DNA of 64,000 nucleotides from Aggregatilinea lenta (GTDB lineage: Bacteria; Chloroflexota; Anaerolineae; Aggregatilineales; Aggregatilineaceae), in assembly GCF_003569045.1 (NCBI RefSeq), contig NZ_BFCB01000003.1, positions 2,604,001 through 2,668,000 of the forward strand, given 5' to 3'. The notes beneath the pieces were generated by a model that was not told the origin of the DNA, did not search any database, and was given only the letters and a program-made list of their open reading frames with translations. The stretch's first letter is position 1. Each line of letters opens with the position of its first letter. This document shows, one piece after another, positions 1 to 64,000 of this stretch. A program made the position numbers and the translations under genes.

Positions 1-1
1 G

Positions 2-1417
2 GTCGTGCTGGGCGCCTATATGGCCCCCATGCTGGCCGTCCTGAGCGCGGCGCTGCTGGCGTGTTATTCGGCAGTCCGATTTGTGCTGGCGGCAGTGGCC
101 AACGCGCGCGGCTTGCGGCTGATACGGCAGTGGGAAGCGATCGATTGGGGTGCCGAGTACGAACGGCGGCGCGGCCCCGGTTCCCTGGCGCTAGATGCCG
201 TTCACCATGTGGTGATCATCCCCAACTACGGCGAGCCGCCGCACGTGCTGCGCCGCACGCTGGATCATCTGGCGCAGCAGGCGCGCGCCGCCGAGTCGAT
301 GACAGTTGTGCTGGCAATGGAAGCGCGTGAGGGCGATGGTGCGGCGAAAGGTGCGCGCTTGCAGTCTGAGTACGAGGGGCGGTTCGCGCGCGTGTTGGTT
401 GCCGTGCATCCGAAGGCGCTCTCCGGCGAGGCGCAGTGCAAGTCCGCGAATCAGGCGTGGGCGCTGCGCTGGACGGAGCGTGTGCTGACGGGTGATCTGG
501 GCTACCAGCCCGATCACCTGCTGGTCACCTCGATGGACGCCGACACGATCTGGCACCGGGACACCTTCGCGGCGCTGACCGTGCTGTTTGCGACGGACTC
601 CCAACGCAGCACGACCTTCTGGCAGGCCCCAATCCGCTACCACGCCAACGTGTGGGCAACCAACCCGCTGCTGCGCATCGTGCACGCCTATTCTTCCGCG
701 TGGGAACTGGCCTACCTGGCCGCACCCTGGTGGCGGGCGCTGCCGATGTCGTCCTATTCGATGAGCCTGCGCCTGATCGCGGAAGCCGGCTACTGGGACC
801 CAGACGTCATCGCGGACGAGTGGCACATGTTCATCAAAACGTTCTTTCAGCGCGCGGGAGACATCCGGTTGCAGCCGGTGTTTCTGCCGTTTTACGCGAG
901 TGCGACGGGCGGCGAGACGCTGTGGCAGGCGGTCAAGGCACGCTATTTGCAGACACTGCGGCATGCCTGGGGCGCGAAGGAAATCGGGTACGCGCTGAGC
1001 GAGATGGCCCGGCACCCGCAGACCCCGGCACGCGGCGGGCTGGGACTCGTCGTGCGTGTAGCACACGACAACCTGCTGTCGGGCGTCGGCTGGGTGATCA
1101 TGGTGTTGGGCGCGCAGGTGCCGATGCTGTTTCACCCGGACGTCATCCAGCGCAATCTCGCGTCCGCGCCGTTCATTCTACTGCAAGGCTCTTTGGCGGT
1201 GATCACCGTGCTGACGGTGTTGATCTGGGCGCTGGATCTGCGGTTGCGCCCCGCGCGACCCGCACCGTGGACGAAGCGCGAGTGCCTGTACGAGCTGGCG
1301 AGTGTGCCGCTGTTGACGGTGATGTCGATGGTTTGTCTGGCGCTGCCCGTGATTCATGCCCAGACGCGCCTGATGTTGGGGCTGCCGCTGCGGTTCCGCG
1401 TCACGCCGAAAACGTGA
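2..1417 (+). CDS. Membrane GT2 (cellulose synthase-like) glycosyltransferase, 5' truncated
   Basis: The reading frame is open to the window edge, so the N-terminus is probably missing. The GT-A domain shows IIPNYGE near residue 70, a DAD metal-binding motif near 178, an acid motif DEW near 268 and a QTLRHAW stretch near 317 that matches the QxxRW acceptor/processivity motif of GT2 synthases. Hydrophobic segments lie at the N-terminus and in pairs near residues 360-410 and 435-455, as expected for a membrane synthase that moves a sugar from a nucleotide donor across or onto the membrane. The product (polysaccharide or glycolipid) cannot be told. It is separated from the next gene by a promoter and leader, so it is not part of the hom unit. 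Confidence 0.8.
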   Translation, partial: VVLGAYMAPMLAVLSAALLACYSAVRFVLAAVANARGLRLIRQWEAIDWGAEYERRRGPGSLALDAVHHVVIIPNYGEPPHVLRRTLDHLAQQARAAESMTVVLAMEAREGDGAAKGARLQSEYEGRFARVLVAVHPKALSGEAQCKSANQAWALRWTERVLTGDLGYQPDHLLVTSMDADTIWHRDTFAALTVLFATDSQRSTTFWQAPIRYHANVWATNPLLRIVHAYSSAWELAYLAAPWWRALPMSSYSMSLRLIAEAGYWDPDVIADEWHMFIKTFFQRAGDIRLQPVFLPFYASATGGETLWQAVKARYLQTLRHAWGAKEIGYALSEMARHPQTPARGGLGLVVRVAHDNLLSGVGWVIMVLGAQVPMLFHPDVIQRNLASAPFILLQGSLAVITVLTVLIWALDLRLRPARPAPWTKRECLYELASVPLLTVMSMVCLALPVIHAQTRLMLGLPLRFRVTPKT

Positions 1418-1463
1418 GGATCTGTCAGCTTTGACAAAAAGGCGCGACAGGACGTGGATTTTG

Positions 1464-1492
1464 TTGACGAATGCGCCTCGCCATGTTACGCT
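1464..1492 (+). promoter_or_regulatory. Sigma-70-type promoter of the hom leader
   Basis: TTGACG at 1464-1469, a 17-nt spacer and TACGCT at 1487-1492. A start near 1499 would give a transcript that begins about 33 nt before the leader peptide ORF and runs into the terminator at 1655-1694. Confidence 0.55.
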
Positions 1493-1531
1493 TTTGGACA
1501 ATACTGGCCCTGCGAGGCAAGGCGCAACAGA

Positions 1532-1621
1532 ATGACTACCCGTCACTTGATGTGCACGATGATGACTACCGGTACCGGTACCATGATGGTAGCCGACCAA
1601 TGCCGGTTGCTTCGGGCCTGA
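1532..1621 (+). CDS. Threonine/methionine-rich leader peptide (attenuator) of hom, 29 aa
   Basis: ATG at 1532 opens a 29-codon ORF ending in TGA at 1619-1621. It has 7 Thr and 6 Met codons (including the start) among its first 19 codons, in the order MTT, then M7, T9-M10-M11-T12-T13, T15, T17-M18-M19. AAGG at 1519-1522 is a plausible ribosome site, 9 nt upstream. The ORF lies between a promoter and an intrinsic terminator just before homoserine dehydrogenase, the branch-point enzyme for Thr and Met. This matches the logic of thrL-type attenuation: ribosome stalling on Thr or Met codons would favour read-through. The ORF is too short for homology support, so the call rests on composition and position. 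Confidence 0.7.
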   Translation: MTTRHLMCTMMTTGTGTMMVADQCRLLRA

Positions 1622-1654
1622 GGGTAGCACACAGAATACCAACCCAGACTACCG

Positions 1655-1694
1655 AAAGCGTGAGGCAAACCGGCCCCACGCTTTTTGTTTTTTC
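1655..1694 (+). terminator. Intrinsic terminator/attenuator before hom
   Basis: AAAGCGTG (1655-1662) pairs with CACGCTTT (1677-1684). An inner GGC (1664-1666) can pair with GCC (1673-1675). A U-rich tract follows to 1694. It sits 34 nt after the leader peptide stop and 21 nt before hom. GGGCC at 1614-1618, the end of the leader ORF, is complementary to GGCCC at 1672-1676 inside the hairpin and is a possible antiterminator partner. Confidence 0.75.
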
Positions 1695-1715
1695 TGGCAG
1701 GCACGAAAGGGGTGA

Positions 1716-2801
1716 GTGTTGGCTGAGCCACGGCGGATTCCACTGATTGTTATCGGCATGGGGCAGGTGGGCAGCGCGTTTCTGGCCCAGCTCATGCGCA
1801 CGCGTGAGTATTTGCAGGCCCGCTATGCGGTTGACCTGTACCCTGTGGCCCTGGCTGACACGACCGGCGCGCTGGTGGAGGTGGGCGGCCTCAAGGATCA
1901 CGACCTGAAGGTGCTGCTGGCGCAGAAGGCCGGGCAGGCGCAGATCGTCGAGCAGCCGGGCGCGTTGGACCCGATGCCTGCCGGGGATCTGTTGGCGCAG
2001 ATCGTGGCGCAGGGCGTCGAAAAAGCAGTCGTGGTGGACGCTACCGCCGCTGCCGGGATGGAACCCACGCTGCACCAAGCGCTGGATGCAGGCTACAGTG
2101 TCGTGCTGGCCAACAAGCGCCCCCTCGCGGGGACCTGGAACGAGGCACAGATGTTCTTCGAGCACCCGCGCGTCCAGTTTGGCGCGACGGTCGGCGGCGG
2201 CCTGCCGATCACGACAACGCTGCGCGCGATGATCGACGCGGGCGATCGGGTCGAGCGCATCGAGGGCGCACTGAGCGGCACACTGGGCTACCTGTGCAGC
2301 CGTCTGGAAGTGGGTGAGGCGTTTTCGGTGATCGTCGACGCGGCGAAGGCGCGCGGCTACACCGAGCCGGACCCGCGCGAGGATCTCAGCGGCGTGGACG
2401 TGGCGCGCAAGATGCTGATCCTGGGACGTCTGGCGGGCTGGCCGCTGGAGCTGGACAACCTGACCGTCGATCCGCTCTACCCGCCCACGATGGCGGATTT
2501 GAGCGTGGATGAGTTTATGGCGGCGTTGCCCCGGTTGGATTCGGACTTCGCGGCCTATATGGGCGCGCAGGCGGGCGCACCGCGCTACCTCGCGAAGATA
2601 GGGTCGGAGGGCGGATCGGTGTCACTGCGCATGGTTGGGGAGCGGCTGGCGGCGCAGTTAAGCGGGCGGATGAATCAGGTGACGTTCTGGACAAAGATTT
2701 ATCACGATCGGCCCCTGACTATTTCCGGTCCCGGCACCGGGCGTGAGAATGCGGCGGCAGCGGTCCTGCGCGACTGCTTACAACTGGCACGTACTGGCTA
2801 G
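1716..2801 (+). CDS. hom: Homoserine dehydrogenase
   Basis: Reduces aspartate semialdehyde to homoserine with NAD(P)H, the common step to Thr and Met. The N-terminal Rossmann motif GMGQVGS is at residues 14-20. LANKRPL near 132, the family stretch ALSGTLGYL near 185, GYTEPDPREDLSG near 213 and DVARKM near 227 are diagnostic. At 361 residues it is the short form without a C-terminal ACT domain, so Thr feedback through ACT is not expected, which fits control by the leader upstream. The start is GTG at 1716, with AAAGGGG at 1706-1712; TTG at 1719 is also possible. It heads a hom, APH-kinase, aspartokinase series on the plus strand. Confidence 0.95.
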   Translation: MLAEPRRIPLIVIGMGQVGSAFLAQLMRTREYLQARYAVDLYPVALADTTGALVEVGGLKDHDLKVLLAQKAGQAQIVEQPGALDPMPAGDLLAQIVAQGVEKAVVVDATAAAGMEPTLHQALDAGYSVVLANKRPLAGTWNEAQMFFEHPRVQFGATVGGGLPITTTLRAMIDAGDRVERIEGALSGTLGYLCSRLEVGEAFSVIVDAAKARGYTEPDPREDLSGVDVARKMLILGRLAGWPLELDNLTVDPLYPPTMADLSVDEFMAALPRLDSDFAAYMGAQAGAPRYLAKIGSEGGSVSLRMVGERLAAQLSGRMNQVTFWTKIYHDRPLTISGPGTGRENAAAAVLRDCLQLARTG

Positions 2802-2838
2802 AAGCCGGGCGTTCTCCCGGAAGACTGGATCGGACATT

Positions 2839-3864
2839 TTGTTCACGAACTCGACACCGCAGCCCGAACTCGCCGTTCCGTGGTCTCAACCGGGATGGCT
2901 CGACGCCGCTTCCACCTGGATTCTGGCGCAGCTCGACGCGCTCGGCACACCTGCCAGCGGGCCGATCGAGCAGCCGCACGTGCGCTCGTGGTCTACGGTG
3001 CTGCGCGTTCCTACGGCAGACGGCAGAGTCTATTTTAAGGCCACCGCGCCGGTGCTGATCCACGAGCCAGCCGTAACGGCGGCGCTGGCCGGGTGGCGAC
3101 CCGACCTCATGCCGCGCGTGCTGGCGACTGACCCGGCGCAGGGCTGGATGCTGCTGGCCGACGCGGGTCCGACGCTGCGCAGCCAGATGACCGGCGTGGC
3201 AGACCTGCACCACTGGTACACGCTGCTGCCGCAGTATGCTGAGTTACAGATCGAGATGATCCCGCACGCGGCGGAGCTGCTGGCGCTGGGCGCGCTCGAC
3301 CGCCGTCTGGCCGGATTGCCTGCGCAGATCGAGGCGCTGCTGGAGGACGCGGACATGCTGTGCATCGGCGAGCCGGACGGCCTGACACCAGAGCAGCTTC
3401 AGCGGTTGCACAACCTGATGCCGCGCTACGCCGAGCTGTGCGCGGAACTGGCGGCGTTTGACCTGCCGGAGACGCTGCACCACGAGGACTTCCACGACGC
3501 GAATATCTTCGCTTCGGACGGGCGTTATGTCTTCTTCGATTGGGGCGAAAGCGGCGTGGCGCACCCGTTCTTCAGCATGCTGGTGACGCTGCGCGGCATT
3601 GCGTACCGCCTCGATCTGGCCGACGACGCGCCGGAGCTGGACCGCCTGCGCGATGCATATCTGGAACCGTGGACGGCCTACGCCCCGCACGACGAGCTAG
3701 TGCGGGCATGTCGTCTGGCGACACGCGTCGCCATGCCTGCGCGGGCGCTGACGTGGCATCGAGTCCTGTCCGTACTGAACGCCGATGCCCGCCGGGAAGA
3801 TGCCGACGCGGTCCCTGGGTGGCTGATGGAATTTCTGGATGCACAAGCGCGCGCCGTAGACTGA
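2839..3864 (+). CDS. APH/choline-kinase-fold phosphotransferase; candidate homoserine kinase
   Basis: A 341-residue aminoglycoside-phosphotransferase-family protein. The catalytic HEDFHDAN (HxDxxxxN type) is near residues 214-221 and the metal-binding FFDWGES near 232. TTG at 2839 is chosen because the longer in-frame ORF (ATG 2743) would overlap hom by 59 nt; the ribosome site is weak. The family includes ThrB2-type homoserine kinases as well as drug and choline kinases. Its place between hom and aspartokinase makes homoserine phosphorylation an attractive but unproven role. No GHMP-type thrB is seen in the window. Confidence 0.7.
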   Translation: MFTNSTPQPELAVPWSQPGWLDAASTWILAQLDALGTPASGPIEQPHVRSWSTVLRVPTADGRVYFKATAPVLIHEPAVTAALAGWRPDLMPRVLATDPAQGWMLLADAGPTLRSQMTGVADLHHWYTLLPQYAELQIEMIPHAAELLALGALDRRLAGLPAQIEALLEDADMLCIGEPDGLTPEQLQRLHNLMPRYAELCAELAAFDLPETLHHEDFHDANIFASDGRYVFFDWGESGVAHPFFSMLVTLRGIAYRLDLADDAPELDRLRDAYLEPWTAYAPHDELVRACRLATRVAMPARALTWHRVLSVLNADARREDADAVPGWLMEFLDAQARAVD

Positions 3865-3970
3865 TACGGCGCACGTTCTTTTATAGGGCGCCAATAATGA
3901 GGCGTTCGGTGGTTGAATTCTTGCAAACGAGCACAGGCCGCGAGCGACGACAAGCCCGCAGGAGGACATG

Positions 3971-5428
3971 ATGGCGCGCATTACGATGAAGTTTGGGGGA
4001 ACCTCCGTGGGCAGCCCGGAGGCCATCGCCCAGGTCGCGGACATAGTGAAACACACGGTGGATGAGCGGCACGAGGTGCTGGTGGTGTGCTCGGCCATGA
4101 GCGGCGTGACCAATCTGCTCACGGAAGGCGCGCTTACTGCCGCCGCCGGGAACCCGACTCGTTACCAAGCCATCGCCACGCATCTGCGCGAAAAGCATTC
4201 CAACGCTATCCGGCAGCTGCTGCCGTCGGATGTGGAACGCATCTCGATCCGGGACGAGGTGGATTCGCTGATCGACGAGTTCGAGACCTTGTGTTACGGG
4301 ATCTACGTGCTGCGCGAGGCGTCACATCGGGTTATGGACAAGGTGACGTCGCTCGGCGAGCGTATGGCGATGCCGATCATCTCGGCGGCGCTGCGTCACA
4401 ACGGCGTATCGAGCACGACGATCAGCGCCAGCTACTTGATCGTGACGGATGATCAGTTCCAGAATGCGGGCGTGCTGTTCGACGACACCGAGCGCCGCAT
4501 CCGCCGCGAACTGGTCCCGGTGCTGGCGCAGCGCATCGTGCCGGTGGTGACCGGGTTCCTGGGCGCAACGCGCGACGGCGTGATCACGACGCTCGGACGC
4601 GGCGGCAGCGATTACAGCGCGGCGATCCTGGGCGCCTATGTGGACAGCGACGAGGTGTGGATCTGGACCGATGTGGACGGCGTGATGACGACCGATCCGC
4701 GCGTCGCGCCAGACGCGCAGGTGCTGCCCGTGCTGTCGTATGGGGAGGTTGCGGAGATGGCATACTTCGGCGCGAAGGTGCTGCATCCCAAGACGGTACA
4801 GCCGCTGGTGGACCGCAACATCCCGATCCGCGTCAAGAACACATTCAACCCGTCCTTCGACGGCACGCTGCTTACCCACGAGGAGCACGTCACGCCCAGT
4901 ACGGTCAAGGCGGTGACCGCCATCCGTGACGTGAGCATGATCACCGTTGCGGGACGTGGCATGGTAGGCGTGCCGGGCATTGCCGCGCGAACGTTTGCGG
5001 CGGTCGCCAAGCAAAACGCCAACGTATTGATGATTTCGCAGTCGTCCAGCGAGCAGAGCATCTGCTTCATCGTGCCGGAGGAAAAGAGCGCGAGTGTGGT
5101 CGAATCCGTTCAGGATGAGCTGGCGCATGAATATGGCCGCCAGGACATTCAGCGCACCTGGGCCGACGACGACGTTGAGATCGTGACAGTGGTGGGAGCG
5201 GGCATGCGGGCGACACCCGGTGTGGCGGCGCGCGTCTTCGGGGCGCTCAAAGAGGCGAGCGTCAACGTGCTGGCGATTGCGCACGGCGCGAGCGACTACA
5301 GCCTGTCGATTGTGGTGCGCGCGGCGGATACGGAAAGAGCGGTGCAGAGTATTCACCGGCTGGTGGTCCTGAACGGCATCAGCCCCAATGTCCACGCGCC
5401 GGAACCGATCAAAAACGCTGTGTCGTAG
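3971..5428 (+). CDS. lysC: Aspartokinase
   Basis: Phosphorylates aspartate, the first step to Lys, Thr and Met. The N-terminus carries the KFGGTSVG substrate/ATP motif near residues 6-13. Later come TSLGERM, GRGGSDYSA and the conserved GEVAEMAYFGAKVLHP stretch. The last 160 residues form two ACT-like repeats (GRGMVGVPGIAARTF and GAGMRATPGVAARVF), so allosteric control by end products is likely. AGGAGG at 3960-3965 is 5 nt from ATG 3971 and only 2 nt from ATG 3968, so the second ATG is preferred. About 100 nt separate it from the kinase gene. Confidence 0.95.
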   Translation: MARITMKFGGTSVGSPEAIAQVADIVKHTVDERHEVLVVCSAMSGVTNLLTEGALTAAAGNPTRYQAIATHLREKHSNAIRQLLPSDVERISIRDEVDSLIDEFETLCYGIYVLREASHRVMDKVTSLGERMAMPIISAALRHNGVSSTTISASYLIVTDDQFQNAGVLFDDTERRIRRELVPVLAQRIVPVVTGFLGATRDGVITTLGRGGSDYSAAILGAYVDSDEVWIWTDVDGVMTTDPRVAPDAQVLPVLSYGEVAEMAYFGAKVLHPKTVQPLVDRNIPIRVKNTFNPSFDGTLLTHEEHVTPSTVKAVTAIRDVSMITVAGRGMVGVPGIAARTFAAVAKQNANVLMISQSSSEQSICFIVPEEKSASVVESVQDELAHEYGRQDIQRTWADDDVEIVTVVGAGMRATPGVAARVFGALKEASVNVLAIAHGASDYSLSIVVRAADTERAVQSIHRLVVLNGISPNVHAPEPIKNAVS

Positions 5429-5458
5429 CGACACCGCGCGCCGGGTACAAACCAAAAT

Positions 5459-5487
5459 AAGCGGCGACCGTTACCGGGTCGCCGCTT
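5459..5487. terminator. Bidirectional terminator between lysC and metX
   Basis: A perfect 11-bp stem, AAGCGGCGACC (5459-5469) with GGTCGCCGCTT (5477-5487), with a 7-nt loop. T-rich flanks follow on the plus side and A-rich flanks (CCAAAATAA) lie on the other. It lies between convergent genes and overlaps the last codons of metX. Confidence 0.75.
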
Positions 5488-6691
5488 TGTGATCCTGCCA
5501 CAGCCGGTCGAGGAAGCCCCCGACCAGATCGCCCATTTTCTCAACTTCGACCAGGAACGAGTCGTGGCCGAACGGTGCGGCAACGTGGTGATGTTCCACG
5601 CTGCGTCCCAGGGCGGAGAGCGTCTGCACCATCTCCTGCGATTGGTGCGCAGGGTAGAGCCAGTCGCTCGTGAACGAGATCACCAGAAACCTGGCTTTGA
5701 CGCGCTCCAGTGCCGCGCGCAGCGAGCCATAATCGGCGGCGACATCGTAATAGTCGATGGCCTTCGTAATATAGAGGTAGCTGTTGGCGTCGAAGCGGTT
5801 GACGAACTGCTCGCCCTGGTGTTCCAGATAACTCTCGACGGCGAATTCCGGCGTGTCGAACGTGTACTGGATCGCGTCCGTGAGCTGCAGGCGGCGTCCG
5901 AATTTCTGCTCCAGGGACGCCTCACTCATGTAGGTGATATGCGCCAGCATGCGCGCCACGCGGAGGCCACCGGTCGGGGCGGGACCGTCGTAATAGTCGC
6001 CGTGATTCCAGTTCGCGTCGGCGTAAATCGCCTGGCGGCCCGACTCGTTGAAGGCGATGTGCTGGGCGGTGGAGCGAGGCGTGCTGGCCATGAACAGCAC
6101 TGCGCCGACGCGGTCGGGGTAGGCGACGGCCCATTGCAGGGCCTGCATGCCGCCCATGCTGCCGCCGCCGGTCGCCAGCAGGCGGTCGATGCCCAGGTGG
6201 TCGAGCAGGTGCCGCTGCGCCTCGACCATATCCGGCACGGTGACGTGCGGGAAGCGCAGCGCGTAGGGGCTGCCGTCCGGCGCGAGGGACGAGGGGCCGG
6301 TGCTGCCCTGGCAGCCGCCGATCACGTTGGAGCAGATCACGAAAAAGCGGTTGGTGTCGAACATCTTACCGGGTCCGACGGCTTCGTCCCACCAACCGGG
6401 TTTTTCGCTGGATTGTGCGGTGTGGTAGCCCGCGACGTGCGCGTCGCCGGAGAGCGCGTGGCAGATCAGGATTGCGTTGCTGCGGTCCGCGTTGAGTGCG
6501 CCGTAAGTTTCATAGGCGAGCGTGAAGCCCTGCAACGTTTCACCGCTGCGCAGGTGCAGCGGCTGATCGAAATGGGCGTATTGGCGCTTGACGATGCCTA
6601 CGGAACCGGGCCGCGTGCGCCGGTAAGCGGGCTGCGGCCTGGGGGGACTGATGGTTTTGCGCTCAGTTGCCGGATCAGTAGTCATGACCAT
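5471..6691 (-). CDS. metX: Homoserine O-acetyltransferase
   Basis: Transfers acetyl from acetyl-CoA to homoserine, committing it to Met. It has an alpha/beta-hydrolase fold. The nucleophile Ser178 sits in GGGSMGGMQ, HALSGDAH near 79-85 is the conserved oxyanion/substrate segment, and the C-terminal GHDSFL carries the catalytic His. At 406 residues it is near the usual 370-400, with a short extra N-terminus. The ATG at 6691 has AAAGG 7 nt upstream; a second ATG two codons in is also possible. It follows metY on the same strand after 75 nt and should share its SAM riboswitch. Confidence 0.93.
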   Translation of the reverse strand: MVMTTDPATERKTISPPRPQPAYRRTRPGSVGIVKRQYAHFDQPLHLRSGETLQGFTLAYETYGALNADRSNAILICHALSGDAHVAGYHTAQSSEKPGWWDEAVGPGKMFDTNRFFVICSNVIGGCQGSTGPSSLAPDGSPYALRFPHVTVPDMVEAQRHLLDHLGIDRLLATGGGSMGGMQALQWAVAYPDRVGAVLFMASTPRSTAQHIAFNESGRQAIYADANWNHGDYYDGPAPTGGLRVARMLAHITYMSEASLEQKFGRRLQLTDAIQYTFDTPEFAVESYLEHQGEQFVNRFDANSYLYITKAIDYYDVAADYGSLRAALERVKARFLVISFTSDWLYPAHQSQEMVQTLSALGRSVEHHHVAAPFGHDSFLVEVEKMGDLVGGFLDRLWQDHKAATR

Positions 6692-6716
6692 GTTATTGCC
6701 TTTACGGGAAAGCGCA

Positions 6717-6744
6717 CCGGAGGACGAAGCGCTTCGCCCTCCGG
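6717..6744 (-). other. Strong intercistronic hairpin between metY and metX
   Basis: CCGGAGG (6717-6723) pairs with CCTCCGG (6738-6744). The inner CGAAGCGCTTCG is itself palindromic, so a nearly continuous long hairpin forms. There is no U-tract, so it is more likely an mRNA-stability or partial-attenuation element than a full terminator. Confidence 0.5.
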
Positions 6745-6766
6745 GAGTTAAGGCTCTGTGGTGTGC

Positions 6767-8107
<1,341 letters not shown>

Positions 8108-8165
8108 TTAGGGCGGTTAGTGGGTCGATTAGCAGCGGTGAACCCCATTTCCCCGAGGAAACAAC

Positions 8166-8197
8166 AAAAAAGTCCTTCCCCGGAGAGAGAAGGACTT
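8166..8197 (-). terminator. Expression-platform terminator of the SAM riboswitch
   Basis: On the minus strand AAGTCCTTC (8197-8189) pairs with GAAGGACTT (8178-8170), followed by a run of U (plus-strand A run from 8166). The perfect 9-bp stem with U-tract lies between the aptamer and metY. Confidence 0.85.
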
Positions 8198-8327
8198 GAA
8201 CGTAGCAATATCTACCAGTCCCCTCTCATCTTCCAGAAGATTCTGCCGGAATTGGCACCACTTTCGGATTCCGAATGGTTGCCGCGGTTTCAAAGGGCCG
8301 GTCCCTCCACCGCTCTGGATAAAAGGG
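8166..8327 (-). promoter_or_regulatory. SAM-I (S-box) riboswitch controlling metY-metX
   Basis: Read on the minus strand, the P1 arms CCCTTTTATC (8327-8318) and GATGAGAGGG (8230-8221) pair fully with G-U wobbles. Between them are the S-box hallmarks TTATCCAGAG, then GGTGGAGGGA, then CCCTTTGAAACC and GCGGCAACC, in the right order and spacing. The aptamer is 8221-8327 and the terminator downstream is 8166-8197. High SAM should stabilise P1 and allow termination, so metY and metX would be made when methionine/SAM is low. Confidence 0.92.
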
Positions 8328-8358
8328 TATGCTGCTATTCAATTGGTAACTGGGAGAC

Positions 8359-8387
8359 AGATTATCATGGCCCAAAAGATTTGTCAA
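8359..8387 (-). promoter_or_regulatory. Consensus promoter of the riboswitch-metYX transcript
   Basis: Minus strand TTGACA (plus positions 8382-8387), 17-nt spacer, TAATCT (8359-8364). It lies about 30 nt upstream of the aptamer. Confidence 0.75.
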
Positions 8388-8397
8388 CAGGGTTCTG

Positions 8398-8612
8398 AAA
8401 AATTCGTCCAAAAACGACACGGTGCCATCTATGAGGTGAAAATTGGTCCAAAAGTGGGCATTTTACCGAAAAGCCACGCGCGGCAGCGGGCTGTTCGGGG
8501 TGCATGCGGCGCGGGCGTCAGGCGATTTGGCGGAAAGCGCCGATGGTCGGCTGGCGGCGGGTGTGGTACCTTCTGTGCCACTGTGAAAGCATCCCGTGAT
8601 CAGAGGTGAACG
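8398..8612. other. Gap between the metY promoter and asd
   Basis: With the riboswitch it makes a gene-free stretch of about 500 nt. Beyond the metY promoter no gene or clear hairpin is seen. Two short related stretches, ATTCGTCCAAAAACG near 8402 and ATTGGTCCAAAAGTG near 8443, could be operator-like direct repeats in the divergent promoter region. No confident asd promoter was found. Confidence 0.4.
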
Positions 8613-9677
8613 ATGGCAGTCAGGCAGAAACAGATCGACGTAGCCGTGCTGGGCGCGACCGGTGCGGTCGGCCAGCGCTTTATCCAACTGCTTGAAGGGC
8701 ATCCCTGGTTCCGCGTGACTGAGCTGATTGCAAGCGAGCGCAGCGCGGGCCAGCGGTATGGCCAGGCGACTCGCTGGGTGCTGCCCGGCAATCCGCCCCC
8801 GCATATTGCGGACTGCGAGGTGCTGCCGCTGGACGCGGACGTCCAGTCCCCCATCGTGTTTTCGGCGCTGCCGAGTGACATCGCCAAAACCATCGAGTGG
8901 CGGCTGGCGGAGCAGGGACACATGATTTGCTCCAACGCCAGCGCCTACCGGATGCATGAAGACGTGCCGATCCTGCTTCCTGAAGCCAATGCCGAGCACG
9001 CCGCGCTGATCGGCGTGCAGCGCCGGAAATACGACTGGAGCACGGGCGGTGTGGCGACCAATTCGAACTGCACGACTGCCCCGGTGGTGATGGCTTTCGC
9101 ACCGCTGCGTCCGTTCGGGATCGAAGCCGCGCAGGTCGTCAGTATGCAGGCGATCAGCGGCGCGGGTTACCCAGGCGTCTCCGCGCTGGATATTACCGAG
9201 AATGTCGTCCCATACATCGGCGGCGAAGAGGGCAAGGTCGAGACGGAGCCGCGCAAGATGCTCGGTGCGCTGGACGGCGAGCAGATCCACTGGCTGGACT
9301 GTGTGATGAGCGCAACCTGCACGCGCGTTCCGGTTATTGACGGGCATCTGGTGTCGGTGTCGGTGCGCTTCGCTGAGGATGTGACCGAGGCCCAGATTTT
9401 GGAGGCGTGGCAGTCGTTCCGTGGACCCGATCCGGTTCCCGGCCTGCCGACCGCGCCGGAACAGCCGGTTGTGGTGCGCTCCGAGCCGGATCGTCCCCAG
9501 CCGCGCCGGGACCGCGACACGGGCGGCGGTATGGCGACCGTGGTGGGCCGCCTGCGTCCCGATCCGGTGATCGGCGGCTGGAAGTTCCTCGCCATCGCCC
9601 ACAACACCGTTCGCGGCGCGGCGGGCTGCTCGATTTTGAACGCCGAACTGCTGGTGGAGACCGGGTATTTGGGATAA
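8613..9677 (+). CDS. asd: Aspartate-semialdehyde dehydrogenase, archaeal/fungal type
   Basis: Reduces aspartyl phosphate to aspartate semialdehyde with NADPH. GATGAVGQR (residues 14-22) is the NADP loop. The active-site cysteine is Cys153 in NSNCTT, the form found in the archaeal/yeast-type subfamily rather than the usual bacterial one. The conserved QAISGAGYPG follows near 180. Length 354. It lies divergently from metYX and supplies the substrate for hom, so aspartokinase, asd and hom are all in this block. Confidence 0.92.
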   Translation: MAVRQKQIDVAVLGATGAVGQRFIQLLEGHPWFRVTELIASERSAGQRYGQATRWVLPGNPPPHIADCEVLPLDADVQSPIVFSALPSDIAKTIEWRLAEQGHMICSNASAYRMHEDVPILLPEANAEHAALIGVQRRKYDWSTGGVATNSNCTTAPVVMAFAPLRPFGIEAAQVVSMQAISGAGYPGVSALDITENVVPYIGGEEGKVETEPRKMLGALDGEQIHWLDCVMSATCTRVPVIDGHLVSVSVRFAEDVTEAQILEAWQSFRGPDPVPGLPTAPEQPVVVRSEPDRPQPRRDRDTGGGMATVVGRLRPDPVIGGWKFLAIAHNTVRGAAGCSILNAELLVETGYLG

Positions 9678-9690
9678 GCAGACATTGGGC

Positions 9691-9715
9691 TAGGGGCGGA
9701 TCGCATGCGCCCCTA
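9691..9715. repeat. Palindromic hairpin between convergent asd and DUF123 gene
   Basis: TAGGGGCG (9691-9698) pairs with CGCCCCTA (9708-9715). It has no clear U-tract. A related hairpin (AGGGGC...GCGCCCC) is at 15751-15771. It may be a REP-like dispersed element or a Rho-independent stop of weak type. Confidence 0.4.
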
Positions 9716-9737
9716 CGAACAGATCATACAGGGGGCG

Positions 9738-10187
9738 TCAGAGCAGATCAACCCACGCCGGACTGTCTAATCTGTGCCACAAATCCGGCAGGGTGTCGCG
9801 CTCGACAGTGAACAAGTGCGCGGGGCAGTGACAGTCGGACGCGCCAAAGCGTGGAACCGGCACGCGGCTGCCGGGGAAGGTGCGGATCGCCTCCGCCCAG
9901 TTGCATTCGAGCCGCTCAGGGGAAACGGTCCACCACAGGGCGCGGACGGGTATCGCACCTGTCAGCGCATCGATGTGCCAGTGGCGCGGCTTGTCGGGGC
10001 GCAGGTGGCGGGTTATCCGCGCATGCAGACCACCGGGACCGTGCGCGCTGCCCACGTAGGCGATCCAGCCGGGCGCGAGAGTAGGTGCCGCCAGTGTGCG
10101 AATGGACAGGCTGATCGGTGTTTCCAGCCGCAGGAACAGGGTGTACGTTCCCGGCTGGCGCGGTAGGTCAAACTGGTGATGGATCAC
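9738..10187 (-). CDS. GIY-YIG-like DUF123 protein
   Basis: A 149-residue protein. GTYTLFLRL at residues 13-21 and GWIAYVGSA near 41-49 form the GIY-YIG-like core. Downstream are RITRHLRP, HWHIDALT and the C-terminal GASDCHCPAHLF typical of DUF123. Family members are often annotated as endonuclease-related and are sometimes fused to endonuclease III, but a nuclease activity is not established. It is convergent with asd. No operon partner is seen. Confidence 0.8.
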   Translation of the reverse strand: MIHHQFDLPRQPGTYTLFLRLETPISLSIRTLAAPTLAPGWIAYVGSAHGPGGLHARITRHLRPDKPRHWHIDALTGAIPVRALWWTVSPERLECNWAEAIRTFPGSRVPVPRFGASDCHCPAHLFTVERDTLPDLWHRLDSPAWVDLL

Positions 10188-10271
10188 GGTTAATCGTTCC
10201 GGCAGAGACAGGTTGCGGCACTCGGCGCGCGTGGTATCATCTCCATCATAACGCGGTATGTGCTGGTTGTC

Positions 10272-10348
10272 TCACCGATTGGTGATAAACGACCGTGGCT
10301 CTCATTGCAGCTATGCGCGATCATTTCCACGTGGAAGATTTGCGCATA
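10272..10348 (+). promoter_or_regulatory. Two inverted repeats upstream of the aldolase gene
   Basis: TCACC-GATT-GGTGA at 10272-10285. A larger nested element follows, with the perfect 12-bp palindrome TTCCACGTGGAA at 10325-10336 flanked by TATGCGC (10312-10318) and GCGCATA (10342-10348). These are candidate operators or a 5'-UTR hairpin for the gene starting at 10387. No matching regulator is in the window. Confidence 0.45.
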
Positions 10349-10386
10349 AACTTTGGTTTCGATTAGACACGAAAGAGAGTTTCCCC

Positions 10387-11454
10387 ATGGCAACACGCGC
10401 AGTCAATACGATCGAGGAGCTGCTCGGCTCGGATGCTGAGTACCTGCTCGGGCACACCTGCAATACCATTTCGAAGGACTTGGTCCACGTTCCCAGCCCG
10501 ACCTTCGTCGACGACATCTTTGGCCCGTCCGACCGTTCGGTGCCGGTGCTGCGCAGCCTCCAGCAGTTGTTCGATCATGGTCGCCTGGCGGGGACCGGCT
10601 ACATGTCGATCCTGCCCGTGGACCAGGGTATCGAGCACACGGCGGGCGCGTCGTTCGCCCCGAACCCCATCTACTTCGACGCCGAAAATATCGTTAAGCT
10701 GGCGATCGAAGGCGGTTGCAACGCCGTTGCATCGACGCTGGGTGTGCTGGGCATTGTCGCACGCAAGTACGCGCACAAGATCCCGTTCGTGCTCAAGTTC
10801 AACCACAACGAACTGCTGACCTACCCGAACAAGTACGATCAGGTCTTCTTCGCCAACATCAAGCAGGCCTATGATATGGGCGCGGTGGCCGTGGGCGCGA
10901 CGATCTACTTCGGCTCGCCGGAATCCAGCCGCCAGATTACGGAAGTCAGCGAGGCCTTCAAGGCCGCGCACGACCTGGGCATGGCGACCATCCTGTGGTG
11001 CTACACCCGCAGCGAGTTCTTCAAGAAAGACGGCGTGGACTACCATGCCGCGACCGACCTCAGCAGCCAGGCGATTCACCTGGGCGCGACGATTGGGGCC
11101 GACATTGTGAAGCAGAAACTGCCCGAAACCAATAAGGGCGGCTTCAAGGACCTGAAGTTCGGCAAGTACAACGAGAAGATGTACACCGAACTTAGCTCCG
11201 AGCATCCCATCGACCAGACTCGCTTCCAGGTCGCCAACGCCTATATGGGCCGCGTTGGCCTGATCAACAGCGGTGGGCCTTCGGGCAAGGACGACCTTGC
11301 GCAGGCGGTCCGCACGGCGGTCATCAACAAGCGCGCGGGCGGCATGGGCCTGATCAGCGGTCGTAAGGCGTTCCAGCGCCCGATGAGCGAAGGCGTCGAG
11401 ATCCTGAACGCGATCCAGGATGTATACCTCAGCCCGGACGTGACCATCGCCTAA
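10387..11454 (+). CDS. fbaB: Class I fructose-bisphosphate aldolase (DhnA/FbaB type)
   Basis: Cleaves fructose 1,6-bisphosphate by Schiff-base chemistry in glycolysis/gluconeogenesis. The start is ATG 10387, with AAAGAGAG about 10 nt upstream; this gives 355 residues. Family features are [10 protein letters not shown] near 77, STLGVLG near 117, VLKFNHNE near 138 (the Lys here is a Schiff-base candidate), [11 protein letters not shown] near 176, and late glycine-rich INSGGPSG and [12 protein letters not shown] phosphate-binding segments. A monocistronic unit, bounded by the repeats upstream and a terminator hairpin downstream. Confidence 0.9.
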
Positions 11455-11490
11455 GCGCGCTGCGCTCGGTTGTTTCATCTGAATTCTGGC

Positions 11491-11525
11491 GCAGGGGCAG
11501 CCGCAACGCTGCCCCTGCTCGTTTA
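11491..11525 (+). terminator. Terminator hairpin after fbaB
   Basis: A perfect 10-bp stem GCAGGGGCAG (11491-11500) with CTGCCCCTGC (11509-11518), then TCGTTTAAA. The U-tract is short, so efficiency is uncertain. Confidence 0.6.
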
Positions 11526-11533
11526 AAGGGACG

Positions 11534-12280
11534 GTGAGTGTGGCCGGTGAGTTTTCGGTGGATCTGGCAGGTCGTGTAGCTCTGGTAACCGGCGCGGGTG
11601 AAGGCGTGGGGGAGGCGGTCGCGCTGGCGCTGGCACGCGCGGGCGCAGCCGTCTATGTGAACGACATCAACCCCGCGCGCACCGATGCGGTTATCGACGC
11701 GATTCGGGCGGCAGGCGGGCGCGCGTCGGGGCGTTCGGCGGATATCTCGAACCGCTTCCAGGTGGCGGCGACCATCGAGCACCTGCGCGACGAGTTTGGC
11801 GGATTGCACATTCTGGTGAACGCGGCAGGCGTTGAAAAGCGCGCCCCGCTGCTGACCGTGGACGAATACGATTGGCGGCGCGTGTTGGAAGTAAACCTGA
11901 ACGCGGCGTTCTTTTGTACGCAGTTGGCCGGGCGCGTCATGGCGGACGAGGGCGGCGGGGTGATCGTCAACGTGGCGAGTACGGCGGGGTATGCCCTCCC
12001 GCGTCCCGACAGCGCGCCGTATGTTACCAGCAAGGCGGCGCTGATCGGCTTTACGCGTGAATCGGCCCGCGATCTGGCTGCGAAGAACGTCCGCGTCAAC
12101 GCAGTGTGTCCGGCCAATATCGCCCCCGGCGCGGAACCGGTCGATCCGGCGCGTGTGCCCCAGGGTCGTGCCGGGCTGCCGGGGGAGGTAGCGAGCGTGG
12201 TGCTGTTTTTGTGCTCGGCGGGGGCGTCGTACATTACGGGGCAGGCGATCGTGGTGGATGGCGGCGAGCATATGGCATAG
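11534..12280 (+). CDS. Short-chain dehydrogenase/reductase
   Basis: A classical 248-residue SDR. The NAD(P) motif TGAGEGVG is at residues 19-26, VNAAG near 95, a Ser in VASTAG near 150 and YVTSK (YxxxK) near 162-166. IVVDGGEHMA at the end is the usual SDR tail. An acidic residue after the second strand (NDIN) suggests NAD preference. The substrate is unknown. GTG 11534 follows AAAGGGA; GTG 11540 is an alternative. It may relate to the crotonase two genes on, but a promoter intervenes. Confidence 0.85.
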   Translation: MSVAGEFSVDLAGRVALVTGAGEGVGEAVALALARAGAAVYVNDINPARTDAVIDAIRAAGGRASGRSADISNRFQVAATIEHLRDEFGGLHILVNAAGVEKRAPLLTVDEYDWRRVLEVNLNAAFFCTQLAGRVMADEGGGVIVNVASTAGYALPRPDSAPYVTSKAALIGFTRESARDLAAKNVRVNAVCPANIAPGAEPVDPARVPQGRAGLPGEVASVVLFLCSAGASYITGQAIVVDGGEHMA

Positions 12281-12303
12281 CTCATCAAGTGGCGCGCTGC
12301 GAA

Positions 12304-12332
12304 TTGTGGCGCGTGGGCGCGTCCTGTAGAAT
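12304..12332 (+). promoter_or_regulatory. Putative promoter for the 12395-15721 genes
   Basis: TTGTGG at 12304-12309, 17-nt spacer, TAGAAT at 12327-12332. A small hairpin CCGGG...CCCGG (12341-12360) follows in the 5' UTR. Confidence 0.5.
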
Positions 12333-12394
12333 ACGCGTGGCCGGGAGCGGTAATGCCCGGGTTGGGCAACAAAACCGTGTGATTGTGAGGACTC

Positions 12395-13354
12395 ATGGCA
12401 CGAGCGCAGATCGAGATCGTTGTGGATAACGGCGTGCGGTTGCTGTCGGCAGCGCTGGCGGCGTCGAACTGGCCGGAGGAAGAACAGGCCGTGCACCGGC
12501 ACCGGGCGCATCTGCATGCGCGGCAGACGTCCGACCGTGTCAAGCCCTATGCCGGGCATCTGGCGGTGCGGCAGCTTGAGGCGCTGATGGCGAAGGGCTA
12601 TACGCTGGATGACCTGTATGGCTACGCCCTTGACCTGACTGATCCCGGCCTCGAGCCGCGCGGCACATATCCCGTGGCCTTCGACGGCTGGAACGCTGCG
12701 CTGCGCGATTTTGCGGAGGCTGCGGATCTGCCTTCGTGGTGGGCGGAAAATGAGGCTCCCTGGCAGGCGGCGTGCGAGCAGGCGGGCCAAATCATCGGGC
12801 GCGCGCCGGTCGTGGCGCTGCTCGACGCCTTCTGCGGCACCGTGCCGGAGCGCCTGTGTTTTATGCCGAACGTGTCGTATCCCAGTGAGAAGCAGATCTG
12901 CGTTCTGAGCGGCGACACACTGCTGTGCGTGGTTCCGCCGCCGGTCGCCTGGGGTGACAACGAGCCGTGGCCGTTCGACGACGATGCGGTTTACGTACTG
13001 CGCTGCGCGTTTGCGGAATATGCGCGCGTGCTGATGCTGCGCTACGTGCGCGAGGCGCAGTCCAATGGCGAGCTGGCCGTCGCCTGGGACGAAACGCTGC
13101 TGCGACTGTTCGTGGCGGGCGCGGTGGCGGTGTTCCTGGAGCAGGCGGTCAGCCCGCGCGAATCGGGCGCGTACGTGCTGATGGAGCGCCGCGTGAATGG
13201 CCTGATCGCGTTGCCGGAAGCCGTCGAACAGCTCAAGCTCTATTTGGCCGCGCGCGAAGCCGGGCATTCCCGGCATTTTCTGGAATATCTGCCGCAGTTT
13301 TCGGCCTTCGTGGAAAGCGCGGCAGGTATGGCGGAGTCGCCCGGCGCGTTGTAA
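12395..13354 (+). CDS. Conserved-looking protein of unknown function, 319 aa
   Basis: I do not recognise the family. The protein is soluble-looking, without a signal peptide or clear membrane segment. It is mostly helical by composition, with many Trp and acidic residues in the middle (PSWWAENEAPW near 111, DNEPWPFDDD near 188). It starts at ATG 12395 and is followed after 31 nt by the crotonase gene, so the two are likely co-transcribed. Codon use matches its neighbours, which supports a real gene rather than a shadow. Confidence 0.7.
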   Translation: MARAQIEIVVDNGVRLLSAALAASNWPEEEQAVHRHRAHLHARQTSDRVKPYAGHLAVRQLEALMAKGYTLDDLYGYALDLTDPGLEPRGTYPVAFDGWNAALRDFAEAADLPSWWAENEAPWQAACEQAGQIIGRAPVVALLDAFCGTVPERLCFMPNVSYPSEKQICVLSGDTLLCVVPPPVAWGDNEPWPFDDDAVYVLRCAFAEYARVLMLRYVREAQSNGELAVAWDETLLRLFVAGAVAVFLEQAVSPRESGAYVLMERRVNGLIALPEAVEQLKLYLAAREAGHSRHFLEYLPQFSAFVESAAGMAESPGAL

Positions 13355-13385
13355 ATGCAGAGGTGAAGTTGCGAGGAGGAACGGC

Positions 13386-14162
13386 ATGGACGAACCGGTT
13401 GTGTTGGTCGAACGCCCTGCGGCGGGAGTCGGGTTGGTCCGGCTGAACAGGCCGCGCGCCCTGAATGCCCTCAACGGCCCGCTGATGGATGGGCTGATGG
13501 ACACCCTGGCGGAGATGGACCGGGATTCGGCCATCCGCTGTATGGTGATCACGGGCAGCGACCGCGCGTTTGCTGCCGGGGCGGATATCAGCGAGATGGC
13601 GCAGGCGACGCCTGCCGAAATGATCGAGATGGCCTTCATCGCGCGGTGGGAGCGCCTGCGCGCGATCCGTAAGCCCGTGATCGCGGCGGTGAGCGGCTTC
13701 GCGCTGGGCGGCGGGTGCGAGCTGGCGCTGGCCTGTGACCTGATCGTTGCGTCCGAGTCGGCGGTGTTCGGCCAGCCGGAGATCAACCTGGGCGTGATTC
13801 CCGGCGCGGGCGGCACACAGCGTTTGGCGCGCACGGTGGGCAAGGCGCTCACCATGGAGATGGTGCTCAACGACCGCCGCCTGACTGCCGTCGAAGCGGA
13901 GCGGTTCGGGTTGGTCAACCGCGTCGTGCCAACTGCTGACTACCTCGACGCGGCGGTGACGCTGGCGTCGCAGATCGCGGCGCGTGCCCCGGTCGCGGCG
14001 CAGGCGGCGAAAGATGCCGTGAACGTGGCGCTCGAAACGCCGCTAGCCGTGGGGCTGGCCTATGAGCGCAACCAGTTCTACGCGCTATTTTCCACCGAGG
14101 ATCAGAAAGAAGGCATGGCCGCCTTTCTCGAAAAGCGCGCGCCGTCCTGGCAAGGGAAGTGA
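13386..14162 (+). CDS. Enoyl-CoA hydratase/isomerase (crotonase family)
   Basis: 258 residues. FAAGADISEM near 63 and GFALGGGCELALACD near 105 form the CoA/oxyanion region. PEINLGVIPGAGGTQRL near 134 carries the second catalytic Glu, so both hydratase acids appear present. It is probably a short-chain enoyl-CoA hydratase of beta-oxidation or amino-acid degradation; the exact substrate cannot be told. GAGGA about 4 nt before the ATG supports the start. It is the only fatty-acyl-CoA gene in the window. Confidence 0.9.
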   Translation: MDEPVVLVERPAAGVGLVRLNRPRALNALNGPLMDGLMDTLAEMDRDSAIRCMVITGSDRAFAAGADISEMAQATPAEMIEMAFIARWERLRAIRKPVIAAVSGFALGGGCELALACDLIVASESAVFGQPEINLGVIPGAGGTQRLARTVGKALTMEMVLNDRRLTAVEAERFGLVNRVVPTADYLDAAVTLASQIAARAPVAAQAAKDAVNVALETPLAVGLAYERNQFYALFSTEDQKEGMAAFLEKRAPSWQGK

Positions 14163-14189
14163 CGCCGGTCATAGCTCCGAGGGATTCCG

Positions 14190-14822
14190 ATGGCTGAGCC
14201 AGAACGGCTCACGCTGTTGTGCACGGCGGATTTGCAGGGCGATCTGGACCGGCTGGCACGGGTCGGTACGCTGATCCACCAGCAGCGGCGCGCCGCGACC
14301 GGACCGGTATTCGTGCTGGACCTGGGAGGCAACGGATCGCCGGACGGCTGGCTGTGGCAGACGACGGAGGGCCGCGCGCCGTTCGTCGTGCTGGATGCGA
14401 TGGGTTACGATCTTGCAGTAGCGGGCGGGCCGGAGGGGAGCGCTCTGTCGCCTGAAGCCCTGGCACAACTGCGCGAGTCGGTGACGATGACCCTGCTGCC
14501 CTGGCACACACGAGCACGGCTGGAACGCGGTTCGGTGGCGTTCGAGGTTGGTGCAGGGCCTGTGGCTGGCGGCAATGGGCCGTTCGCCGCGCTGGAACGG
14601 TACGTTCAGGCCGATCCGGCCCCCGGCGCACGGCTGAATACGATCGGCGATCCGTCGAATGCCTTGCTGCGGATTGTCGTCACGTGGCCCGCGTGGCAGG
14701 TGCACGCAGTCATGCGGTTGGACATTGCCGCTGCGCCGCCCGATCCGGTTGTGGGAGCGGCGATTGAGTTCGTGGTCAGCGAAGCACGCGCGTACACACA
14801 ACGCCAAGGGGGAGGCACATGA
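14190..14822 (+). CDS. Degenerate metallophosphoesterase/5'-nucleotidase-like protein
   Basis: 210 residues. The layout follows the N-terminal half of a 5'-nucleotidase: LLCTADLQGDLDRLARV at the start, FVLDLGGNGSPDGW near 41, an AMGYDLAVAGGPEG segment near 70. The metal ligands of the family appear replaced: DxH reads DLQ, GD reads GG, GNHE reads GGPE. The fold assignment is mine by eye and is tentative. If right, it is probably non-catalytic. It overlaps the next gene by ATGA (14819-14822), so the two are translationally coupled. Confidence 0.55.
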   Translation: MAEPERLTLLCTADLQGDLDRLARVGTLIHQQRRAATGPVFVLDLGGNGSPDGWLWQTTEGRAPFVVLDAMGYDLAVAGGPEGSALSPEALAQLRESVTMTLLPWHTRARLERGSVAFEVGAGPVAGGNGPFAALERYVQADPAPGARLNTIGDPSNALLRIVVTWPAWQVHAVMRLDIAAAPPDPVVGAAIEFVVSEARAYTQRQGGGT

Positions 14823-15721
14823 TTCAGGCTGAACTGGTGCAGCGGCTGGACGGATTTTTCGACACGTCGTTGTTTGACGAGCGCGACTATTGGTCCGGCC
14901 TCCTGTCCGCCGCCGACGTGCGGATTTACCAGGCGTTTGCCGAGCCGGAATTCCTCGATGGCGGCTGGAATGGCCTGATGCTGAACAGCTCGCGGGAGAT
15001 CGACCGGGTGTACATGAGCGTGTTCCCGGACGAAAAGGTGCTGGATACGGTGTTGGCGATGGAACTGGAACGCGCTGCGCCGGGGTCGCTAATCTTCGCG
15101 CACTATCCCGCCGATTTGCAGGAATCCGGAGGCGGTTTTGTGGGTGTGCAGGAGGCCCAACTCGAAGCCCTGCGCGAGCACAACATCAGCTATTACTGCT
15201 GCCATGCCCCGCTGGACAGCCACCCTGCGATCAGTCCCGTGTCGGCGCTGGCGCGGGCGCTCAAGCTGACCGACGTGGAGTCCTTTGGGCCGGGCGGTCA
15301 CGAGATGACGGGCATACACGGGAAACTGCGCGAAACCAGTTTTTCGACCCTGGCCGGGCGCGTGGCCGAGGTCACCGAGCTGCCGTCGCTGCATTACAGC
15401 CAGGTGCGCTTCAACGCGCTGCCGGTCGAGCACGTCGCGGTTGTATCAGGCAGCGGCGAGCCAGCGGACTATCTGGCGTCAGTGCGCGATTTGGGGTGCG
15501 ACACGTACGTCACCGGGTCCTGGTGGCCGCGCGGTGACACGGAGGACGTGGCGGTGCGGCAGGCCGCTTTGCGCGAGCTGGTACCCACGCTGCCGATGAA
15601 CCTGTTGGGGACGTCGATTTACGCCAGCGAAATGGTAGTTCTGCGCGACCAAATGCCCGCGTGGTTCCGCAACGCGGGGATCGACGCGCGCCTCGTCCGT
15701 CAGCCCGATCCCTGGCGCTAG
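14819..15721 (+). CDS. NIF3-family (DUF34) dinuclear-metal protein
   Basis: 300 residues. WNGLMLNSS and LIFAHYPADL near 91-100 stand where the family has a metal-binding HHP. NISYYCCHAPLDSHP near 123-137 matches the second, His/Asp-bearing motif (CHxxLD). The late GTSIYASEM near 261 takes the place of the C-terminal HxxxE. NIF3 proteins hold two metals and have been linked to GTP-cyclohydrolase-like or NAD-repair chemistry, without a settled function. Some ligands look altered here (a single His in HYP). Coupled to the upstream phosphoesterase-like gene. Confidence 0.65.
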   Translation: MIQAELVQRLDGFFDTSLFDERDYWSGLLSAADVRIYQAFAEPEFLDGGWNGLMLNSSREIDRVYMSVFPDEKVLDTVLAMELERAAPGSLIFAHYPADLQESGGGFVGVQEAQLEALREHNISYYCCHAPLDSHPAISPVSALARALKLTDVESFGPGGHEMTGIHGKLRETSFSTLAGRVAEVTELPSLHYSQVRFNALPVEHVAVVSGSGEPADYLASVRDLGCDTYVTGSWWPRGDTEDVAVRQAALRELVPTLPMNLLGTSIYASEMVVLRDQMPAWFRNAGIDARLVRQPDPWR

Positions 15722-15751
15722 AGTGTAGAGCGAGGATGTATGCGTATTTCA

Positions 15752-15771
15752 GGGGCACATCCCTGCGCCCC
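15752..15771. repeat. Hairpin between convergent genes
   Basis: GGGGC (15752-15756) and GCCCC (15767-15771). It resembles the hairpin at 9691-9715 in sequence and in its position between convergent genes. Confidence 0.3.
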
Positions 15772-15792
15772 AATGACTCTCCGCGTGAGTGA

Positions 15793-17109
15793 TTACCCCT
15801 TCAACCCAGTCGTGGCGATGCCCTCGGTAAACTGCCGCTGCGCGAACAGGTAGAGCACCAGCACGGGGACCAGCGTGATGACCGACGCGGCCATCAGCAG
15901 ATTCAGGTTCGCGCCGGATTCCGTAGTGAAGGCGTACAGCCCGTAGGAAATGGGCCGCCAGTTGTCAGTGAACGTCACCAGCAGCGGCCACTCCAGTGCA
16001 TTCCATGTGCCGATGAAAGTGAACAGTATCGTCGTGATGATCGCTGCACGCGAAATCGGCACGACGATCTGAAGCAGGAAGCGGAAGTGTCCCGCGCCGT
16101 CGATGCGCGCCGCATCCCACAACTCTTCAGGGATTTGCAGGAAGAACTGGCGTAGCAGGAAGATACTGAAGGTGCTGGCCAGGAACGGCACGACCAGCGC
16201 GGGCCAGTTGTCCATCCACGGCCACGAGATCGGTCCCTCGACCGTCAGCGCGTCGCCCAGTCCCAACGTGTTTTCCAGCCCCAGCGCATCAACCACATCA
16301 TGCAGCGGCTCTGCGATCGTTTCGCGGGCGCTGGTGATGCCCCAGTCGTCTTGTTTGGCCGGGAAGTCCTGGGTGAAGAAAGTGTGCATGTTGCTGACCG
16401 TGATGCGGTTGGGGATGAGCACCACCATCGTCGGGATGAAGATCGTCGCCAAGAACAGGCTGAACAACAGCCCGCGCCCCGGAAACTCGATTTTGGCGAA
16501 GGCATATGCAGCCAGGATCGAGGTGAAGGTCTGCCCGATGATGGTCAGCGCGGCGATCTTGATGCTGTTGGTGAAGTAGCGCGAGAAGTTCGATTCGTCC
16601 CAGGCCTCGATATAGTGCGCCGCGCCGCCGACCACGACGTAGCGCTGGTCAGCCGTCCAGACCTCGTTCAGCAGGGGCAGATCGATGTGGATATACAGCT
16701 CGGCAAAGCCGATCTTCTGCGTGCGCAAGTATTCGTGCAGGGTCATGCTCTGCTGGCGCTGGCTGGACTCGATCTGCGAGCGGATCTCCTCCAGGTAGGA
16801 GGGCAGTGCATCCGCTTCGAGGTATTCGCCCATCGTCATAGTCAACTGGGCTTGCGTCGTCTCGTGGAACGAGATGAACTCTTCGCTGGGCAAGAAGCGC
16901 CCGCGTACGATGTCGCCGGTGCTTTGCAGCGACGTGCTGACCATCCACAGGAACGGCCAAATGAAGATGACCGCGCCGAGGGTCAGAAGAGTATAGACCA
17001 CGATGCGGAAGGGATTCAGGCGTACTTTCCGGCGCACCGGGACGGTCGTCGCCAGGGCATTCGGCTGGCGTTCCTGAACGGCCTGTTTGGACTGGGTTGT
17101 GCTAGCCAT
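15793..17109 (-). CDS. Sugar-type ABC transporter permease (MalG/UgpE-like), with two insertions
   Basis: A carbohydrate-uptake (CUT1) inner-membrane permease. The conserved EAA loop is [18 protein letters not shown] near residue 330. The family core has six membrane segments, with TM1 near 34-56. The protein is 438 residues against a usual 270-300. The excess lies in the first periplasmic loop (about residues 75-165, charged and helical, with repeated MTMGEYLEA and MTLHEYLRT stretches) and in a second insert (about 234-300). Its ATG is 8 nt inside the end of the upstream permease gene, so they are coupled. No ATPase or binding protein is adjacent. Confidence 0.85.
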
Positions 17110-19597
17110 AGAATACCTGCCTCTGCGAGAGCCGGTTCTGCGTCATAGTGAGGATGAGGATCACACCGAACAGGATGAACGCCAGCGCGGCGGCATAGCC
17201 GGGGTCGTTCGCAGCGTAGAGCTGGTTGAAGATGTAGATGCTCATGGTATCCACTTCCTGGCCTACGGCCTGCCCCCGCAGCACGTAGATGTGTGTGAAG
17301 GCTTTGAACGTGCCGATGATGGACAGCATCGTCAGGAAGAACGTGGTCGGTGAGAGCAGTGGTAGTGTGATGCTGCGGAAGCGTGACCAGCGCCCTGCGC
17401 CGTCGACCTCGGCGGCCTCATACAGCTCACCGGGAATGGCGCCCAGTCCGGCCAGGAAGATCACCGCATTATACCCGGCGAAGACCCAGATGTTGTACAG
17501 GATCACGGTGAACAGCGCGAGGCTCGGCCCCTGGAGCGCGCCCGGTATGTGGAGCGGGTTGCCGCCCAGGATCTTGTCATAGAAGAGGCGTACGATGCCC
17601 GACGGCTCGTTCAGCCACAGCAGCGGATCGACACCGAACACCTTGAGGACCTCATTCGAGAGTGCGTTCGGCTTGCTGCTGAAGATGACCAGGAACACGG
17701 CGGCAGTCGCCACGCTGGGGGCGATATAGGGCATGAAATAGATCACGCGGAACATCGACTTGCCCCATTTGATCTCAGAAAATAGCAGGTAAGCCAGCGC
17801 CAGCCCCAGTGCGAGCTGGATCGGCACCGTGCCGACGGCGTACAGCGCCGTGCGGACCAGCGCGTCGAGCGTGTTTTGCGTATCGCGCCCGGACAGCGTG
17901 ATCGTGCGGGGTAGTTCACTGATAGTCAGCCAGCCGCCGACCATGAGCAGCACGGACAGCATCAACATCCCACCGAAGCCGCGCTTGGTTTCCTGCTTCT
18001 GCATGTTCTGCCATGCCAGATAGGCTGCGCCAATGAGCAGCATGCCCGTGCCGATAAGGAAGACCTGCGGCCAGTACATCAACTGCGCGGCGAGCGTGTC
18101 CGTGCGCAGGTTGGAGCGCGGCGTTTCGCCGGTTGCGGCCTGATAGGCCAGCTTGAACTGGTCGTCGGTGAGCAGGTTGAGCGCGCTGGCCGCCTGCCGG
18201 TTGAGCTGTACGGCGCTGAGCAGGTACAGGAAAAGGCCGAAAATGGCGGCACCCATGAGGATGCGCGTCAGACCCAGACGGCGGCGCGTGCCATGCTTGT
18301 CTTCGTCCAGCAATTCACGCGTATGGTTGATCGTCAGAATATTGCCCAGCGCAACCAGGATGCCCAACGCGGCCAGTAGCTGATTACCCAAAGACTGGGT
18401 GAAGCCTTCCGCGCGGATGACGTTCTCGCCAATGTCGAGCGCGCTGTAAATTTGCTGCGTGCTGACCGCTTCCGGATCCTCCGCCAGCAGGTTCAGGTCA
18501 AGCGTCTGGCCCATCGACAGACCCGTTAGCTCGCCCTCGGCTTCGGTGCCGTCGGGCAGGATGACCTTCACGCGCTGGTTATTGGAGAGCGCCGTCTGCA
18601 ACTGGGAGATACGATCGACGGCCACGCTCGGGAAAGCGTCGGGGGCCAGCGTGGCCTCGACCGTCTCGCCGTCGATGTTGACCTCGACGGACACCTCGCC
18701 ATCCACGACCAGCCCATCGATGCGCGCATCGTTAGCGGCGACGTCCACGTCCGTGTTCAGGACTTCCTGGTTGAAGATTTGTCCGGCAATACGCTGCGCC
18801 TCGGCGACGTCGCTCTCCAGTTGCATAGCCGCGTAGATCGCCAGCAGGACCGCGAGCACCATTAGGGTGCTCATCAGCAGGCTGGCGGTGATCAGCGGCG
18901 TGGTGCGGATGCGCGCCAGGCGCATCATAAGCTGGTAGAGTACGTAAGCGCTCGGAATTAGCAGCAGCAGCCAGCCAATGGTGCCCAGGTCGAGCGCATT
19001 GACCAGTGCGGGTCCGCCAATCCAGACCGCGCCGAGCGCGATGGCCAGCCCAAGCACGATGAGGATCGGGCGTCCGTGCCCGGCTAGCGAGCGTCCCTGG
19101 GATCGGTCGGCGGCAAAATAGCCGACGACCGTCGCCAACACCAACACGGTCGATACCCAACCGATGGACTCGGCGTCGGTGACAAGGTCGAAAGCCATCA
19201 CCACCAGCCCCAGGCCTCCCAGCACGCCGCACACGATGTAGTACCAGGGACGCGGTCCGCCGATTTTCCATTCGGTATAGAGTGTACGCCAGCTGCGATA
19301 GCCGACGTAGATGAAAATCAGGCTCAGCCCGAAGAGAATCACGTAGGTCAGGCTGCCCAGGGACCGGATGTAGTTGTTCAGGCCGACGTAGCGGTTGGTC
19401 AGTGGGGAACCGGACTTGAGGCTTTCGTAGAAGCCCATGACCACGGGCCATAGGCCGAACAGGAACGTGACGATAGCGGCAGGCAGAACAAACAGGTACC
19501 CGATCAACGCTTCGTTAAGCCTGCGGCGGCGTTTGCCTGCTCGCAGCTGGGCATTGGGCGTTGTGGGCGAGGGGGTGTCACGGATTTCGTTGTTCAT
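17102..19597 (-). CDS. Giant sugar-type ABC permease (MalF/UgpA-like), about 830 aa
   Basis: The N-terminal TM1 ([21 protein letters not shown]) and the C-terminal 250 residues are a normal CUT1 permease, with [23 protein letters not shown] near 580 and an EAA loop [17 protein letters not shown] near 730. About 500 residues are inserted between them. They hold roughly ten further hydrophobic segments and an extracytoplasmic acidic domain (around residues 265-400) rich in Asp, Glu and Val. ATG 19597 has GGAAG 8 nt upstream and is preferred over ATG 19615, which has no ribosome site. No frameshift is visible, so the insertion is genuine at the DNA level. Confidence 0.85.
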
Positions 19598-19733
19598 GGG
19601 CGCTACTTCCGGCATTTGGACAGGACGGCGGAGTGAAGCGGTACCAAAGCACTGACTCTGCGTTCGACTACGATTGTGCCAGCTGTGGTAAAGGCTGCTT
19701 TAACAATATGTAAACTTGCCTTAATCTGCGCGT

Positions 19734-19746
19734 GTTTCCAAGAAAC
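19734..19746 (-). promoter_or_regulatory. Inverted repeat upstream of the permease operon
   Basis: GTTTC-CAA-GAAAC, a perfect 5-bp arm palindrome about 140 nt before the permease start, in an AT-rich stretch (19690-19800) that is the likely promoter region. TTTACA-N18-TACCAC on the minus strand near 19686-19715 is a weak promoter match. It could be a sugar-regulator operator. Confidence 0.3.
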
Positions 19747-19804
19747 TCCCAATAGTTATTCTAATTATGTTCACGTTTTTTGTAGATTGATATGTCGGAA
19801 TGAA

Positions 19805-21424
19805 CTAATCCTCACCAGCTGAAACGGGGCGATCTGCACGGCGAAACGCCAGCATGCCGGTGCCATAGAAGTCGGTCGGGATCACTGCGATCTGCTGGTA
19901 GTCGGCGGCGAACGCCGCATCTTGCTCAAGCCCATTGTGCAGGAACATCTCCATGAAGACGATATAGTCGGGCTGGTAGTCCTGGATCAACGCGGGCGGC
20001 ACGATGTAGTTGTCGTCGTCCTGGTACAGCGCCGGATCGAGCGGGTAGTAGGTGGTGACGGCGGGCGTTACCAACCCTATGGTATCCAGAATGCGCGCGT
20101 GCGTAAAGTAACCGATCGCGCCAATGTCTCCGGCGGCCAGCAGCGTATCCTCGCCGACACCGTAACGTTCGACCAGAAAGCCGGCCATCGCATGGTAGTA
20201 CAGCTCGATCTGGTGCCAGGCCATGACCGGCGCGGGGGTGGTCGGGCCGTGGTCAGGGTGCAGCGTCCAGGCGTTCAGCGAAAACGCGGTGAACAGCGCC
20301 ATCACGAGTGCGGTCGCTGCGCGCAGCACGTAAGGGTGGTGCAGTGTGGCGGTCACGGCCTGCGCGATTCCCCATACACCACACACGATAGCGAAAAAGT
20401 ACGCGGGCAGGATCGGCGCGAGATACCAGCGGAAGATGAGCGGGTTTGCCGCGCTGAAGGCGGTGATGTACAGCCAAGGATAGAGCAAATACGGCCAAAG
20501 GCGTGGCTGGCGCCTGGCGACGAACAGCAGCCCGGCAAGGGCCAGAGCCGGGTAGAGCACGATGCCGACCACGATGCCGGGCACGCCGAAGGTGTCGTTC
20601 TCGAAGAACGGCGTCGCGATATGCTGCAAGAAGCGGGTGAGGGCGGAGAGCTGTTCCACGTGGTAGGCGACTTCTTTAGCGCCAATCGACTGCGGCAGGA
20701 TGACGCCGAAGTAGGCCACGCTAAACGCGTACCAGGGAATCAAGAGGACGATGAAGATTGTCCACGTCCGCCAGGGGATCCAACTGCGCCAATCGCGCAG
20801 GGTGCCGTCGGCACAGGCGGCGCGCCAGTGGACAAAGAACTGGTGCGCGAACAGCGGCCCGATCCAGATCAGAGTATCCACGCGCGTCAGGACGCCGAGT
20901 GCCGCGAATACAGCCAGCGCGCGCTCGTGGCACCTGACGTAGGCAAAGGCCGCGGCAACACTCCAGAAGATGACGACGCTGGTTTCCATGCCGCCCACGG
21001 CGAAGGTGACGCTCATCGGACTGACCGCCCACAGCAGGCCGAGCGCGCCGCCCGGCACAAGACTGCCAGTGAGCGCGGTCATCAGCAAGACCAGGAGCAC
21101 AGCCGTCCCGGCGTCGGCGGCAGCGTTGATCGTCAGCGCGAACCAGGGGAAGTTTTCGCTGCCGGTGACGGCGCTGATCCCGGCCATGAGCAGCGTGTAC
21201 AGCGGCGTCGTGGTGCCGATGGTGCGCTCATCGAGGTTGTAGACGAAGCCGTCGCCTTCGACGAGGTTGCGTGCGTAGCGGAACGTGATGAACGCGTCGT
21301 CGATGGTGCGCGGCTGGGGGATGACGCGCAGTGTGATCGCCGCGAGGGCGACGACGAAACACACAAAGAAGACGCGTGTCATGCGAGGGTGATCGGGACC
21401 TGTGGCGGCTGGTGTTGATGCCAT
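19805..21424 (-). CDS. GT-C membrane glycosyltransferase (PMT/ArnT-like)
   Basis: 539 residues with about ten hydrophobic segments. TIDDAFITFRYARN near 40-53 carries the acidic pair in the first periplasmic loop that marks polyprenyl-phosphate-sugar-dependent GT-C enzymes. GGMETSVV near 149 and LTRVDTLIWIGP near 180 also fit that group. A soluble C-terminal part (about 420-539) follows. It would glycosylate lipid or protein on the outer face of the membrane; the acceptor is unknown. ATG 21424 is chosen over the TTG one codon upstream. Confidence 0.75.
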   Translation of the reverse strand: MASTPAATGPDHPRMTRVFFVCFVVALAAITLRVIPQPRTIDDAFITFRYARNLVEGDGFVYNLDERTIGTTTPLYTLLMAGISAVTGSENFPWFALTINAAADAGTAVLLVLLMTALTGSLVPGGALGLLWAVSPMSVTFAVGGMETSVVIFWSVAAAFAYVRCHERALAVFAALGVLTRVDTLIWIGPLFAHQFFVHWRAACADGTLRDWRSWIPWRTWTIFIVLLIPWYAFSVAYFGVILPQSIGAKEVAYHVEQLSALTRFLQHIATPFFENDTFGVPGIVVGIVLYPALALAGLLFVARRQPRLWPYLLYPWLYITAFSAANPLIFRWYLAPILPAYFFAIVCGVWGIAQAVTATLHHPYVLRAATALVMALFTAFSLNAWTLHPDHGPTTPAPVMAWHQIELYYHAMAGFLVERYGVGEDTLLAAGDIGAIGYFTHARILDTIGLVTPAVTTYYPLDPALYQDDDNYIVPPALIQDYQPDYIVFMEMFLHNGLEQDAAFAADYQQIAVIPTDFYGTGMLAFRRADRPVSAGED

Positions 21425-21559
21425 CAACGATGTGTCCGGGAACGGATGAAGACCTGATCACGAATGGTACTTGGACAGGCGGCACGGCGCAACACAAAAG
21501 GGCCGGAGGCGGTGGGAGAATAGTCCCTGTAGATCTGCCCATATGAGGGAAACCAAGCC

Positions 21560-21588
21560 TTGACAATCCTCCCTGCTGCGACTAGAAT
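21560..21588 (+). promoter_or_regulatory. Consensus promoter of the leucine T-box/tRNA-Ala/leuS leader
   Basis: TTGACA at 21560-21565, exact 17-nt spacer, TAGAAT at 21583-21588. It is the only strong promoter upstream of the tRNA gene, so tRNA-Ala is probably transcribed from it. Confidence 0.85.
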
Positions 21589-21807
21589 GTACGTGCTTAA
21601 CAATTGAGATGCTTGTGCAAAAAAAGCGCTGAACGGAAGTAGTAGGCCATCGTCGCAGTGAGCCGGGACCAGTGCAAACCCGGTGCGGCGTTCGCGACGA
21701 GCGCCCAGGCCGAACTCGTCCGCTAGCTGTGCGGCTGAACCTTAGTAAGCCGTGCCGGTAACGACCGTTATCCGTTATGAGTGGGTGGCACACCACGCAA
21801 CACCTCT

Positions 21808-21880
21808 GGGCCCGTAGCTCAATTGGGAGAGCGCCACAATGGCATTGTGGAGGTCAAGGGTTCGAACCCCTTCGGGTCCA
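21808..21880 (+). tRNA. tRNA-Ala (anticodon GGC)
   Basis: A full 73-nt cloverleaf: acceptor GGGCCCG/CGGGTCC with discriminator A, D-stem GCTC/GAGC, anticodon stem CCACA/TGTGG with loop ATGGCAT (anticodon GGC), T-arm AAGGG-TTCGAAC-CCCTT. The third acceptor pair is G3-U70, the alanine identity element. The 3' CCA is not encoded. It lies inside the leucine T-box leader, between the stem III region and the antiterminator. Confidence 0.96.
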
Positions 21881-21921
21881 CACGTTTTCTAACCGCCACC
21901 AACCAGGGTGGTACCACGGAG

Positions 21922-21975
21922 TCCTCTTCGCCCCTGATCGTCAGGGATTACTACGAAGAGGATTTTTATTATTTT
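21922..21975 (+). terminator. T-box terminator before the leuS unit
   Basis: TCCTCTTCG (21922-21930) pairs with CGAAGAGGA (21954-21962); the inner CCCTGA-TCG-TCAGGG stacks on it. TTTTTATTATTTT follows (21963-21975). The CCCT can alternatively pair with AGGG of the T-box, giving the antiterminator. Confidence 0.85.
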
Positions 21976-22072
21976 CTGACAGTATTGTAGTCGTTTTGGC
22001 GTTAGTCTCTTTATTATATAAAGCACGTGCACTTTTCCCGTACTGTAATGCGAGGCGCGAAAGGGATCACTG

Positions 22073-22207
22073 ATGACCAAAAAGAAGCAGCCGACGCTTG
22101 CGGAACGTCTTCAGGAACTGCTTGAGTCGCTGAAGGGCGCGCTTACGCCGCGCCAACTTGCTCCTGTGCCGATCCCGGCGCGCGAAGATCCCTACCGCCG
22201 CCGCTGA
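22073..22207 (+). CDS. Small basic protein, 44 aa, between T-box and leuS
   Basis: ATG 22073 has AAAGGGA about 7 nt upstream and the ORF ends in TGA at 22205-22207. The protein starts MTKKKQ, has an amphipathic helix (LAERLQELLESLKGAL, residues 9-24) and ends in a Pro/Arg tail ending YRRR. Its good ribosome site and neighbour-like codon use argue for translation. I do not recognise a family. It is downstream of the T-box terminator, so it should be induced with leuS on leucine shortage, unless a promoter lies in the AT-rich stretch 21976-22030. Confidence 0.6.
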   Translation: MTKKKQPTLAERLQELLESLKGALTPRQLAPVPIPAREDPYRRR

Positions 22208-22228
22208 GTAGACGTTTCACCAAGTAGG

Positions 22229-22375
22229 CGGTGCGAGCCGCACCGTCTCCAGGCACAGGCAGGGCATGTTGGCGCTGATCAGCCGAATCCTTGCCGTGAT
22301 GTGCCTGTGCCCCATGTCTGATTTCCCTCGGCCCAGCATCCCGGTAAGAGCCATTCTGGACGGGAGCCTGGGCCG
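22229..22375 (+). other. Run of strong hairpins in the leuS leader
   Basis: The 373-nt stretch between the 44-aa ORF and leuS holds three hairpins in a row. CGGTGCG-AGC-CGCACCG is at 22229-22245. GGCACAGGCA (22252-22261) pairs with TGCCTGTGCC (22302-22311) around the palindrome GCTGATCAGC (22274-22283). CGGCCCAG (22329-22336) pairs with CTGGGCCG (22368-22375) with an inner CCCG/CGGG pair. None has a U-tract. This may be a structured regulatory or processing RNA. Confidence 0.5.
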
Positions 22376-22417
22376 TTGTGTTGTCCCCGGATAAAACCGG
22401 AGGAGGCGCTGTGCACG

Positions 22418-22522
22418 ATGAAAACGAGCCTGTACAATTATGAGCCGCAGTGCTGCTGCCTTCTCGCGGACCGCCGGAGCCACCGCGTTACCGGCTGTGT
22501 CAATCGGCTGTGTGATGGCTGA
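22418..22522 (+). CDS. Possible 34-aa upstream ORF of leuS with a Cys-Cys-Cys run
   Basis: ATG 22418, with GGAGGAGG 11 nt upstream, opens 34 codons ending 58 nt before leuS. Three consecutive Cys codons (residues 12-14) are followed by two Leu codons, and there are five Cys in all. An alternative GTG at 22411 in another frame sits closer to the ribosome site and encodes only ten residues. It could be a leader peptide or a chance ORF. Confidence 0.3.
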   Translation: MKTSLYNYEPQCCCLLADRRSHRVTGCVNRLCDG

Positions 22523-22580
22523 CGTTTCCTGGTGTGTTCGCTTTGATTAGACCTTAACGGACTGGAGCACGAAAACAAGC

Positions 22581-25376
22581 ATGGCAGACAAGTATACGCC
22601 GCAAGAAATCGAACCCCGCTGGTCAGGGCGATGGGAGCGCGAAGGCAAGAACCGTTCGGTGGCCGATCCGAGCCGCGAGAAGTTCTACGCGCTGACGATG
22701 CTGCCGTATCCCAGTGGCGACCTGCACATCGGCCACTGGTACGCCATGACGCCGTCGGATGCGCGCGCGCGGTGGCTGCGGATGCGCGGCTATAACGTGC
22801 TGTTCCCGATGGGCTTCGACGCGTTTGGCCTGCCTGCCGAAAACGCGGCGATCCAGCGCGGCATCCACCCAAAGATCTGGACGTATCGCAACATCAACAA
22901 CATGCGCCGCCAATTGCGCACGATGGGCGCGATGTTCGACTGGGAGCGCGAGGCCGTTTCCAGCGATCCTGAATACTATAAGTGGACGCAGTGGTTTTTC
23001 CTGCAGTTCTACAAGTACGGGCTGGCCTACCGTCAGCGCGCGGCGGTGGACTTCTGCCCGCACTGCAACACGACGCTGGCGCGCGAGCAGGTTTGGGGCG
23101 ATGACCGCCACTGTGAGCGCTGTGGCACGCCCGTCATCAAGAAGAACCTGGAGCAGTGGTTCTTCCGCATCACGAAGTACGCCGACGAGCTGATCGAGGA
23201 CCTGGACTGGATCAAGTGGCCGGAGCGCGTCAAGCTGATGCAGAACAACTGGATCGGGCGCAGCGAAGGCGCGCACGTCACGTTCCACACGGAGCAGGGC
23301 GATCCGATCACGGTGTTCACCACGCGGCCTGACACGCTGTGGGGCGCGACGTTCATGGTGCTGGCTCCCGAGCATTCGCTGGTGGATAAGATCACCACGC
23401 CAGAGCAGCGCGCCGCGGTGGACGCCTACATCGACGAAGCGTCGCGCAAGACCGAGATCGACCGCACCGCCGAGGGCAAGGAGAAGACGGGCGTCTTCAC
23501 GGGCGGCTACGCGATCAACCCGGTCAACGGCGAACGCATCCCGATCTGGATCGCGGACTACGTGCTGATCAGCTACGGCAGCGGCGCGATCATGGCTGTG
23601 CCCGCGCACGACCAGCGCGACTTCGAGTTCGCGCGTAAGTACGACCTGCCGGTGCGTATCGTCATCCAGCCGGACGGCGAAACGGACCTGGACCCGGCCA
23701 AGATGACGGAGGCGTGGCCCGGCGAAGGCGTGATGGTCAACAGCGCCGAGTTCGACGGCACGCCCGCGCACAAATCCGGCGACGGCAAAAAGAACGAGGC
23801 CGTGGGCGTCGTCACGAAGTGGCTGGAAGCGCGTGAGATGGGTCACGGCGCGGTGAACTTCCGGCTGCGCGACTGGCTGATCAGCCGTCAGCGCTACTGG
23901 GGCGCGCCGATCCCGATGGTCTACTGCCCGAACTGCGGCGTCGTGCCGGTTCCTGAAGCGGATCTGCCCGTGCTGCTGCCCGACGACGTGGACTTCCGCC
24001 CGACCGGAGAAAGTCCGCTGCGCTACCACGAGGGCTTCCTGAACACGACCTGCCCGGCGTGCGGCGGCCCCGCGACGCGCGAGACGGACACGATGGACAC
24101 ATTCATGTGCTCGTCGTGGTACCCGTACCGCTACCTGTCGCCACACTACGACGGCGGCCCGTTCGACCCCGAAGAGGGCGCGTACTGGCTGCCGGTGGAC
24201 CAGTACACGGGCGGCATCGAGCACGCGACGATGCACCTGATGTACACGCGTTTCTTCACTAAGGCCATGCGCGACTGCGACATCTTCGAGCAGACGGAAG
24301 CCGTGGCGAAGGCGATGGGGCGCGACACGGAAGGCATGTACGACGAGCCGATGCTGGGCCTGTTCAACCAGGGGATGATCCTGGGCGAGCCGCGCAGCGG
24401 TGATGTGATCGTGGCCGAGGGCACGTTCCAGGGCGGCAAGCTGAATGCTGCCAGCGTGCGCGTGCTGCCGAATATCGAGGATGCGCCCCCCGCCAACGGC
24501 ACCGACCGCGTGGTGGGTGAGGTGGTGTCGCGCAAGGAACTGATCCTGAACGTGATGACGCCGGAAGGCGCGTCCGTGGTGGTCGATACGGACGAAAACA
24601 CCACGTTCGAGGTTCCCGGCGTGGGTCCTAACGCCGCCGTGGAGAGCATCCGCTATCACCTGGACGTCGAGAAGATGTCCAAGTCGAAGGGTAACGTCAT
24701 CGCGCCGGACCAACTGGTGCAGGAGCACGGCGCGGACACGGTGCGCGCGTACCTGATGTTCGCCTTCGAGTGGGAAAAGGGCGGCCCGTGGAACAGCCAG
24801 GGCATCCAGGGCCCCAAACGCTGGCTGAACGATGTGTGGGATCTGGCGCTGGACGGCGCGCCGCAGGGCATGCCTGACGAGAAGGCCGACCGCGACCTGC
24901 GCCGGAAGGTGCACCAGGCGATCCAGAAAGTCGATTACGGCTTGGAGACGTTTGGGTTCAACACAGCGATCTCGGCGCTGATGGCGCTGCGCAACGACCT
25001 GCAAGCGGCGTACCGCGCGGCGAACGTCAGCGCGGACGCCTGGAACGAAGCGATCGAAACGCTGTTGCTGCTGATGGCCCCGTTCACGCCGTTCATCACG
25101 GAAGAACTGTGGACGAAGACCGGGCACGAGTACAGCATTCACGATCAGGCGTGGCCCGTCTACGACGAGGAAATCGCCGCCGAGGACGAGATCACGCTGG
25201 TGGTGCAGGTCAACGGCAAGGTCCGCGACCGCATCACCGTTCCGGCGGACGTGAGCGAGGAAGATGCCAAGCGGCTGGCGCTGGAAACCGACGGCGCGCA
25301 GCGGCACATGGACGGCAAGCCGCCGCGCAAGGTGATCTACGTCGCGCAGCGCGGCATGGTGAACATCGTCGTGTAG
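22581..25376 (+). CDS. leuS: Leucyl-tRNA synthetase
   Basis: Charges tRNA-Leu. It is a class I synthetase of 931 residues. The HIGH motif is in YPSGDLHIGHW near 43-53 and KMSKSKGN near 697. Paired CPHC/CERCG (near 155-176) and CPNCG/CPACGG (near 451-495) look like zinc-knuckle positions. The CP1 editing domain lies between about 230 and 420. Between residues 588 and 690 an extra domain precedes KMSKS, as in many bacterial LeuRS. Control by the leucine T-box at 21595-21975 is consistent with the specifier codon. A terminator closes the unit at 25416-25461. Confidence 0.96.
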   Translation: MADKYTPQEIEPRWSGRWEREGKNRSVADPSREKFYALTMLPYPSGDLHIGHWYAMTPSDARARWLRMRGYNVLFPMGFDAFGLPAENAAIQRGIHPKIWTYRNINNMRRQLRTMGAMFDWEREAVSSDPEYYKWTQWFFLQFYKYGLAYRQRAAVDFCPHCNTTLAREQVWGDDRHCERCGTPVIKKNLEQWFFRITKYADELIEDLDWIKWPERVKLMQNNWIGRSEGAHVTFHTEQGDPITVFTTRPDTLWGATFMVLAPEHSLVDKITTPEQRAAVDAYIDEASRKTEIDRTAEGKEKTGVFTGGYAINPVNGERIPIWIADYVLISYGSGAIMAVPAHDQRDFEFARKYDLPVRIVIQPDGETDLDPAKMTEAWPGEGVMVNSAEFDGTPAHKSGDGKKNEAVGVVTKWLEAREMGHGAVNFRLRDWLISRQRYWGAPIPMVYCPNCGVVPVPEADLPVLLPDDVDFRPTGESPLRYHEGFLNTTCPACGGPATRETDTMDTFMCSSWYPYRYLSPHYDGGPFDPEEGAYWLPVDQYTGGIEHATMHLMYTRFFTKAMRDCDIFEQTEAVAKAMGRDTEGMYDEPMLGLFNQGMILGEPRSGDVIVAEGTFQGGKLNAASVRVLPNIEDAPPANGTDRVVGEVVSRKELILNVMTPEGASVVVDTDENTTFEVPGVGPNAAVESIRYHLDVEKMSKSKGNVIAPDQLVQEHGADTVRAYLMFAFEWEKGGPWNSQGIQGPKRWLNDVWDLALDGAPQGMPDEKADRDLRRKVHQAIQKVDYGLETFGFNTAISALMALRNDLQAAYRAANVSADAWNEAIETLLLLMAPFTPFITEELWTKTGHEYSIHDQAWPVYDEEIAAEDEITLVVQVNGKVRDRITVPADVSEEDAKRLALETDGAQRHMDGKPPRKVIYVAQRGMVNIVV

Positions 25377-25415
25377 CGTTCGCGCTTCGCGTAGTCAAGA
25401 GCACACGGATACGGG

Positions 25416-25461
25416 CCGGGGCATGGTGGCGGAAACGTTGCTGTGCCCCGGTTTTGTTTTT
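25416..25461 (+). terminator. Terminator after leuS
   Basis: CCGGGGCA (25416-25423) pairs with TGCCCCGG (25444-25451), followed by TTTTGTTTTT. Confidence 0.85.
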
Positions 25462-25553
25462 AATTGACATGAAATTTTCGTGAAATAAATCATCAGATTA
25501 GACATATGAATGTACTATAGAAAATGAAGGTGTTCATTTGTTAGTGAGGAAAT

Positions 25554-26846
25554 ATGTCAACCAGAGGTCTTAGCCAGAATCAACGGCGCTTGCTTTCATT
25601 TTTGAAAGACTGCGAGAGATTAGGCAGGGAATTTTCTTTAGGAGATATTGCTGCAAACACTGGTTGGACTGAATCAACGGTGAGAACTTATGAGACCAAA
25701 GGATATTGGTCTAGCATTATCTTTAAGATGCCGAATGGTAATTATGTAGCACGGGGAGTACTAAATTTATCTGAAAGCAATTTCCACCAGGAGATTACTC
25801 AAACTCAAACAATTAGAGAATTTGGACATCACCTTAATAGCCGAATTGCCAAAGCTCTTTTGAGCAAATCCAAAGATAATATGATACTCGCTTTGGAGTT
25901 GTACAATCGGCCCTCGCTTCAGAATCGGCTAGACGGTTTTACTATCCTCTTTTGTACGGCGTGGGAACAACTCCTAAAGGCACAAATTGCAGAAAGGGAT
26001 GGTGACTCAGAAATATACAGAACAGTCAGACCTGGTAGAAGACCGGAGACAATCAGTTTACAGGATTGCTTGAACTTGATATTCCCTGACGATGGCAACC
26101 CAGTACGACGCAATATTGAACAAGTCAAGGATTACCGGGACAAAGCAACTCATCTGCTTATGCCAGAAGCACAAGGTTTGGTCTCGCAGGTCTTTCAAGC
26201 AGGCGTAATTAACTATGAGAAGCACTTCTGTGACATTAGTGGCATAGCATTTCTTCCGGAAAATTCTACAGGACTTATGACTCTTGTTGGTAGACAACAG
26301 GAACCTGATATTGTGAAACTTCGGTCACTGTACGGTGAACAAGTTGCCGGAGACATCTTGAATTTAGTGCAGACATTACAGAGACGCATCGCAGAAATCG
26401 ATGATGATCGATTTGCCGTTGTTGTAGAGCATAGACTTGTCTTCGCTAGGCGTGGTGAGGGCACAGACATCACTTTAGCGCATGGTGATGGTGCGAGCCA
26501 GGATGCAGTCATCATTCGAGATCCAATTCCGGTCGAACGAGGATTCCCTTATTCTTATGGGTCGTTATGGCCAGAGATTTATCGCCGACTTATCGAAGAA
26601 AACAACGTTGAATTTCTGGCAACTCGTCTGCGATTAAAAGGCGATGCTCCAATTTTTAATCGGTATGATCTTACGGCGATCCTTGCTAAAGAAGGGTGGC
26701 AAAATTCTATCAACACGTACCATTATCACTCTCAAATTCTTGTTGGTCATCGATATTCGCAGGAAGCTGTCGACTATATTGTGGACAAGATCGTTCGAGA
26801 TCCTGACTATGTGAGCCGTGCGATTAATACTTGGAAAAGAGCATAG
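25554..26846 (+). CDS. HTH plus DUF3644 protein, AT-rich and probably acquired; HEPN-like
   Basis: 430 residues. The N-terminal 60 look like a winged-helix/HTH domain (SLGDIAANTGWTESTVRTYE). Residues about 100-240 match the DUF3644 pattern, ALELYNRPSLQNRLDGF followed by an AWEQLLKA stretch. Inside it, YRDKATHL near 193-200 has R-x4-H spacing, the mark of HEPN ribonucleases; that assignment is my inference. Base composition is clearly lower in GC than all neighbours and codon use is A/T-ending, so recent transfer is likely. HEPN proteins of this kind are common in defence and toxin systems, but no partner gene is adjacent. Confidence 0.75.
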   Translation: MSTRGLSQNQRRLLSFLKDCERLGREFSLGDIAANTGWTESTVRTYETKGYWSSIIFKMPNGNYVARGVLNLSESNFHQEITQTQTIREFGHHLNSRIAKALLSKSKDNMILALELYNRPSLQNRLDGFTILFCTAWEQLLKAQIAERDGDSEIYRTVRPGRRPETISLQDCLNLIFPDDGNPVRRNIEQVKDYRDKATHLLMPEAQGLVSQVFQAGVINYEKHFCDISGIAFLPENSTGLMTLVGRQQEPDIVKLRSLYGEQVAGDILNLVQTLQRRIAEIDDDRFAVVVEHRLVFARRGEGTDITLAHGDGASQDAVIIRDPIPVERGFPYSYGSLWPEIYRRLIEENNVEFLATRLRLKGDAPIFNRYDLTAILAKEGWQNSINTYHYHSQILVGHRYSQEAVDYIVDKIVRDPDYVSRAINTWKRA

Positions 26847-26905
26847 ACTCGCAACTAAGCGCATTTGGTGGGCGATCCCCTGACCGCCCGCTGCGTGGAG
26901 CATCT

Positions 26906-27631
26906 CTACTTTTCCCCGATGGCGAACAGCATCGTCGCACCGTGGACGCCGACCTCATCCAGCCGCCGCAGGAGCACCTCCGCTTCGGCCTGAATCGCGT
27001 CGAAGTTGGGCAGGTCTTTCGCCTTGTCCAGGTAGCGCGCGATCTGCCGCTTGGTGAACTCCGTGCGCGCGATGTCGGTCGCTTCGCCGCCGAGATCGGC
27101 GTAATCGTAATACTCGACGCGGCTCAGGCCCATGCCCTCGACGAGGTCCACGATCTGCTGGCGGGTGTACGTCTCGGTGTGGTCGATGCCCAGCGCGGCG
27201 TCGATGCGCGCCCACCAGTGATGCGCCAAAACGTGCGTCATCTGCGTCTCGGTCTGGTTGTCGCTGTACATGTCACCGATCAGAACGTGGCCACCCGGCC
27301 TGAGCACGCGCATGATCTCGTCCATCACCTGCGCGGGATCGGCAAAGTGGTGCAGGGAGCGGGTCGTCGTCACCGTGTCGAAGCTGGCGTCGTTCAGTTC
27401 CAGGTGATGGGCGTCCATCCGCTGGAATTCCACGTCGTCGCTCTCAAAGACATTCTCGTCCTCGAAGGTGCGCAGAGTGATGTCCACGCTGTCCACACCC
27501 AGGAACCACTCGTAATCTTTGAGCGCCTCGATCATCCACTGGATCGTGCTGCCGGTCCCTGTGGCGATGTCGAGCACGCGCCCGCCGGAAATCGCGCCGA
27601 TGGCCTGGTCGATCTGTTCTGCGTTGTTCAT
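26906..27631 (-). CDS. Class I SAM-dependent methyltransferase
   Basis: 241 residues, UbiE/UbiG-like. The SAM motif VLDIATGTGSTIQW is near residues 19-32, FQRMDAHHL near 69 is motif II, and MRVLRPGGHVLIGD near 107-120 is the post-motif typical of small-molecule methyltransferases. It has GGAGG 9 nt before ATG. The substrate is unknown. It lies downstream of the S51-like gene on the same strand, with a terminator between them, so it probably has its own promoter. Confidence 0.85.
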   Translation of the reverse strand: MNNAEQIDQAIGAISGGRVLDIATGTGSTIQWMIEALKDYEWFLGVDSVDITLRTFEDENVFESDDVEFQRMDAHHLELNDASFDTVTTTRSLHHFADPAQVMDEIMRVLRPGGHVLIGDMYSDNQTETQMTHVLAHHWWARIDAALGIDHTETYTRQQIVDLVEGMGLSRVEYYDYADLGGEATDIARTEFTKRQIARYLDKAKDLPNFDAIQAEAEVLLRRLDEVGVHGATMLFAIGEK

Positions 27632-27656
27632 CGTGCAAAGCCTCCACGGTGCGGTA

Positions 27657-27687
27657 CAAAAATGCCCACGATTATTGTACGTGGGCA
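27657..27687 (-). terminator. Terminator of the S51-like peptidase gene
   Basis: On the minus strand TGCCCACG (27687-27680) pairs with CGTGGGCA (27670-27663), followed by a U run. Confidence 0.8.
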
Positions 27688-27721
27688 GCGGTGATTTGGC
27701 GTCAAAGTACGGGAAATTGAG

Positions 27722-28447
27722 TTATTCCGCGTCGTCCGGCGAGTCGTCAGGGTCGGCGGGCGCATCCAGCGCGAATTTGTGCCCTGAGCGGTGCTCGCGT
27801 TCGTCGTCGGGACCGCGCACGATGGTCACTGTGCCGTGGCCGAGGACAGAGTAGTAGCCTTCGGGATGGCACACCAGCGCCGTATTTTCCTCGATGCCGA
27901 TCAGCGTGACACCGTCGGGCAGCTCGGCCAGGAGGCGCTCCGGCGAGAGGCGCATCCGTACGGTGTCGTAGCGCGGCATGATCGCCAGATGGGGCGCAAG
28001 GGCCAGCCCCGGCTCCCAGGTGTTGTCGAGCCAGTATACGCCGCCCATTACCATCGCACTCGCGCCGACGCCGAACAGTGCGGCCTGACGGTGCATCGTG
28101 TTTTGCAGCGACTTTTCAGTGTGTGTGCCGCGCAACTGCTCGACGATGTGCACGGGGCTGCCGTCGGTTAGCACGATGGCGTCGGTTTTGTCCAGGCCGC
28201 CGTAGTTCACGGCGGTGTTGGCCGAAAGCTGATCGGTGATCTCGACGTATTCGGAGAACGTGGCGACGCCCTGAAAGTAGCGGCTGGTATCTTGCGCGAC
28301 CAGGATCGGCTTGCGAAGCTCGGCGACCGGCACGACCGACACGCGAGGTCGGCGCTCTCCACGGATCAGGCGCAGCCAGTCGTAGTGAAGCTGCTTGTTT
28401 TTGGGCGTAAAGGCGTCACCGCCGTGCAGAATGAGCGTGCCTTCCAT
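27722..28447 (-). CDS. Peptidase S51/cyanophycinase-like protein
   Basis: 241 residues with the class I glutamine-amidotransferase-like fold of S51 serine peptidases. It opens with GTLILHGGDAF, as cyanophycinases open with a GGG motif. The nucleophile elbow is GVGASAMVMGG near 126-136 (Ser in G-x-S-A), followed by a basin of conserved Gly. A His/Glu partner cannot be fixed by eye. ATG 28447 has AAGGAG 5 nt upstream, so the longer ORF to 28558 (which runs into rnpB) is rejected. The acidic C-terminal tail (DPDDSPDDAE) is unusual. The substrate is unknown. Confidence 0.7.
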   Translation of the reverse strand: MEGTLILHGGDAFTPKNKQLHYDWLRLIRGERRPRVSVVPVAELRKPILVAQDTSRYFQGVATFSEYVEITDQLSANTAVNYGGLDKTDAIVLTDGSPVHIVEQLRGTHTEKSLQNTMHRQAALFGVGASAMVMGGVYWLDNTWEPGLALAPHLAIMPRYDTVRMRLSPERLLAELPDGVTLIGIEENTALVCHPEGYYSVLGHGTVTIVRGPDDEREHRSGHKFALDAPADPDDSPDDAE

Positions 28448-28494
28448 CAAGGCTCCTTCAATTTGACGTTTGTGGTTGTTGAAAACTGCCGGGT

Positions 28495-28872
28495 GAGACT
28501 CAAGTCGATCTATAAGCCGCATTCTGTACCCGCCGCGCGTGCGACGAGTGGCGATCATCTATCTGGGACGCCGGTTGCCCGGCGACTCAAGCGACCTACC
28601 CGGAACTGGTAGCGGGGCGGGCAGCCCCTCATTCCTGCTTGGTCTTGCTCCCGGTGGGGTTTGCCTGGCCGCTCATGTCACCACGAGCGCCGGTGCGCTC
28701 TTACCGCACCGTTTCACCCTCGCCCTGCACGTGGCAGGGCAATACACTTCTCTGTTGCACTATGCCGTCGGGTCGCCCCGCCTGGCCGTTAGCCAGCACC
28801 GTGCCCTATGGAGTACGGACTTTCCTCAGCCTGCACATGGCAAACCGCGATCACCCAATCGACTTGAGCCTC
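28495..28872 (-). ncRNA. rnpB: RNase P RNA, bacterial type A
   Basis: The P1 arms GAGGCTCAAGTCGAT (28872-28858) and ATCGACTTGAGTCTC (28509-28495) pair along 15 bp. Conserved blocks on the minus strand are GAGGAAAGTCC near the 5' end (CR I), GGTAAGAGCGCACC in the middle, and ACAGAATGCGGCTTATAGATC-type sequence at the 3' end (CR V). The size of about 378 nt is usual. It is the catalytic RNA that cuts tRNA 5' leaders, including the tRNA-Ala in this window. Confidence 0.95.
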
Positions 28873-28880
28873 GACGGGCT

Positions 28881-28889
28881 ATTATACCA
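28881..28889 (-). promoter_or_regulatory. Extended -10 promoter of rnpB
   Basis: Minus-strand TGGTATAAT (TG-n-TATAAT) ends 9 nt before the mapped RNA start. No good -35 is seen. Confidence 0.6.
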
Positions 28890-28912
28890 TAGGCGGCAGG
28901 GCGCGTCGCCGG

Positions 28913-29407
28913 TCAGTCGTCCGCGACGAAGGCGGCGAGGGCACGCCACGGCGCTTCGTCCCAGAAGGCGCGCGCCGCGCCGGACGTGGAGGGCAGCACC
29001 CAGATGCGCGTCGGGCCGACCGATTCCGGCTGCAAGCCGTAAGCGGGGATGCGATGGCCGAGGAATTCCTGGGCGGCGCGTTTTCCGGCGAATGCGACCA
29101 CGCGCGGCTGGAACTGTTCGATCTTGGCGCGCAGGCCCGCCGCATCGAAGTCTTCCGGGCGCAGCACGTCGTCGTTACCGACTGCGTTGGGAGCCATGCC
29201 GGTCAGGCCGAGGCCGTACTGGGTCACAGTCTGGAATTCGGTGGCCTTCAGGCGGCGGGGCGTGAACCCCGCCGCGTAGAGGATGTCCCAAAAGCGGTTG
29301 CCCGGCCCGGCATAAGGTGCGCCGACTTCCGCAGCTCGCCTGCTGGCGGCGGTGCCGACGAAGACGACCTTGAGGCCGGGCGCGAGCACATCGGGCAGAA
29401 CGGGCAT
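28913..29407 (-). CDS. mug: Mug/TDG-type uracil (mismatch) DNA glycosylase
   Basis: 164 residues. VVFVGTAASRRAAE followed by YAGPGNRFWDILYAAG (near 32-47) is the family signature: the glycine-rich loop and GNRFW. LTGMAPNAVGNDD and AFAGKRAAQEFLG follow. The C-terminal VLPSTSGAA loop corresponds to the DNA-intercalation segment (NPSG-type). It would remove uracil or thymine mispaired with G. Its ATG overlaps the serS stop (ATGA), so it is made from the serS transcript. Confidence 0.85.
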   Translation of the reverse strand: MPVLPDVLAPGLKVVFVGTAASRRAAEVGAPYAGPGNRFWDILYAAGFTPRRLKATEFQTVTQYGLGLTGMAPNAVGNDDVLRPEDFDAAGLRAKIEQFQPRVVAFAGKRAAQEFLGHRIPAYGLQPESVGPTRIWVLPSTSGAARAFWDEAPWRALAAFVADD

Positions 29408-30849
29408 CAGTTGCCTTTCGCCCCCGGCTCGATGACTTCCAACCCGCCCATGTACGGCTTGAGCACGGTGGGGATCACCACGCTGCCGTCACGCTGCTGG
29501 TAGTTCTCGATGACGGCGATCAACGCGCGGACCATGCCCAGACCGGAGCCGTTGAGCGTGTGCACGAAGCGCGGACGCGCGCCCGGCTCCGGGCGGTAGC
29601 GGATGTTGGCGCGGCGGGCCTGGAATTCCTCCGTGTTGCTGCATGAGGACACTTCGAGCCATTCCTGGCTGCCGGGAGCCCACATTTCCACGTCATACTT
29701 CTTCGCAGCGGAGAAGCCCAGGTCGCCGGTGACGATTTCCAGGCGGCGGTAGGGGATCTCCAGCATGGCGCAGACGTGCTCCGCCGCCTCGGTAAGGGAT
29801 TCAAGCTCGGCGTAGCTCGTTTCGGGTGTGGTGAACTTGTACATCTCCACCTTTTCGAACTGGTGGACGCGCTTCAGGCCGCGCACGTCGCGCCCGGCGC
29901 TCATCTTCTCGCGGCGGAAGCAGGGCGTGTGCGAGACGTAGTACAGCGGGAGCTGGTCCGCCTCGAAGATTTCGTTGGCGTGCATGTTGGTCAGCGCGAC
30001 TTCCGCCGTCGGCAGCATGTACAGCTCGGATTCCTGGTCGAAGTACACCACGTCGCGAAACTTGGGGAACTGCGCGGAGCCATACAGCGCGTCCTCGTGC
30101 ACCATGAAGGGCGGGTAGATCTCGGTGAAGCCGTGCTGCGTGGTGTGCACGTCCAGCAGCCACGCGATCATGGCGCGGTAAAGGCGCGCGCCCATGCCCT
30201 TGAGGATATAGAAGCGCGTGCCGGACAGCTTGACGCCGCGCTCGAAGTCGATGATGTCGAGGGCCGGACCGAGATCCCAGTGCGGCAGCGGCTCGAAATC
30301 GAAGCTGCGCATTGCGCCCTGCGGCGTCCAGATTTTGTTTTCCTCTTCGCTCGCGCCCAGCGGCACGGATTCGTGGGGCAGGTTGGGAATCCATAGCTGC
30401 TGTTCGGTCAGATCCGCTTCAACCTCTGCGATCTCGGCGTCCAGTTCCCCGACGCGCGTGCCCAGACGCTTGAGGCGCTCGGTGAGCGTCTCGAAGGCGG
30501 CGGCGATGTCGTCTTTGGTGGCTTCGGGCAGATCGGTTTCAGTGGGCGGGTTGGTCATGCCGTCGAGCGCGGCCTCGATGTCGCCCACTTCGAGCGCGGC
30601 GATCACGCGATTCGCGGCGACGACGGTCTGCGCAGGGGTGCGCTGCTTGTCGCCCCGAAAGCGGCCCATCTGCTTGTTGAGCTGGTTGCGGTTGGCTTTG
30701 ATGGCTTCCGCTTCGGTCAGCAATTCGCGGCGGCGCTTATCGAGCGTCACGATGGCGTCGATGCGCGCCAGCGCGGTTTCGTCGTGCAGCTTGGTGATTT
30801 GTTCTTTGACCCACTCGGGCTTCTCGCGGATCAGGGCGATGTCGATCAT
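29407..30849 (-). CDS. serS: Seryl-tRNA synthetase
   Basis: Charges tRNA-Ser. It is a class II synthetase of 480 residues. The N-terminal coiled-coil arm spans about 28-155 and has an insertion of roughly 50 residues (about 70-120), which lengthens it beyond the usual 420-430. Motif 2 is CFRREKMSAGRDVRGLKRVHQF near 300, and motif 3 is GSGLGMVRALIAVIENYQ near 435. SCSNTEEFQARR is the conserved active-site stretch. It lies downstream of a serine T-box and a 47-aa membrane ORF, and is coupled to mug downstream. Confidence 0.95.
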   Translation of the reverse strand: MIDIALIREKPEWVKEQITKLHDETALARIDAIVTLDKRRRELLTEAEAIKANRNQLNKQMGRFRGDKQRTPAQTVVAANRVIAALEVGDIEAALDGMTNPPTETDLPEATKDDIAAAFETLTERLKRLGTRVGELDAEIAEVEADLTEQQLWIPNLPHESVPLGASEEENKIWTPQGAMRSFDFEPLPHWDLGPALDIIDFERGVKLSGTRFYILKGMGARLYRAMIAWLLDVHTTQHGFTEIYPPFMVHEDALYGSAQFPKFRDVVYFDQESELYMLPTAEVALTNMHANEIFEADQLPLYYVSHTPCFRREKMSAGRDVRGLKRVHQFEKVEMYKFTTPETSYAELESLTEAAEHVCAMLEIPYRRLEIVTGDLGFSAAKKYDVEMWAPGSQEWLEVSSCSNTEEFQARRANIRYRPEPGARPRFVHTLNGSGLGMVRALIAVIENYQQRDGSVVIPTVLKPYMGGLEVIEPGAKGN

Positions 30850-30922
30850 CGAAGTGACTCCTGCATGGTAGCTGGCTCAAGATCGTAACTGCAAACGCAA
30901 CCACGGGTGGTGATGATTTAGA

Positions 30923-31066
30923 TTACGCGCGCCGGTCGTTGTCACGCGAACTCGACGGACGCGAGAGATCGCTGTACAGGCGCAGGGCGGCCAGCGACAG
31001 GCCGATGATGATCACGGCCAGCACGAGTCCATCCCAGATTTCCGGTTTCATGAAGTCGAAGTGCAT
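30923..31066 (-). CDS. Small single-span membrane protein, 47 aa, between Ser T-box and serS
   Basis: ATG (plus positions 31064-31066) has GGAGG 6 nt upstream; the stop TAA is at 30923-30925. The protein has a short acidic N-terminus, one hydrophobic segment (LVLAVIIIGLSLAALRLY, about residues 14-31) and a Ser/Arg/Asp-rich tail. It is too short for the usual gene finders. It sits 3' of the T-box terminator, so it should rise with serS on serine starvation. I know no family for it. Confidence 0.7.
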   Translation of the reverse strand: MHFDFMKPEIWDGLVLAVIIIGLSLAALRLYSDLSRPSSSRDNDRRA

Positions 31067-31084
31067 GGTGAACCTCCCGTTCTA

Positions 31085-31357
31085 CCAACAAAAAATCCCC
31101 GCGCCTGGCTCAAAAGCCAGGACGAGGGGACTCGTGGTGCCACCTGGATTTGCCTGCACCTCACGGTGCGGACCTCGGGGAGTCACTGGGACTCACTCGC
31201 GCTAACGGGCGGACCCGGCCTGCCTCAGCACACCTCGCGGTGGGGTTGGCGGGCAGCATATCGGGAGTGGATGCTGGCCTGAGGGCACTGTCGCCTTGCA
31301 CCGTCCGGCGACTCGCTGGAAGGTACCCGACAGGGGCGGCTCCGTCAAAGCTGATAG
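31085..31357 (-). promoter_or_regulatory. Serine T-box riboswitch controlling the sORF-serS-mug unit
   Basis: On the minus strand stem I shows CAGCGAGTCGCCGG and GGTGCAAGGCGACAG, then the specifier context AGC-ATCC (AGC at 31275-31273), a serine codon. The T-box GGTGGCACCACGA is at 31144-31132. Its UGGC matches a tRNA ending with G73, as in tRNA-Ser. Specifier and discriminator thus agree. The terminator is at 31090-31130. Confidence 0.9.
31090..31130 (-). terminator. T-box terminator before the sORF-serS unit
   Basis: On the minus strand TCCCC...CCTGGCT pairs with AGCCAGG...GGGGA (31130-31096, 4-nt loop), with a six-U run at 31095-31090. Confidence 0.85.
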
Positions 31358-31362
31358 TGTGC

Positions 31363-31391
31363 AGTGTAGCAAACGCGCCGGGCGCTGTCAA
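31363..31391 (-). promoter_or_regulatory. Promoter of the serine T-box transcript
   Basis: Minus-strand TTGACA (31391-31386), 17-nt spacer, TACACT (31368-31363). Confidence 0.8.
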
Positions 31392-31451
31392 GACAGGTGA
31401 TCGGCGGCGCAAACACGAACTTCATGCAATTTGAAACAAAATTTGAACCGA

Positions 31452-31479
31452 TTGAACGCCTTAGCGATATGTGTAGTAT
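31452..31479 (+). promoter_or_regulatory. Putative promoter of the peptide-transport operon
   Basis: TTGAAC at 31452-31457, 16-nt spacer, TAGTAT at 31474-31479. The remaining 320 nt before the first gene hold an inverted repeat CACAACC (31514-31520)/GGTTGTG (31548-31554) and no recognisable gene or known riboswitch. Confidence 0.45.
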
Positions 31480-31803
31480 GGGGGACGGTGAAATCAACGG
31501 AATTGCGGTATCACACAACCGCGCCGGGCCACCGGGGCGTACATGTAGGTTGTGCCCTCAAGATGAGAAATTCATCCTTGCCCAACATGCCTGAAAGAGG
31601 GTAATCTCAAAGGTCGGTCCGCAGCGCGGCGTTTGCACGGTGTGACCGGGTTCGGGATTGCCAGTATCCTGGAGAGTCACGGCGGAATTTTGCGGGTGTA
31701 CTGCCTTTCACACAACATTCCGTCGTTTTGAAGCGGCCTTGTTTTGACTTGTGGCATCTCTTGCTGGTTCACCCCGCCAGAGTGCCAAGGGAGAGATTGC
31801 GTT

Positions 31804-32791
<988 letters not shown>

Positions 32792-32811
<20 letters not shown>

Positions 32812-33829
32812 TGTGCGCACGGCATCGGCTGCCGGTCCAGGCGCGTCCACTAACCGGGAAGTCCTGCTCGAAGTCAAGGATCTGAAGAAGCACTTCCCGA
32901 TCAAGTCGGGGATCCTGGTTCAGCGCGAAGTTGCCGCCGTGAAGGCGGTGGACGGCGTATCATTCCACATTTACCGGGGCGAGACGCTGGGCCTGGTGGG
33001 GGAGTCGGGCTGCGGTAAGTCCACGACGGGCCGCACGATCCTCCAGCTCTACCGCCCGACGTCGGGCAGCGTGAAGTTCGAGGGCAAAGAGATCAGCGAT
33101 CTGAAAGGCGAGTCGTTACGTAAGCTGCGCCGCCAGATGCAGATGGTCTTCCAGGATCCGTACGCGTCGCTGAACCCGCGTATGTCGGTGGGGCGCATCG
33201 TGTCCGAGCCGCTGGTCGTGCACAACATCGGCACCAAGCAAGAACGCGACAACCGTGTCGCGGAGCTGCTGGATCTGGTGGGCCTCAACCCCTACTTCGT
33301 GAACCGCTACCCGCACGAGTTTTCGGGCGGCCAGCGCCAGCGAATTGGTCTGGCGCGCGCGCTGGCGCTCAATCCATCGTTCATCGTGGCCGACGAGCCG
33401 ATCTCCGCGTTGGACGTGTCGATCCAGGCGCAGGTGGTTAACTTGCTCCAGAAGCTTCAGGACGAACTGGGCCTGACCTACCTGTTCATTGCGCACGACC
33501 TGAGCATGGTCCGGCACCTGTGCGACCGCGTGGCCGTGATGTACCTGGGTAAAGTGGTCGAGGTGGCCGAGAGTGAAGAACTCTACACCAACCCGCTGCA
33601 CCCGTACACGCAGGCGCTGTTGTCCGCAGTTCCGGTGCCCGATCCTGTGATCGAAGAGCAGCGCCAGCGCATCATCCTGAAGGGCGACGTGCCCAGCCCG
33701 CTGAACCCGCCCAAGGGATGCAACTTCAACACTCGCTGCCCGGTTTCCGTCGACGTGTGCTTCGACGAAGACCCGGAACTTCTGGAAGTGCTGCCCGAGC
33801 ACTGGGTGGCCTGCCACCGCGTCAGCTAG
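32792..33829 (+). CDS. dppF: Peptide ABC transporter ATP-binding protein (DppF/OppF-like)
   Basis: 345 residues. Walker A GESGCGKS is near 71, the signature FSGGQRQR near 175 and Walker [13 protein letters not shown] near 194. [23 protein letters not shown] is typical of OppF. The C-terminal [15 protein letters not shown] again has clustered Cys. ATG 32792 has AAGGAAG 6 nt upstream and lies 20 nt inside dppD, so the two ATPases are coupled and probably form a heterodimer. Confidence 0.9.
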
Positions 33830-33880
33830 CACGAAGCGGCTCGCTTCCACCCGTGAAGCGGCTTGTTGGGGCATGAAATG

Positions 33881-33906
33881 GGAGAGTCAGGATTGCCTGA
33901 CTCTCC
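33881..33906 (+). other. Intercistronic hairpin between dppF and dppC
   Basis: A perfect 11-bp stem GGAGAGTCAGG/CCTGACTCTCC with loop ATTG. No U-tract follows, so it probably protects or partly terminates the ATPase message. Confidence 0.6.
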
Positions 33907-33942
33907 CCGCTCCGATGTCAAAGTGTTATAAGGAGAAAAAAT

Positions 33943-35088
33943 ATGGCTGTTGCCGAGGGCGCAGAACCTATCTCACTGCAGGACGAAAAGCCGAGCGTGA
34001 GCCCTCTGCGGGACGGCTGGCGGCAGTTTAGCCGCAACAAAGCCTCAGTGGTGTCATTGTTTCTTTTAATTGTGATCTTTGGTGTTGCGTTGACGGCCCA
34101 ACTATGGACCCGAGCCGGGATGCTCGACGGACGCACCGGGGCCAGCGCGCGCCATACGATCAATCCGGCCAATCTGGTGTCACAAGACCAGTTTCCCGAT
34201 CCAGGCATTTGTGCCCGCGATAACCAGGGTCGGAATCCGTACTGGTGCGGTTGGCTGTCGGAAGACGTGCTGGCGACGGTGCAGGATTCGTATTGCTTCC
34301 GTCCTGAACCGGACATGACGCAGCGCCAGTGGTGCTATCTGCTCGGCGGTGATAGTCAGGGCAAAGACTGGCTGAGCCAGACCATATACGGCGCGCAGAT
34401 CTCGCTGGCCGTAGGTGTCGTCGGCGCGACCATGAGCCTGATCGTCGGCCTGATCTACGGGCTGGTAGCCGGGTTCTACGGTGGCCGTCTCGACAACCTC
34501 ATGATGCGTATCGTGGACTTCATGTACGGCATCCCCTATCTGGTGCTGGTCATTCTGCTTCAGGTGTTCTTCACCCAGATTGCACGCGAATATCAAGATC
34601 AGGGGAGGAGCGGCTTCGTCGGATTTGTCCTTGATCTGAACAAGGACATGGGCGGACTCTTGTTCCTGTTCTTTGCGCTCGGCTCGTTAAGCTGGATCGG
34701 TATGGCGCGCCTGGCACGCGGCCAGGTGTTGGCCTTCCGCGAGAAGGAATTCGTCGAAGCCGCGCGCGCCGTGGGCGCCAGCGACCGCCGGATTATCTTC
34801 GTGCACCTGCTGCCGAACGTGATCGGCCCACTGATCGTGGCCGAAACGCTGGCAATACCCGGTTATATCTTCACCGAGGCATTCCTGAGCTTCATCGGCC
34901 TCGGTGTGCAGCCGGGTGTGCCCAGTTGGGGCGCGATGATCAGTGAGGTGCGCGAGCGCGGAGCCTATTACTCGAACCGCCACCTGCTGATCGTGCCGAG
35001 TATTGCCCTGGTGCTGACGACGCTGGCTTTTAATTTCCTGGGCGACGGCTTGCGCGACGCCCTTGACCCCCGCCTGCGTGGTACGTAG
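33943..35088 (+). CDS. dppC: Peptide ABC transporter permease (DppC/OppC-like)
   Basis: 381 residues. TM1 (VVSLFLLIVIFGVALTAQLW) is near 36-55. A 90-residue periplasmic stretch with four Cys follows; it is longer than in E. coli DppC. The remaining TM core contains the EAA motif FVEAARAVGASDRRIIFVHLLPN near 270 and ends AFNFLGDGLRDALDPR, the family hallmark. TAAGGAG precedes ATG 33943. Confidence 0.92.
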   Translation: MAVAEGAEPISLQDEKPSVSPLRDGWRQFSRNKASVVSLFLLIVIFGVALTAQLWTRAGMLDGRTGASARHTINPANLVSQDQFPDPGICARDNQGRNPYWCGWLSEDVLATVQDSYCFRPEPDMTQRQWCYLLGGDSQGKDWLSQTIYGAQISLAVGVVGATMSLIVGLIYGLVAGFYGGRLDNLMMRIVDFMYGIPYLVLVILLQVFFTQIAREYQDQGRSGFVGFVLDLNKDMGGLLFLFFALGSLSWIGMARLARGQVLAFREKEFVEAARAVGASDRRIIFVHLLPNVIGPLIVAETLAIPGYIFTEAFLSFIGLGVQPGVPSWGAMISEVRERGAYYSNRHLLIVPSIALVLTTLAFNFLGDGLRDALDPRLRGT

Positions 35089-35123
35089 GTGAGAATAATC
35101 GCGTGATGAGGAGAGCACTTAAC

Positions 35124-36788
35124 GTGACCAAAAAGACGACGCGTATTTCTTCCGGGGGATTGTTGCTGGTGGTTGCATCGCTGCTGTTCGCCAGCCTGGC
35201 TTGCTATTCCGGGCAGATTCCCGGCGTGTTCGAGCTGACCCCCTACTACACCGAAACGCCACTGCCAGCGCCTGAAAACGCGCGTTTTCAGGTGGGCGAT
35301 ACGGCCCTGACATCTCAAGAGACGCAATCTCTGTTTAACCTGACGGCCTATCCTGAGCCGCTTCAGCGCAGCCTGATCAATTCGAAGGCGATGTGCCTGC
35401 CCAACACCAGCGCGCGCGTGCTGTACGCCGGTCAAGGTGGCGATGGCAACGTGTACTATCTGGTGGAGTGTGGCGGGTCTGCCGGTTGGGCGGTGGATCA
35501 GCGTCTGGCCGGACCGCTGGAATTCGCGACGGGCGACCTGGCCCTGACCATTCTGGCAGAAGGCGAAACGCAGATCCGGGTGCTGGACAAAAACAGCAAT
35601 TTCCAGCCCGCGATGCTGCTCACTTGCTCGCCGGGTGCGGTGGTCTCGATCCTCAGCATCGAAGCGGTGGACGTGGACGATGACGGCATCAAGGACGTCT
35701 TCTATAACGTCGACTGCGGCGCGGGGCCGGGCTATCTGACCTCCGCGAATCTGGCCGGGCCGCTGGAACTGGACAAGGGCGACCGCGCCCTGGCGATTCC
35801 TGAAGAGGGTGTGTCGGACGGTACGTACCGCCTGGCGAGCGAAGCCGAGCCGATAAGCGCCGAGAACGCCGTCGAAGGCGACTGCCGCGTTGGGTCGATT
35901 CTGGTGACCGAAGGCATCCAGCTCGTGGGCGACACGGTTTACTACCAGATGACGTGCGGCGACATCGAAGGCTGGACGACGCAGGAAAACTTCGTCGGTC
36001 CGCTGCTGTATGATGTCGACGATAATGTGGTCATTTACATGCCTGCAATCCCGATCTTCGAGGACGAGCTGCCGAGCGTCACGGGCGACGAGGAAATCGC
36101 GGCGGAAGACGAAGCAGCCGCCGACGAAGCCGTCGTCGAGGAACCGACTCCGGTAGAGGATACGACCGTAGTTGACACGACAACCGGTGAAGAAGAACGG
36201 ACCGTCGTACAGTATACACCGCCACTGGAACTGACCGATAACCCCGGCCCAGTGGAGACGGACGGCGACCAGACTAACGTCGTCGGGCAGTGTCTTTCGG
36301 GCACTGCCGCGCATATCCTGGAATTCACCGGCGCGGATACGGTCTACTACAAGGTGACCTGCGACGAGTGTACCGAGACGACCACGGACGAAAACGGCAA
36401 CGCAGTCTGCGCGCAGTCTGTGACGCACGAAGGCTGGGCGGAACAGCGCTACCTGCAGGGGCCGCTGGCGTTCATGCCGGGCGAACATGCAATGCTCAAG
36501 GACACCGGCGATACGGATGACGAGGGTAACTCCGTCGCACGTATTCCGCTTCAGCCGACGTACATCGTGGGCAGCAACACGCAGCTGGCCGGGCGCTGTC
36601 CGCTGGACGAGGGCGTTGACATCATCGGTCTGCGCACCGAGAAAGACCGCACGCGCAACGCATTTAGCTTCTACTATCAGGTCCAATGCCAGGGCAATCT
36701 TGCCACCTCCGACGGCTTCAATACGGAGGGTACGGATATCGTGACCGGCTGGGCCAGCGAACGCAGCCTGGTGGTTCCCGAAGACTAA
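35124..36788 (+). CDS. Lipoprotein with five SH3-like repeats inside the Dpp operon
   Basis: 554 residues from GTG 35124, which has GAGGAGAG 8 nt upstream. The lipobox is LFASLAC with Cys27. Five modules of about 80 residues follow, each with a first Cys, then a VYYxVxC block, a GW stretch and an ending (L/A)GPLxF before a new (T/K)GDxAL. The repeats end near residues 131, 215, 294, 449 and 550. An acidic Glu/Asp/Thr linker at about 319-357 splits the third from the fourth. The two Cys per repeat may form disulfides. The repeat recalls bacterial SH3 domains. It lies where a binding-protein gene might be expected. Confidence 0.75.
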   Translation: MTKKTTRISSGGLLLVVASLLFASLACYSGQIPGVFELTPYYTETPLPAPENARFQVGDTALTSQETQSLFNLTAYPEPLQRSLINSKAMCLPNTSARVLYAGQGGDGNVYYLVECGGSAGWAVDQRLAGPLEFATGDLALTILAEGETQIRVLDKNSNFQPAMLLTCSPGAVVSILSIEAVDVDDDGIKDVFYNVDCGAGPGYLTSANLAGPLELDKGDRALAIPEEGVSDGTYRLASEAEPISAENAVEGDCRVGSILVTEGIQLVGDTVYYQMTCGDIEGWTTQENFVGPLLYDVDDNVVIYMPAIPIFEDELPSVTGDEEIAAEDEAAADEAVVEEPTPVEDTTVVDTTTGEEERTVVQYTPPLELTDNPGPVETDGDQTNVVGQCLSGTAAHILEFTGADTVYYKVTCDECTETTTDENGNAVCAQSVTHEGWAEQRYLQGPLAFMPGEHAMLKDTGDTDDEGNSVARIPLQPTYIVGSNTQLAGRCPLDEGVDIIGLRTEKDRTRNAFSFYYQVQCQGNLATSDGFNTEGTDIVTGWASERSLVVPED

Positions 36789-36848
36789 ACTGCACATTGA
36801 TAACCCGGCGCGGTGTACCCCATCGCGTCGGGAAAAAGGTATGAGACG

Positions 36849-38066
36849 ATGAGTGCAACCGTATCAGAAAAGCAGCAAAAAATTAAGGTGCAGCGCGGTT
36901 TTTCGACCTATCTCGACGCGATCGTGCGGGCGCTGGGCGGCGCAAGCATGCTCAAGTTCCTGATCCGGCGCTTGCTGGCAGCGATCCCGGTGCTGTTCGC
37001 AATCACGCTGGTGACCTTCGCGTTGACGCACCTTCTGCCGGGCGGCCCGTTCGACGCGGTCGGCCAGCGCCGCATGCCGGAATACATGGTCCGTCAGCTC
37101 GAAGAGAAGTTCGGGATGAACAAGCCGCTGTTCATCAATACGTGGAGTGACGGTTACTTCCCCGATGGTGACGACTGGAAGATCATTGGTTACCACACCG
37201 AAACCAAGACTATCGGCGGCAGCGAATCGGGGCAGGTGACCGACGTGCAAGAGAGCGTTTTGCGCGTTGATCTGTTGGATTCGCAGTTCTTCACCTACCT
37301 GTGGGGCGCGCTGCACCTCGATTTCGGCCCATCGCTGAACATCGCGCTGCGCGATCAGGGTGTCATGGTCCAGGAGGAAATATCGCGCCGCCTGCCGGTG
37401 TCGATGCAGGTCGGGATGTTCGCGGTGGTGTTGGGCTTCTCGCTCGGTATTCCGTTGGGCGTGCTGGCCGCGATCTATCACAATTCGTTCGTAGACTACT
37501 TCGCCATGTTCTTCGCAGTGATCGGACAGTCAACGCCTGCCATTGTGCTGGCGCCACTGCTGATTATTATATTCGCGGTCGAGCTGGGCTGGGTCCCAGT
37601 CATCGACCAGCGAAATGTGTGGACTAATGGCCCAGAGTTCTCGGTGTACTACCTGCAAATTCTGGCGCTGCCGGTGATTACGCTCGGTGTCGGGATGAGC
37701 GCCGGGATTGCCCGCCTGACGCGTGCGAGCCTGCTCCAGGTGCTGCACGAGGACTACGTGCGCACAGCACGGGCGAAGGGTCTGCGTGAGCGCGTGGTGG
37801 TGTACGTGCACGCGCTGAAGAACGCGCTGATCCCGGTGGCGACCATCCTGGGTCCCATGCTGGCGGCGGTGCTGACGGGCACCTTCGTAGTGGAGCTGAT
37901 CTTCGGCATCCCCGGCCTGGGTAAAGTCTTCGTTGACAGCGTGACCGCCCGTGACTACACCATGATCATGGGCGTGTCGCTGCTCTACTCGGTGTTCCTG
38001 ATCCTGGGCAACATCCTGGTGGACATCATGTACACCTGGCTCGACCCGCGCATCCGGTTCGACTAA
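36849..38066 (+). CDS. dppB: Peptide ABC transporter permease (DppB/OppB-like)
   Basis: 405 residues. A cytoplasmic N-terminus of about 35 is followed by FLIRRLLAAIPVLFAITLVTF (near 38-58), the usual DppB start. TFALTHLLPGGPFD is conserved. A periplasmic insert of about 70 residues (about 90-165) follows. The EAA loop DYVRTARAKGLRERVVVYVHALKNALIP lies near 302 and FGIPGLGKVFVDSV near 352. ATG 36849 is preferred, with AAAGG upstream. A terminator follows at 38107. Confidence 0.92.
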   Translation: MSATVSEKQQKIKVQRGFSTYLDAIVRALGGASMLKFLIRRLLAAIPVLFAITLVTFALTHLLPGGPFDAVGQRRMPEYMVRQLEEKFGMNKPLFINTWSDGYFPDGDDWKIIGYHTETKTIGGSESGQVTDVQESVLRVDLLDSQFFTYLWGALHLDFGPSLNIALRDQGVMVQEEISRRLPVSMQVGMFAVVLGFSLGIPLGVLAAIYHNSFVDYFAMFFAVIGQSTPAIVLAPLLIIIFAVELGWVPVIDQRNVWTNGPEFSVYYLQILALPVITLGVGMSAGIARLTRASLLQVLHEDYVRTARAKGLRERVVVYVHALKNALIPVATILGPMLAAVLTGTFVVELIFGIPGLGKVFVDSVTARDYTMIMGVSLLYSVFLILGNILVDIMYTWLDPRIRFD

Positions 38067-38106
38067 ACCAAACGCGACCCGGTTCGCAGCAATCGATGAC
38101 AGGCGA

Positions 38107-38138
38107 GGAGCGCAGGCACAGTCCGCGCTCCTTGTTTT
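38107..38138 (+). terminator. Terminator after the dpp operon
   Basis: GGAGCGC (38107-38113) pairs with GCGCTCC (38125-38131); TTGTTTT follows. Confidence 0.8.
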
Positions 38139-38269
38139 GATCCGTAGGTTCACCGCCCGGCGGCGTTGTTTGTGCATTTCACCCATGCCGTTACAATTAA
38201 CCAGGGTGCGAGGGCGCGCGCCAACGAGCCCGAAACGATGGACGTGAGACGCTGGTAGAGGTTCTGTGG

Positions 38270-40369
38270 GTGGCTGAGGAGCGAACCAGGATGTTCTACG
38301 GCAGGATGGACATTTACTGGCCGGATGGCCCGGTGGAAAGTCACCGGCTCGAAAAGCCGACGATTGCGATTGGGCGCTCGACCGGAAATGACATCGTGCT
38401 GGACACCACGGCAGTGTCGCGCTATCACACTACCGTTGCGTTCCGCTCCCAACAGGCCGCGCTCGAAGACCTCGGCTCGGTCAACGGCACCTATGTGGAC
38501 GGTGTGCGGCTGGCCGCCAACGAGCCGTATCCCCTGCGCGGCGGCGAAGAGATCCAGATCGGCGATGTGCGACTGATCTTCCACCCCGTGACCGAAGAGA
38601 CCCTTGCCTCCGGCGACACGACGCAACGCATCGTGCTCACACAGCCCACGTACCGCGTGCAGCTCGATGGCCCGGACATGGCCGTCGCGCCCGGCGCGCA
38701 CGTGCAGGCCACGGTCCGCATCGAAAATTTGAGCGACGACGAAGATCATTATTTCCTGGAGATCGACGGGCTACCCAAGGGCTGGGCGCGCATCGATCAG
38801 GTGGAGCTGGAAGTGCCGCCGGGCGGGCAGAATCAGGCGGTGATCAGCTTCAAGCCGCTGCGCCGCAGCGAAAGCCTGCCGGGCGATCACCGGTTTATGG
38901 TACGTGTGCGGTCGCGGTCCAACCCGGTGTATACCATTGACGCGCCGACGACACTGCACGTGCTGCCCTACAGCGGCTTCGGGATGGCGCTGGGTGCGAC
39001 GTCCCTCGTCAACGGCGACACGTTCAGCCTCTATGTGCACAACCAGGGCAATGCGCCGCTGCCCATCAGCGTGCAGGGCACCGATCCGGGGCGGCTGCTT
39101 CACTTCCGGCTGCCGATGTCGCATCTTACCCTCGCGCCGGGCGAGCGCCAGACGTTGAGCGGCGTGATCGGCTTGCGGCGCAGACGCTTCTTCGGGGCCA
39201 GCCGCGAGCACGAATTCTCGCTGGTCGCGCGCTCGCACGACGCCGCCGGGTTCACCGCGTCCGTGCCGGGTACGGTGAGCGAATCGGCGCTGCTGCCGGG
39301 ATGGGTGCCCGCACTGGCGATTCCCGCTGTGCTGGTGCTGGCGCTGTTGGTGGTGGTCTTTGTGGCGCTGATCCTCGACCGCGCCGGTGACGACGAGCCA
39401 CCCACACCACCCGTGATCAATCGCTTCGATGTGTCGAACGCTGCCCTGACATTTGGCGACGTGACCGACGTGAATTGGGACGTGGCGGACGCGGACGCGG
39501 TTGAGCTGTCCATCGCGCAGGGTGCTGTCGAACGGCGCGTGCCGCTAACCGGCGAGACCGGGCCGCTGCCGCTGACCTTCGACCACACGGGCCTTTACCA
39601 ACTGACACTGCACGTGATGAATGGTGATGTGGAATCTACCGCCTCGGCGACCGTCGAGGTGCGTCCCTCGGTGACGCTGACGCTTCAGGCGGGCGACACG
39701 CTGACCCTGGTGCAGAACGCGGAACAGTCCGTGACGCTGGCCTGGACGGTGAGCGGCGCGGAGTCCGTCGAAGGTGGGGTTAACGTGCAGCTCGAAAGCT
39801 CTGATTCGACCCTGGCGCTGCCGACCGGCCCGTTGCCTGCGACCGGGTCCCAGGACGTGACCGTGACGCCGCAGTCCGAGTCGGTCGAATGGCTGGTGAC
39901 GCTGACGGCTCAGGGGGCGGACGGCGTGATCGCGAGCGTGACGCAGAAGCTGCCTATCGTCGCGCCCATCTGCGAGCTGAGCGTGCCGCGTACACTGGTG
40001 CGCCGGGGTCCCGGCGAGGACTATCCGGCGGCTGCGCCCACGCTCGAACGTGCCGCAGATGGGACGATTCTGTCGCCGCTGGCACGCGACCCGTCCGGCG
40101 ACTGGCTGCTGGTGGCGGTCGCGTCGGGCAGCGAGACGCGCACGGGCTGGGTGATGGCTGCCGACTTCAACTGCACCAACGTCGATCCCGGCCAGTTCGT
40201 CGTGTCCGAGGATTATCCCGCTCCGCCCGCCGTCACACCTTCTCCGACGGCGAGCAGTTCGACCGGCACACCCGATTCCATACCTGCGCTCCCGGCCAAT
40301 CCGACTGGAACGACGGCCCCGACGCCACGCCCCACTCCGTCGCGGACGCCAGCCGTGGCAGGGCCGTGA
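38270..40369 (+). CDS. FHA-domain membrane protein with Ig-like and SH3b-like regions
   Basis: 699 residues. The N-terminal FHA domain is intact, with GR at 35-36, S50 and H53, and NG at 72-73, so it should bind a phosphothreonine peptide. Residues about 120-330 look like two beta-sandwich domains. One membrane span lies near 345-368 (WVPALAIPAVLVLALLVVVFVALIL). Outside follow two more beta-rich domains (about 380-560), an SH3b-like region (LVRRGPGEDYPAAAPT near 575) and a Pro/Thr/Ser tail. It likely senses phosphorylation in the cytoplasm and contacts the envelope. GTG 38270 (AGAGG upstream) or ATG 38291 could be the start. Confidence 0.8.
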   Translation: MAEERTRMFYGRMDIYWPDGPVESHRLEKPTIAIGRSTGNDIVLDTTAVSRYHTTVAFRSQQAALEDLGSVNGTYVDGVRLAANEPYPLRGGEEIQIGDVRLIFHPVTEETLASGDTTQRIVLTQPTYRVQLDGPDMAVAPGAHVQATVRIENLSDDEDHYFLEIDGLPKGWARIDQVELEVPPGGQNQAVISFKPLRRSESLPGDHRFMVRVRSRSNPVYTIDAPTTLHVLPYSGFGMALGATSLVNGDTFSLYVHNQGNAPLPISVQGTDPGRLLHFRLPMSHLTLAPGERQTLSGVIGLRRRRFFGASREHEFSLVARSHDAAGFTASVPGTVSESALLPGWVPALAIPAVLVLALLVVVFVALILDRAGDDEPPTPPVINRFDVSNAALTFGDVTDVNWDVADADAVELSIAQGAVERRVPLTGETGPLPLTFDHTGLYQLTLHVMNGDVESTASATVEVRPSVTLTLQAGDTLTLVQNAEQSVTLAWTVSGAESVEGGVNVQLESSDSTLALPTGPLPATGSQDVTVTPQSESVEWLVTLTAQGADGVIASVTQKLPIVAPICELSVPRTLVRRGPGEDYPAAAPTLERAADGTILSPLARDPSGDWLLVAVASGSETRTGWVMAADFNCTNVDPGQFVVSEDYPAPPAVTPSPTASSSTGTPDSIPALPANPTGTTAPTPRPTPSRTPAVAGP

Positions 40370-40377
40370 GGTCGGGC

Positions 40378-40406
40378 TTGAACACGCGTTTTTGCTAGAC
40401 TATCAG
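40378..40406 (+). promoter_or_regulatory. Putative promoter of the 40.5-60.5 kb operon
   Basis: TTGAAC at 40378-40383, 17-nt spacer, TATCAG at 40401-40406. It leaves a 120-nt 5' UTR before the gene at 40530. Confidence 0.45.
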
Positions 40407-40529
40407 TATCTACAGCGTGCGAGGGTTCGCCGGGCGTTGGTGCGTGGCACCGGGCAGCAGGTGGGCAGGCGGTGAGAAGAATCGGCGCGCACTGCGTATC
40501 ATTACAATAACCGGACCCTTCGCGCACCG

Positions 40530-43058
40530 ATGGAACCAGAACCTGTGAATCTTCGTCCTAAGAGTGTGAAACGATCACCGCTTCTCCTACTTGTGCTGCT
40601 GACGCTTGCCCTGCCGCTACTGGCCGGATTCGCGCCGTCCCGCCAGGATGGACTGGCCGTCGATCTCGTGGCGAGCGCCGGGTATGAAGGGTACTTCCGG
40701 CAGGGGCAGTGGCTTGCAGTTCGGGCGGAGCTGACCAATCGCGGCGCGAGTCTGGACGGTGCGCTACGCGTGCGGTCGGGCGGGATCGGCGGGCTGGCGG
40801 AGACGATTTATCAGACCCCGGTTATCCTGGCGGAAGGCGTGCACAAGCAGGTGTTCCTGTATGTCTCGCCGGATACGGTCACGCAGCGGCTGCAGGTCGA
40901 GGTGGTGGATCGTAGCGGCGAGATCGCCGGGCGCGCCAACGTGCGCTTGCAGTTGGCGAACCGCAGCGATGTGCTGATTGCCGTGGTGACCGACTCGCTG
41001 CTTGGCGCGGTGGACCTGACGGCCCTGACGCCGGGTATCGGCGAGGCGCATCAGGTCAACTGGCAGGTGGCCGACATTCCGCCGCTGGCAGATGCGCTGG
41101 CCGGGCTGGACGTGCTGATGTTCCATGATGTCGACACTGGCACACTCAGCGCGGATCAACTGGACGCAATCCAGATGTGGGTCCTGCAAGGCGGCCATTT
41201 GATCGTCGCCGGGGGCGAATTCTGGCAGCGGACCACGGCGGCGTTTGGTGATTTGCTGCCCGTCACGCTGGAAGGCACGCAGCCGATCGAGACGCTGGAA
41301 CCGCTCGCCGATTATCTGCGGGCGGATGCCGAACCGCTGGAGACGGGCACGACGTTGACGCGGGCGACTGTCCGGCCCGGTGCGCGGGCACTGGCGAATG
41401 GGGAGGGTGTGCCGCTGCTCGTTCGCGGGGCGCACGGCGGCGGCACGGTCGATTTTCTGGCGGTCGATCCGCAGACGGAGCCGCTGCGCTCGTGGGGGGA
41501 TCTGGAACGGTTGTGGTATACGCTGCTCGCAAGCGCCGGGCAGCAGCCAAGCTGGCTATCCGGGCACGAAAGCTGGTCGATGGCGCGCGAGGCAACGTTG
41601 ACGTCGTCGAACACAACGCTGCCGACGTTCGCGCAGCTTTGCGGCTTCCTGGCGCTGTACATCGTGCTGATCGGCCCGGCCAATTACTTGCTGCTCAAGC
41701 GGCTGAACCGCCGCGAATGGGCCTGGGCGACGATCCCGGTGCTGATTGCTATCTTCAGTGTGCTGGCGTATACGGTCGGTTTCAACCTGCGCGGCAGCGT
41801 GCCGAGCGTGAACCGGCTGGCGACAGTGATGGTGTGGCCCGACAGCGACCAAGCGCACGTCAACGCGCTGGTGGGCGTTCAATCGCCCCGCCGGATTGCG
41901 TATAACATTGCAGCGGCAGAGGGGGGTACCCTGCGCACGCTGCCGGACGTCGGGACCGGCCTGAGCGTGGCGGTCACCGTGACGGAAGGCCAGCGCACCG
42001 TGGTCGAAGACGTGCCAATTGACGCCGGGATGACGGCCAGCTTCGCCGTGCGCAGCAGTGCTCCCGCGCCTGCGCTGGAAGGGCAGGCCGAATGGCTGCT
42101 GAGCACGTCGCAGGCGCCGCGCCTGACGGGCAGCGTTACCAACACGCTCGACGTGCCGCTGGAAGACGCTGTGATCCTGGTCAAAGGGGCGAGCCGCTAT
42201 CTGGGCACGCTCGCGCCGGGCGACACGCGCACCTTCAACATCTCGCTCGGCCCGCAGGACCCCGGTCCGCTGGCGTTGGGGCAGGCGGACTGGCTGCAAA
42301 CCGTGACGACCTCGGCGTGGGGTTACGCGGGACGCGCGTGGTGCTTCACGCCAGAGGGCCTTGAGCTGACGATGGCGGACATGATGCGCAGCGAAGCCTT
42401 CCCGTGCGAAATCAGCGGGTTGGGCGACGAGCAGCAGAAGGTACGGCAGCGCTACCGGCTGCTGGGCGCGCTGGTGGTCGATTACGACATCAGCGGCGGG
42501 CGCGGCGCAGGGGTCTATCTGGCAGGCTGGACAGACGAGGTGCCGCTCGATGTGGAGCTGGTCAACCGGACGAACGAGGAAGAAGATACGGCGCTGTGGA
42601 TGCTTTCGCTGCCGGTTTCAGTGACGTCCGCCGCCAGCCAGGTCGTCGTTCCGCCGGGACTGACCACCTGGACCGTGGTGCGCAGCGGGGACGCACGCGC
42701 GGCGATCGACGTGTCGCCGACCGGGTTCCAACTGACCGGCACGGAGCGCGCCGTTTTTGAATTCATGCCATTGCCGGAGATGCGGCTGGTGCAGGTAGAT
42801 GCCCTGACCATTCAGTTCGCGGCGCAGGGCGCGCTGCGGTTGGACGTATGGAACTGGCAGGACGACGCCTGGATGCAGGTCGAGGTCGATCCGGCGGCGA
42901 ACGAGATGACGTTGAGCGACGCAGCGGCCTTTGTGGGTCCGGAAAACGCGGTCCGCGTACGGGTGGTGCTGGAAGACCCGACGCTGTTCAACGAGGTCGA
43001 TTACCTCAAGGTGGCTTATCGCGGCGCGCTGGTGGCCGCGCAGACGGAGCAGGGATGA
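40530..43058 (+). CDS. Large exported membrane protein with GATase-like domain
   Basis: 842 residues. A signal-like segment (LLLLVLLTLALPLLAGFA, about 17-34) is followed by a beta-rich domain and then a flavodoxin/GATase-like domain near 148-235 (LDVLMFHDVDTG, VLQGGHLIVAGGEFW) that resembles the inactive GATase domains of VWA-cluster proteins. Two membrane spans lie near 368-418. The C-terminal 420 residues are beta-rich and outside. No catalytic Cys is seen. It is the first gene of the operon and overlaps the next by 4 nt. The function is unknown; an envelope partner of the ABC exporter encoded next is likely. Confidence 0.7.
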   Translation: MEPEPVNLRPKSVKRSPLLLLVLLTLALPLLAGFAPSRQDGLAVDLVASAGYEGYFRQGQWLAVRAELTNRGASLDGALRVRSGGIGGLAETIYQTPVILAEGVHKQVFLYVSPDTVTQRLQVEVVDRSGEIAGRANVRLQLANRSDVLIAVVTDSLLGAVDLTALTPGIGEAHQVNWQVADIPPLADALAGLDVLMFHDVDTGTLSADQLDAIQMWVLQGGHLIVAGGEFWQRTTAAFGDLLPVTLEGTQPIETLEPLADYLRADAEPLETGTTLTRATVRPGARALANGEGVPLLVRGAHGGGTVDFLAVDPQTEPLRSWGDLERLWYTLLASAGQQPSWLSGHESWSMAREATLTSSNTTLPTFAQLCGFLALYIVLIGPANYLLLKRLNRREWAWATIPVLIAIFSVLAYTVGFNLRGSVPSVNRLATVMVWPDSDQAHVNALVGVQSPRRIAYNIAAAEGGTLRTLPDVGTGLSVAVTVTEGQRTVVEDVPIDAGMTASFAVRSSAPAPALEGQAEWLLSTSQAPRLTGSVTNTLDVPLEDAVILVKGASRYLGTLAPGDTRTFNISLGPQDPGPLALGQADWLQTVTTSAWGYAGRAWCFTPEGLELTMADMMRSEAFPCEISGLGDEQQKVRQRYRLLGALVVDYDISGGRGAGVYLAGWTDEVPLDVELVNRTNEEEDTALWMLSLPVSVTSAASQVVVPPGLTTWTVVRSGDARAAIDVSPTGFQLTGTERAVFEFMPLPEMRLVQVDALTIQFAAQGALRLDVWNWQDDAWMQVEVDPAANEMTLSDAAAFVGPENAVRVRVVLEDPTLFNEVDYLKVAYRGALVAAQTEQG

Positions 43059-44029
43059 CGGTGGCTGAAGGGACTGCAGGCGACATCATCATCGAGACCG
43101 ACAACCTCGTCAAGGTGTATGGCAAGTTGACGGCGGTCAACGGCGTGTCGCTGCGGGTGCCGCGCGGCGCGATTTACGGTTTCGTCGGGCCGAACGGCGC
43201 GGGCAAGACGACCACGATGCGCATCCTGACGACGCTGATCACGCCGACCTCCGGCACGGCGTCGGTGGCGGGTTATTCGGTGCTGCAAAACCAGCGTGAA
43301 GTCCGGCGCGCGATCGGCTACATGCCCGACTTCTTCGGTGTCTACGACGATATGAAGGTGTGGGAGTACCTCGACTTCTTCGCGGCGTGCTACGAGATCC
43401 CGGAGCGGGAGCGGCCCGCGCTGGTTAGCGACCTGCTGGCGTTGGTGGACCTGTCGCACCGGTCCGACGATATGGTCGAGAAGCTCAGCCGGGGCATGAA
43501 GCAGCGGCTGAGTCTGGCGCGCACGTTGGCACATGACCCGGAAGTGCTGATCCTCGACGAACCTGCGTCGGGCCTCGATCCGCGCGCGCGCATCGAGATC
43601 CGCGAGCTGCTGGTCGAGATGGCGCGTATGGGCAAGACGATTTTCTTCTCGTCGCACATCCTGGCCGATGTGGCCGAGATCTGCACGCACCTGGGCATCA
43701 TCGAGGGCGGGCAGATGGTGGCGCAGGGCACCGTGTCGGAGATCCGTCAGCAGCTCATGCCTGCGCGCGAGATCATTATTACACTGCTCAACCGCATCGA
43801 CGAAGCCAAAGCGACGCTGGCGACCGTCGAAGGTGTGGCCGGCGTGGTCGACCTGCCGACCGAGCAGGGACGCGGACGGGTACGCGTCGAGTTCACCGGC
43901 ACCGACGAGGCGGTCAGCGATCTGCTGCTGGCCCTGTCGAGCCGGGGGATCCCGGTGGTGAGCTTCTCCGAAGAGACACGCGACCTCGAGTCGGTCTTCA
44001 TGCGCGCGACGAAAGGCATCGTCTCGTGA
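43055..44029 (+). CDS. ABC-2 type exporter ATP-binding protein
   Basis: 324 residues. Walker A GPNGAGKT is near 46-53, the signature LSRGMKQR near 144 and Walker B LILDEPASGLDP near 165. The C-terminal extension is the usual one for CcmA/drug- and Gliding-type ATPases. ATG 43055 overlaps the upstream stop as ATGA. The permease at 44026 overlaps its stop as GTGA, so the two form one transporter. Confidence 0.92.
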   Translation: MTVAEGTAGDIIIETDNLVKVYGKLTAVNGVSLRVPRGAIYGFVGPNGAGKTTTMRILTTLITPTSGTASVAGYSVLQNQREVRRAIGYMPDFFGVYDDMKVWEYLDFFAACYEIPERERPALVSDLLALVDLSHRSDDMVEKLSRGMKQRLSLARTLAHDPEVLILDEPASGLDPRARIEIRELLVEMARMGKTIFFSSHILADVAEICTHLGIIEGGQMVAQGTVSEIRQQLMPAREIIITLLNRIDEAKATLATVEGVAGVVDLPTEQGRGRVRVEFTGTDEAVSDLLLALSSRGIPVVSFSEETRDLESVFMRATKGIVS

Positions 44030-44967
44030 CCTCTGACCTGAACGCACCCCCGGCTTCGCCGCCACGTTCTCGCGCGCTGAGCGGCCTGCGCGACAACCCG
44101 GTGATTCTCAAGGAGCTGCGGGGCCGGATGCGCGGCGCGCGCGCGTTCGTCGTGCTGACGATTTATCTGCTGCTGTTGGGGGCATTCACCTCGCTGATTT
44201 ACGTGGCCGTGTCCGAGTCGGCGCTGACGGTCGGCGCGCAGGTCAACGTCGGTGAGATCGGGCGCACGCTGTTCACGGGCGTGGTAGGGATCGAGATGAT
44301 GCTGGTAGCGTTCATCGCCCCGGCCTTCACGGCGGGCGCGATCAGTGGCGAGCGTGAGCACCAGACGTACGACCTGCTGCGCACCACGCTGCTGTCGCCG
44401 TCACGCTTAGTGCTGGGCAAGCTGCTCTCTGCGCTGCTGTACGTGCTGCTGTTGCTGCTGGCGGCGATCCCGCTGCAAAGCATCGCGTTTTTCTTCGGCG
44501 GCGTGGCCGAAACCGAGGTATTCCTTGCATTCCTGATCCTGTTCGTGACGGCGCTGCTGTTCTGCACGATGGGCATTTACTTCTCGTCACGCACCAAGCG
44601 CACCATGTCGGCCAGCGTGCTGACCTATGCCGTGGCAACCTTCGTGACGTTTGGCCTGCCGTTGATTTTAGGTAGTATCGTGTTGGTGCTGGGAATCGCG
44701 TCTGCCAGCGGCACATCCTCGACGAACGAGGTGTGGCTGTTCTACTTCTTCGGCGCGCTGCTGTGCATCAATCCGGCGGCGACCGCCGTGCTGACGCAGT
44801 ACGTGCTGCTCAACGAACACACCGTCGGCGTGTTCTCGTACACGATGGGCAACGGGCAAGTCATTCCGCTCATTTCGCCCTGGATTCCGTTTACGCTGAT
44901 CTATCTGGGTCTCACCGTGCTGTTTTTCATCCTGTCCGTGCGGCGCGTCCGTATGACTGAACGCTGA
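44026..44967 (+). CDS. ABC-2 type permease
   Basis: 313 residues with six hydrophobic segments. NPVILKELRGRMRGARAF at the start is the cytoplasmic entry helix seen in Gld/ABC-2 permeases, and GAISGEREHQTYDLLRTTLLSPSRLVLGK near 102-130 is the conserved coupling region (SGEREHGT type). GTG 44026 lies within the ATPase stop. The substrate is unknown. Confidence 0.88.
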   Translation: MTSDLNAPPASPPRSRALSGLRDNPVILKELRGRMRGARAFVVLTIYLLLLGAFTSLIYVAVSESALTVGAQVNVGEIGRTLFTGVVGIEMMLVAFIAPAFTAGAISGEREHQTYDLLRTTLLSPSRLVLGKLLSALLYVLLLLLAAIPLQSIAFFFGGVAETEVFLAFLILFVTALLFCTMGIYFSSRTKRTMSASVLTYAVATFVTFGLPLILGSIVLVLGIASASGTSSTNEVWLFYFFGALLCINPAATAVLTQYVLLNEHTVGVFSYTMGNGQVIPLISPWIPFTLIYLGLTVLFFILSVRRVRMTER

Positions 44968-44972
44968 ACCCT

Positions 44973-46868
44973 ATGGCAACTCGTGCAGCGACTCTTGAGC
45001 AGACCGGAACTTCTCTCGAACGCCGCGTCCGGCGGTGGGATCGACGCCTGCGGCTGGTGCAGAGCGTGGTCTGGCTGCCGCGCGGTCTGATCGCCGGGCT
45101 GGTCGTGGCGCTGGCAATCGCAGCGGCGGCGCGGCTGCGCGTGTGGCTGCTGCCCGACGACGTGGCGGCCCTGGCCGTTGCGGTGATCGGCGTGAGCGGG
45201 TTGGTGGCGCTGATCGCGGTGTGGGTTCGGCCCCAGCCGGTGCCGCGTCTGGCGCGCCAGTTCGACCGGCGCTTTGGCCTCAAGGACCGCGTCAGCACGG
45301 CGCTGGAACTGGCAGGCGGCTCGATCCCGTCGGTGGAGTACCTGACCGATTACCAGCTTGACGACGCGATGCGCGCAGCGGCAGGTGTGGACGTGGCCGC
45401 CCTGCTGCCGGTCCGCGTGCGCTGGCGCGAACTCGTGCTGTTGGCAGCATTGGGTGCAGTGCTGGCCTACTTGCTGTTGGCCCCTAATCCACGCGCGGAC
45501 GAGCTGCGCGCGCAGCAGGCGCTCCATAAGGCGCTGGCCGTGCAGACGGCGACCCTCGACGCAGCCATCGAGGACATCGAGCAGGACCCGCGCCTGACCG
45601 AGGCGGAAAAGGATGCGCTGACGCAGCCGCTTGAGGAGGCGCGCGACACGCTGAACCAACCCGGCGTCACGCAGCCGGAGGCAGTCGCGGCGCTGGCGCA
45701 GGCCGGGCAGTCTCTGCAGGAACTGTCGAATGGCATGCTGCCCGACCAGCAGCAGGCGTACAGCGAGGCCGCGCAAGCGTTGAGCGGATCGTCCCTGACG
45801 CAGCCGCTGTCAGACGCGCTCGGCGCGCCCGATCTGCAATCGGCGGCGCAGGAAGCGGAGTCGATGTCCGACCGGCTGGGCGAGACTGAGATCAGCGACG
45901 CAGAGCGCGAGGATCTGGCGAACCGCCTGGACGAGGCTGCGGGCGCGCTGGAAGCGAACAATCCGGCGCTGGCTGAGCAGATGCGTCGGGCAGCGGACGC
46001 GCTGCGCCAGGGGGATATGGGCGCGGCGCAGCAGGCTCTCAGTGAAGCGGCGCAAACCCTCCAGGAGCAGCAGCGCCAGCTCGACCAATCGCCGCTGGCC
46101 GAACAGGCGGACTCGGCGCAGCAGCAGGCTGCCGAGGGCCAGCAGCAGCTCGCCCAGACGGGGCAAAACGGCGAACAGGCGCAGGCGTCGCAGGGCCAGC
46201 CGGGTGGTCAACAGAACGGCCAGCAGCAGTCCGGCGAGCAGGCTTCGCAGGGCCAGGAGGCGCAGAACGGCGAGGGCGCGTCGCAGGGCCAGACCGGTGC
46301 ACAGCCGCAGGACAGTCAGGGTCAGGGGCAGTCGGGCGATCAGCAGAGCGGCGAGCCGTCTGCCGGAGAAGGTGAGTCCGGGGAGGGTCAGTCCCAGAGC
46401 GGCGCGGAAAACGCAGGCGAAGGCGACCAGGGCGCCCAGCAGGGCGCGGCACAGCCGGGCGCGAGCATGGGCGAGGGTGAAAGCAGCGCGCTGAGCGCCG
46501 GGCAGGGTGAAGGCGGCGCGGGCAACGACACCACCAGCGGCGTGCAGCAGGATGGAGCCGTGCAGGCAGATGGCGCGTCCGGCGACGGGAACGGCGAGCC
46601 GGGCGAGTTCGAGTCGCCGTACCAGCCGTCCACCATCGGCGGACAGAGCGACGAGTCGGTGGATGTGGGCGGCGAAGTCACCGATCCAAACGCGGTCCCG
46701 CTGCAGGAAGGCGATCTGGCTTCCAACCCGAGCGGCGAAGCACAGCTCTCATACCAGGATGTCTATGGCGACTACCAGGGCGCGGTGAGCGACGCGCAGA
46801 ACAGCCCGCGCATCCCGCTGGGCCAGCGTGACGTCATCCACGATTATTTTTCGGCGCTGGAGCCGTAA
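44973..46868 (+). CDS. Membrane protein with long Gln/Gly/Ser-rich low-complexity region
   Basis: 631 residues. Two membrane spans lie near 35-56 and 62-84, with a third near 150-168. The region about 175-385 is helical and rich in Ala, Glu and Gln, probably coiled coil. Residues about 386-560 are low-complexity (Gln, Gly, Ser, Glu, Ala). The end IPLGQRDVIHDYFSALEP looks conserved, as in other MoxR-cluster proteins whose tail ends in a YF-x-x-L motif. It resembles DUF4175-type proteins in layout. It lies 5 nt after the ABC permease. Confidence 0.7.
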   Translation: MATRAATLEQTGTSLERRVRRWDRRLRLVQSVVWLPRGLIAGLVVALAIAAAARLRVWLLPDDVAALAVAVIGVSGLVALIAVWVRPQPVPRLARQFDRRFGLKDRVSTALELAGGSIPSVEYLTDYQLDDAMRAAAGVDVAALLPVRVRWRELVLLAALGAVLAYLLLAPNPRADELRAQQALHKALAVQTATLDAAIEDIEQDPRLTEAEKDALTQPLEEARDTLNQPGVTQPEAVAALAQAGQSLQELSNGMLPDQQQAYSEAAQALSGSSLTQPLSDALGAPDLQSAAQEAESMSDRLGETEISDAEREDLANRLDEAAGALEANNPALAEQMRRAADALRQGDMGAAQQALSEAAQTLQEQQRQLDQSPLAEQADSAQQQAAEGQQQLAQTGQNGEQAQASQGQPGGQQNGQQQSGEQASQGQEAQNGEGASQGQTGAQPQDSQGQGQSGDQQSGEPSAGEGESGEGQSQSGAENAGEGDQGAQQGAAQPGASMGEGESSALSAGQGEGGAGNDTTSGVQQDGAVQADGASGDGNGEPGEFESPYQPSTIGGQSDESVDVGGEVTDPNAVPLQEGDLASNPSGEAQLSYQDVYGDYQGAVSDAQNSPRIPLGQRDVIHDYFSALEP

Positions 46869-46901
46869 GGCCCGGCACGCAGCGAGGAAAGAACGTCCAT
46901 T

Positions 46902-47594
46902 GTGAACAGGCCAGCCCGTTGGATTAGCCTCAGCTTGGTCATCTTCCTGTCGCTCGGCATGTCCGGGTGCATTAAGCCCGTCTCCACCGCGGAACCGCCT
47001 ACGGCGACCGTACCGGTGGTCGTGCAGCCGCCAACCGCCACGCTGGCGGCGGAGGGTGTGCCAGCGGACGTGCCCGACGCGGCAGCAGTCGAGCCGACGG
47101 CGGCCCCGGTTCAGGAGGAGCCTGCGCTGCCCGAAGCGCAGCCATACGTGGAGACGTTCGTCCTGTCGCGTGGACAGGCACCGACCGATCTGGTGGTGTG
47201 GGGCGACGCCGTGCTGGGGCCAGATCGACTGCTGGGCTATGCATACACCGGGGCGGGGGGCTTCCCGTGCACCGGCTTTTTGCTGGTCTCGGCAGCGGCG
47301 AACAACGGCGCGATTGCCTGCGCGACCGATCCCGCGATGGCGGCGCTGGCGAGCACGTCCTATATTTCCACGTCTGACGGGCAACCCTACACGATTGTGT
47401 TCGGGCGCGCGACCGATCCGACGATCACTGCGCTGGCGGTCATCTTCGACGATGGGAGCAACCAGACGGCCAACCCCAGTGCGGGCGGATTCATGGTGCT
47501 GCACGCGGACATCGTGTCGGTGGTCGTCATCACGGCCATTAACGCCGAGGGCAACACCGTGATGGACAACATACCTCAGGTTCCGGCCAGCTAG
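46902..47594 (+). CDS. Small lipoprotein of unknown function
   Basis: 230 residues from GTG 46902. The signal peptide ends in LGMSGC (Cys23), a lipobox. A Pro/Thr/Ala-rich linker (about 27-80) leads to a globular, Ala/Thr-rich domain with a single pair of Cys (FPCTGF, AIACAT). I do not recognise the domain. It lies in the operon before moxR, so it may be the outer-leaflet part of the cluster. Confidence 0.7.
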   Translation: MNRPARWISLSLVIFLSLGMSGCIKPVSTAEPPTATVPVVVQPPTATLAAEGVPADVPDAAAVEPTAAPVQEEPALPEAQPYVETFVLSRGQAPTDLVVWGDAVLGPDRLLGYAYTGAGGFPCTGFLLVSAAANNGAIACATDPAMAALASTSYISTSDGQPYTIVFGRATDPTITALAVIFDDGSNQTANPSAGGFMVLHADIVSVVVITAINAEGNTVMDNIPQVPAS

Positions 47595-47650
47595 CGACGA
47601 GGCCGCGCTGTCTGCCGGAGTAGGCGCGGCGCGGGTAAGGGATAGAAACG

Positions 47651-48649
47651 ATGAGTGAAGCGACCGCAGTACAACCGATCAGCGTGGACGATTTTCACCA
47701 GACGGCGCGCGCGATCCTGGCCGAAATCGGCAAGGTGATCGTGGGCCAGGACGAGGTCGTGCGGCAGGTGCTGATGTGCGTGATCCTGGGGGGGCATGCG
47801 CTGCTGGAAGGCGTGCCGGGCCTGGGCAAGACCATGCTTGTGCGCACGCTGGCCGACGTGCTCGACCTGAAGTTCGCGCGGGTGCAGTTCACGCCGGACC
47901 TGATGCCTGCCGACATCCTGGGCACGAACATCATGGAAGAGGGCGAGGACGGGCGGCGCATGTTCCGCTTCGAGGCCGGGCCGGTGTTCGCCAACCTCGT
48001 GCTGGCCGACGAGATTAACCGCGCGACGCCCAAAACGCAGTCGGCGCTGCTGGAAGCCATGCAGGAAAAGACCGTCACGGTGGCAAACCACCGCTACGAT
48101 CTTGAGCCGCCGTTCTTCGTACTGGCGACGCAGAATCCGCTCGAAATGGAAGGGACCTATCCGCTGCCCGAAGCGCAGCTCGACCGCTTCCTGTTCAAGA
48201 TCGACGTGCTGTTCCCCTCGGCGCGTGAATTGGTCGAGATCATGGGTCGCACGACCGGGCTGAGTGCGCCCCAGGCGCAGACCGTCGCGGACGGTGCGCG
48301 CATCCTGGCGATGGGTGAGTTGGTACGTCAGGTGCCGATCGCGACGCACGTCAGCGAGCTGATTGCGCGGCTGGTGATCGCCACGCACCCCGACGGTGAC
48401 TCGCCATCCGAGCTGGTGGAGCAGTACGTGCGCTACGGGTCCAGTCCGCGTGGGGGGCAGGCACTGGTGTTGGGTGCAAAAGCGAACGCGCTGCTGGACG
48501 GGCGCTATAACGTGGCCTATGAAGATGTGCAGGCGGTAGCGGCTTCGGCGCTGCGGCATCGTATTTTGTTGAATTTTGAGGGGCTGGCGGAAGGGATCTC
48601 GACCGACGACGTGGTCGCGGATCTGCTGATGCGCCTGCCTGTGGAGTGA
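47651..48649 (+). CDS. MoxR-type AAA+ ATPase
   Basis: 332 residues. Walker A GVPGLGKT is near 54-61, Walker B VLADEINRATPKTQSALLEAMQE near 115-137, sensor 1 LATQNPLEMEGTYPLPEAQLDRF near 157-179 and the C-terminal lid near 280-310 are all present. MoxR ATPases act as chaperones that mature VWA proteins, usually encoded beside DUF58 and BatA as here. ATG 47651 starts 56 nt after the lipoprotein gene. Confidence 0.93.
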   Translation: MSEATAVQPISVDDFHQTARAILAEIGKVIVGQDEVVRQVLMCVILGGHALLEGVPGLGKTMLVRTLADVLDLKFARVQFTPDLMPADILGTNIMEEGEDGRRMFRFEAGPVFANLVLADEINRATPKTQSALLEAMQEKTVTVANHRYDLEPPFFVLATQNPLEMEGTYPLPEAQLDRFLFKIDVLFPSARELVEIMGRTTGLSAPQAQTVADGARILAMGELVRQVPIATHVSELIARLVIATHPDGDSPSELVEQYVRYGSSPRGGQALVLGAKANALLDGRYNVAYEDVQAVAASALRHRILLNFEGLAEGISTDDVVADLLMRLPVE

Positions 48650-48654
48650 GGCTG

Positions 48655-49275
48655 ATGGCTGCTGCGGATTTGCTCCAACGTTTGCTGGCTGCGCCCGATC
48701 CCGACGATTTGTGGCGGCTGCATCCCCTGCTGCTCGACTGGCAGGATCCGCGTGCCGACGCCGCGCGCGATCTCGCTGAGAGCTTTTACACGTACCTGTG
48801 CGTGGTGCGCAACAAGCTGACCTCGCTGCAGTACAACGAGTTCGCCGTGGCGCTGTCCGCCGGAGCGGCGGGCATGGCTGCCGTGAGCGAGACGCTCGAG
48901 AGTCTGCGCGAGGCCCCGGATCAGTTGTTTGGCAACGTGCTGCTGGGCAGCCTGTCGGGCGCGCTGGAGACGCTGGCGGCGTACCAGTACGTGAAAGCCT
49001 GGGGAACGGATTACTTATCCGCACACGAGCAAGCGGCTTGGGCGCTCTATACGGCGCTGTGGCGTCTGTCGGCGGGGCTGCGCCCCAACCTGGACACGGC
49101 GGCGCGGGCCGCGCTGGTCGAGTCGCTGCTGGCTCCCGTGCGCGACCTCGACCTGCCGGACAGTGTGCGTGCGGCAATGGTCGTGCGCCTGTTCCAGCTT
49201 CTGCTGGCGATCGCGCTGCTTCCACTGCTCGACGCGCCATCTGCGGTCCAACCGCCGCTTGTATCTGAAGGGTAG
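48655..49275 (+). CDS. Helical protein of unknown function in the MoxR cluster
   Basis: 206 residues from ATG 48655 (GTG 48646 overlaps the moxR stop and is an alternative). It is almost all helical by composition: Leu/Ala-rich, with Trp and Tyr, without a signal or long membrane span. LCVVRNKLTSLQYNEFAVAL near 44-63 is the most conserved-looking stretch. It sits between moxR and an ABC exporter ATPase and may be a small adapter. I do not recognise a family. Confidence 0.6.
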   Translation: MAAADLLQRLLAAPDPDDLWRLHPLLLDWQDPRADAARDLAESFYTYLCVVRNKLTSLQYNEFAVALSAGAAGMAAVSETLESLREAPDQLFGNVLLGSLSGALETLAAYQYVKAWGTDYLSAHEQAAWALYTALWRLSAGLRPNLDTAARAALVESLLAPVRDLDLPDSVRAAMVVRLFQLLLAIALLPLLDAPSAVQPPLVSEG

Positions 49276-49279
49276 GTTT

Positions 49280-50209
49280 ATGGAGTCATCTCCGGCAATT
49301 CGTATCGACGACCTCGGCAAGACATTCGGCGGCCTGCGTAAGCGCAAACGTATCCAGGCGGTGAAGGGCATCACCTTCGAAGTGCCCGCCGGGACGGTGT
49401 ACGGCTTTTTGGGGCCGAACGGCGCGGGCAAAACGACCACAATCCGCATGCTGCTCGACCTGATCCACCCCACGCGCGGCAACGCGTATATTTTTGGCCA
49501 GCACGTGCACCGCAATCACGGGGTGCTGCGCCGGGTGGGGGCGATTGTCGAGGGCGCGATGTTCTATAACTTCCTGACTGCGCGGCGCAACCTGGAAGTA
49601 CTCGCGCGCACGGGCGACCACTACGATGCGGCGCGCATCGACGCGCTGCTGGAGCAGGTCGGCCTGTCGGCACGGGCGGGTCAGCGCGTCAAGGGCTACT
49701 CAACCGGCATGAAGCAGCGGCTGGGGCTGGCGGCGGCGCTGCTTAACGACCCGGATTTGCTGATCCTGGACGAGCCGACCAACGGCCTGGACCCCAGCGG
49801 CATGCACGAGATCCGCGAGTTTATCCGCGATCTGGCCGACCGCCAGGGTAAGACAGTATTCCTGTCCAGTCACCTTCTGGGCGAGATCGAGCAGATCTGC
49901 GACCGGGTGGCGATCATTAACCACGGCCTGATCGTGCGCGAAGGGGTCGTGTCCGATCTGCTGGCGGGGCAGGCGCAGCTGCACGTCGAGGCTGAGCCGG
50001 TCGAGCAGGCGGCGGCGCTGCTGCACGAGCGCTGGCCGGTGACCGCCGTCAACGGCGCGCTGAGCATCACGGCGACGCGCGAGGACATGCCACACATCGT
50101 ACGGCGGCTGGTGGAGGGCGGCGTAGATGTCTATCAGGTGAGTGGGCAGCGGCAGACGCTAGAGGACTATTTCCTTGAGGTCGTGGGGGAGGCGCCGGGC
50201 CATGATTAA
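49280..50209 (+). CDS. ABC exporter ATP-binding protein (second transporter)
   Basis: 309 residues. Walker A GPNGAGKT is near 45-52, signature YSTGMKQR near 140 and Walker B LLILDEPTNGLDPSG near 160. The C-terminal 80 residues carry the regulatory extension common in antibiotic/bacitracin-type exporters. ATG 49280 has GAAGGGTAGG upstream. It overlaps its permease gene by 8 nt. Its N-terminal LRKRKRI stretch, before VKGITFEV, is a basic insert. Confidence 0.9.
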   Translation: MESSPAIRIDDLGKTFGGLRKRKRIQAVKGITFEVPAGTVYGFLGPNGAGKTTTIRMLLDLIHPTRGNAYIFGQHVHRNHGVLRRVGAIVEGAMFYNFLTARRNLEVLARTGDHYDAARIDALLEQVGLSARAGQRVKGYSTGMKQRLGLAAALLNDPDLLILDEPTNGLDPSGMHEIREFIRDLADRQGKTVFLSSHLLGEIEQICDRVAIINHGLIVREGVVSDLLAGQAQLHVEAEPVEQAAALLHERWPVTAVNGALSITATREDMPHIVRRLVEGGVDVYQVSGQRQTLEDYFLEVVGEAPGHD

Positions 50210-51086
50210 CCTGTTCCGGGCCGAATGGGCCAAGATCAACGGGAATCGCTGGGTGGCGGGCTGCCTGATCTGGGTGTTCCCGGTGGGCGCGGTGGGCTTG
50301 ATGGTGCTGTTGGGCGTCATCATGGCATTTTCGTCCGGCGCGCGTGAGTCCTTCGTGTCTGACAACGCGCAGTGGACCGACATGCTGGTCGGTGCGTGGC
50401 AGATCCCGAACGAGATGTTGGGGCGCGTGCTGCTGTTGGGCTTCACGGCGGTGATCTTCGCCGGGGAATACCAGTGGAACACCTGGAAGAACATCGTGCC
50501 GCGCAGCCGCCGCCTGGCGCTGATCGCGATCAAGTTCGTCACGCTCGGCGTGTTCGTGGTATTTGCTTTTGTGATCCTGTCCATTCTGCTCACGGTGGGC
50601 TGGGGCATCCTGACGTGGATCGCGGGTGGCACGTACGGCCCTCATGTCACCGAGAGCGTTGTGCGCGATGTGGCGGGGGACTATCTGCGCTCGGCAGGAC
50701 TGGCGTTCATCTCGACCCTGATCGCGGCGGGCTATGCGGCGCTGGCCGGGATGCTGACGCGCTCGATCTTGGGCGGGATTCTGGTGAGCGTTGGCCTGAC
50801 AATCGGCGAGGCGGCGTCGGCGGTGGGCCTGGTCCTGATCGCGTTTTTCCTCGACGCGCCATCAGTCGTCAAGTTGTACCGCTTCGCGCCGACATATAAC
50901 TTGCTGAATGTCAACGAATGGATCGTGAATCACAAAGCCGCGCCGTTTGATATGCAGTATGGGGACAACCAGCACATCATCCTGTCGAGCAGCATGGAGT
51001 TCTCGCTGCTGGTACTGGCTGTGTGGATCGTGGGGCTGATCGCGCTGACCGCGTATTGGTTTCAGCGCCAGGACATCACCTCATAG
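50202..51086 (+). CDS. ABC-2 type permease (second transporter)
   Basis: 294 residues from ATG 50202, with six hydrophobic segments. LFRAEWAKINGNRWVAGC at the start and FAGEYQWNTWKNIVPRSRRLALIAIKF near 87-113 are the conserved ABC-2 membrane-coupling features (EYxxxTW). Paired with the upstream ATPase. It is unlike the first permease in sequence, so the cluster has two different exporters. Confidence 0.85.
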   Translation: MINLFRAEWAKINGNRWVAGCLIWVFPVGAVGLMVLLGVIMAFSSGARESFVSDNAQWTDMLVGAWQIPNEMLGRVLLLGFTAVIFAGEYQWNTWKNIVPRSRRLALIAIKFVTLGVFVVFAFVILSILLTVGWGILTWIAGGTYGPHVTESVVRDVAGDYLRSAGLAFISTLIAAGYAALAGMLTRSILGGILVSVGLTIGEAASAVGLVLIAFFLDAPSVVKLYRFAPTYNLLNVNEWIVNHKAAPFDMQYGDNQHIILSSSMEFSLLVLAVWIVGLIALTAYWFQRQDITS

Positions 51087-51107
51087 GGCGGCGACTCGAC
51101 CAGACTC

Positions 51108-52004
51108 ATGACTGAACGACTCTTCGACGAAAAGACGCTGCGCAAGCTCGACCGGCTGGTGCTGGTGGCGAATCAGGTGCGCGCGGGGGCGATCAAGGGC
51201 GAGCGCCGCTCGGCCCGGCGTGGGACCAGCGTCGAGTTTGCGGATTACCGCAACTATGTGCGCGGGGATGACCTGCGCCGGTTGGACTGGAACATCTATG
51301 CGCGGCTGGATCGCCCCTACATCAAACTGTTGGAAGACGAAGAGGATCTGGCTGTGCACGTCGTGGTGGACGGCTCCGCGAGCATGGACTGGCCGCGCGG
51401 CGGCAGCCGCGACCAGCACAAGTTCCTCTACGCCTGCCGGGTGGCGGCAGGTCTGGGCACAATCGCGCTTGCCACAGGTGACCAGCTCACATTTAGCATC
51501 CTGCGGCAGGACGGCGCGGTGCGCTGGGGGCCGTTCCGGGGGCGCGGGCAGACACTCAACCTGCTTGGCTGGCTGGAAAGCCAGCGCACGCGCGGCGTGG
51601 TCGAGATCAACGGGGCGCTGCGCGATGTGGCGCGGCGCACGACACGTACCGGACTGGTAATCGTGCTGACCGACCTCATGACTCCCTCCGGCTACCAGGA
51701 CGGGCTGCGCGCGCTGCAAGGGCGCGGGCACGAGGTCGCGCTGGTGCACGTGCTCTCGCCAGACGAGATCGATCCGCCAGTGATGGGCGACCTGAAGCTG
51801 GTGGATGTGGAGACGGGCATCCCGCAGGAGGTCAGCATCGACGCCGAGATGCGCGGGCTGTACCTGGAGCGCTTCCAGACGTGGCAGACGGAGATCGGGA
51901 CGAGCTGCGCGCGGCGCGGTATCCATTACGCCCTGGCCCCGACTGCAACCCCGTGGGAGCAGGTGATCCTCTCCGAGCTGCGACGGGCGAGCGTGGTTCG
52001 CTGA
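51108..52004 (+). CDS. DUF58 protein
   Basis: 298 residues. The N-terminal GERRSARRGTSVEFADYRNYVRGDDLRRLDWNIYAR (near 31-66) is the DUF58 signature. VVDGSASMDW near 86-95 gives a VWA-like DxSxS metal site. RTGLVIVLTDLM near 182 is the matching C-terminal strand. DUF58 proteins are almost always encoded next to MoxR ATPases, and act with VWA proteins in the cell envelope. It overlaps the next gene by 1 nt (TGATG). Confidence 0.92.
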   Translation: MTERLFDEKTLRKLDRLVLVANQVRAGAIKGERRSARRGTSVEFADYRNYVRGDDLRRLDWNIYARLDRPYIKLLEDEEDLAVHVVVDGSASMDWPRGGSRDQHKFLYACRVAAGLGTIALATGDQLTFSILRQDGAVRWGPFRGRGQTLNLLGWLESQRTRGVVEINGALRDVARRTTRTGLVIVLTDLMTPSGYQDGLRALQGRGHEVALVHVLSPDEIDPPVMGDLKLVDVETGIPQEVSIDAEMRGLYLERFQTWQTEIGTSCARRGIHYALAPTATPWEQVILSELRRASVVR

Positions 52005-54667
52005 TGGCTTCGGCGCGTTCCTCGGAAGCGACGCGTGCGACGCTGGCGGTGCTGGTCGTCGCGCTGATCGCGGCGTTTGGGCTGCGTGTGTGGGACCTCG
52101 GCGGGCCGAGCGTATGGCACGACGAAGCCTGGTCGATCCGCGCCATTCGCGATCCGATCAATACGCCCGACGACAACACGCCGCCCGTTTATTACGCCGT
52201 GATGCACGTGCTGTGGCGGGGCGCAGGTGACAGCGCGTTCGCGCTGCGACTTGGCTCGGTGCTAATCGACCTGATCACAGTGGCGTTGGCGGCACACGTC
52301 GCGTGGCGGTGGGCGGGACGCGATGGCGCGATCCTGGCGGCGATCCTGTTCGCGCTGTCGCCGCTGCTGTGGGCGTATGCGCGCGAGATCCGCGCATACG
52401 TGGCCGTGCCGCTGCTGGCACTGGTGCTGTTGCGCGGCGTGGATTGCTTGCTGGCGGGCGACGGCTGGCGGCGGTGGCGTGTCTGGTTGGCCGTTCTTGT
52501 CCCGGAGCTGATCCTGCTTTACACGCACAACCTCAGCGTGCCGGTTGTGGCGTGGCTCAATGCGGTGGTGGTTCTGGCCTGGGCATGGGCGCGGCAGTGG
52601 CGACGGTTGGCACTGTGGCTGGGCAGCCAGGCGGTGCTGCTGGTGCTCTATCTGCCGTGGCTGTTCGGCCAGTCGCCGAGCGGCACGCTGCTCAACTCGC
52701 CGCCCGAACTCAGCCTGGGGCTGGTGTGGAAGATCTGGCAGTCGTACTTCGCGCCGGTGCCGGTCCAGATCGGCGCGGACAACGCGCTGACCGTCGCCAG
52801 TGCGCTAATCGGGGCGGCGGCGCTGTTCAGCGCGGGCGCGGTGCTGGCCTGGGACCGGCGGCGTCCGGCTATGCTGGTGCTGTCACAGGCGATCTTGCTG
52901 CCTGCCTTCTCGACGGCGGAACTGCTGGCGGCGAACATCGACTTTCACCCGCGCTACTACATCGTCGGCGTTCCGGCGGCGCTGTTGCTGATCGCGTTGG
53001 GTGCGCACAGTGTGCCGAGCCTCGACCTGCGGCGGCTGGCGGTCCCGGCAGGGATCGCGCTGGCGTTTGGCGTGGCGACGGCGAGCTTTTTCCCGCTGTT
53101 CGGTACGCCGCGCTACCAGCATGACGACTTCCGCGCCCTGGCCAAGTACTACGCGCGGCTGCCGGAGGACGCGATCGTGCTCGTGCCGTATGGCTGGGAA
53201 CCCGCGCTGGAGGAATATTACATCGACCGGCTGGATGTGCGGGCGCAAGTGCTCGGCATCGACCTGCACAGCGACGAGGAAACGGCGGTCGCAGCTATCA
53301 ACGCGGCGCTGGCGGAACGTACGCTGCCCGTGCACGTCGAGCTGCTGACGTGGTACCAGCTTCCGGCGGACGTGCGCGGCATGTACCCGTGCCTGCTCGA
53401 CGCGGCGGGTGGGCGCGAGGGTGATGCCACTACAGTACAGGGCATCACCACAACTGGCTACCGGATTGAGCGACGTGTGGGACTGGCCGATTTGAGCGTG
53501 GAAGCGGTCGATTATGGGCGCGTGACGCTGGACGGCGCGGCACTGGGCGGCGAGACGTCGCTGTGCCTGCGCACGGACTGGACGCTGCGGCAGGCGAGCG
53601 ACGACGACTGGCGGGTGGCAGTCCGGCTGCTGACGAACGATCCGGCGGGTTGGATCGTGACGCGCGCGGACGGCGACATCCGGCTCGACGATCAGGCGCT
53701 CAGCGCCGAATGGGACGTCGGAGAGACGGGCGGAGCCTATACGCTGCTGCGCCTGCCGCCCGGCACGCCGCCCGGTGACTACGCGTTGCAGATGAACGTC
53801 TACAGCGCGGCGCATCCGGGTGGCCTCGACCGGCTGGTGAGCGGCATCCCATCGGGGCGCGTGACGTCCCTGGGCGACGTGGCGCTGGACGGCGCGACGT
53901 CGCTGGCGTTCGGCGCGATCTCGCATCCGACCGAGATCCCGGTGAGCGAGGGCGTGACGCTGGTGGGCTATGACGTGCCGGAAAGTGAGACGTTAACTCC
54001 CGGTCAGGAGCTGCGTATAACCCTGTACCTGACGTCCACGCTGGATTGGGCCAGCGCGTCGCTCGATCTAAGCGGTGCGGGGTGGTCGCGGTCGGAACCG
54101 GTGACCGCATCTGCGGGATCGAGCCTGGACTGGCACGCTTTCGTGATCCCTGCCGAAGCGTACGGCGAAGCGACGCTGGCGCTCATGCCAGAGGGTGGCG
54201 ATCCCGTGCCGCTGGCGACGTGGACCGTTGAGCCGAGCGATCACCTGCTGAGCGCGCCGCCGTTCGACGTGGCGGTAGACGCGGCGTTCAGCGATCTGGC
54301 TACACTGGCCGGGTTCAGTACAAACGCGATGACCGTTTCGCCAGACGATCCGCTGACCCTGACGTTGGTTTGGCGCGCGGACGAGACAACGAGCACGTCG
54401 TACAAGGTGTTCACGCATCTGCTGGACGTCGACGGGATGGTTGTCGCGCAGCACGACGGGTATCCCGTCGAGGGTGATCGCCCGACGAGCGGGTGGGTGC
54501 CGGGCGAGTACGTGCTCGATTCACACACGCTGGATTTCGAGCGCGACGATTACCACGGCCCGGCCCAGGTCGAGGTGGGCCTGTACGACCCCGACACGGG
54601 CGAGCGCGTGCCGCTGAGCAACGGGGCCGATCACATCATTCTGCCGGTCGAGATTACGGTTGATTAA
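52004..54667 (+). CDS. GT-C (GT39-like) membrane protein with large C-terminal extracytoplasmic region
   Basis: 887 residues. The first half has about ten hydrophobic segments. WHDEAWSIRAI near 40-50 gives the acidic pair in the first loop that marks polyprenol-dependent mannosyl/glycosyltransferases. YTHNLSVPV near 170 and FHPRYYIVG near 318 fit GT39-like enzymes. Residues about 360-490 are an exported domain and about 500-887 are several beta-sandwich domains with no membrane spans. It lies in an envelope-assembly operon and could glycosylate secreted partners. ATG 52004 overlaps the DUF58 stop. Confidence 0.75.
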   Translation: MASARSSEATRATLAVLVVALIAAFGLRVWDLGGPSVWHDEAWSIRAIRDPINTPDDNTPPVYYAVMHVLWRGAGDSAFALRLGSVLIDLITVALAAHVAWRWAGRDGAILAAILFALSPLLWAYAREIRAYVAVPLLALVLLRGVDCLLAGDGWRRWRVWLAVLVPELILLYTHNLSVPVVAWLNAVVVLAWAWARQWRRLALWLGSQAVLLVLYLPWLFGQSPSGTLLNSPPELSLGLVWKIWQSYFAPVPVQIGADNALTVASALIGAAALFSAGAVLAWDRRRPAMLVLSQAILLPAFSTAELLAANIDFHPRYYIVGVPAALLLIALGAHSVPSLDLRRLAVPAGIALAFGVATASFFPLFGTPRYQHDDFRALAKYYARLPEDAIVLVPYGWEPALEEYYIDRLDVRAQVLGIDLHSDEETAVAAINAALAERTLPVHVELLTWYQLPADVRGMYPCLLDAAGGREGDATTVQGITTTGYRIERRVGLADLSVEAVDYGRVTLDGAALGGETSLCLRTDWTLRQASDDDWRVAVRLLTNDPAGWIVTRADGDIRLDDQALSAEWDVGETGGAYTLLRLPPGTPPGDYALQMNVYSAAHPGGLDRLVSGIPSGRVTSLGDVALDGATSLAFGAISHPTEIPVSEGVTLVGYDVPESETLTPGQELRITLYLTSTLDWASASLDLSGAGWSRSEPVTASAGSSLDWHAFVIPAEAYGEATLALMPEGGDPVPLATWTVEPSDHLLSAPPFDVAVDAAFSDLATLAGFSTNAMTVSPDDPLTLTLVWRADETTSTSYKVFTHLLDVDGMVVAQHDGYPVEGDRPTSGWVPGEYVLDSHTLDFERDDYHGPAQVEVGLYDPDTGERVPLSNGADHIILPVEITVD

Positions 54668-54670
54668 CCC

Positions 54671-56707
54671 ATGTTTTCATCGCTCTCGACGCTGTCCTTC
54701 CTGACCCCGCTGGCGCTGGCCCTGGCCGCGCTGGCGATCCCGATCATTCTGCTGTACATGCTGCGCCTGCGCCGCACGGAGATGCAGGTGTCGAGCACGT
54801 TCCTGTGGCAGCAGCTGGTGCGGGACCGGGAGGCAAACGCGCCGTGGCAGAAGCTGCGTTTTAGCTGGCTGCTCATCCTGCAACTGCTGATCCTGGCGGC
54901 GCTGGTGCTGGCCCTGGCGCGTCCGTTCGTGGAGGTCAAGACGATCACCACCGGGCGGATTGTGCTGTTGCTGGACGCGTCCGCGAGCATGACCGCCACG
55001 GACGTAGAGCCGAGCCGCTTCGCCGCCGCACGCGAGGTTGCGCTGAGCATCGTGGACACGCTGGGGCCGGACGACACGATGACAGTGATCCGCGTGGGTG
55101 ATGTGCCGGAAGTGCTGGCCGCAGCTTCGCGCGATCGGCTGGTGCTGCGGGACGCGATCGAGTCCGCGGAGGCGGGCGCGGTCAGCGCGGACTGGCAGGC
55201 GGCACTCACGTTGGCGGCGTCGGGTGGGGTCGGCGTGGACGCGCTGAAGGTTGTGCTGGTTAGCGACGGCGGCCTGCCCGCCGATCTGCCGCCGATCCCC
55301 GGCGACCTGCGCTTTGTGCCCGTTGGACGGTCGAGCGCCAATCTCGCGATCTCGGCGCTGGCGGTGGGCAGCCTGCCGGGGGACTCCCCGCAGTTGTTCA
55401 TGCGTATTACGAATTATGGTGACGCGGCGATGGACGTGATCGCAGACCTGCGGCTGGACGGCAGCCAGTCGATTTACTGGGCCTACCGCTACACCGTGCC
55501 CGCGCAGGGCCACGTGGACATCAACGACGTGGCGCTGCCGGAAGATTTCGAGACGCTCACCGCCGCGCTGACGCTGCCTGCCGGGACGAGAGAGCGCGAC
55601 TATCTGGGGGTGGATGACGTCGCGTATGCCGTGCGCGATCAGTCCGGTGCGGCGCGCGTGCTGCTGGTCATGCAGGGGGAAAACCTGTTCCTGCGCCAGA
55701 TCTTCCGCAGTCTGCCGGGGGTCCAGTTGGCCGAGGCGCAGTCGCAGGACAGCCTGCCGCAGCAGCCCTTCGACCTGTATGTATTCGATGGTTGGCTGCC
55801 AGGCACGCTGCCGGACGGCGACCTGCTGCTGGTGAATCCGCCTCAGAGCACGGATTTCTTCACGATTGGGGCGGCGCAGGCGGCCAGCGATGGCGTGTCG
55901 GTCAATAGCGACGATCCGCGCATGCAGAACGTCGCGCCCTATGCGGACGGCATCACGCTGCGCCAGGTCCGCCCCTTGAGCGGCATCGGATGGGCGACGG
56001 TGCTGGTGCGCGCGGACGGCCAGCCGATTATCGTCGCCGGGGAGCGCGACAACCAACAGATCGCGCTGCTGGGCTTCGATGCGCGCTACCCCAACACCGA
56101 CCTCGTGCTGCAGCCCGCATGGCCGATTCTGGTCGCGGAACTGGTGAGCTGGTTCTCCCCGGCGCGTGCGATTGACGCGTCGGAGAGCCTGTCGCCGGGC
56201 ATTCCGGTCACGGTGCGCTTCGTGGAGAACGCTAACCGCGCCACGATTGTGCGGCCCAACGGCGCCCAGACGACTATCGATGCTGTAGCCAGCACCGCCG
56301 TCTACGCCGACACGCTCGAATCCGGTGTGTACCGGGTCACGCTGTATGCGGATGACCAGCCGGTGCAGTCTGAGCCGTTTGCGGTGAATCTGTTCGACGC
56401 CGCCGAGAGCAAGATCGCCCCGGTCAGCAGCGTGACGATCGGCACGACGACGATCACGCAGGCTGTGCGCCAGGAAACCGGGCGGCGCGAGTGGTGGCCG
56501 TGGATCGCGGGCCTGGGGCTGCTGCTGCTGCTGGTCGAGTGGTGGCTTTACCACCGCACGCGCCAGCGTTTGCCGCGCGCAACGCTGTCCGGCGGCAGCA
56601 CGACGACGCCCGGCCTGATTGAGCGGATCCGATCGCTGCGCCTGCGCCGCAAGCGCCGTGTTGCCCCGGTTCGACGCGGCCTTGTCGCGAGGCGGAGGGC
56701 GCGATGA
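54671..56707 (+). CDS. BatA-like VWA membrane protein
   Basis: 678 residues. An N-terminal BatA domain with two membrane spans (about 10-30 and 62-82) is followed by a VWA domain with MIDAS DASAS near 101-105 (LLLDASASM). VVLVSDGGLP near 193 is the second VWA strand. Residues about 327-400 are GATase-like (ARVLLVMQGENLFLRQIF) without a catalytic Cys. A C-terminal span (about 610-630) and a basic tail follow. It should be matured by MoxR and work with DUF58. It overlaps the next gene by 4 nt. Confidence 0.85.
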   Translation: MFSSLSTLSFLTPLALALAALAIPIILLYMLRLRRTEMQVSSTFLWQQLVRDREANAPWQKLRFSWLLILQLLILAALVLALARPFVEVKTITTGRIVLLLDASASMTATDVEPSRFAAAREVALSIVDTLGPDDTMTVIRVGDVPEVLAAASRDRLVLRDAIESAEAGAVSADWQAALTLAASGGVGVDALKVVLVSDGGLPADLPPIPGDLRFVPVGRSSANLAISALAVGSLPGDSPQLFMRITNYGDAAMDVIADLRLDGSQSIYWAYRYTVPAQGHVDINDVALPEDFETLTAALTLPAGTRERDYLGVDDVAYAVRDQSGAARVLLVMQGENLFLRQIFRSLPGVQLAEAQSQDSLPQQPFDLYVFDGWLPGTLPDGDLLLVNPPQSTDFFTIGAAQAASDGVSVNSDDPRMQNVAPYADGITLRQVRPLSGIGWATVLVRADGQPIIVAGERDNQQIALLGFDARYPNTDLVLQPAWPILVAELVSWFSPARAIDASESLSPGIPVTVRFVENANRATIVRPNGAQTTIDAVASTAVYADTLESGVYRVTLYADDQPVQSEPFAVNLFDAAESKIAPVSSVTIGTTTITQAVRQETGRREWWPWIAGLGLLLLLVEWWLYHRTRQRLPRATLSGGSTTTPGLIERIRSLRLRRKRRVAPVRRGLVARRRAR

Positions 56708-59640
56708 GCTTCACGAATCCCGGGGCGCTGTGGCTGCTCCTACTGCTGCCGCTTCTGGCGGTCATTGGGTGGCCGCGCGTGACCTATCGCCGCCGCCGTG
56801 ATACGCTCAGCCTTGCCGTGCGCCTGCTGCTGGTCGCCCTGCTGATCGTGGGATTGGCGGGCATCCAGGTGCAGCAGACTGCGGACAACCTCGCAGTGGT
56901 GTTCCTGGTGGACGTGTCGGATAGTGTGACGCCGCAATTGCGCAGCGCGGCGTTCGATTATGTGCGCGAGGCGTCCGCGACAATGGGGCCGCGTGACCAG
57001 GGTGCGGTCGTGTTGTTCGGCGGGAACGCACTGGTCGAGATTCCCATGACCGACCGGTTGGAGCTGGTCCAGGCGGGGGCCGATCCCGTCCGGCTGAACA
57101 CGGATCTGGCCGAGGCGATGCGCCTGGGGCTGGCGCTTTTCCCGGTAGACGCTGCCAAGCGCATGGTGATCCTCAGCGACGGCAAGCAGACGGTCGGTGA
57201 CGCGGCGGAGGTGGCGCGGCTGGCTGCGGCAACAGGCGTGCAGATCGAGGTGGTGCCGCTGGTGGCGCAGGATGCGCCCCAGGCCGAGGCTGGACCGGAG
57301 ATCCTGGTGCGGGATGTAAACGTGCCCGCAACAGTCAACGAGGGCGAGCAGTTCGACTTGACGGCGACGATCTTCAGCAATCGCCCGGATGCCGCCGCCG
57401 AGGTGCGCGTACTGTCGTCGGGCGAGGTGATCGTGCGCCAGGACGTGCAGCTTCAGGCGGGCGAGAACACCTACGTTTTCCCCGATCTCAGCGTGCCAAC
57501 ACCCGGCTTTGTCGACTTCCGCGTCTTGGTTGAACCGCGCGGTGCGGACACGTTCTACCAGAACAATGAGCTGTCGGCCTTTACTGAGGTCACCGGGCCG
57601 CCGCGCGCACTGCTGGTGGCGAGCGACCCGCGTGAGGTGGAATCACTGCAAGCCGCGCTTGAGGAGACGGGCTTGCAGGTGGACGTGCAAGGGCCGCGCG
57701 ACATGCCCGTCGGACTGGCTCCGCTGAGCGCCTACGATAGCATCGTGCTGGCGAACGTCTCCGCGACGGAACTGGGCGTGGACCGGATGCGCTTCCTGCA
57801 GGCGTACGTTCGCGACCTGGGTGGCGGACTGATCGCGATCGGCGGGCCAGATAGCTTCGGCGTCGGCGGCTACTTCGAGACACCGCTGGAAGAGACGCTG
57901 CCGGTCGATATGCGCATCAAAGACCAGCAGCGCATCCCGCAGTTGGCGATGCTGTTCGTGATCGACCGCTCCGGCAGCATGGAGGCGGCCAACGTCAGCG
58001 GCGTATCGAATTTGGAGCTGGCGAAGGAAGCCGTGGTGCGCTCGTTCGACCTGTTGAACAACAACGATCGCACAGGTGTGCTCTCGTTTGACGTTTCGGC
58101 CTATTGGGTGCTGCATCTGCAAGCCGTGGGCGACGAAGCCAACCGCGAGCTTATGCGGGCTGAGGTCGGCGCGCTGCGGCCCGGCGGCGGCACGAACATC
58201 CGGCAAGCGCTGCTGTCGGCGGATCAGGTGCTGCGCAGCGATCCGTCCGCGCTGAAGCACATCATCCTGCTGACGGACGGCGGGGCCGACCAGAGCGGCA
58301 TCCAGGCGGCGGTCGAGCGCATGTACCAGAACTACGGCATTACGACCTCGGTGGTGGCGGTCGGGCGCGATTATGTGCAGTGGCTGGAAGACCTTGCGGC
58401 GGCGGGGCACGGCCAGTTCCATCTGGCGACAGACGTGACGACCATCCCGGCGATCTTCACGTCGGAGACGCTGCTGGCGACGCGCTCGTACATCTTCGAG
58501 GAGGATTTCAGCCCGGCGCTGACGGCGGTTCACCCGATTCTACGCGGCCTGGACAGTGTGCCGCTGCTGCATGGCTACGTGGCGACCTCCCCGAAGGAAA
58601 CCGCGACGGTGATCCTGATCGGGCCGGAAGACGACCCGATCCTGGCCGCGTGGCAGTACGGTCTGGGGCGCTCGGTAGCGTTCACCTCGGATGCATCCTC
58701 GCGCTGGGGCAGTGATTGGGTCGCGTGGGACGGCTATTCGGACTTCTGGAGCCAGGCGGTGCGCTGGACGATCACCGAGGGCGCGGCCAGCAACGTCGAA
58801 ACGCGGGTCGAACAGCGCGGCGAGCAGGCGGTGATTACGGTCGATGCGCGCGATAGCAGCGGCGGCTACCTGAACGGCCTTCAGCTCGACGCGGCGGTGG
58901 TCAGCAGCCAACTGGACACGCTCAATGTCCCGCTGCAGCAGACTGCGCCGGGCCGCTACGAGGCGATGTTCGATCCGGGACAGGAGGGTGCGTATTTCAT
59001 CACCGTAGCCGGGACGCCGCCGGACGGAAGCGACACCGACGGCGGTATCATGCAGTCCACAGGCTGGGTGATGAGCTATTCGGCAGAGTACCGGGTGAAC
59101 ACGGAAGAAAGCGCCGACCAATCGCTGGCGCTGCTCGATCTCATCGCGCGCACGACCGACGGCGCATTGCTGGCGGGCCAGCCCGAGCGGGTCTTCACGC
59201 ACGATTTGCAGCACGAGCGCGCGGCGCGCGCGCTGTGGCCCGCGTTTATCCTGGCGGCGCTGCTGCTGCTGCCGTTCGATATCGCCGCGCGGCGGCTCGT
59301 GATCGGCTCGCGCGGTGTAGAGCGCATGCGCGGCGTCGTGACCGAGGCATTAGGCCGCCGCAACGCCGCCGATTCGCCTGCCACGACAGAGCGCTTCGGT
59401 CGCCTGATGGATGCTAAGGGCCGCGCCCGCGCGGTGCAGCCGATCCCCGACGCACAGGAGCCGCCGAAACCGCCGACGCCTACCATATCGCCCGCTGCCA
59501 GCACGAAACCGTCCGCGCCACCCAGAGCGCCATCTGCTCCGGCAGCGCCCGGAACGTCGCCCGCTGCCGGGGGCAGTCTGGCCTCCCGGTTGATGGAGCG
59601 CCGCCGCTCGACCTCCGAGCGTGACCAGACGGATGACTGA
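56704..59640 (+). CDS. Double-VWA/GATase-like membrane protein
   Basis: 978 residues. Two N-terminal spans (about 8-25 and 36-58) are followed by VWA 1 with VVFLVDVSDSV near 66 (DxSxS), a GATase-like domain about 300-405 (VASDPREVESLQAALE, GGGLIAIGGPDSFG), VWA 2 with FVIDRSGSM near 418-426, then a long beta region. A C-terminal span (about 842-860) precedes a Pro/Ala-rich cytoplasmic tail. Both MIDAS sites look intact. Such proteins are typical of MoxR clusters in Chloroflexota and planctomycetes-like genomes. ATG 56704 overlaps the preceding stop (ATGA). Confidence 0.85.
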   Translation: MSFTNPGALWLLLLLPLLAVIGWPRVTYRRRRDTLSLAVRLLLVALLIVGLAGIQVQQTADNLAVVFLVDVSDSVTPQLRSAAFDYVREASATMGPRDQGAVVLFGGNALVEIPMTDRLELVQAGADPVRLNTDLAEAMRLGLALFPVDAAKRMVILSDGKQTVGDAAEVARLAAATGVQIEVVPLVAQDAPQAEAGPEILVRDVNVPATVNEGEQFDLTATIFSNRPDAAAEVRVLSSGEVIVRQDVQLQAGENTYVFPDLSVPTPGFVDFRVLVEPRGADTFYQNNELSAFTEVTGPPRALLVASDPREVESLQAALEETGLQVDVQGPRDMPVGLAPLSAYDSIVLANVSATELGVDRMRFLQAYVRDLGGGLIAIGGPDSFGVGGYFETPLEETLPVDMRIKDQQRIPQLAMLFVIDRSGSMEAANVSGVSNLELAKEAVVRSFDLLNNNDRTGVLSFDVSAYWVLHLQAVGDEANRELMRAEVGALRPGGGTNIRQALLSADQVLRSDPSALKHIILLTDGGADQSGIQAAVERMYQNYGITTSVVAVGRDYVQWLEDLAAAGHGQFHLATDVTTIPAIFTSETLLATRSYIFEEDFSPALTAVHPILRGLDSVPLLHGYVATSPKETATVILIGPEDDPILAAWQYGLGRSVAFTSDASSRWGSDWVAWDGYSDFWSQAVRWTITEGAASNVETRVEQRGEQAVITVDARDSSGGYLNGLQLDAAVVSSQLDTLNVPLQQTAPGRYEAMFDPGQEGAYFITVAGTPPDGSDTDGGIMQSTGWVMSYSAEYRVNTEESADQSLALLDLIARTTDGALLAGQPERVFTHDLQHERAARALWPAFILAALLLLPFDIAARRLVIGSRGVERMRGVVTEALGRRNAADSPATTERFGRLMDAKGRARAVQPIPDAQEPPKPPTPTISPAASTKPSAPPRAPSAPAAPGTSPAAGGSLASRLMERRRSTSERDQTDD

Positions 59641-59644
59641 CCGC

Positions 59645-60487
59645 ATGACTCGGCCTATCACGCGTTTTTGGGTGCGCCTGCTGCGCGGCTGGCTGTGCGC
59701 GATGGCACTGGTCGGGTGCACGCTGGCGCGCGGTGTCTCCGACGTGGCGACGTCCGTGTCGCCAGTTCCGCCGACGCCCACACGCGCTCCGACCGTGCAG
59801 CCTGAATCCGGCTGGACCGCGATCGCGCCGGGCGTCGAGCGGCGCGACGATCGCGTGACGATGGCCGGCGGTGGGACGTTCACGGCGGTTGTGATCCGGC
59901 TCGATCCGGCGCAGGTGACGTTCCGTGTGCATTACAGCCCCGGCGAGCCGTTGCGCATGGACGAATGGCGCGACCGCCTGGGGGACGCGGCGGTGATCGT
60001 CAACGCCGGGTTCTTCGACGAGAGCGACAACGCGCTGGGGCTGATCGTCAGCGACGGGCAGGCCAGCGGGCAGTCGTTTGCAGGCTTTGGCGGCATGTTC
60101 CAGGTGGACATGGGCAGCGTGCGCGTGCGTTCGCTGGTAGCTGAGCCATATTACGGCGAATCACTGTTGCAGGCGGCGCAGGCGTTCCCGATGTTGGTCG
60201 AGGCGGGCGGCGTGGCCGCGCCGCAGGGCAGCGGCTTCGACGAGGGATCGCGGCGCACAGTGGCGGCCCAGGATCGCAGTGGACGGATTCTGTTCATCGC
60301 CGTGCCGGGCGCGTTCTTGTCATTCGCGGAATTGCAGGCGTGGCTGCTGTCCAGCGATCTCGACCTGAATATCGCCTTCGCGCTGGACGGCGGGCGCTCG
60401 ACCGGGCTGGTGATTCGCGGCGCGGACCCCCAGGTTTTTCCCTCGCTCGATCAGCTTCCCACCGTGATCGCGGCGTACCCTTCATAA
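59645..60487 (+). CDS. Lipoprotein with phosphodiester glycosidase (NAGPA/DUF2233) domain
   Basis: 280 residues. The signal ends in ALVGC (lipobox) and a Pro/Thr linker follows. The globular domain has the family blocks VIVNAGFFDESDNALGLIVSDG (near 113), RRTVAAQDRSGRILFI (near 203) and FALDGGRSTGLVI (near 247-259). It probably hydrolyses a sugar phosphodiester in the envelope, perhaps on a teichoic-like or capsular polymer. ATG 59645 is used; ATG 59633 is equally possible. It ends the operon. Confidence 0.82.
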   Translation: MTRPITRFWVRLLRGWLCAMALVGCTLARGVSDVATSVSPVPPTPTRAPTVQPESGWTAIAPGVERRDDRVTMAGGGTFTAVVIRLDPAQVTFRVHYSPGEPLRMDEWRDRLGDAAVIVNAGFFDESDNALGLIVSDGQASGQSFAGFGGMFQVDMGSVRVRSLVAEPYYGESLLQAAQAFPMLVEAGGVAAPQGSGFDEGSRRTVAAQDRSGRILFIAVPGAFLSFAELQAWLLSSDLDLNIAFALDGGRSTGLVIRGADPQVFPSLDQLPTVIAAYPS

Positions 60488-60508
60488 CGGCAGCGCGCCT
60501 GCTATAAT
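60481..60508 (+). promoter_or_regulatory. Promoter of the class IV aminotransferase gene
   Basis: A perfect TATAAT at 60503-60508 with weak TTCATA at 60481-60486 (16-nt spacer), about 30 nt upstream of the ATG. Confidence 0.55.
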
Positions 60509-60540
60509 TGGAGGGTCTGCTTCAGTGGGGGAGGGTGATA

Positions 60541-61377
60541 ATGCAGCACGCGGATACCATTCCTGTTTCTATTCTTGGCCCTGATGGGCTGTCCCCCGCG
60601 CCATACCGTGTCACGTCGCTCGCCGAAGCGGTCTCGCATGAGCCAGACGGCGTGTATACCGTGGCGCGCACGTACCAGCGCACGCGCGTGCTTCTGCTGG
60701 ACGCACACCTCGACCGCCTGGAAGAATCGGCGCGGCTGGCTGGCATCCCACTGGAGCTGGATCGCGCCCGGCTGCGCGCCGCGCTGCGCGAGCTGATCGA
60801 GACGGCGGGCTATGCGGAGACCAAGTTCCGCATCACCGTGCCGGGAGCCGATCCCGCCCTCCTGTATCTGTCCATCGAGCCGCTTCAGCCGGTCGATCCC
60901 GCGTTGATTGCCAGCGGTGTGACTGTCGCGCTCGTGCCGATCCGGCGCGCGACACCCCCCATCAAGACGACTGCGTGGATGGAACACCGCCGCGATACCC
61001 TCGCCGCGCTGCCGGGCGGCGCGTATGAAGGCGTGATGCAGGACGATCGTGGCTGCCTGCTGGAAGGACTGTCGAGCAACTTCTACGGCGTGCTGGATGG
61101 CATGCTGCATACCGCCGGGGATGGTGTGCTGGCGGGCATCACGCGTAAAGCGATCTTCGACATCGCGCCGGGGATCCTGCCGCTGGACCTCTCGCCAGTG
61201 TGCCGCGACGATATTACGCGGCTGTCCGAGGCGATGATCACCAGCAGCGGGCGCGGCGTGGTGCCGGTCACGCGGATCGATGATCAGCCGGTTGGCGACG
61301 GGCGCGTGGGGCCGCTGGTGACCGCGTTACGCGAAGGCTACGGCGCCTGGATGGACGCACACGCGGAACCGATCTGA
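60541..61377 (+). CDS. Class IV (branched-chain/ADC-lyase type) PLP aminotransferase
   Basis: 278 residues. IKTTAWMEHRR near 141-151 carries the PLP lysine. LLEGLSSNFYGVLDG near 176-190 and VLAGITRKAIF near 200-210 are the family signature (EGxxSNxF, GITR). It could act on branched-chain amino acids, D-amino acids or as 4-amino-4-deoxychorismate lyase; the sequence does not decide. A strong ribosome site GGGGAGGG precedes ATG 60541. It is convergent with a ketol-acid-reductoisomerase-like gene. Confidence 0.85.
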   Translation: MQHADTIPVSILGPDGLSPAPYRVTSLAEAVSHEPDGVYTVARTYQRTRVLLLDAHLDRLEESARLAGIPLELDRARLRAALRELIETAGYAETKFRITVPGADPALLYLSIEPLQPVDPALIASGVTVALVPIRRATPPIKTTAWMEHRRDTLAALPGGAYEGVMQDDRGCLLEGLSSNFYGVLDGMLHTAGDGVLAGITRKAIFDIAPGILPLDLSPVCRDDITRLSEAMITSSGRGVVPVTRIDDQPVGDGRVGPLVTALREGYGAWMDAHAEPI

Positions 61378-61384
61378 TTCGCTG

Positions 61385-62386
61385 CTAGAGCGCCTCGCCG
61401 TCGTCGGCGTGCAGCTCGTCCAGGACATCGCGCTCATACTGCCAGAACGGCATGCTCGACAGGCGGCGGCGCAGCGCTTCGAGGCGCGGGTAGCCGTCGG
61501 CAAATTCGGCGGCCCATTCTTGCGCGAAGTTGCCATGACGGATCGAATCGAGGATCGTCTCCATTTGCCGGGTCAGCTTCACCTCTTTGAAGCGCTCAAT
61601 GCGCGACAGCGTGCCGTACTGGTGCGTCAACGAGTGCATTTCCATGCTGGGCAGAATGCCCTTTTCGGCCCATTTGGAGATGATGTAACCCAGCTCGCCG
61701 GAGAGGTAGAGGCTGGTAAAGATCGCCTCTGGGGGGAATCCCTCGCGGTTGAGCACGTCGATGGCCGTTTGCAGCACACTGTGGATGGCGGGCATCAATG
61801 CCTGCTGGCAGAACAGGTCAAGCTCGGTTTCCTGCTGGAAGGTCATCTCGATCGCGCCGCGATGCAGCGCGCCGAGCGCCTTAGCGATGGCCAGCACGCG
61901 CGGCCATGCTTGTCCGGAAGCGTCCTGGGCGACGGCTACGAAGCTGGGGAAGCCGCTCCCGGCGACGTAGCCGTCACGCACCGCCGCACCCACGGTCTGC
62001 GGCGCAATAAGCACGATATCCACGAACGGCGGCGGCTCGATAAAGCCGAAGGTGATGTTGTAGCCGGAGGCAAAGACGAGCGTGTCGCCGGGTTTGAGGT
62101 AGGGGGCGATCTCAACGAGATAGATCTGCGGGGCCAGCTCGTCGGGCACCATGACCAGGATCAGGTTCGAGCGCGCGGTCGCGTCGGCGATGGAGACTAC
62201 TTCGAACCCGTCGCGGTAGGCGTGCACGGCGTAGGTATCCTGCGGATTGCCGATCAGCACCGGGAACGCGCTGTCGCGCAGATTGAGTGCCATCGGCCTG
62301 CCGAGGTTGCCATAGCCCAACACGGTGATTTGCTTGTCGGTCAGCAGACCGAGGTTGGCGTCTGCGTCGCGGTAGATGACGGCCAT
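61385..62386 (-). CDS. Ketol-acid reductoisomerase (IlvC)-like protein with altered active site
   Basis: 333 residues from ATG 62386. The N-terminal GYGNLGRPMALNLRDS (near 24-39) is the KARI NADPH site and GYNITFGFIEPPPFVDIVLIAPQ (near 108-130) follows the family. But the residue at the catalytic His (AHG) is Ser107, the Lys of APK is Gln130, and the ETDLFGEQ motif reads ETELDLFCQQ, with Asp190 kept and Glu replaced by Gln194. The second acidic pair (AYFExxHE) is not conserved. Alignment is by eye. It is probably a paralogue with a different reaction or a non-catalytic role. Upstream AAGGA is about 10 nt from ATG. Confidence 0.7.
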   Translation of the reverse strand: MAVIYRDADANLGLLTDKQITVLGYGNLGRPMALNLRDSAFPVLIGNPQDTYAVHAYRDGFEVVSIADATARSNLILVMVPDELAPQIYLVEIAPYLKPGDTLVFASGYNITFGFIEPPPFVDIVLIAPQTVGAAVRDGYVAGSGFPSFVAVAQDASGQAWPRVLAIAKALGALHRGAIEMTFQQETELDLFCQQALMPAIHSVLQTAIDVLNREGFPPEAIFTSLYLSGELGYIISKWAEKGILPSMEMHSLTHQYGTLSRIERFKEVKLTRQMETILDSIRHGNFAQEWAAEFADGYPRLEALRRRLSSMPFWQYERDVLDELHADDGEAL

Positions 62387-62455
62387 AGTGTAATTTGTCC
62401 TTCCGGTGGTCGGGTTACGGGCGGGAGCCGGTTGCACTGCGCGGATCGTACGCGC

Positions 62456-62461
62456 ATTCTA
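62456..62461 (-). promoter_or_regulatory. Putative -10 of the IlvC-like gene
   Basis: Minus-strand TAGAAT at 62461-62456 with a weak TGGTCG about 17 nt upstream. ACAAGTT repeats at 62497-62503 and 62507-62513 (10 bp apart) lie just beyond and could be a regulator site. Confidence 0.35.
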
Positions 62462-62640
62462 GCCCGTCCGCGCTTTCCCGACCAGTACGGATTACGACAA
62501 GTTACAACAAGTTGCTACGGGGACGGCTGCAAGAGAAAGGGGGCATGGTGAGTTTCTCCATACTGCGCAACAACAGACGGCGGTTTGCGTATATCATAGT
62601 GGGTAGGGTCCAACTAACGCAGCTTCACCAGGTAGGGTAA

Positions 62641-63237
62641 GTGACTGTGAGCGAGCAAAACGAGCCCCTGTTGGTGCAGCGGACGCTTGCAGGCGATCAG
62701 CAAGCCTTCGGGGAGCTTGTGCAACGGTACGAGCGCGATGTGTTTAACCTGGCATATCGCATGTTGAACGAGCGGACCGAGGCGGAGGATGCCGCGCAGG
62801 AAGCGTTTTTGCGCGCCTATGCAAATCTGGAGCGCTACGATCCTGACCGGTCGTTCAAGACGTGGATTCTGTCGATCACGTCCAATCACTGTATCGACCG
62901 GCTGCGGCGGCGAAGACTGGTTTGGCTTTCGTTGGAAGAAGAGCCGATGATGCCGCACCCGGCCCTGACCAGTGACATTCCCGGACCCGAAGAAGCGGCG
63001 CTGACGAATGAACGTAACGTGTTGGTCCAGGGACTGCTGGACGACTTGAATCCCGATTATCGGCTTGCCGTGGTACTGCGCTACTGGTATGACCTGTCCT
63101 ATGCGGAAATTGCCGAAATGCTCGACACGACCGAAAGTGCGGTCAAAAGCCGGTTATTCCGTGCGCGGCAAGCCCTCGCCGAACATCTCGACGCGCAGCC
63201 CGCGTCGGCGCTCAATGTGGCAGTGGAAGGCTCTTAA
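62641..63237 (+). CDS. ECF-type RNA polymerase sigma factor
   Basis: 198 residues. Region 2 is present as FGELVQRYERDVFNLAYRMLN with EDAAQEAFLRAY and the FKTWILSITSNHCIDRLRRRR stretch (near 72-92). Region 4 is LNPDYRLAVVLRYWYDLSYAEIAEMLDTTESAVKSRLFRARQAL. No region 1.1 or 3 is seen, so it is an ECF (sigma-E/W-like) factor. GTG 62641 has GTAGGG close upstream; GTG 62647 is an alternative. The next gene starts on its stop (TAATG), so they are coupled. Confidence 0.92.
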   Translation: MTVSEQNEPLLVQRTLAGDQQAFGELVQRYERDVFNLAYRMLNERTEAEDAAQEAFLRAYANLERYDPDRSFKTWILSITSNHCIDRLRRRRLVWLSLEEEPMMPHPALTSDIPGPEEAALTNERNVLVQGLLDDLNPDYRLAVVLRYWYDLSYAEIAEMLDTTESAVKSRLFRARQALAEHLDAQPASALNVAVEGS

Positions 63238-63797
63238 TGGTGAACGATCCGTCGAACTTGCAACACCGGATGAATCAGGCGCTCGATCAGGCGTTGCCCG
63301 AAGAGGAAGTCGAACGGCTTCGGGAACAGCTCGCCGCGTCAAGCGGCAACTCCGAGCAGTGGCAGCGTATGCAGCAGGTGGACCAGCTGATGCGCACCAC
63401 GCCGCTCGTAAGGCCGTCGCAGGGTTTCGCGGCGCGTGTAATGGCGGCCATCGAGCGCTTGCGGCTCGACGAGTTAGCCGACCGGCAGATCAGCGTTGGC
63501 GTGGCCCTGGGTCTGATGGCCGCGGCGCTGCTGACCATCCCGTTTCTATCGGTGGTGCTGATCATGCTGGTCAGTACGTTGAGCAGCCCCGCGACGGTCA
63601 CGGCGCTGTTCCAGGGCGTTACGTCCGGCACGAGCTACGCGATCGATCTGGTGGCCGATCTGCTGAAGGTGATGCGCGATCTGGTCACCGATACGCCCAT
63701 GGTACCCGCGTTGCTGACGACGATGATTCCACTGGGCATGGTATGGGCGTGGCTGTTGTGGTATCTGTCCGGGCGTCCGGGCATGAAAACGGATTAG
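63237..63797 (+). CDS. Membrane anti-sigma-like protein without zinc ligands
   Basis: 186 residues. A helical N-terminal half (about 1-75) is rich in Gln and Glu. Membrane spans lie near 86-120 and 150-175. The position, overlapping the ECF sigma gene by 1 nt, is that of an anti-sigma factor, but the HxxxCxxC motif of zinc anti-sigmas is absent and there is no Cys. Sigma binding is therefore an inference from context. Confidence 0.6.
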   Translation: MVNDPSNLQHRMNQALDQALPEEEVERLREQLAASSGNSEQWQRMQQVDQLMRTTPLVRPSQGFAARVMAAIERLRLDELADRQISVGVALGLMAAALLTIPFLSVVLIMLVSTLSSPATVTALFQGVTSGTSYAIDLVADLLKVMRDLVTDTPMVPALLTTMIPLGMVWAWLLWYLSGRPGMKTD

Positions 63798-63855
63798 CGG
63801 CGCGCCGGGGGCGGAGTTTGTGCGTGCTTACGGGTGGAAATGAGCTGGTAACGAC

Positions 63856-64000
63856 ATGATAGGGCGGAAACGACATATCTACGTGCTGGCCGGAGCAGCC
63901 ATCGGCGTCTTCGTGCTCATGGCGCTCACAGCGCTGGGCGCGGTGGTCGCCGCGACGAGCCTGGACGGGTTCAGCCTGCACGGAACGTTCACGCTGGACG
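63856..64000 (+). CDS. Membrane-anchored protein, 3' truncated by the window edge
   Basis: ATG 63856 opens a frame to the window end. It begins MIGRKRHIYVLAG and has one hydrophobic segment (about 9-33), followed by SLDGFSLHGTFTLD, a short repeat-like start that could belong to a beta-solenoid or DUF4097-type domain. It is on the sigma/anti-sigma strand and may belong to the same operon. Too little is present to name it. Confidence 0.5.
   Translation, partial: MIGRKRHIYVLAGAAIGVFVLMALTALGAVVAATSLDGFSLHGTFTLD

Follow-up and report, generated by a model that had tools for sequence, protein, structure and literature searches.

How a complete tRNA gene comes to lie inside a riboswitch that itself reads a tRNA is the question raised by the leader of the leucyl-tRNA synthetase gene in the window analyzed here, which is a stretch of 64,000 nucleotides of the Aggregatilinea lenta genome (contig NZ_BFCB01000003.1, positions 2,604,001 to 2,668,000). 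An earlier note made from the letters of this window had described the leader as a leucine T-box with a tRNA-Ala gene inserted in an otherwise normal riboswitch, bounded by one promoter and one terminator. Our analysis bears out this anatomy and places the insert between the two arms of stem III, with leuS downstream. The features of the locus are as follows.

21560..21588, + strand: sigma-70-like promoter TTGACA-17-TAGAAT, 11 of 12 consensus bases
21620..21938, + strand: T-box leader (Rfam model RF00230, model positions 1-219) with a tRNA in stem III
21715..21717, + strand: specifier codon CTC (Leu, read by tRNA-Leu GAG), read directly
21779..21783, + strand: GAGTG, which fits the 5' purine motif RRRxG of the T-box discriminator, read directly
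21784..21789, + strand: stem III 5' arm GGTGGC, from the RF00230 alignment
21808..21880, + strand: tRNA-Ala(GGC) with G3-U70, CCA not encoded, from Rfam
21895..21900, + strand: stem III 3' arm GCCACC, from the RF00230 alignment
21901..21902, + strand: AA after stem III (discriminator motif), AA here in 90 of 96 leaders
21905..21919, + strand: T-box sequence AGGGTGGTACCACGG, read directly and from the RF00230 alignment
21922..21975, + strand: intrinsic terminator with an inner hairpin and a T-rich tail, read directly
22073..22207, + strand: small ORF of 44 aa between the leader and leuS
22581..25376, + strand: leuS, leucyl-tRNA synthetase, 931 aa

Anatomy of the Locus

The family covariance model RF00230 matched the leader at 21620-21938 with 76.4 bits (E 6.6e-17 in a search of 461 bases, 2.1e-16 in a genome-wide search), and the alignment covers the model from its first to its last position (1-219), so that the match runs across the tRNA instead of ending before 21808 and includes the downstream half of the T-box up to 21938. 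The score lies below the gathering score of the family, which is 93, and the leader was not listed as a T-box by the whole-window Rfam scan at that threshold; searches at the usual cut-off can thus miss such leaders, as happened in this window. The longest insert in the alignment comprises 105 nt between the stem III arms, as compared to 7 model positions, and a second, smaller expansion is found in stem I (44 nt versus 23 model positions). Most of the 105 nt is taken up by the tRNA-Ala(GGC), which sits in the loop of the 6-pair stem III with a spacer of 18 nt on its 5' side and 14 nt on its 3' side. The tRNA gene, which has a cloverleaf, an alanine anticodon and G3-U70, scored 65.0 bits with the Rfam model and was delimited by ARAGORN at 21808-21881. 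The distance from the specifier to the T-box sequence is 187 nt in the window and 114 nt when the tRNA is subtracted, and its median is 106 over 85 leaders without tRNA.

The remaining parts of the leader fit a leucine T-box. The specifier CTC agrees with the downstream gene leuS, and the T-box bulge UGGU, read directly, matches a discriminator base that we take to be A in tRNA-Leu. The terminator, whose stem TCCTCTTCG/CGAAGAGGA was read directly at 21922-21930 and 21954-21962 and is followed by TTTTTATTATTTT, is absent from the listing of our terminator scan, which accepts loops of 3-8 only; together with the antiterminator from the RF00230 alignment it forms a pair of structures whose competition is predicted. 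A discriminator domain of the order RRRxG-stem III-AA is also present, the RRRxG motif being described in the excerpted text of PMC7583486. In the interval 21400-22650 the scan for consensus promoters found a single promoter-like site, the one at 21560-21588, in agreement with the earlier note, and found none directly before the nested tRNA, where a separate promoter had been named as an argument against nesting.

Within the A. lenta genome the nested tRNA is found in the leuS T-box of the window and in none of the other seven of the eight T-boxes listed. The genome has 44 tRNAs, among which tRNA-Ala(GGC) occurs once, while the tRNA-Leu types TAA, TAG, CAA, CAG and GAG are all present. As a side observation, neither tRNA-Ala(UGC) nor tRNA-Ile(GAU) is among the 44 tRNAs listed, and our guess is that the assembly may lack an rRNA operon. 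Upstream of another T-box of the genome, on the same strand, a tRNA-Thr(CGT) was seen at a distance of about 0.8 kb (L001). The 44-aa ORF between leader and leuS matched 30 frames in the fetched loci with phmmer at E values up to 0.01, three of which are the window's own and several of which are repeats, and matches also occur at loci where a T-box was not found (L290, L294, L296 and L316). Four further features lie around the locus.

8223-8325, - strand: SAM riboswitch, 93.6 bits
25554-26846, + strand: protein with DUF3644 and a weak EC042_2821-like restriction endonuclease domain
28497-28866, - strand: RNase P RNA (class A), about 3 kb downstream of leuS
31115-31357, - strand (G000:C3:2635115-2635357): weak second T-box, 39.8 bits, probably the one called serS in the earlier note

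Recurrence among Bacteria

The locus had been presented as a single oddity, a view that does not hold, since the same order was found in many genomes. With a search pattern made up of a generic tRNA T-arm and, at most about 40 nt further on, the T-box sequence, matches were obtained in 26 of 154 genomes of the order, 30 of 396 of the class and 17 of 400 of the phylum, as well as in at least 120 stretches of a global collection; the order, class and phylum sets overlap, and the counts of this exact pattern are lower bounds. Under a stricter pattern ARAGORN found a tRNA at 133 of 163 places in the order, class and global loci, among the matches listed; the global scan contributed 91 of the 133, the class 26 and the order 16. 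The other 30 places lack an ARAGORN tRNA, two of them (L134 and L228) showing the 3' part of a tRNA-Ala clipped at the locus edge, and 11 loci of the order scan (L102, L106-L115) lie outside this count because of the stricter pattern.

All 133 nested tRNAs are tRNA-Ala (131 GGC and 2 CGC) and none belongs to another amino acid, among the matches listed. Since 37 of the 44 A. lenta tRNAs, in 18 amino-acid groups, satisfy the tRNA half of the pattern, this alanine-only result is not built into the pattern. Some of the 133 places are repeats, for example L103 and L215, and the two with a nested tRNA-Ala(CGC), L195 and L253, are probably one place fetched twice. After removal of repeats and addition of 9 tRNAs from later loci, 126 distinct nested tRNAs were listed (125 GGC and 1 CGC); among these G3-U70 is retained in 126 of 126, and CCA is encoded in 74. 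On the same strand downstream of the nested layout, leuS was seen in 115 of the 133 loci, among the matches listed, and of the 18 loci where it was not seen 8 have less than 420 nt of sequence remaining.

Where it was run on nested loci, the T-box model confirmed the finds made by pattern. A T-box match containing the tRNA was obtained in all nine pattern-found loci of other lineages (one clipped at the locus edge), in all six further nested loci (L082, L084, L094, L098, L101 and L104), in 12 of 19 loci with a whole tRNA-Ala that had been fetched for leuS alone, the 7 without a match being counted as T-box-less, and in three of three additional leuS-fetched loci with a whole tRNA-Ala. Among the matches listed, 96 non-redundant leaders were compared: the specifier CTC, as GAACTC, is present in 80 (with a pattern able to find CTN only), AA precedes the T-box in 90, and 93 have RRRxG at most 45 nt from the tRNA, by a loose test. 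In two nested leaders (L256 and L258) AGGGTGGCACC was seen in place of AGGGTGGTACC, so that a different base faces the discriminator.

The nested layout spans Chloroflexota, Thermomicrobia, several Bacillota and others. Global matches listed include Syntrophomonas, Desulfofundulus, Symbiobacterium, Thermaerobacter, Sphaerobacter, Dictyobacter, Tengunoibacter, Coprothermobacterota and Caldisericota, many of them being metagenome bins whose labels may be wrong. Such recurrence makes a chance adjacency very unlikely. In a quick tree of the 91 LeuRS proteins encoded behind nested leaders, one side consists mostly of Chloroflexota and Thermomicrobia (41 rows, SH-aLRT 89) and the other mostly of Bacillota (44 rows, SH-aLRT 99), while two small groups and one Ktedonobacter bin fall outside both. 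This split is compatible with a layout that arose long ago and was then inherited mostly vertically or transferred once at an early stage, in a tree that comprises nested-leader proteins only and hence cannot date the gain of the tRNA.

A second alanine tRNA accompanies some of these leaders. In 28 of the 116 assessable nested loci (e.g. L240, L223, L237 and L193) a tRNA-Ala(CGC) lies upstream of the T-box on the same strand, mostly near stem I and in some loci at an upstream distance of only 16-40 nt from the AGTA motif of stem I. The order there is tRNA-Ala(CGC), T-box 5' half, tRNA-Ala(GGC), T-box 3' half and leuS, so that two alanine tRNAs frame the leucine sensor, with scant room for a promoter between the CGC tRNA and stem I in the close cases; in ktedonobacterial loci such as L117 and L193 promoter-like sequence was seen by eye between the CGC tRNA and the T-box.

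Stem III Pairing and RNA Folding

If the tRNA is truly enclosed by stem III, the sequences flanking it should pair in register. In a strict set of 69 leaders the two arms formed on average 5.29 of 6 pairs in register and 1.33-3.16 at offsets of 1 to 4, and when partners were swapped among leaders the mean was 4.02 and the maximum 4.36 in 5000 tries. The anchors of this test were chosen after viewing the leaders, and kinship among leaders remains in part under partner swaps and is retained in the offset comparison. An earlier anchored version with 91 leaders gave 4.46 of 6 pairs, with a swap mean of 3.36 and a swap maximum of 3.67 in 2000 tries; 5 of the 96 leaders had lacked an anchor, and a further 22 were excluded for a looser anchor or too-short flanks to arrive at the 69. 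Weaker than the register test was a swap test of the duplex energy of the two flanks (native mean -10.8 versus -8.6, with 15 of 96 leaders under 5%), because a flank of 45 nt finds many other partners.

Folding of single sequences did not reproduce this arrangement. The leader with and without the tRNA had a z of -0.02, a result in which a tRNA domain is not apparent, and in the predicted ensemble of the window leader the acceptor pairs of the tRNA reached a probability of about 0.11 and the pairs of stem III a probability of 0. The distance between stem III and the tRNA was assessed in the 53 leaders with at least five unbroken anchored stem III pairs. In 7 of these, stem III comes to within 5 nt (5' side) and 6 nt (3' side) of the tRNA, while the spacers are longer in the other 46 and in the window. 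A close lock of stem III on the tRNA was accordingly rejected as a general feature.

Promoters and Natural Controls among Relatives

Among the matches listed, a promoter-like site was found 150-420 nt before the tRNA in 104 of 116 nested loci (background 11% for windows of equal length) and within 70 nt before it in 11 of 116 (background 2.6%), the 116 being the nested loci with enough sequence and the promoters being consensus matches only. Most nested tRNAs therefore seem to be served by a promoter that precedes the T-box.

Relatives in which the T-box or the tRNA occurs alone provide natural controls for this arrangement. In a set of 61 genomes of the order (A. lenta and 60 relatives) the nested layout was found in 31, including all 15 assessable genomes of the window's family, in two of which (G014 and G028) leuS was not seen behind it. 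Five genomes, all of family f3 (G026, G037, G042, G051 and G059), have a leuS T-box without a tRNA; the T-box matches are 228-263 nt long in four of them and clipped at the locus end in G051, as compared to 291-349 nt for the matches with a tRNA in the leuS-fetched and further nested loci. Another eight (G021, G025, G031, G033, G038, G046, G050 and G052) carry a tRNA-Ala(GGC) upstream of leuS on the same strand, 0.3 to 8 kb away, with no T-box match; in G031 two contig ends each hold part of the gene and have its sequence in common. Neither a T-box nor a tRNA was found in the 1.2-1.4 kb read in eight genomes (G018, G019, G029, G034, G041, G048, G054 and G058), and the remaining nine (G005, G012, G016, G032, G036, G039, G047, G055 and G056) were not judged.

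Where the tRNA is linked to leuS without a T-box, a promoter-like site lies within 70 nt before it in all seven genomes examined, and where it is unlinked such a site is present in 6 of 8. A hairpin and a T run close behind the T-box-less linked tRNA were found in 3 of 7 cases (L290, L294 and L295), and in L287 by eye; they were not found behind the tRNA in L286, L288 and L289. T-box and tRNA can thus occur separately, and a tRNA without the T-box seems to have its own promoter.

Proposed Mechanism and Alternatives

The anatomy of the locus, its recurrence, the in-register pairing of stem III and the promoter-like sites upstream of the T-box are observations on sequences, and on them we base the reading that we consider probable, namely a conserved composite unit in which a single promoter supplies the tRNA under either outcome and expression of leuS is decided afterwards by the T-box. 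The order of such a unit would be promoter, T-box 5' half (stems I, II and IIA/B), stem III with tRNA-Ala(GGC), antiterminator/terminator and leuS. RNA polymerase would make stem I and the tRNA before the terminator, and all transcripts reaching that point would carry the tRNA. Uncharged tRNA-Leu(GAG) would then pair with CUC and UGGU and stabilize the antiterminator, so that leuS is read, while charged tRNA-Leu would lead to termination. From either product RNase P and RNase Z (or exonucleases where CCA is encoded) would free the tRNA, and the terminated RNA, the usual waste of attenuation, would become a tRNA precursor. A single RNA thus seems to combine the roles of tRNA precursor and gene switch, and a promoter of tRNA strength could precede a synthetase gene whose expression stays low as long as leucine is not scarce.

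This order of events leads us to depart from the earlier note on one point. There the output of the tRNA was thought to be tied to leucine sensing; since the tRNA is transcribed before the terminator decision, leucine should not control it, and we rejected leucine regulation of the tRNA on gene order, the promoter alone appearing to be shared. The tRNA may fold as a separate domain, and cutting by RNase P/Z might separate the sensor from the antiterminator, as the note had also suggested. In the excerpted text of PMC4608709, RNase Y cleaves three S. aureus T-boxes (leuS, valS and serS) in the stretch from stem I to the T-box sequence, which suggests that a cut between the domains is compatible with a working T-box and need not destroy it. 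Several points count against the composite unit: the 11 nested tRNAs with a nearby promoter-like site exceed the background (11 of 116 versus 2.6%, among the matches listed), the folding predicted from single sequences contains neither a tRNA domain nor stem III, and 7 of 32 nested genomes have a second place resembling a tRNA-Ala(GGC) gene.

The layout could instead be a frozen accident, in which the stem III loop of an early leuS T-box received a tRNA-Ala in a single event and kept it with no selected advantage, the insert being tolerated by the T-box and often representing the sole copy of a needed tRNA. This reading is possible, and we hold it to be rather doubtful. It would account for the restriction to tRNA-Ala with leuS downstream in 115 of 133 loci (among the matches listed), as expected from one event, and for the separate occurrence of the parts, with the T-box alone in 5, the leuS-linked tRNA alone in 8 and neither in 8 of the 61 genomes. 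It also agrees with the copy number of the tRNA in 32 nested genomes, where a loose tRNA-Ala(GGC) pattern found a single place in 20 genomes and two places in 7, a contig end being involved in one of these pairs; the 5 genomes with no place are those whose nested gene is CGC or escaped the pattern. However, the nested layout has been kept on both sides of the deep LeuRS split, and the nested tRNA has been kept in the seven genomes with a second tRNA-Ala(GGC)-like place. Another possibility, that maturation of the tRNA is itself part of the switch, is unlikely in our estimation. Stem III would here prolong the acceptor stem and delay RNase P until the terminator decision has been made, and the later cut would release the bound tRNA-Leu, reset the leader and set the 5' end of the leuS mRNA. 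According to the abstract of PMC9433436, pairing of the 5' leader with the 3' RCCA extends the acceptor stem and inhibits RNase P, and the S. aureus cuts between stem I and T-box (PMC4608709, excerpted text) would be a parallel; by this analogy, hindrance of RNase P by stem III in the 7 of 53 leaders in which it abuts the tRNA (5 nt 5', 6 nt 3') is a speculation. The spacers are longer in the other 46 leaders and in the window (18 and 14 nt), and because the recount of spacers gave 7 of 53 we lowered somewhat the already small probability assigned to this reading. Quite unlikely is its farthest-reaching form, an ancient RNA that is riboswitch and tRNA precursor at once, with tRNA maturation as a regulatory step, and that predates the split of the Chloroflexota and Bacillota leuS lineages; stem III, where abutting, would hold off RNase P while the discriminator folds, and excision of the tRNA after the decision would sever the sensor, free tRNA-Leu and set the mRNA 5' end.

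Two further explanations are highly improbable. A tRNA gene with its own promoter next to an unrelated T-box would be in line with the 11 of 116 nested tRNAs (among the matches listed) that have a promoter-like site within 70 nt, yet the T-box model matches span the tRNA, the stem III arms that flank it pair in register and the layout recurs across phyla; on these grounds, and on the position of the promoters, chance adjacency and separate units were rejected. An insert that serves merely as a tRNA-like structural domain of the riboswitch and is never released as a working tRNA would agree with its location inside the T-box match wherever the model matched a nested locus. Against such a domain stand the G3-U70 pair in 126 of 126 and the encoded CCA in 74 of 126 nested tRNAs (among the matches listed), its being the sole tRNA-Ala(GGC) among the 44 tRNAs of the A. 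lenta genome, and the standalone tRNA-Ala(GGC) with a promoter-like site in relatives.

If the composite unit is the correct reading, deep bacterial lineages would have tRNA supply and synthetase control joined on one transcript, and what attenuation discards would turn into a tRNA precursor; the layout itself shows stem III to be capable of holding a domain of 73 nt. The tRNA would be made inside a helix belonging to the very part of the riboswitch that tests the 3' end of a tRNA, which raises the question of the order of RNase P/Z cutting and the riboswitch decision.

Comparison with Known Systems

The nested leader is a widespread variant of the leucine T-box that is unreported as far as we searched. 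In the open-licence literature searched, no mention of a tRNA inside a T-box was found, an earlier report being possible, and the excerpted texts of PMC7583486, PMC7778990, PMC2494555, PMC3766115 and PMC4608709 contain no nested tRNA. With the leuS T-box of the transcriptional type (RF00230) the leader shares stem I with CUC, stem II, stem IIA/B, stem III within the RRRxG...AA motif, the UGGU bulge, the antiterminator/terminator and the downstream leuS, and it differs in that a complete tRNA-Ala gene occupies the stem III loop. The tyrU-tufB operon of E. coli is a tRNA-mRNA operon in which the tRNAs precede the mRNA behind a shared promoter and are freed by processing. The unit proposed here resembles it in that a tRNA precursor and an mRNA stand on one promoter and the tRNA would be freed by processing, whereas in the nested leader a regulatory RNA is broken up by the tRNA, which stands between the two parts that bind tRNA.

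Translational T-boxes with insertions in stem III or helix A2 (PMC7583486) likewise tolerate extra sequence in the discriminator domain, but in the excerpted text these are additional insertions, and no gene for another tRNA is mentioned. The S. aureus leuS, valS and serS leaders, as far as the excerpted text of PMC4608709 describes them, share the endonucleolytic cut between stem I and the T-box, which there is made by RNase Y, while here the RNase P/Z sites of the tRNA would supply the cuts. T-boxes are known to read tRNAs, and in the leader described here one also appears to make a tRNA, and one of a different amino acid.
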